Source: Candidatus Fermentibacterales bacterium (GTDB lineage Bacteria; Fermentibacterota; Fermentibacteria; Fermentibacterales; JAFGKQ01). From it: DNA of 12,839 bases. Under the pieces are notes generated by a model that did no database searches, was not told the origin of the DNA, and saw only the letters and a list, made by a program, of their open reading frames with translations. This document shows positions 1 to 12,839 of this stretch, piece after piece. Each line of letters starts with the position of its first letter. Positions within the stretch are counted from its first letter, which is position 1. The DNA is taken from positions 1-12,839 of the forward strand of contig JAFGKQ010000210.1 of the NCBI GenBank assembly GCA_016928495.1, given 5' to 3'. The translations under genes were made by a program, and so were the position numbers.

Positions 1-689
1 CTCCCGTTGCATGCCGCGGCGATGCGCATCGCGCATGACGGGTCGACCTGCAGCTTCTCCTCGAGCTCTCTGGCCACAGCCGCCGCCGGGATCCTCCTGA
101 ACCTCACAAGCTGAGACCTCGACCTGACGGTCGGCAGCAGGCTCGAGAAAGAGCTCGTTGTCAGGATCAGGTGAACACCGGGGGGCGGTTCCTCTAGTGT
201 CTTGAGCAGAGCGTTCGCCGCCTCGACCCTCATGCTCTCCGCCCCGGAGATTATCTCCACCCTCCCCCTGTTCTCGAAGGCCCTTCGAGAGAGCCTCTGA
301 GAGATGGCCCTCACCTGCGCTATTCCTATGTAGCCCTTTCCGGAGATCTCCAATGGGCTGATCCCGTCGGTGGCCCTTCTCTGGAAGAGCTCCAGAAGCT
401 GCTCCTCGGTCGTAGACCCCGTCACGGGAACGGTAACCCTGACATCGGGGTGGTCGAATCGGAAGACCCGCTCGCACTGCCTGCAGCCCCCGCAGTAGCC
501 CGAACCTGCCTGCCGCTCGCAGACCAGCGAGGCCGCAAGGCCAAGCGCCGCGGTAAGCCTCCCGACCCCCTGCGGACCCGAGAAGACGTAGGCATGGGCC
601 AGCCTTCCCGACTCCAGGGCAGACTCCACCAGTCTCGCGGCCTGGTCCTGGTACCTGACGCTCTCGAAAGCTCTCAACGTTCCGGCCAC
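1..689 (-). CDS. holB: DNA polymerase III delta' subunit (clamp loader), 3' end missing
   Basis: This encodes the N-terminal AAA+ part of a clamp-loader subunit, which helps load the sliding clamp onto primed DNA. The gene runs off the window at base 1. Visible are the opening block LVESALESGRLAHAYVFSGP, a P-loop-like GPQGVGRLT, a four-cysteine zinc module (CERQAGSGYCGGCRQC), a Walker B/sensor region ending NALLKTLEEPPPGVHLILTT, and an arginine-finger region VRSRSQ. The P-loop has Arg-Leu where an active ATPase has Lys-Thr/Ser, and the usual SRC is SRS. Both fit delta', which in E. coli does not bind ATP, better than DnaX. The start is uncertain: GTG at 689, or TTG at 677 (giving MRAFESVRYQDQ), which matches the family start better. 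Neither has a strong ribosome site. It begins at the 3' end of the envC-like gene, so it is probably translationally coupled to it. A diverged dnaX is the alternative. Confidence 0.85.
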   Translation of the reverse strand, partial: MAGTLRAFESVRYQDQAARLVESALESGRLAHAYVFSGPQGVGRLTAALGLAASLVCERQAGSGYCGGCRQCERVFRFDHPDVRVTVPVTGSTTEEQLLELFQRRATDGISPLEISGKGYIGIAQVRAISQRLSRRAFENRGRVEIISGAESMRVEAANALLKTLEEPPPGVHLILTTSSFSSLLPTVRSRSQLVRFRRIPAAAVARELEEKLQVDPSCAMRIAAACNG

Positions 690-693
690 CCGA

Positions 694-1806
694 TCATTCG
701 AGATACCATTCGGGGTCAACCGGCTGGCCACCGTTCCTGATCTCGAAGTAGACCCCGGCGCTGCCGCCCGGGAGCCTGCCGGTCGTGCCGATCTCCTGGC
801 CCGACCCTATCTCGTCCCCCACCGCCACGGAGTTGTCCGACATGTAGCCATACACGGTGAAGAAGCCATCGCCGTGGTCTATGATCACCATCTGCTCGTA
901 GCTGGCGAACCTGTCGGCGTAGAGCACCGTTCCCCCACGCACCGCCCTCACCGGCTCGGAGGCCTGGCTGGAGATGCATACGCCGTCGTTCACGGTCTCG
1001 GTGCCGTAGACGGGATGCACGACGATGCCGAAGTGCCTGGTCACGCTTCCCGAGACGGGCCATTCTATGGAGCCCCTGTTCTGCTCGAAGTAGCTGTCAG
1101 GCGACCCCACAGGGCCAAGCGGAGCGACATGCCCGCTTCCCGACTGGAGGTTGGCGACAAGAGCGCCCAGGCGCTGCCTCTCGGCTTCGAGAGCCAGGGC
1201 GGAGTCCCTCGCTGCCTCTATCTCCGTCTCGATCTCGCTGCGGAGCGCCGCCTGTCTCGCCTCCTCGAGATAGATGCTCTCCCCTACCTCGATCATCCTC
1301 TCCTGGAGAACGGCCACCCGCTGATGCAGGACCGCCAGCGAATCACGGAAGTGGCCCAGCGAGTCGGTGCTCCTCGAGAGCCTGGAGTACTCGTTCGCGG
1401 CCTGCCTGGCCAGGTGATCCAGGTAGGCTTCGCGTCGCACCATCGCACCTATGCCCCCGGAGCCGAAGAGGGTCTCGAAGCCGGTCGACCGCCTGTGGGA
1501 GTAGATGTACAGAAGGTAGGCCCTGAGGCTCTCCTCGAGGTCGCCTCTCGTCGAATCGGTACGGCCGGCAGTGCCCTCGACGGCCTCTATCGAGAGCGAG
1601 ATCTCCGCCTCCTGTCTGGAGAGCTCCCTGTAGAGCTCTCTGGCCGTCTCGAGCTCCTCGTGCATGGCCAGCAGCAACTCGACCACCTCGGCCTGCTGAG
1701 CCTCGAGCTCTGCGAGCCTCTCCCTGGTCCCGGCCAGCCTGGCATCCAGGCTGTCCACTGCCGAGGCGGATGGCAGGAGCAGGGGCAGGAGCAGCAGCAG
1801 GCTCAT
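694..1806 (-). CDS. envC: EnvC-like murein hydrolase activator (coiled coil + degenerate LytM/M23 domain)
   Basis: A 370-residue secreted protein. Residues 1-16 form a hydrophobic export signal (SLLLLLPLLLPSASA) with no positive n-region, which is unusual. Residues about 18-215 are a long Glu/Arg/Leu-rich coiled coil. Residues about 248-368 are a LytM/peptidase M23 fold (WPVSGSVTRHFG ... VYFEIRNGGQPVDPEWYL). The zinc ligands of active M23 enzymes are missing: the HxxxD position reads NDGVC, the HxH position reads VYF, and the His before G in the third motif is followed by FFTVYGYM as in EnvC. Known family members with this layout do not cut peptidoglycan but switch on cell-division amidases under FtsEX control, so that role is inferred. 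The ATG has a GGAG about 10 bases upstream, and the gene starts 35 bases after metK. No FtsEX or amidase gene is in the window. Confidence 0.85.
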   Translation of the reverse strand: MSLLLLLPLLLPSASAVDSLDARLAGTRERLAELEAQQAEVVELLLAMHEELETARELYRELSRQEAEISLSIEAVEGTAGRTDSTRGDLEESLRAYLLYIYSHRRSTGFETLFGSGGIGAMVRREAYLDHLARQAANEYSRLSRSTDSLGHFRDSLAVLHQRVAVLQERMIEVGESIYLEEARQAALRSEIETEIEAARDSALALEAERQRLGALVANLQSGSGHVAPLGPVGSPDSYFEQNRGSIEWPVSGSVTRHFGIVVHPVYGTETVNDGVCISSQASEPVRAVRGGTVLYADRFASYEQMVIIDHGDGFFTVYGYMSDNSVAVGDEIGSGQEIGTTGRLPGGSAGVYFEIRNGGQPVDPEWYLE

Positions 1807-1841
1807 CCCGTCACGACTCCCGGGGCAGCCTGCGGCCGGGA

Positions 1842-2999
1842 TCAGTCGAGCAGCAGGCGCCGGAGATCGTCGGCCCTGTCGGTCTTCTCCCAGGTAAAGG
1901 TGCCATCGCCTCCGGGGTTCCTTCCGAAATGGCCGAAAGCAGCGGTCCGTCTGTATATCGGCCTCTGCAGATCGAGATACTCAATTATGGCGTAGGGCGT
2001 GAGGACGAACACCTCCCTGACCGCGCTCTCGATCCTGAGCGGGTCCACCGATTCTGTGCCGAAGGTATCGACACGGACAGACCGCGGCTCGGGCTTGCCA
2101 ATGGCGTAAGCCAGCTGGACCTCGCACCTGTCCGCAGCTCCCGAGGCAACGATGTTCTTGGCGATGTGCCTTGCCATGTAGGTGGCCGACCTGTCTACCT
2201 TCGTCGGGTCCTTGCCCGAGAAGGCGCCGCCGCCGTGCCTTCCCTCCCCGCCGTAGGTATCCACGATGACCTTGCGCCCGGTTAGCCCGGAGTCCCCGTG
2301 CGGCCCCCCTATCGCGAACCTGCCGGAGGGGTTGTAGAGCAGATGGCCGTTCCAGTCCAGGTGCGGGTCGAAGGTGTCGAGAACGGGGGCGATGACCTTC
2401 CGCCTGATGTCGTCCTCCATCTCGGCCTCGAGGGCATCGTCCGCGTGATGGACCGACATCAGGATCTCCCTGATGTGAAGCGGACGGTCATCCTCGTACT
2501 CGACGGTGACCTGGCTCTTGGCATCCGGTCTTGCCCAGGGCAGCAGCCCTTCCTTGCGGATCTCCGACAGCCTCTCGAGCAGCCTGTGGGCTATCTGGAT
2601 GGGGTAGGGCATGAACGCGCTGGTCTCCCTGCAGGCGTAGCCGAACATGATGCCCTGGTCTCCCGCGCCGTGCTCGGCCTCCACACCCTGGTCTATGTCC
2701 GACGACTGAGGGTGTATGAGGCAGAGGTACTTGTTCTCCTCCCAGTGGAAGCCGAGCCCCGGCAGGGTGTAGCCGATGTCCCTTATGGTCTCCCTCGCGA
2801 CATCGACGAAGTCGATCTTCACGCTGCTCTTCACCTCGCCGGCAAGCAGGCAGAAGTTGGTGGTGACGAGGGTCTCGCAAGCGACGTGGGAGTTCCTGTC
2901 CCCGGCCAGGTGTGCGTCCAGGATGGCGTCGGAGACCTGATCGCAGATCTTGTCGGGGTGTCCCTCGGACACCGATTCGCTAGTGAAGAGGTTTCGCAT
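1842..2999 (-). CDS. metK: S-adenosylmethionine synthetase (methionine adenosyltransferase)
   Basis: MetK makes S-adenosylmethionine from methionine and ATP, releasing phosphate and diphosphate; it is cytosolic. The 385-residue product has normal family length and the expected motifs: GHPDK at residues 13-17, GAGDQG at 111-116 (the adenine-binding signature), FAIGGPHGDSGLTGRK around 228-242, and the glycine-rich P-loop GGGAFSGKDPTKVDRS at 256-271. No key residue is missing. The ATG at 2999 is supported by GGAAAGG eight bases upstream and by the standard start RNLFTSESVSEGHPDK. A SAM-II riboswitch and a strong promoter lie directly upstream, so expression should fall when SAM is plentiful. The neighbours upstream make homocysteine, the precursor of its substrate. 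The downstream envC-like and holB-like genes follow closely and are probably co-transcribed. Confidence 0.98.
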   Translation of the reverse strand: MRNLFTSESVSEGHPDKICDQVSDAILDAHLAGDRNSHVACETLVTTNFCLLAGEVKSSVKIDFVDVARETIRDIGYTLPGLGFHWEENKYLCLIHPQSSDIDQGVEAEHGAGDQGIMFGYACRETSAFMPYPIQIAHRLLERLSEIRKEGLLPWARPDAKSQVTVEYEDDRPLHIREILMSVHHADDALEAEMEDDIRRKVIAPVLDTFDPHLDWNGHLLYNPSGRFAIGGPHGDSGLTGRKVIVDTYGGEGRHGGGAFSGKDPTKVDRSATYMARHIAKNIVASGAADRCEVQLAYAIGKPEPRSVRVDTFGTESVDPLRIESAVREVFVLTPYAIIEYLDLQRPIYRRTAAFGHFGRNPGGDGTFTWEKTDRADDLRRLLLD

Positions 3000-3007
3000 C
3001 TCGCCAG

Positions 3008-3074
3008 CCTTTCCGGGCTTAGTCGGATTTCTCGGGGCCGGACGGAAGACTGGCCCTGAAGGAGGGATCCGACT
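3008..3074 (-). promoter_or_regulatory. metK leader: candidate expression platform with competing stems
   Basis: Between the SAM-II aptamer and the metK start codon the RNA can form a perfect 8-bp stem, AGTCGGAT (3074-3067) with ATCCGACT (3028-3021). It encloses a 5-bp hairpin, GGGCC (3056-3052) with GGCCC (3039-3035). The left arm contains the GTC (3073-3071) that the aptamer needs for its pseudoknot, so the two folds exclude each other. If the right arm is freed, its TCCG (3027-3024) can pair with CGGA (3015-3012) and cover the start of the ribosome site GGAAAGG (3014-3008). The anti-SD-like CCTCCTT (3065-3059) also lies here. The pairings are visible; the switching mechanism is inferred. 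I see no U-tract, so control at translation rather than termination seems likelier. Confidence 0.5.
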
Positions 3075-3122
3075 TTTTAGCTTTTTTTAACGTGGTTGCA
3101 ATAGGTCCCAAATCAATCCACA
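3069..3122 (-). promoter_or_regulatory. SAM-II riboswitch aptamer (metA motif) upstream of metK
   Basis: Read on the minus strand, this stretch carries the hallmarks of SAM-II in order. A short P1 stem TGTGG (3122-3118) pairs with CCACG (3095-3091, one U-G pair). The loop contains TGATTTG and then ATTGCA just before the 3' P1 strand. After P1 come TTAAAA and the highly conserved GCTAAAAAG. The H-type pseudoknot is satisfied by GAC in the loop (3107-3105) with GTC right after the A-run (3073-3071). The reference aptamer, as I recall it, uses CC with GG at this place, so this looks like compensatory change. The predicted transcription start (about 3123) falls at the first base of the aptamer, and the gene that follows is metK, a typical SAM-II target. 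SAM binding usually lowers expression. Confidence 0.92.
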
Positions 3123-3129
3123 ACCAGCG

Positions 3130-3158
3130 ATGATATGCCCGTTCCTCGCGTCTGTCAA
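3130..3158 (-). promoter_or_regulatory. sigma70-type promoter of metK
   Basis: TTGACA (3158-3153), a 17-base spacer and TATCAT (3135-3130) form a near-consensus housekeeping promoter on the minus strand. The expected start, six to seven bases past the -10 box, is at about 3123, which is the first base of the SAM-II aptamer. The leader is therefore about 124 nt. The promoter lies 35 bases past the stop of the HcyBio gene, so metK can be transcribed independently of the homocysteine operon, although read-through is possible because no clear terminator lies between them. Confidence 0.8.
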
Positions 3159-3193
3159 ACCCGGTGGGAGCGGCGATCCCGGGAGGAGCAACC

Positions 3194-4387
3194 TCACGCC
3201 GGACGCCCGCCCGGGTACCCCGCCGCACCCGGCAGGGGAGCAACCGGTCTGCTCAGCAGGAACCTCCCTTCCATCATCAGGTCCCGGAGCTCACCGGCGA
3301 TCGCGCGGGCCCTCGGATAGCTCGAGATCGAGGAGCAGCGAACCCGCTTCCCGCGCAGCTCGAAGCACCCGCTCCTCAGCTCGGCGTAGCTGACCATCCC
3401 CAGGGGCGGCGCGCCGCCGTGCTCCGGATAGTCCGACCCGTAGTCGACCACCGGAGCGAGGATGTCCTCGTCGGACACCGAGGTGAAGGCAGCCATCTGC
3501 TCGTCGAGGATGGGAACCGGGACGGCTATGCCTACGGCGAGGGATACACCGTAGCCCCTTATGGAGACTCCGCGCACGTACTCCCTCCTCATCCCCTTGA
3601 GGTCTCCGGCGACACAGATCGTCCCGGCTCCCTCCATGGGGACTCCCCTTTCGTTCCTCCTCACGTCGGGATCGTGCTGTGTCCCATGGAAGCAGACATA
3701 GCCCTCCCCGCCTCCCAGCAGTATCCTGGAGCCCAGGCCTATGGTCCTGTAGAGCGGGTCGTTCAGGAGCGGCGAGAGCTGCCCAGCCGAGGAGAAGCCC
3801 GCGTTCGCCGCGCCCGGTCTGAGGATCCCGAGGTAGGTGTAGATCGGCCGCTCTATGGAGGCGTTCACCGCGACGTTGTAGTTCTGGTAGGCGTTCCTGG
3901 GGTTGACCAGAATGGCGTCCCCCATAGAGGCAAGGTCCAGCTCGGCCTCGACGCTCCGCCTGGGATAGCAGTCGCCCCCGTATGCCTCGCCCCTGAAGAG
4001 AACGCTCTTCCCGGCCACCAGGTCCTCGATGACGTGCCCGCCGCCGTAGGCGAAACGGCCGGGGAAGACGCTGTTCGCCGGATCGCCCTCCGGCAGGCTT
4101 GTTGCGCCGATGTAGACGTCTACCGCGGCGAGACCGGCGTAGGCCGGGACGTCGTTCAGCCAGGCCTTCTGTAGCTTGATCCTGGGGCTGGTATGACCGA
4201 CGTTCAGGAAGGCCCCGCTCGAGCACATGGGACCGAAGGTCCCGGTGGTCACCACATCTACCTTCCCGGCTGTCGCACGGATGCCTTCCGATCGGGATAT
4301 CCAGGCCATCTCCTCGGCGGTCACCACCACGGCAGAGCCAGCCCGAAGCTTCTCGTTTATCTCCTCCCAGGTTCTCTCCAGTCGCAT
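3194..4387 (-). CDS. Homocysteine biosynthesis protein, HcyBio/DUF39 family (MA1821-like)
   Basis: A 397-residue protein of the HcyBio family (formerly DUF39). In Methanosarcina and in sulfate-reducing bacteria this family, with the NIL/ferredoxin partner, is linked genetically to making homocysteine from aspartate semialdehyde and sulfide without the O-acylhomoserine route. The family signature is clear: VDVVTTGTFGPMCSSGAF near residues 43-60, GHTSPRIKLQKAWLNDVPAY, RGEAYGGDCYP, VNPRNAYQNYNVAVN, and the C-terminal PRARAIAGELRDLM. Cys55 and Cys140 sit where the two cysteines considered important in MA1821 lie. The ATG at 4387 has GGGAGGG six bases upstream and overlaps the 3' end of the ferredoxin gene by 31 bases. 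The frame stays open a further 173 codons upstream, but that stretch is read in another frame as the ferredoxin gene, so it is not part of this protein. Confidence 0.93.
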   Translation of the reverse strand: MRLERTWEEINEKLRAGSAVVVTAEEMAWISRSEGIRATAGKVDVVTTGTFGPMCSSGAFLNVGHTSPRIKLQKAWLNDVPAYAGLAAVDVYIGATSLPEGDPANSVFPGRFAYGGGHVIEDLVAGKSVLFRGEAYGGDCYPRRSVEAELDLASMGDAILVNPRNAYQNYNVAVNASIERPIYTYLGILRPGAANAGFSSAGQLSPLLNDPLYRTIGLGSRILLGGGEGYVCFHGTQHDPDVRRNERGVPMEGAGTICVAGDLKGMRREYVRGVSIRGYGVSLAVGIAVPVPILDEQMAAFTSVSDEDILAPVVDYGSDYPEHGGAPPLGMVSYAELRSGCFELRGKRVRCSSISSYPRARAIAGELRDLMMEGRFLLSRPVAPLPGAAGYPGGRPA

Positions 4388-4824
4388 ACCGGGCCCTCCC
4401 CTCCTGCGGCCAGCAGCTCCCCTATGGACTCCAGAGCGCCGTAGACGCAGCCAGGCACACAGAGCCCGCAGCCCGTGCATTTCTCCTCGTCCAGCCTCAC
4501 CTCGAGAGTCGCCGGATCCAGGACGAGCGCCTCCGACGGGCACTGGGCCACACATGCGCCGCAGTGGACGCAGGACTTCTCGTCGAGCCAGACGTTCCTC
4601 GATGGATGCCTGACGGCTACCGAGCACTCCTCGAGAAAGCGGAAGGCCCCGGAGAGCGCCTCTTCCTCCCCAAGGAAGATGGCCAGCATCCTTCCGTCCT
4701 CCGACGGGGAGATGAAGGCCTGCATGATGTTCACCTCGACATCGCAGCTCTTCAGGAGCCTCGATATTATCGGCTTGTCCATGACGGCCTTGGGAAAGGT
4801 GAGCAGCGCGCTTCTGCTCTTCAT
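4357..4824 (-). CDS. NIL domain + two [4Fe-4S] ferredoxin protein, partner of HcyBio (MA1822-like)
   Basis: A 155-residue protein. Residues 1-75 form a NIL-like domain (LTFPKAVMDKPIISRLLKSC ... MQAFISPSEDGRMLAIFLGE), otherwise known from methionine ABC transporter ATPases and linked to methionine-related sensing. It is followed by two ferredoxin motifs, CVHCGACVAQCP and CTGCGLCVPGCVYGAL, each with the CxxCxxCxxxC pattern for a [4Fe-4S] cluster. Proteins with this layout are encoded beside HcyBio and are thought to supply electrons for the reductive sulfur step in homocysteine formation. The ATG at 4824 shares ATGA with the stop of the UPF0280 gene and has GGAGG eight bases upstream, so translation is coupled. 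The clusters imply an anaerobic cytoplasm. All eight cluster cysteines are present. Confidence 0.93.
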   Translation of the reverse strand: MKSRSALLTFPKAVMDKPIISRLLKSCDVEVNIMQAFISPSEDGRMLAIFLGEEEALSGAFRFLEECSVAVRHPSRNVWLDEKSCVHCGACVAQCPSEALVLDPATLEVRLDEEKCTGCGLCVPGCVYGALESIGELLAAGGEGPVCDWREPGRR

Positions 4825-5612
4825 ACGACCTGCCTCCCTCCGGTCCCGGCGCCACGGCCCGCGCTGTCCAGGCGCACGCTGCCGCCGACTCCGATCCTGT
4901 CCCCACAACACACCAGCAGTCCCCTCAGTCTCCCGATCAGAGCCCCGTCGCTCATCGCCGCCTCCACATCCTCCGGTGCCCTGATGCTGTTGGCTATGGC
5001 CGTAGCGGCGGCATCGGCCTCGGCTCCGCTTCCGGCAATCGCCACCACGGCATCAGCCTGCCCGAAGGAGAGGGAGTGACCGAACCTGCCGCTCGAGGTG
5101 CAGACTCCTACTCCTCCCCGTGCACTCACCGTGAAGGTGATGCGCCGGGGGAAGGGGGAGCGCTCGCCGGGGAACAGAGCGATGCTGATGTCTCCCGGAG
5201 CTATCGCGAAGACGTCCCCGCCGTTCTCGACGATCACCCTGGATGACAGGCGCCCGAGGTCCCGGCCAACGCGCTCGGCGATCGCCCCGGCAACACAGGC
5301 CATCGGGCCCACGTTCCAGGCACCGGAGGCTCGCAGCATCTCGGCCACGACCGGGGAGGGAGCCTGATCGGCATCCATGGAGACCGGGCAGAGGGAGCTT
5401 GCGAACCGCCCTCCTCCCGGACCCTCGATGACCGCCTCGATCTCTCTCCTGGCCATCGACAGGGATGCGTCCGCCAGCATCTCCAGCGGGCCCTCGCAGC
5501 TCACCTGCATGTTGCTCTGGCCGCGTGTGAGCTCGAACACGCGAAGTCCGGAGCCTCCCTCGCTCACCCACTTCCTGTAGGTGCGATTCCCGTAGACACT
5601 GCAGCAGCCCAT
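4821..5612 (-). CDS. UPF0280 (ApbE-like) family protein, sulfide assimilation accessory (MA1715-like)
   Basis: A 263-residue protein with the UPF0280 core: NVGPMACVAGAIAERVGRDL around residues 105-125, then VIVENGGDVFAIAPGDISIA, GVCTSSGRFGHSLSFG and DAAATAIANSI. The fold is related to the flavin-transferring ApbE proteins. In Methanosarcina acetivorans the homologue MA1715 is reported to help use sulfide efficiently for homocysteine, and the family is often encoded with HcyBio and NIL/ferredoxin genes, as here. The biochemical reaction is not known. The ATG at 5612 follows a good ribosome site, GGAGGAGA. It is the first gene of a three-gene operon with overlapping junctions. The start CCSVYGNRTYRKWV matches the family's N-terminal Tyr-Arg-x-x-Val feature. 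Confidence 0.9.
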   Translation of the reverse strand: MGCCSVYGNRTYRKWVSEGGSGLRVFELTRGQSNMQVSCEGPLEMLADASLSMARREIEAVIEGPGGGRFASSLCPVSMDADQAPSPVVAEMLRASGAWNVGPMACVAGAIAERVGRDLGRLSSRVIVENGGDVFAIAPGDISIALFPGERSPFPRRITFTVSARGGVGVCTSSGRFGHSLSFGQADAVVAIAGSGAEADAAATAIANSIRAPEDVEAAMSDGALIGRLRGLLVCCGDRIGVGGSVRLDSAGRGAGTGGRQVV

Positions 5613-5656
5613 TCTCCTCCGACCATCCCATCATCGTGAGAGTGGCGGCATCGCCC

Positions 5657-5679
5657 GTCCCTCCGGGCGGCAGAGGGAC
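5657..5679 (-). repeat. Hairpin in the leader of the homocysteine operon
   Basis: A perfect 7-bp inverted repeat, GTCCCTC and GAGGGAC, with a 9-nt loop. It ends 44 bases before the UPF0280 start codon. With no U-tract after it, it is not a classical terminator. It could be part of a structured leader. Confidence 0.5.
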
Positions 5680-5719
5680 CGCGGCTCTGCGTGAGACGAC
5701 ATGACATGAGATGCACGAA

Positions 5720-5738
5720 GCCCCGGGAGACCCGGGGC
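5720..5738. repeat. Perfect 8-bp GC-rich hairpin
   Basis: GCCCCGGG, a 3-base loop AGA, and CCCGGGGC make a very stable hairpin on either strand. It lies between two divergent genes about 110 bases from the UPF0280 start. No T-run follows on either strand, so a simple intrinsic terminator is unlikely. It may be a leader structure of the homocysteine operon. Confidence 0.6.
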
Positions 5739-5801
5739 CGGTTTCAGAGGAGGCTAGAAGCTCCCGTGCCGGTCAGCCGCGGGTTCCCCCCCGGGGCGTG
5801 A

Positions 5802-5813
5802 TCATGCGCATGA
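5802..5813. repeat. 12-bp perfect palindrome, possible operator
   Basis: TCATGCGCATGA is a perfect palindrome, followed at once by a second 8-bp palindrome, GCGTACGC (5814-5821). Such symmetric sites often bind dimeric regulators, but I recognise no specific family and chance cannot be excluded. Confidence 0.3.
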
Positions 5814-5887
5814 GCGTACGCATTCGCGTGGTGTGGCGTCCGCAGCGGAAGCTGCAAGAGGAGCGATCACAGAGGAATCTCGCTGAC

Positions 5888-5904
5888 ATAGTGGGGCGCA
5901 CTAT
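5888..5904. promoter_or_regulatory. Dyad overlapping the candidate promoter, possible operator
   Basis: ATAGTG and CACTAT are perfect 6-bp arms around a 5-base centre. The dyad covers the candidate -10 box (5905-5900) and the expected transcription start of the homocysteine operon, a position where a bound repressor would block RNA polymerase. No regulator gene is in the window, so its owner is unknown. Confidence 0.35.
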
Positions 5905-5928
5905 CGGGCGAGCCGAGGCTTCCGTCAA
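5900..5928 (-). promoter_or_regulatory. Candidate sigma70 promoter of the homocysteine operon
   Basis: TTGACG (5928-5923), a 17-base spacer and GATAGT (5905-5900) on the minus strand. The -35 box is good and the -10 box is moderate (4 of 6). It would give a leader of about 280 nt before the UPF0280 gene. A promoter nearer the gene was not found, but weaker ones may exist. Confidence 0.4.
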
Positions 5929-6020
5929 CCCCCCGCAGGCTCCCGCCTCTCTCGGAAAACGGTCGGGTGTTGCTTATAGTCACTACTCGATTCGTGCTGA
6001 AGAGAAAGGCAAGACTCCGC

Positions 6021-7430
6021 TTGAAAGTAGCCCTGATCTACCCACCATACGGCAGGGGTAGGAGATCCAGGTATTTCCCCTTCGGCCTCGCCTACGTGGC
6101 CAGCGCACTCGTGCAGGACGGCCACGAGGTCAGAGCCATAGACATGGAGGGCGAGGACCTGGACGTGGACCAGGCGGTGCGCCGTACCCTGAGCGAGTCT
6201 CCCGATGTGATCGGTTTCGGCGGGATGATCACGAGGTACAGGTACGTAAGGGAGATCGCCAACAGGGTCAGGGAAGAGCTGCCCGGGGCCTTCCTCATGG
6301 CGGGAAACAGCGGTGCGACTACGCTTCCGGAGATGTACCTCAGGGCCTGCCGTCTGGACGCAGTCGTCCTGGGTGAGGGAGAGACTACCGCCCGGAGCCT
6401 GGTGTCCGCGCTCCAGAACGGTGACGACTGGCGCGGCACGAGCGGGATCGCCTACCTCCGGAAGAGCGGCGAGATGGCCTTGTCCGAGCCAAGGGAGCTC
6501 CTCCCGGATCTCGATGCTCTTCCTTTTCCGGCATGGGACCTCTTCCCCGTGGAGAAGTACGTAAGGAGCGTGGACCACAGGCAGAAGTACACCAGGCACC
6601 TGGAGGTCGTTGCCAGCAGGGGCTGCCCCTACGGCTGCGTCTACTGCTTCAGGATCTACGGCAGGACGATCAGGAGGAGGTCTCCGGAATCGGTGGTCGC
6701 GGAGGTCGAGGAGATCGTCAGGCGTTACGACATACGCTACACGGGCTTCCCCGACGACCTGTTCACCAGTGACAGGGACTTCGTCATGCGCACCTGCCGG
6801 CTGCTCCGGGAGAGAGTGCCAGGCATCCGCTGGTCCTGCATGGGCCGGGTCAACACGGTGGATCCGGAGATGCTCTCGGTCATGCGCGAGTCCGGGTGCG
6901 ACTGGATCTCGTTCGGCATCGAATCGGGAAGCGACGAGATGCTCCGGAGGATGAAGCGTGGGGTCGACTCCACGCAGTGTCTCGAAGCCGTCAGGATGAC
7001 ACGCGAGGCAGGGATACACCCTGACGGCAGCTTCATGATAGGCATGTTCGGCGAGACCGGGGACACCGTCGCGGAGACCGTGGACTTCTGCAGGCGGGCG
7101 GACATGACGGGGCCGATTCTCTTCGTCACCCCCTACCCCGGGACGGAGATCTTCGGCGAGGCTCTTCGCCGGGGCCTGATCCCGGACGTGGAGAAGCTCG
7201 TCGAGAGCATGGACGCGGCTGACAGGCTGCTGGTGAACCTCTCGGAGCTGCCGGACGAGGACCTCATCGCGCTGAAGGAATGGGCCCAGGGCAGGATCGG
7301 CCTCGAGTACCTGCTGCGGAGGCCGTTCTCGAGGATACCCGCCCTTCTGATCAGGCACCTCTATCTGAGGGGCCTTGGCAAGATAGTGGAGGATTTCCGG
7401 GAGGCGATCAGGGGCTCGCGAGCCAGATGA
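6021..7430 (+). CDS. B12-binding-domain radical SAM protein, substrate unknown
   Basis: A 469-residue protein of the B12-binding radical SAM class, which couples cobalamin and a SAM-cleaving [4Fe-4S] cluster and often does methylations or ring rearrangements. Residues 1-130 resemble the cobalamin-binding Rossmann domain (MKVALIYPPYG ... FPFGLAYVASAL ... DVIGFGGMI ... VVLGEGE). The cluster motif CxxxCxxC is intact at Cys202, Cys206 and Cys209 in ASRGCPYGCVYCF. The barrel follows (GFPDDLFT, RWSCMGRVNTVDPEML, WISFGIESGSDEMLRRMKRG, SFMIGMFGET). The C-terminal 90 residues are basic and helical, without a recognised domain. I chose TTG at 6021 because it gives the family start MKVALIYPPYG and has AAAGG 11 bases upstream. 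GTG at 5967 or 5994 would add 18 or 9 residues without a ribosome site. The neighbours do not reveal the substrate. Confidence 0.85.
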   Translation: MKVALIYPPYGRGRRSRYFPFGLAYVASALVQDGHEVRAIDMEGEDLDVDQAVRRTLSESPDVIGFGGMITRYRYVREIANRVREELPGAFLMAGNSGATTLPEMYLRACRLDAVVLGEGETTARSLVSALQNGDDWRGTSGIAYLRKSGEMALSEPRELLPDLDALPFPAWDLFPVEKYVRSVDHRQKYTRHLEVVASRGCPYGCVYCFRIYGRTIRRRSPESVVAEVEEIVRRYDIRYTGFPDDLFTSDRDFVMRTCRLLRERVPGIRWSCMGRVNTVDPEMLSVMRESGCDWISFGIESGSDEMLRRMKRGVDSTQCLEAVRMTREAGIHPDGSFMIGMFGETGDTVAETVDFCRRADMTGPILFVTPYPGTEIFGEALRRGLIPDVEKLVESMDAADRLLVNLSELPDEDLIALKEWAQGRIGLEYLLRRPFSRIPALLIRHLYLRGLGKIVEDFREAIRGSRAR

Positions 7431-7470
7431 CGGACTGAAGCCCGGTCCCGGAGAGAAACCTGTGGGGCGC

Positions 7471-7499
7471 TTGTCAGTCTGCTGCCGCACTATTATCTG
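7471..7499 (+). promoter_or_regulatory. Weak candidate promoter of the TPR-like gene
   Basis: TTGTCA (7471-7476), a 17-base spacer and TATCTG (7494-7499) lie between the radical SAM stop and the next gene. The -10 box matches only in its first three bases. An overlapping TATTAT (7491-7496) is better but is badly spaced from this -35. The 131-base gap shows nothing else. The gene could equally be read through from upstream. Confidence 0.25.
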
Positions 7500-7561
7500 T
7501 AAGCAGCTTCGACGGGAGGGAAGGTCAGAGCGGCGGGCCGCGCGCCGGCCCCTGGAGGCTC

Positions 7562-8506
7562 ATGAAGAGGGACAAGGCTCGGGTTCAGAAGCTGGTCAGG
7601 CAGGCCAAGAAGGAGCTTGGCGCCGGCCGAAGGGACGAGGCCATGGAGCTCCTGCGAAAGGCCATCTCTCTCGACCCGGAGCACGGCGCGGTGACGGAGG
7701 AGATCCTGCAGATCGAGAGCGAGCTGGCTTCGGTGAAGAAGAAGCAGCCCGCCCCTCCCCCGGAGCCCCGGCCCAGGACGGACCCCACGCCCGGGCTGCA
7801 GCGCAGACCGTCCACTGCCGCGGCGACACCTCCCCCGAGGCCCGCCCCGGTGAAGGCCCCGTCAGGGGATGCACCGATGGAGGCGATACTGAGGCAGGCC
7901 GATACCGCCCTTTCCAGCTACGACGAGGCCGCAGCCCGTTCGGCGCTCAAGAAGCTGAAGTCCGTTCAGCCCGACAGCCCCGATCTTCCACCACGCCTCA
8001 GGATCCTCAGCACGATATCCGCCGCATCGAAGCATGTTCAGGAAGCGCGCGCCCACCTCGGCAAGGGCGACCCGAGATCAGCGCTCCAGTACGCCAGGAA
8101 GGCCTTCGAGGCTCTGCCGGCTCTGCCCGAGCTCTCCAGGGTCCTCGAGGAGATCGAGAAGGCGGCGCCGCTCGAAGCGGAGCCTCCCCTGAAGCGGCCC
8201 GCTCCCGCAGCGGAGAAGGCCCCCGCCAGGCCTGCTCCCAAGCCTGTAAGACCCGCTCCGCAACCCGCCGGAAAACCTGCCGCCCAGGTCGGCCGGAAGG
8301 CACCGGCTGCGAAGGCAAGGAGGCAGGCCCCATCGGCCCCGAAGGGCGCTGCGAGCGCTGACGAGTACGTAAGGCGCATACGCGAGAAGGTCCAGATAAG
8401 CGCTCTGGTCGATGCGGCCTCGATCGCCCGGGAGGGCCTCGGCCTCTATCCGGACCACGAGCTCCTCTCAACCTTCGTCGACAAGTTCGACAAGATGGGC
8501 ATCTAG
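7562..8506 (+). CDS. TPR-like protein with Pro/Ala-rich linkers, function unknown
   Basis: A 314-residue protein with no recognised catalytic domain and no signal peptide. Three helical parts are joined by two low-complexity linkers. Residues 1-58 contain one TPR-like unit (KKELGAGRRDEAMELLRKAI followed by SLDPEH). Residues 59-100 are rich in Pro, Arg and Ala. Residues 101-200 carry further TPR-like helices (AHLGKGDPRSALQYARKAFE). Residues 201-262 are a highly basic Ala/Pro/Lys linker. Residues 263-314 form a last helical unit (SALVDAASIAREGLGLYPDH). It is probably a cytosolic scaffold or adaptor. The ATG has GGAGG only three bases upstream, a short spacing. The gene follows the radical SAM gene by 131 bases on the same strand and converges with the next gene. 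The linkers mimic Lys/Pro/Ala-rich tails seen in nucleoid proteins, but nothing here shows DNA binding. Confidence 0.8.
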   Translation: MKRDKARVQKLVRQAKKELGAGRRDEAMELLRKAISLDPEHGAVTEEILQIESELASVKKKQPAPPPEPRPRTDPTPGLQRRPSTAAATPPPRPAPVKAPSGDAPMEAILRQADTALSSYDEAAARSALKKLKSVQPDSPDLPPRLRILSTISAASKHVQEARAHLGKGDPRSALQYARKAFEALPALPELSRVLEEIEKAAPLEAEPPLKRPAPAAEKAPARPAPKPVRPAPQPAGKPAAQVGRKAPAAKARRQAPSAPKGAASADEYVRRIREKVQISALVDAASIAREGLGLYPDHELLSTFVDKFDKMGI

Positions 8507-8525
8507 CTTCCGCCGACCCTCGATC

Positions 8526-9086
8526 TCACAGCACGGGCGACTGATCCACCCACGAGACCACCCATCGCCTTTCTTCCTCGAGGAAGTCGAGTCCGAGAAG
8601 CAGCACGTCTCCCCTTTCCAGAAGCACTATCAGCTCGACGGGGAAGCCGTCCTCCCATCCTCGTGAGGACAGAGCCTCTGCCGCGCGCCACGCTGCGTCG
8701 CCGGACCTGGCGGTGGTGACGCAGGACTCCCCGAATCGGGAGACGTAGCCGGAGAGACGCCGGACGCTTGCCATGAGAGTGTCGCTTCGTATCCACAGAG
8801 GCGTGATCGCCGTGTCCCCGGCCCGCCAGAGAGCCAGGTCGGTCAGCATGACCACCGGGCAGGTCGTCTGCCGGACCAGAGCCGTGTCGAGCCGCGAGAC
8901 GCCCTCGATGAAGAGGCTGCATGCGCTCAGTGGATCGGAAGGGGAGGCGATCCCGGGACCAGCACAGAATGAGGAGCACAGGGTCACAGCAAGGCAGAGA
9001 GAGCACCAGCGAAGCAGCAGAGAATAGGTCGGGGTCGGGGACGCGGGCAGGGCGGAGAGATCAGGAGGAGAAGAAGTCCGGCACAT
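8526..9086 (-). CDS. Secreted or membrane-anchored protein of unknown function
   Basis: A 186-residue open frame that I do not recognise. Residues about 22-48 (LLLRWCSLCLAVTLCSSFCA, then GPGIASP) look like an export signal with possible cleavage after GIA. The rest is a mixed alpha/beta sequence ending in a hydrophobic strand pattern (FPVELIVLLERGDVLLLGLDF, then EERRWVVSWVDQ) that resembles a small globular domain. The ATG at 9086 lacks a clear ribosome site and puts about 20 Pro/Ser-rich residues before the hydrophobic core. A rarer start near 9020 (CTG) would give a more normal signal peptide. It overlaps the end of the small membrane-protein gene by 26 bases and probably shares its transcript. 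It converges with the TPR-like gene, leaving 19 bases between stops and no visible terminator. Confidence 0.6.
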   Translation of the reverse strand: MCRTSSPPDLSALPASPTPTYSLLLRWCSLCLAVTLCSSFCAGPGIASPSDPLSACSLFIEGVSRLDTALVRQTTCPVVMLTDLALWRAGDTAITPLWIRSDTLMASVRRLSGYVSRFGESCVTTARSGDAAWRAAEALSSRGWEDGFPVELIVLLERGDVLLLGLDFLEEERRWVVSWVDQSPVL

Positions 9087-9240
9087 TCGTGAGGAGTATC
9101 CCCAGCACCAGGCAGACCAGCCCCGCGATGAACGAGATCGAGGCGAGAAGGCCGCTCAGCTTCCTGCTCCCGAGACCCCAGAAGCCCAGCACGGACAGCG
9201 CGAAGCCGGCCGCGACGAGCGTGAGATAGCCGTAGGACAA
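9061..9240 (-). CDS. Small two-helix membrane protein (59 residues), function unknown
   Basis: A short gene starting with TTG at 9240. Its product begins MSYGYLTLVAAGFALSVLGF, continues with a loop WGLGSRKLSG, and then has a second hydrophobic stretch LLASISFIAGLVCLVLGILL before ending in NVPDFFSS. That makes two transmembrane helices joined by a short positively charged loop, so both ends probably face the same, outer side. Support comes from a good ribosome site (AGGA about 6 bases and GGAGG 11 bases before TTG) and a promoter at 9277-9306. The gene lies between htrA and the secreted unknown protein and overlaps the latter. I do not recognise the family. The protein may be a small membrane accessory, but no function can be assigned. 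Confidence 0.65.
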   Translation of the reverse strand: MSYGYLTLVAAGFALSVLGFWGLGSRKLSGLLASISFIAGLVCLVLGILLTNVPDFFSS

Positions 9241-9276
9241 GCTCTTCCTACCCTCCAGGATGGTCCACGGAGGACT

Positions 9277-9306
9277 ATTCTAGGCTTCCGCCTCTCGCGG
9301 GGTCAA
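9277..9306 (-). promoter_or_regulatory. sigma70-type promoter of the small membrane-protein gene
   Basis: TTGACC (9306-9301), an 18-base spacer and TAGAAT (9282-9277) on the minus strand, five of six matches in each box. The expected start near 9270 leaves a leader of about 30 bases with a good ribosome site. This separates the two small genes from the chaperone/protease operon upstream. Confidence 0.65.
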
Positions 9307-9339
9307 GAGTCCGGCGGGGCCAGGACGCAGCAGTCAGAC

Positions 9340-10809
9340 TCACGAGGTCTCGAGCACCAGGTAGATGGTGCTGCCCTCCCTGAGGACCAGGAGGAGCAGG
9401 TCGCCCCCAGCCTGGGACACCACCCGCTCCAGCTCCCGGGCGGATGTTACTCCGCTCCTGTCCGCCTCGAGTATCACGTCACCCGCGCGCAATCCGGATC
9501 GGGCGGCAAGGCCGGCGGGATCGACCTCAAGCACCAGTACGCCCTCCAGCCCGGGCTCTCCCGTCTGCCTGGCTTCCTCGGCATCCAGCGTCCTGATCTT
9601 CCAGCCGATATCCGACCCTGAAGGCTCCCTCGGGGCAGGGATCTCTTCGTCCGGCCGCTGCCCGAGGTCGACGCTGAGGCTGCGGCGCCTGCCATCGCGA
9701 AGCAGGTCCAGCTCAGCAGTGTCGCCGGGCTTCATGAACGCTATGTCCGACCTGAACTGGGCAACGGAGACTATCTCCCGGCCATCCAGCTCCAGCAGGA
9801 TGTCCCCGCGCATCAGGCCCCCATGCTCGGCGGGGGTGTCCGGAAGCACATCGGAGACCAGTATGCCCCTGCCGGCCTCCTCGCCGGCGTCGAACTGCCT
9901 GGCAAGCTCGGGAGAGAGATCCTGTATCACCACCCCGAGCCATCCCCGGAGCACGTAGCCGTGGTCGATCAGGTCGTCGAGCACCGACTCGACCACCTCC
10001 ACGGGGATCGCGAACCCGACGCCCTGGTAGCTCCCGGTCCGGCTGGCTATCGCTGTGTTGACCCCGACCAGCCTGCCGTCCAGGTCGACCAGGGCTCCTC
10101 CGCTGTTGCCGGGGTTGATGGCGGCGTCGGTCTGTATGTAGTTCTCGAAGTCCGACAGCCCTACATTGGTCCGGCCTATGTAGCTGACGATGCCCTGTGT
10201 CACCGTCTGGCTCAGCGCGAAGGGGGAGCCCACCGCCAGGACCCATTGGCCGACCCTGAGCGAGTCACCCGAACCGAACGTGATGGCGGGCAGGTCCCCG
10301 GCCTCGATACGGATCACGGCAAGGTCGGTCCTGGGGTCCGTGCCCACCAGCTCCGCGCGGTAGCGCTCCCCGGAGTCGAGAATGACCTCCAGGTCGTCCG
10401 CCTCGCCCACGACGTGATGGTTGCTGACTATGTAGCCGTCAGGTCGGACGATCACTCCGCTGCCCAGGCCCTCCCGGACGAACTCCTGCTCCCTGGGCTC
10501 GGGGAACAGGTCCCGCCAGTCGCCGCCCCACGGGTCGAAGCCTCCGAACGGCACGGAGGGGAACCCGGGAACGATCGCAGTGAAGGTGGTCCTGGATGTG
10601 ATGGTCACTACGCTCGGACCGACTCTGTCGGCTATGTCCACGAAGATGTCGCTGAGCTCGCGCAGGTCCGGCTCATTGACGATGTACACGGTGTCCGGGG
10701 CGGCGTCGGGCTCCGTGCCGTAGTCCTGGCTCACGGCCATGGAGACCAGGGCCAGGACGGATACGAGCAGGAGCAGGAAACCGGCCCTGGTCTCGGGTCT
10801 GTGTCTCAT
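9340..10809 (-). CDS. degP: HtrA/DegP-type serine protease with two PDZ domains
   Basis: A 489-residue exported protease/chaperone that removes misfolded envelope proteins. Residues 1-27 are a signal peptide (basic MRHRPETR, then a hydrophobic core), with possible cleavage before SQDYG. Residues about 50-280 are a trypsin-like domain with an intact catalytic triad: His132 in SNHHVV, Asp162 in DPRTDLAVI and Ser236 in GNSGGALV. PDZ1 spans about 290-375 (GWLGVVIQDLS) and PDZ2 about 395-487. The insertion after the first strand is rich in Gly, Pro, Phe and Trp (FPSVPFGGFDPWGGDW), as in the LA loop of DegP. The ATG has GGAG five bases upstream. The gene lies 31 bases after dnaJ, so it is probably co-transcribed with the chaperones. 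DegQ or DegS alternatives cannot be told apart by sequence, but two PDZ domains argue against DegS. Confidence 0.93.
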   Translation of the reverse strand: MRHRPETRAGFLLLLVSVLALVSMAVSQDYGTEPDAAPDTVYIVNEPDLRELSDIFVDIADRVGPSVVTITSRTTFTAIVPGFPSVPFGGFDPWGGDWRDLFPEPREQEFVREGLGSGVIVRPDGYIVSNHHVVGEADDLEVILDSGERYRAELVGTDPRTDLAVIRIEAGDLPAITFGSGDSLRVGQWVLAVGSPFALSQTVTQGIVSYIGRTNVGLSDFENYIQTDAAINPGNSGGALVDLDGRLVGVNTAIASRTGSYQGVGFAIPVEVVESVLDDLIDHGYVLRGWLGVVIQDLSPELARQFDAGEEAGRGILVSDVLPDTPAEHGGLMRGDILLELDGREIVSVAQFRSDIAFMKPGDTAELDLLRDGRRRSLSVDLGQRPDEEIPAPREPSGSDIGWKIRTLDAEEARQTGEPGLEGVLVLEVDPAGLAARSGLRAGDVILEADRSGVTSARELERVVSQAGGDLLLLVLREGSTIYLVLETS

Positions 10810-10840
10810 TTCCGCTCCATTCCCTTCACCCTTGATCCCG

Positions 10841-11878
10841 TCAGGGCTTTCTCGCGGAAGCTCTACCCTCGATGCGCCTCAGCTGTTCCCACATCTGCCG
10901 CTCCTCCGCAGTGGGTTCGGACGGGAGTGTCACCTCGACATGGATGAGCTGGTCGCCCTGCATCCCCCGGGACGTGATGCCGCGGCCGGGAAGTCGAAGA
11001 ACGGTGCCCGGCTGTGTGCCGGGCGGTATGCGTACCTTCACCCTGCCGTCCGGAGTCCTGACCTTCACGGAGGTGCCGAGGACGGCCTGCGGTGCCGTGA
11101 GCCTCACGTTGCAGTGAAGGTCTCTGCCCTCCCTTCTCAGGAAGCTGTCCGGTCTCACGCGGAGCCTGACGAGGATCACGCCCCCGTCCGGTCCCGCCAC
11201 CCGCAGGAGACTGCCGTCCTCCGAGCCGGGGGGCACATCGATGGTGACCTGCTGTTTGCCGGAAACGGACCCGGTGCCTCCGCAGACACTGCAGGGGCTC
11301 GAGACCTTCCTTCCCGTTCCGCCGCACGACATGCAGGTGTGCATGGTCGAGAAGGAGCCCTGACGGTTCACGACCTGACCGGAGCCGCCGCACTCGGAGC
11401 AGGGCTTCGGATCGCTTCCGCCAAGACCGCCGCAGGCAGGGCAGCTTCGAGGGATCTCGAGGTTGGCGGTGACCCGGCCTCCCCGGACCGCCTTCGCGAA
11501 GTCTATGACGATCTCCCCGGAGGCCCTTCTGGACCTCCCGGCGCCGCGGGCCCCGGGCCGCCCCATTCCGCCGAACAGCGAGCTGAGTATGTCCTCGAAG
11601 CCGCCTACATCACCCTGGAAGGGAGAGAACCCGCCATCGCTCTGCCCGAAGAAGTAGCCTGACCCGCCCTTCCTCAGAGCGTCGTACTGCTGCCGCTTCT
11701 CCGGATCACTGAGGATCTCGTAGGCGTCCGTGACCTCCTTGAACTTCTCCTCGGCGCTGCGGTTGCCGGGATTGGCGTCGGGGTGGTACTTCTTCGCGAG
11801 CTTCCTGTATGCCTTCTTTATCTCGTCCTGAGAGGCACTCTCCGATACTCCCAGGACCGCGTAGAGATCGCTGTTCAC
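10841..11878 (-). CDS. dnaJ: Chaperone DnaJ (Hsp40, type I)
   Basis: A co-chaperone that delivers unfolded clients to DnaK and stimulates its ATPase. The 345-residue protein has a J domain at residues 3-68 with the essential HPD at 32-34, a short Gly/Phe-rich segment (about 71-105), the zinc region with four CxxCxGxG-type repeats (Cys146/149, 160/163, 182/185, 196/199), and the C-terminal substrate-binding domains ([28 protein letters not shown]). It is somewhat shorter than E. coli DnaJ (376 residues), partly through the short Gly/Phe segment. The start is GTG at 11878, 12 bases after the grpE stop, with GGCGGAA directly before it. It sits in the order dnaK, grpE, dnaJ, htrA. Confidence 0.96.
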
Positions 11879-11890
11879 TTCCGCCCGACC

Positions 11891-12598
11891 CTACTCCTCC
11901 CTGCCGGAGAAGGTCTCGCCCGGAGGGGGCTCCACCCCTTCGGGCGCCTCCCGGGCAACCTCCTCTTGCGCCCCGGAGGAGTCCGGTGGTCGCCCGACCC
12001 GCACCCGGGTCGGCCTGAGCAGCTCGTTCTCCATCGAGTAGCCCTTCTGGAGAACCTCGAGCACTACGTCGGAAGACGCGTCTTCGACCGTCTCCGCTAT
12101 CATGGCCTCGTGTACGTTCGGGTCGAACGAATCACCGGGCTCGGTGAGGATCTCTTCCACTCCCTCCTTCCGGAGGATCGCGAGCATCTGGCCGAGGGTC
12201 TGGAAGAGGCCCGCCAGGATCTCCTCGCTTCCATGACCCTCCTCCCGGAGCCTGGCAGCCCGATCGAAGTTGTCGATCACCGGGAGGAGCTCGGTGACGA
12301 GGTCTCTCTTGCCCGCCCCGCAGAGCCTGCGGAACTCCCTGGCCTGTCTCTTGCGGTAGTTGTCGAACTCCGCCTGCAGGCGAAGCAGATCCTGCTTGAA
12401 CTCCTCTGCTCTCTCGGCGTTCTCCCTGGCCTCGGAGAGCGCCTGACCTATTCGCTCCTCGAAGACGCCCGTCTCTTCGGTCAGGGAGCCGTTCCCGCCA
12501 TCGGCGGCGGCATCCGCCGCCTCGTCGACCGCCCTTCCGCTGGTCTTCCTCTTTCGTCGGTCGCCGGTCCGGCCACGCCTGGGATCGGTGGCTGCCAT
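11891..12598 (-). CDS. grpE: GrpE, nucleotide exchange factor of DnaK
   Basis: GrpE releases ADP from DnaK so that the chaperone cycle can restart. The 235-residue protein has a charged, probably disordered N-terminus (residues 1-45), a long coiled-coil dimer region (AERAEEFKQDLLRLQAEFDN), and the C-terminal beta domain with the family signature (SFDPNVHEAMIAE, VLQKGYSMENELLRPTRV). A Pro/Glu-rich tail of about 35 residues after the beta domain is longer than usual. The ATG at 12598 shares its A with the dnaK stop (TGATG), so translation is coupled. A GTG directly before it (12601) would add one residue. Confidence 0.96.
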   Translation of the reverse strand: MAATDPRRGRTGDRRKRKTSGRAVDEAADAAADGGNGSLTEETGVFEERIGQALSEARENAERAEEFKQDLLRLQAEFDNYRKRQAREFRRLCGAGKRDLVTELLPVIDNFDRAARLREEGHGSEEILAGLFQTLGQMLAILRKEGVEEILTEPGDSFDPNVHEAMIAETVEDASSDVVLEVLQKGYSMENELLRPTRVRVGRPPDSSGAQEEVAREAPEGVEPPPGETFSGREE

Positions 12599-12839
12599 CA
12601 CTCGTCTACCACCTCGAAGTCCGCATCAACCGTACCCTCAGGCGTGGAGCCGCCTTCCGATGCCTGCTCCCCGGGCTGGGCAGTCTGGCCCTGCTGCTGG
12701 TAGAACCTCGCCGCGACCTCGGACCACTTCTGGCGGAGCTTCTCCAGCTCGTTTGCCGTAGCGGCGTCGTCATGCTTCTCCAGCGCTGACCTGACGGACG
12801 CTATGGACTCGTCCAGGGCGTGCCGGTCGGCGGGGTCTA
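12598..12839 (-). CDS. dnaK: Chaperone DnaK (Hsp70), C-terminal 79 residues only
   Basis: This is the 3' end of dnaK; the rest lies beyond base 12839. The visible part covers the end of the helical lid (LDESIASVRSALEKHDDAAT, ANELEKLRQKWSEVAARFYQ), a Gln/Gly/Pro-rich flexible linker, and the conserved terminal motif DADFEVVDE, the bacterial equivalent of the EEVD-type tail. It is the first visible gene of the chaperone operon and overlaps grpE by one base. No CIRCE element or hrcA can be seen because the promoter lies outside the window. Confidence 0.96.
   Translation of the reverse strand, partial: DPADRHALDESIASVRSALEKHDDAATANELEKLRQKWSEVAARFYQQQGQTAQPGEQASEGGSTPEGTVDADFEVVDE

Follow-up and report, generated by a model that had tools for sequence, protein, structure and literature searches.

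SAM-II aptamers stand before metK across the Fermentibacterales, with a terminator-less copy that may act on translation

The SAM-II riboswitch class has been reported from alpha-, gamma-, and other proteobacteria and from the Bacteroides group, and its usual design is that of a transcriptional OFF switch (PMC1273637, PMC2258182). Members of the SAM_alpha/SAM-II family (RF00521; Corbino et al. 2005, PMC1273637) usually have a promoter a few bases before the P1 stem, and many of them carry a terminator after P2. Weinberg et al. (2010, PMC2864571) list the long-loop form (RF01726) from Bacteroidetes and from marine samples. Two copies in Sinorhizobium meliloti illustrate different read-outs: the metZ riboswitch works through a terminator, and the metA riboswitch is translational, with the Shine–Dalgarno (SD) sequence lying within the riboswitch (PMC9373788). 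The crystal structures of SAM-V show a SAM-binding core that is nearly identical to that of SAM-II, combined with a short P2a and a translational read-out in which the P2a helix itself covers the SD sequence (PMC6061858).

Here, we analyzed a stretch of 12,839 nucleotides (the window) from a Candidatus Fermentibacterales bacterium (contig JAFGKQ010000210.1), for which an earlier note had proposed a SAM-II riboswitch directly in front of metK, the gene for methionine adenosyltransferase. An E-value scan of positions 2980–3230 gave RF01726 as the best-scoring family, with 41.2 bits (E = 8e-7) at 3127–3067 on the minus strand, in a match that spans the model from end to end (model positions 1–60). 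RF00521, the family that the note had named for this check, did match (3131–3057 on the minus strand, E = 0.0014), but with 23.9 bits it fits less well than RF01726. Because the curated gathering scores are 44 and 36 bits for RF01726 and RF00521, respectively, both matches are subthreshold, the former by 2.8 bits, and an Rfam scan of the window at the gathering thresholds yielded no match. In the 2.3-Mb draft genome, the element in the window is the only match to RF01726 (E = 1.8e-6).

A covariance model made from 20 relatives, with the window left out, scored the element at 62 bits (E = 4e-14) and found no other match within the window. When the same model was run against 80 metK loci from other lineages, the best match reached only E = 0.09, and carrying the aptamer is therefore no general trait of metK leaders. 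SAM-V gave no row in the window scan at E values up to 10. As in RF01726, P1, the GAUUU/AUUGCA/GCUAAA core, and the pseudoknot follow each other in matching order: on the minus strand, the window has P1 GTGG/CCAC, TGATTTG, ATTGCA, TTAAAA, and GCTAAAAAG. The core segments GAUUU, UAUUGCA, and GCUAAAAA are all intact, the aptamer being 2 nt shorter before GCUAAAAA than in most relatives, and the columns of the core are invariant or nearly invariant across the aligned aptamers. The element in the window, which shares its fold and core with RF00521 as well, is a SAM-II aptamer, as the note had stated. Table 1 lists the features of the locus.

Table 1. Positions of the aptamer, its pairing strands, and the neighboring elements in the window
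Feature	Position	Strand	Basis or remark
−35 element TTGACA	3153–3158	−	Promoter-like pair scan
−10 element TATCAT	3130–3135	−	17-nt spacer; ends 8 nt before P1 GTGG
SAM-II aptamer	3067–3127	−	RF01726 match; window-free model
P1 5′ strand UGUGG	3118–3122	−	Alignment
Strand a GGGACC, can pair with a′ in place of P2	3104–3109	−	Pairing analysis
P2 5′ strand GAC	3105–3107	−	Alignment
P1 3′ strand CCACG	3091–3095	−	Alignment
P2 (pseudoknot) 3′ strand GUC	3071–3073	−	Alignment
Putative antisequestor 5′ arm AGUCGGAU, includes P2 3′ strand	3067–3074	−	8 perfect pairs, p = 0.0028
Strand a′ GGAUCCC, alternative partner of a	3064–3070	−	Swap test, 35 leaders
Candidate anti-SD strand GCCAGUCUUCC	3044–3054	−	p = 0.01–0.19, depending on control
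Putative antisequestor 3′ arm AUCCGACU	3021–3028	−	8 perfect pairs with AGUCGGAU
Ribosome-binding region GGAAAGGCUGGC, pairable with 3054–3044	3003–3014	−	Complementarity
metK, methionine adenosyltransferase, regulated gene	1842–2999	−	TIGR01034, 521 bits; Pfam

The pairing scheme was assessed using 30 aligned aptamers, in which 97.9% of the cells in P1 and P2 are standard pairs. The covariation score over both stems was 0.197, compared with 0.131 in shuffles, and none of 500 shuffles reached it; when four loci not belonging to the order were added, the score was 0.342, while shuffles gave 0.164 (none of 500 reaching the observed value) and sliding the register gave at most 0.142. The outermost P1 pair is C–G in 17, U–A in 10, and U–G in three of the 30 aptamers, and across all sequences, including those from outside the order, it is C–G, U–A, A–U, or U–G; this closing pair also shows two-sided changes. 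In P2, all three pairs are changed on both sides once the four outside loci are included. The middle P2 pair is G–C in 29 aptamers and A–U in one, the latter being the window, where GAC/GTC is in register with the GGY/GCC of the relatives. These two-sided changes, together with covariation in excess of the shuffles, indicate that the GAC/GTC pairing is right and in register, and they support the covariation that had been suspected in P2. In the window, P2 consists of only three pairs, compared with the 5-bp P2a of about 60% of SAM-II aptamers (PMC6061858).

RF01726 matches with E values of about 1e-5 or better were obtained for 35 of 42 genomes of the order, covering all nine genera. The cut-off of RF01726 was passed in 19 genomes; 16 of the 35 aptamers, including that in the window, score below it, and genuine members are thus lost at the curated cut-offs. 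Two relatives (L005 and L006) were confirmed to pass RF01726 and two (L006 and L023) to pass RF00521. In all 35 genomes, metK lies directly downstream of the aptamer, its start being 105–126 nt after the start of P1 in each of the 34 genomes other than that of the window. The downstream gene in the window, which the note had taken to be metK, is well above the TIGR01034 cut-off (309 bits), and a scan of a genome-contig collection with metK as query returned mostly Firmicutes metK, at 52–58% identity. As to the seven genomes without a match, metK is absent from G009, G030, G035, and G040, cut by the contig end in G010 and G032, and present as only a broken fragment in G038. These genomes thus lack a metK 5′ end, which entails that, among the 42 genomes, all with an intact metK 5′ end carry the aptamer. 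Since the aptamer is found in every relative with an intact metK start, metK is most likely self-repressed when SAM is plentiful. From the sequence evidence, we consider it highly probable that the element in the window is a SAM-II switch repressing metK, with SAM as the presumed ligand and OFF as the presumed direction.

Within the order, there is one SAM-II copy per genome and it stands on metK only, a single-copy, metK-only use that sets these aptamers apart from RF01726 as described. Two weak second matches (G016:C49 and G039:C73) were dropped, the sequence there having no SAM-II core. SAM-I riboswitches, which were sought across the order as an alternative regulator, were found only in G026, where two of them (L148 and L149) score above the cut-off on one contig (C72). 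This genome also has SAM-II before metK, and the SAM-I contig may stem from horizontal transfer or from contamination (4%); in an earlier study, SAM-I and SAM-II were not seen together in any species (PMC2258182).

The promoter arrangement of the window resembles that of RF00521 members. The TTGACA/TATCAT pair has 11 of 12 consensus matches and outranks the three other promoter-like sites of the window, where 1.4 such pairs would be expected by chance at a lower bar of nine matches, and most relatives have a similar layout before P1. Based on the consensus, the −10 box predicts a transcript start at about 3123–3125, i.e., 1–3 nt ahead of P1 (3122). The near-consensus promoter claimed in the earlier note is thus present, and the transcript would start just before P1.

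The aptamer is shared throughout the order, whereas the read-out appears to differ. A hairpin followed by a U-tract lies between aptamer and metK in 33 of 35 leaders, as in the S. meliloti metZ riboswitch and many RF00521 members, and is missing in the window and in L031. In L031 (the metK leader of G005), a GC hairpin is followed by TCGACAGC without a U-tract terminator, and this leader may represent another change of read-out. Two alternative pairings would compete with the fold of the SAM-bound state. Pairing of the P2 5′ strand with a downstream strand (a/a′) has a mean energy of −8.6 kcal/mol in own leaders, compared with −7.8 kcal/mol in swaps, and the own-leader value beats all 5000 swaps over the 35 leaders. 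By inspection, the P2 3′ strand can also pair with the 3′ arm of the terminator in many leaders. In a swap test of this antiterminator pairing, own leaders were no better than swapped ones, because terminators are alike within genera.

We propose that RNA polymerase starts a few bases ahead of P1 and that abundant SAM would bind the pseudoknot core and lock P2 (GAC with GUC), upon which metK expression would drop; SAM would thereby limit the enzyme that makes it. The relatives would read this out through an intrinsic terminator, and locking of P2 would permit termination because the free P2 3′ strand can pair with the 3′ arm of the terminator. In the window, the P2 3′ strand would instead be taken up in an antisequestor hairpin of 8 bp (AGUCGGAU/AUCCGACU), as part of one of its arms. 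Once P2 is locked, this hairpin would break and release GCCAGUCUUCC to pair with GGAAAGGCUGGC, and the resulting helix over the ribosome-binding site would block translation.

No U-tract terminator was found between the aptamer and metK in the window. Shuffled sequences seldom have an arm of such length anchored on the P2 3′ strand (p = 0.0028). Comparison of the GCCAGUCUUCC/GGAAAGGCUGGC sequestor with chance gave moderate values (p = 0.01–0.07 with the middle shuffled and 0.10–0.19 with the SD shuffled), a first estimate of 0 of 300 having weakened to this range of 0.01–0.19 under more controls, and most relatives have nothing comparable. Folding calculations, which mimicked the P2 pseudoknot by keeping bases from pairing, indicated that the free RNA prefers the antisequestor and leaves the SD bases GGAAA unpaired with a probability of over 0.84. 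When the aptamer was blocked and the RNA was extended by 40 nt of coding sequence, the lowest-energy fold was that with the sequestor, and the SD bases were mostly paired. By a simpler accessibility score, the window ranks third of 35, with two terminator-bearing relatives changing more, and this score alone therefore does not mark the window as special. On balance, these observations slightly favor a switch that is read out by translation in the window, through masking of the ribosome-binding site.

The more specific idea, that the lineage of the window has kept the aptamer and uses the P2 3′ strand to feed an antisequestor and sequestor controlling ribosome access, unlike the terminator-type order, is put forward tentatively, as its chances fall somewhat short of even. 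The ribosome-binding site of the window is about 57 nt downstream of P2 and outside it, which contrasts with SAM-V and with the S. meliloti metA riboswitch, the latter also differing in its target gene, metK being the gene behind the separate sequestor proposed here. If this idea is true, the design would be unlike that of known translational SAM-II riboswitches, where P2 itself covers the SD sequence, and would amount to a natural exchange of the expression platform while aptamer and gene stay the same.

The chief competing explanation is that the same aptamer acts in the window by premature termination, which would either depend on Rho or take place at a hairpin that lacks a U-tract (GGGCC...GGCCC, about 3056–3034). 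This hairpin is GC-rich and still present at the place where 33 of the 35 leaders have their intrinsic terminator, and the riboswitch literature considers both terminators that lack a U-tail and coupling through Rho (PMC2258182, PMC9373788). A 300-kb sample of the window's genome shows no enrichment of intrinsic-terminator-like sites (1.7 per 100 kb, 1.5 expected), which would fit reliance on other termination; four relatives of similar GC content have six such sites in 138 kb, which is a small difference. The absence of a U-tract terminator speaks against premature termination, and the P2-anchored hairpin, like the SD complementarity, is in keeping with a translational design; we regard termination as a possible but rather doubtful account of the window.

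It may also be asked whether the aptamer is functional at all. It could be a decayed relic, inherited from the ancestor of the order, in a genome where switching of metK has been lost, as might be suggested by the scores below the cut-offs, the absent terminator, and the 2 nt that are missing before GCUAAAAA. Such decay is hard to reconcile with the intact core, with the best promoter in the window, and with a P2 pair that has changed on both sides at once, from G–C to A–U. Moreover, the shorter A-rich linker also occurs in other functional-looking copies, and a relic thus seems improbable. A chance or convergent look-alike of SAM-II would explain why no Rfam gathering score is reached in the window, but it would have to account for the RF01726 and window-free scores, for a place before metK in 35 of 35 genomes, and for relatives that exceed the cut-offs of both families. 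The conserved orthologues effectively refute this possibility, leaving a SAM-II switch on metK as the most likely account, with translation as the slightly favored read-out.

The kind of switch is known, whereas its order-wide use and the terminator-less copy in the window look new; no report of SAM-II in this order was found in the literature searched. Since the class is known and scattered beyond proteobacteria, the window adds a further member with a lineage-specific read-out. The extension of the class's range suggested earlier is hence real and order-wide, but modest, given the proteobacteria and the Bacteroides group already on record and the four further families outside the order described below. 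What is unusual is the order-wide, one-per-genome, metK-only use, together with the apparently changed read-out in the family of the window, and a lineage that reserves the aptamer for metK thereby joins a class known above all from the methionine genes of alphaproteobacteria. With the aptamer and its gene constant and the read-out apparently different from family to family, the order provides a natural test of a change from transcription stop to translation block.

Upstream of metK, at 3194–5612 on the minus strand, genes for HcyBio (PF01837), a NIL-ferredoxin, and a UPF0280-like protein (PRK04334) stand in line. HcyBio and NIL-ferredoxin make homocysteine in some anaerobes, and a homocysteine-making set beside metK is therefore metabolically sensible. 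This set had been taken as an indication of an atypical host, but none of its genes was seen near the metK leader in 34 relatives (flanks of about 1.5 kb), so that it is uninformative on the range of the class. A gene for a B12-binding radical SAM protein (5967–7430, plus strand) is divergent from the homocysteine gene set.

Outside the order, the relatives-based model matched five of 343 genomes, belonging to four families, with E values below 1e-3. The genes downstream, named by inspecting translations, are cystathionine gamma-synthase-like in G136 and G274, a metY–metX-like pair in G277, panB-like in G102, and an unnamed ORF in G123. In L128, a SAM_alpha match above the cut-off (3002–3075, plus strand) precedes a panB-like ORF (ketopantoate hydroxymethyltransferase), which is an unusual target for a SAM sensor. 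In L127, from a 1.3-Mb genome, a SAM-II long-loop match above the cut-off (3023–3081, minus strand) precedes an ORF of 203 amino acids.
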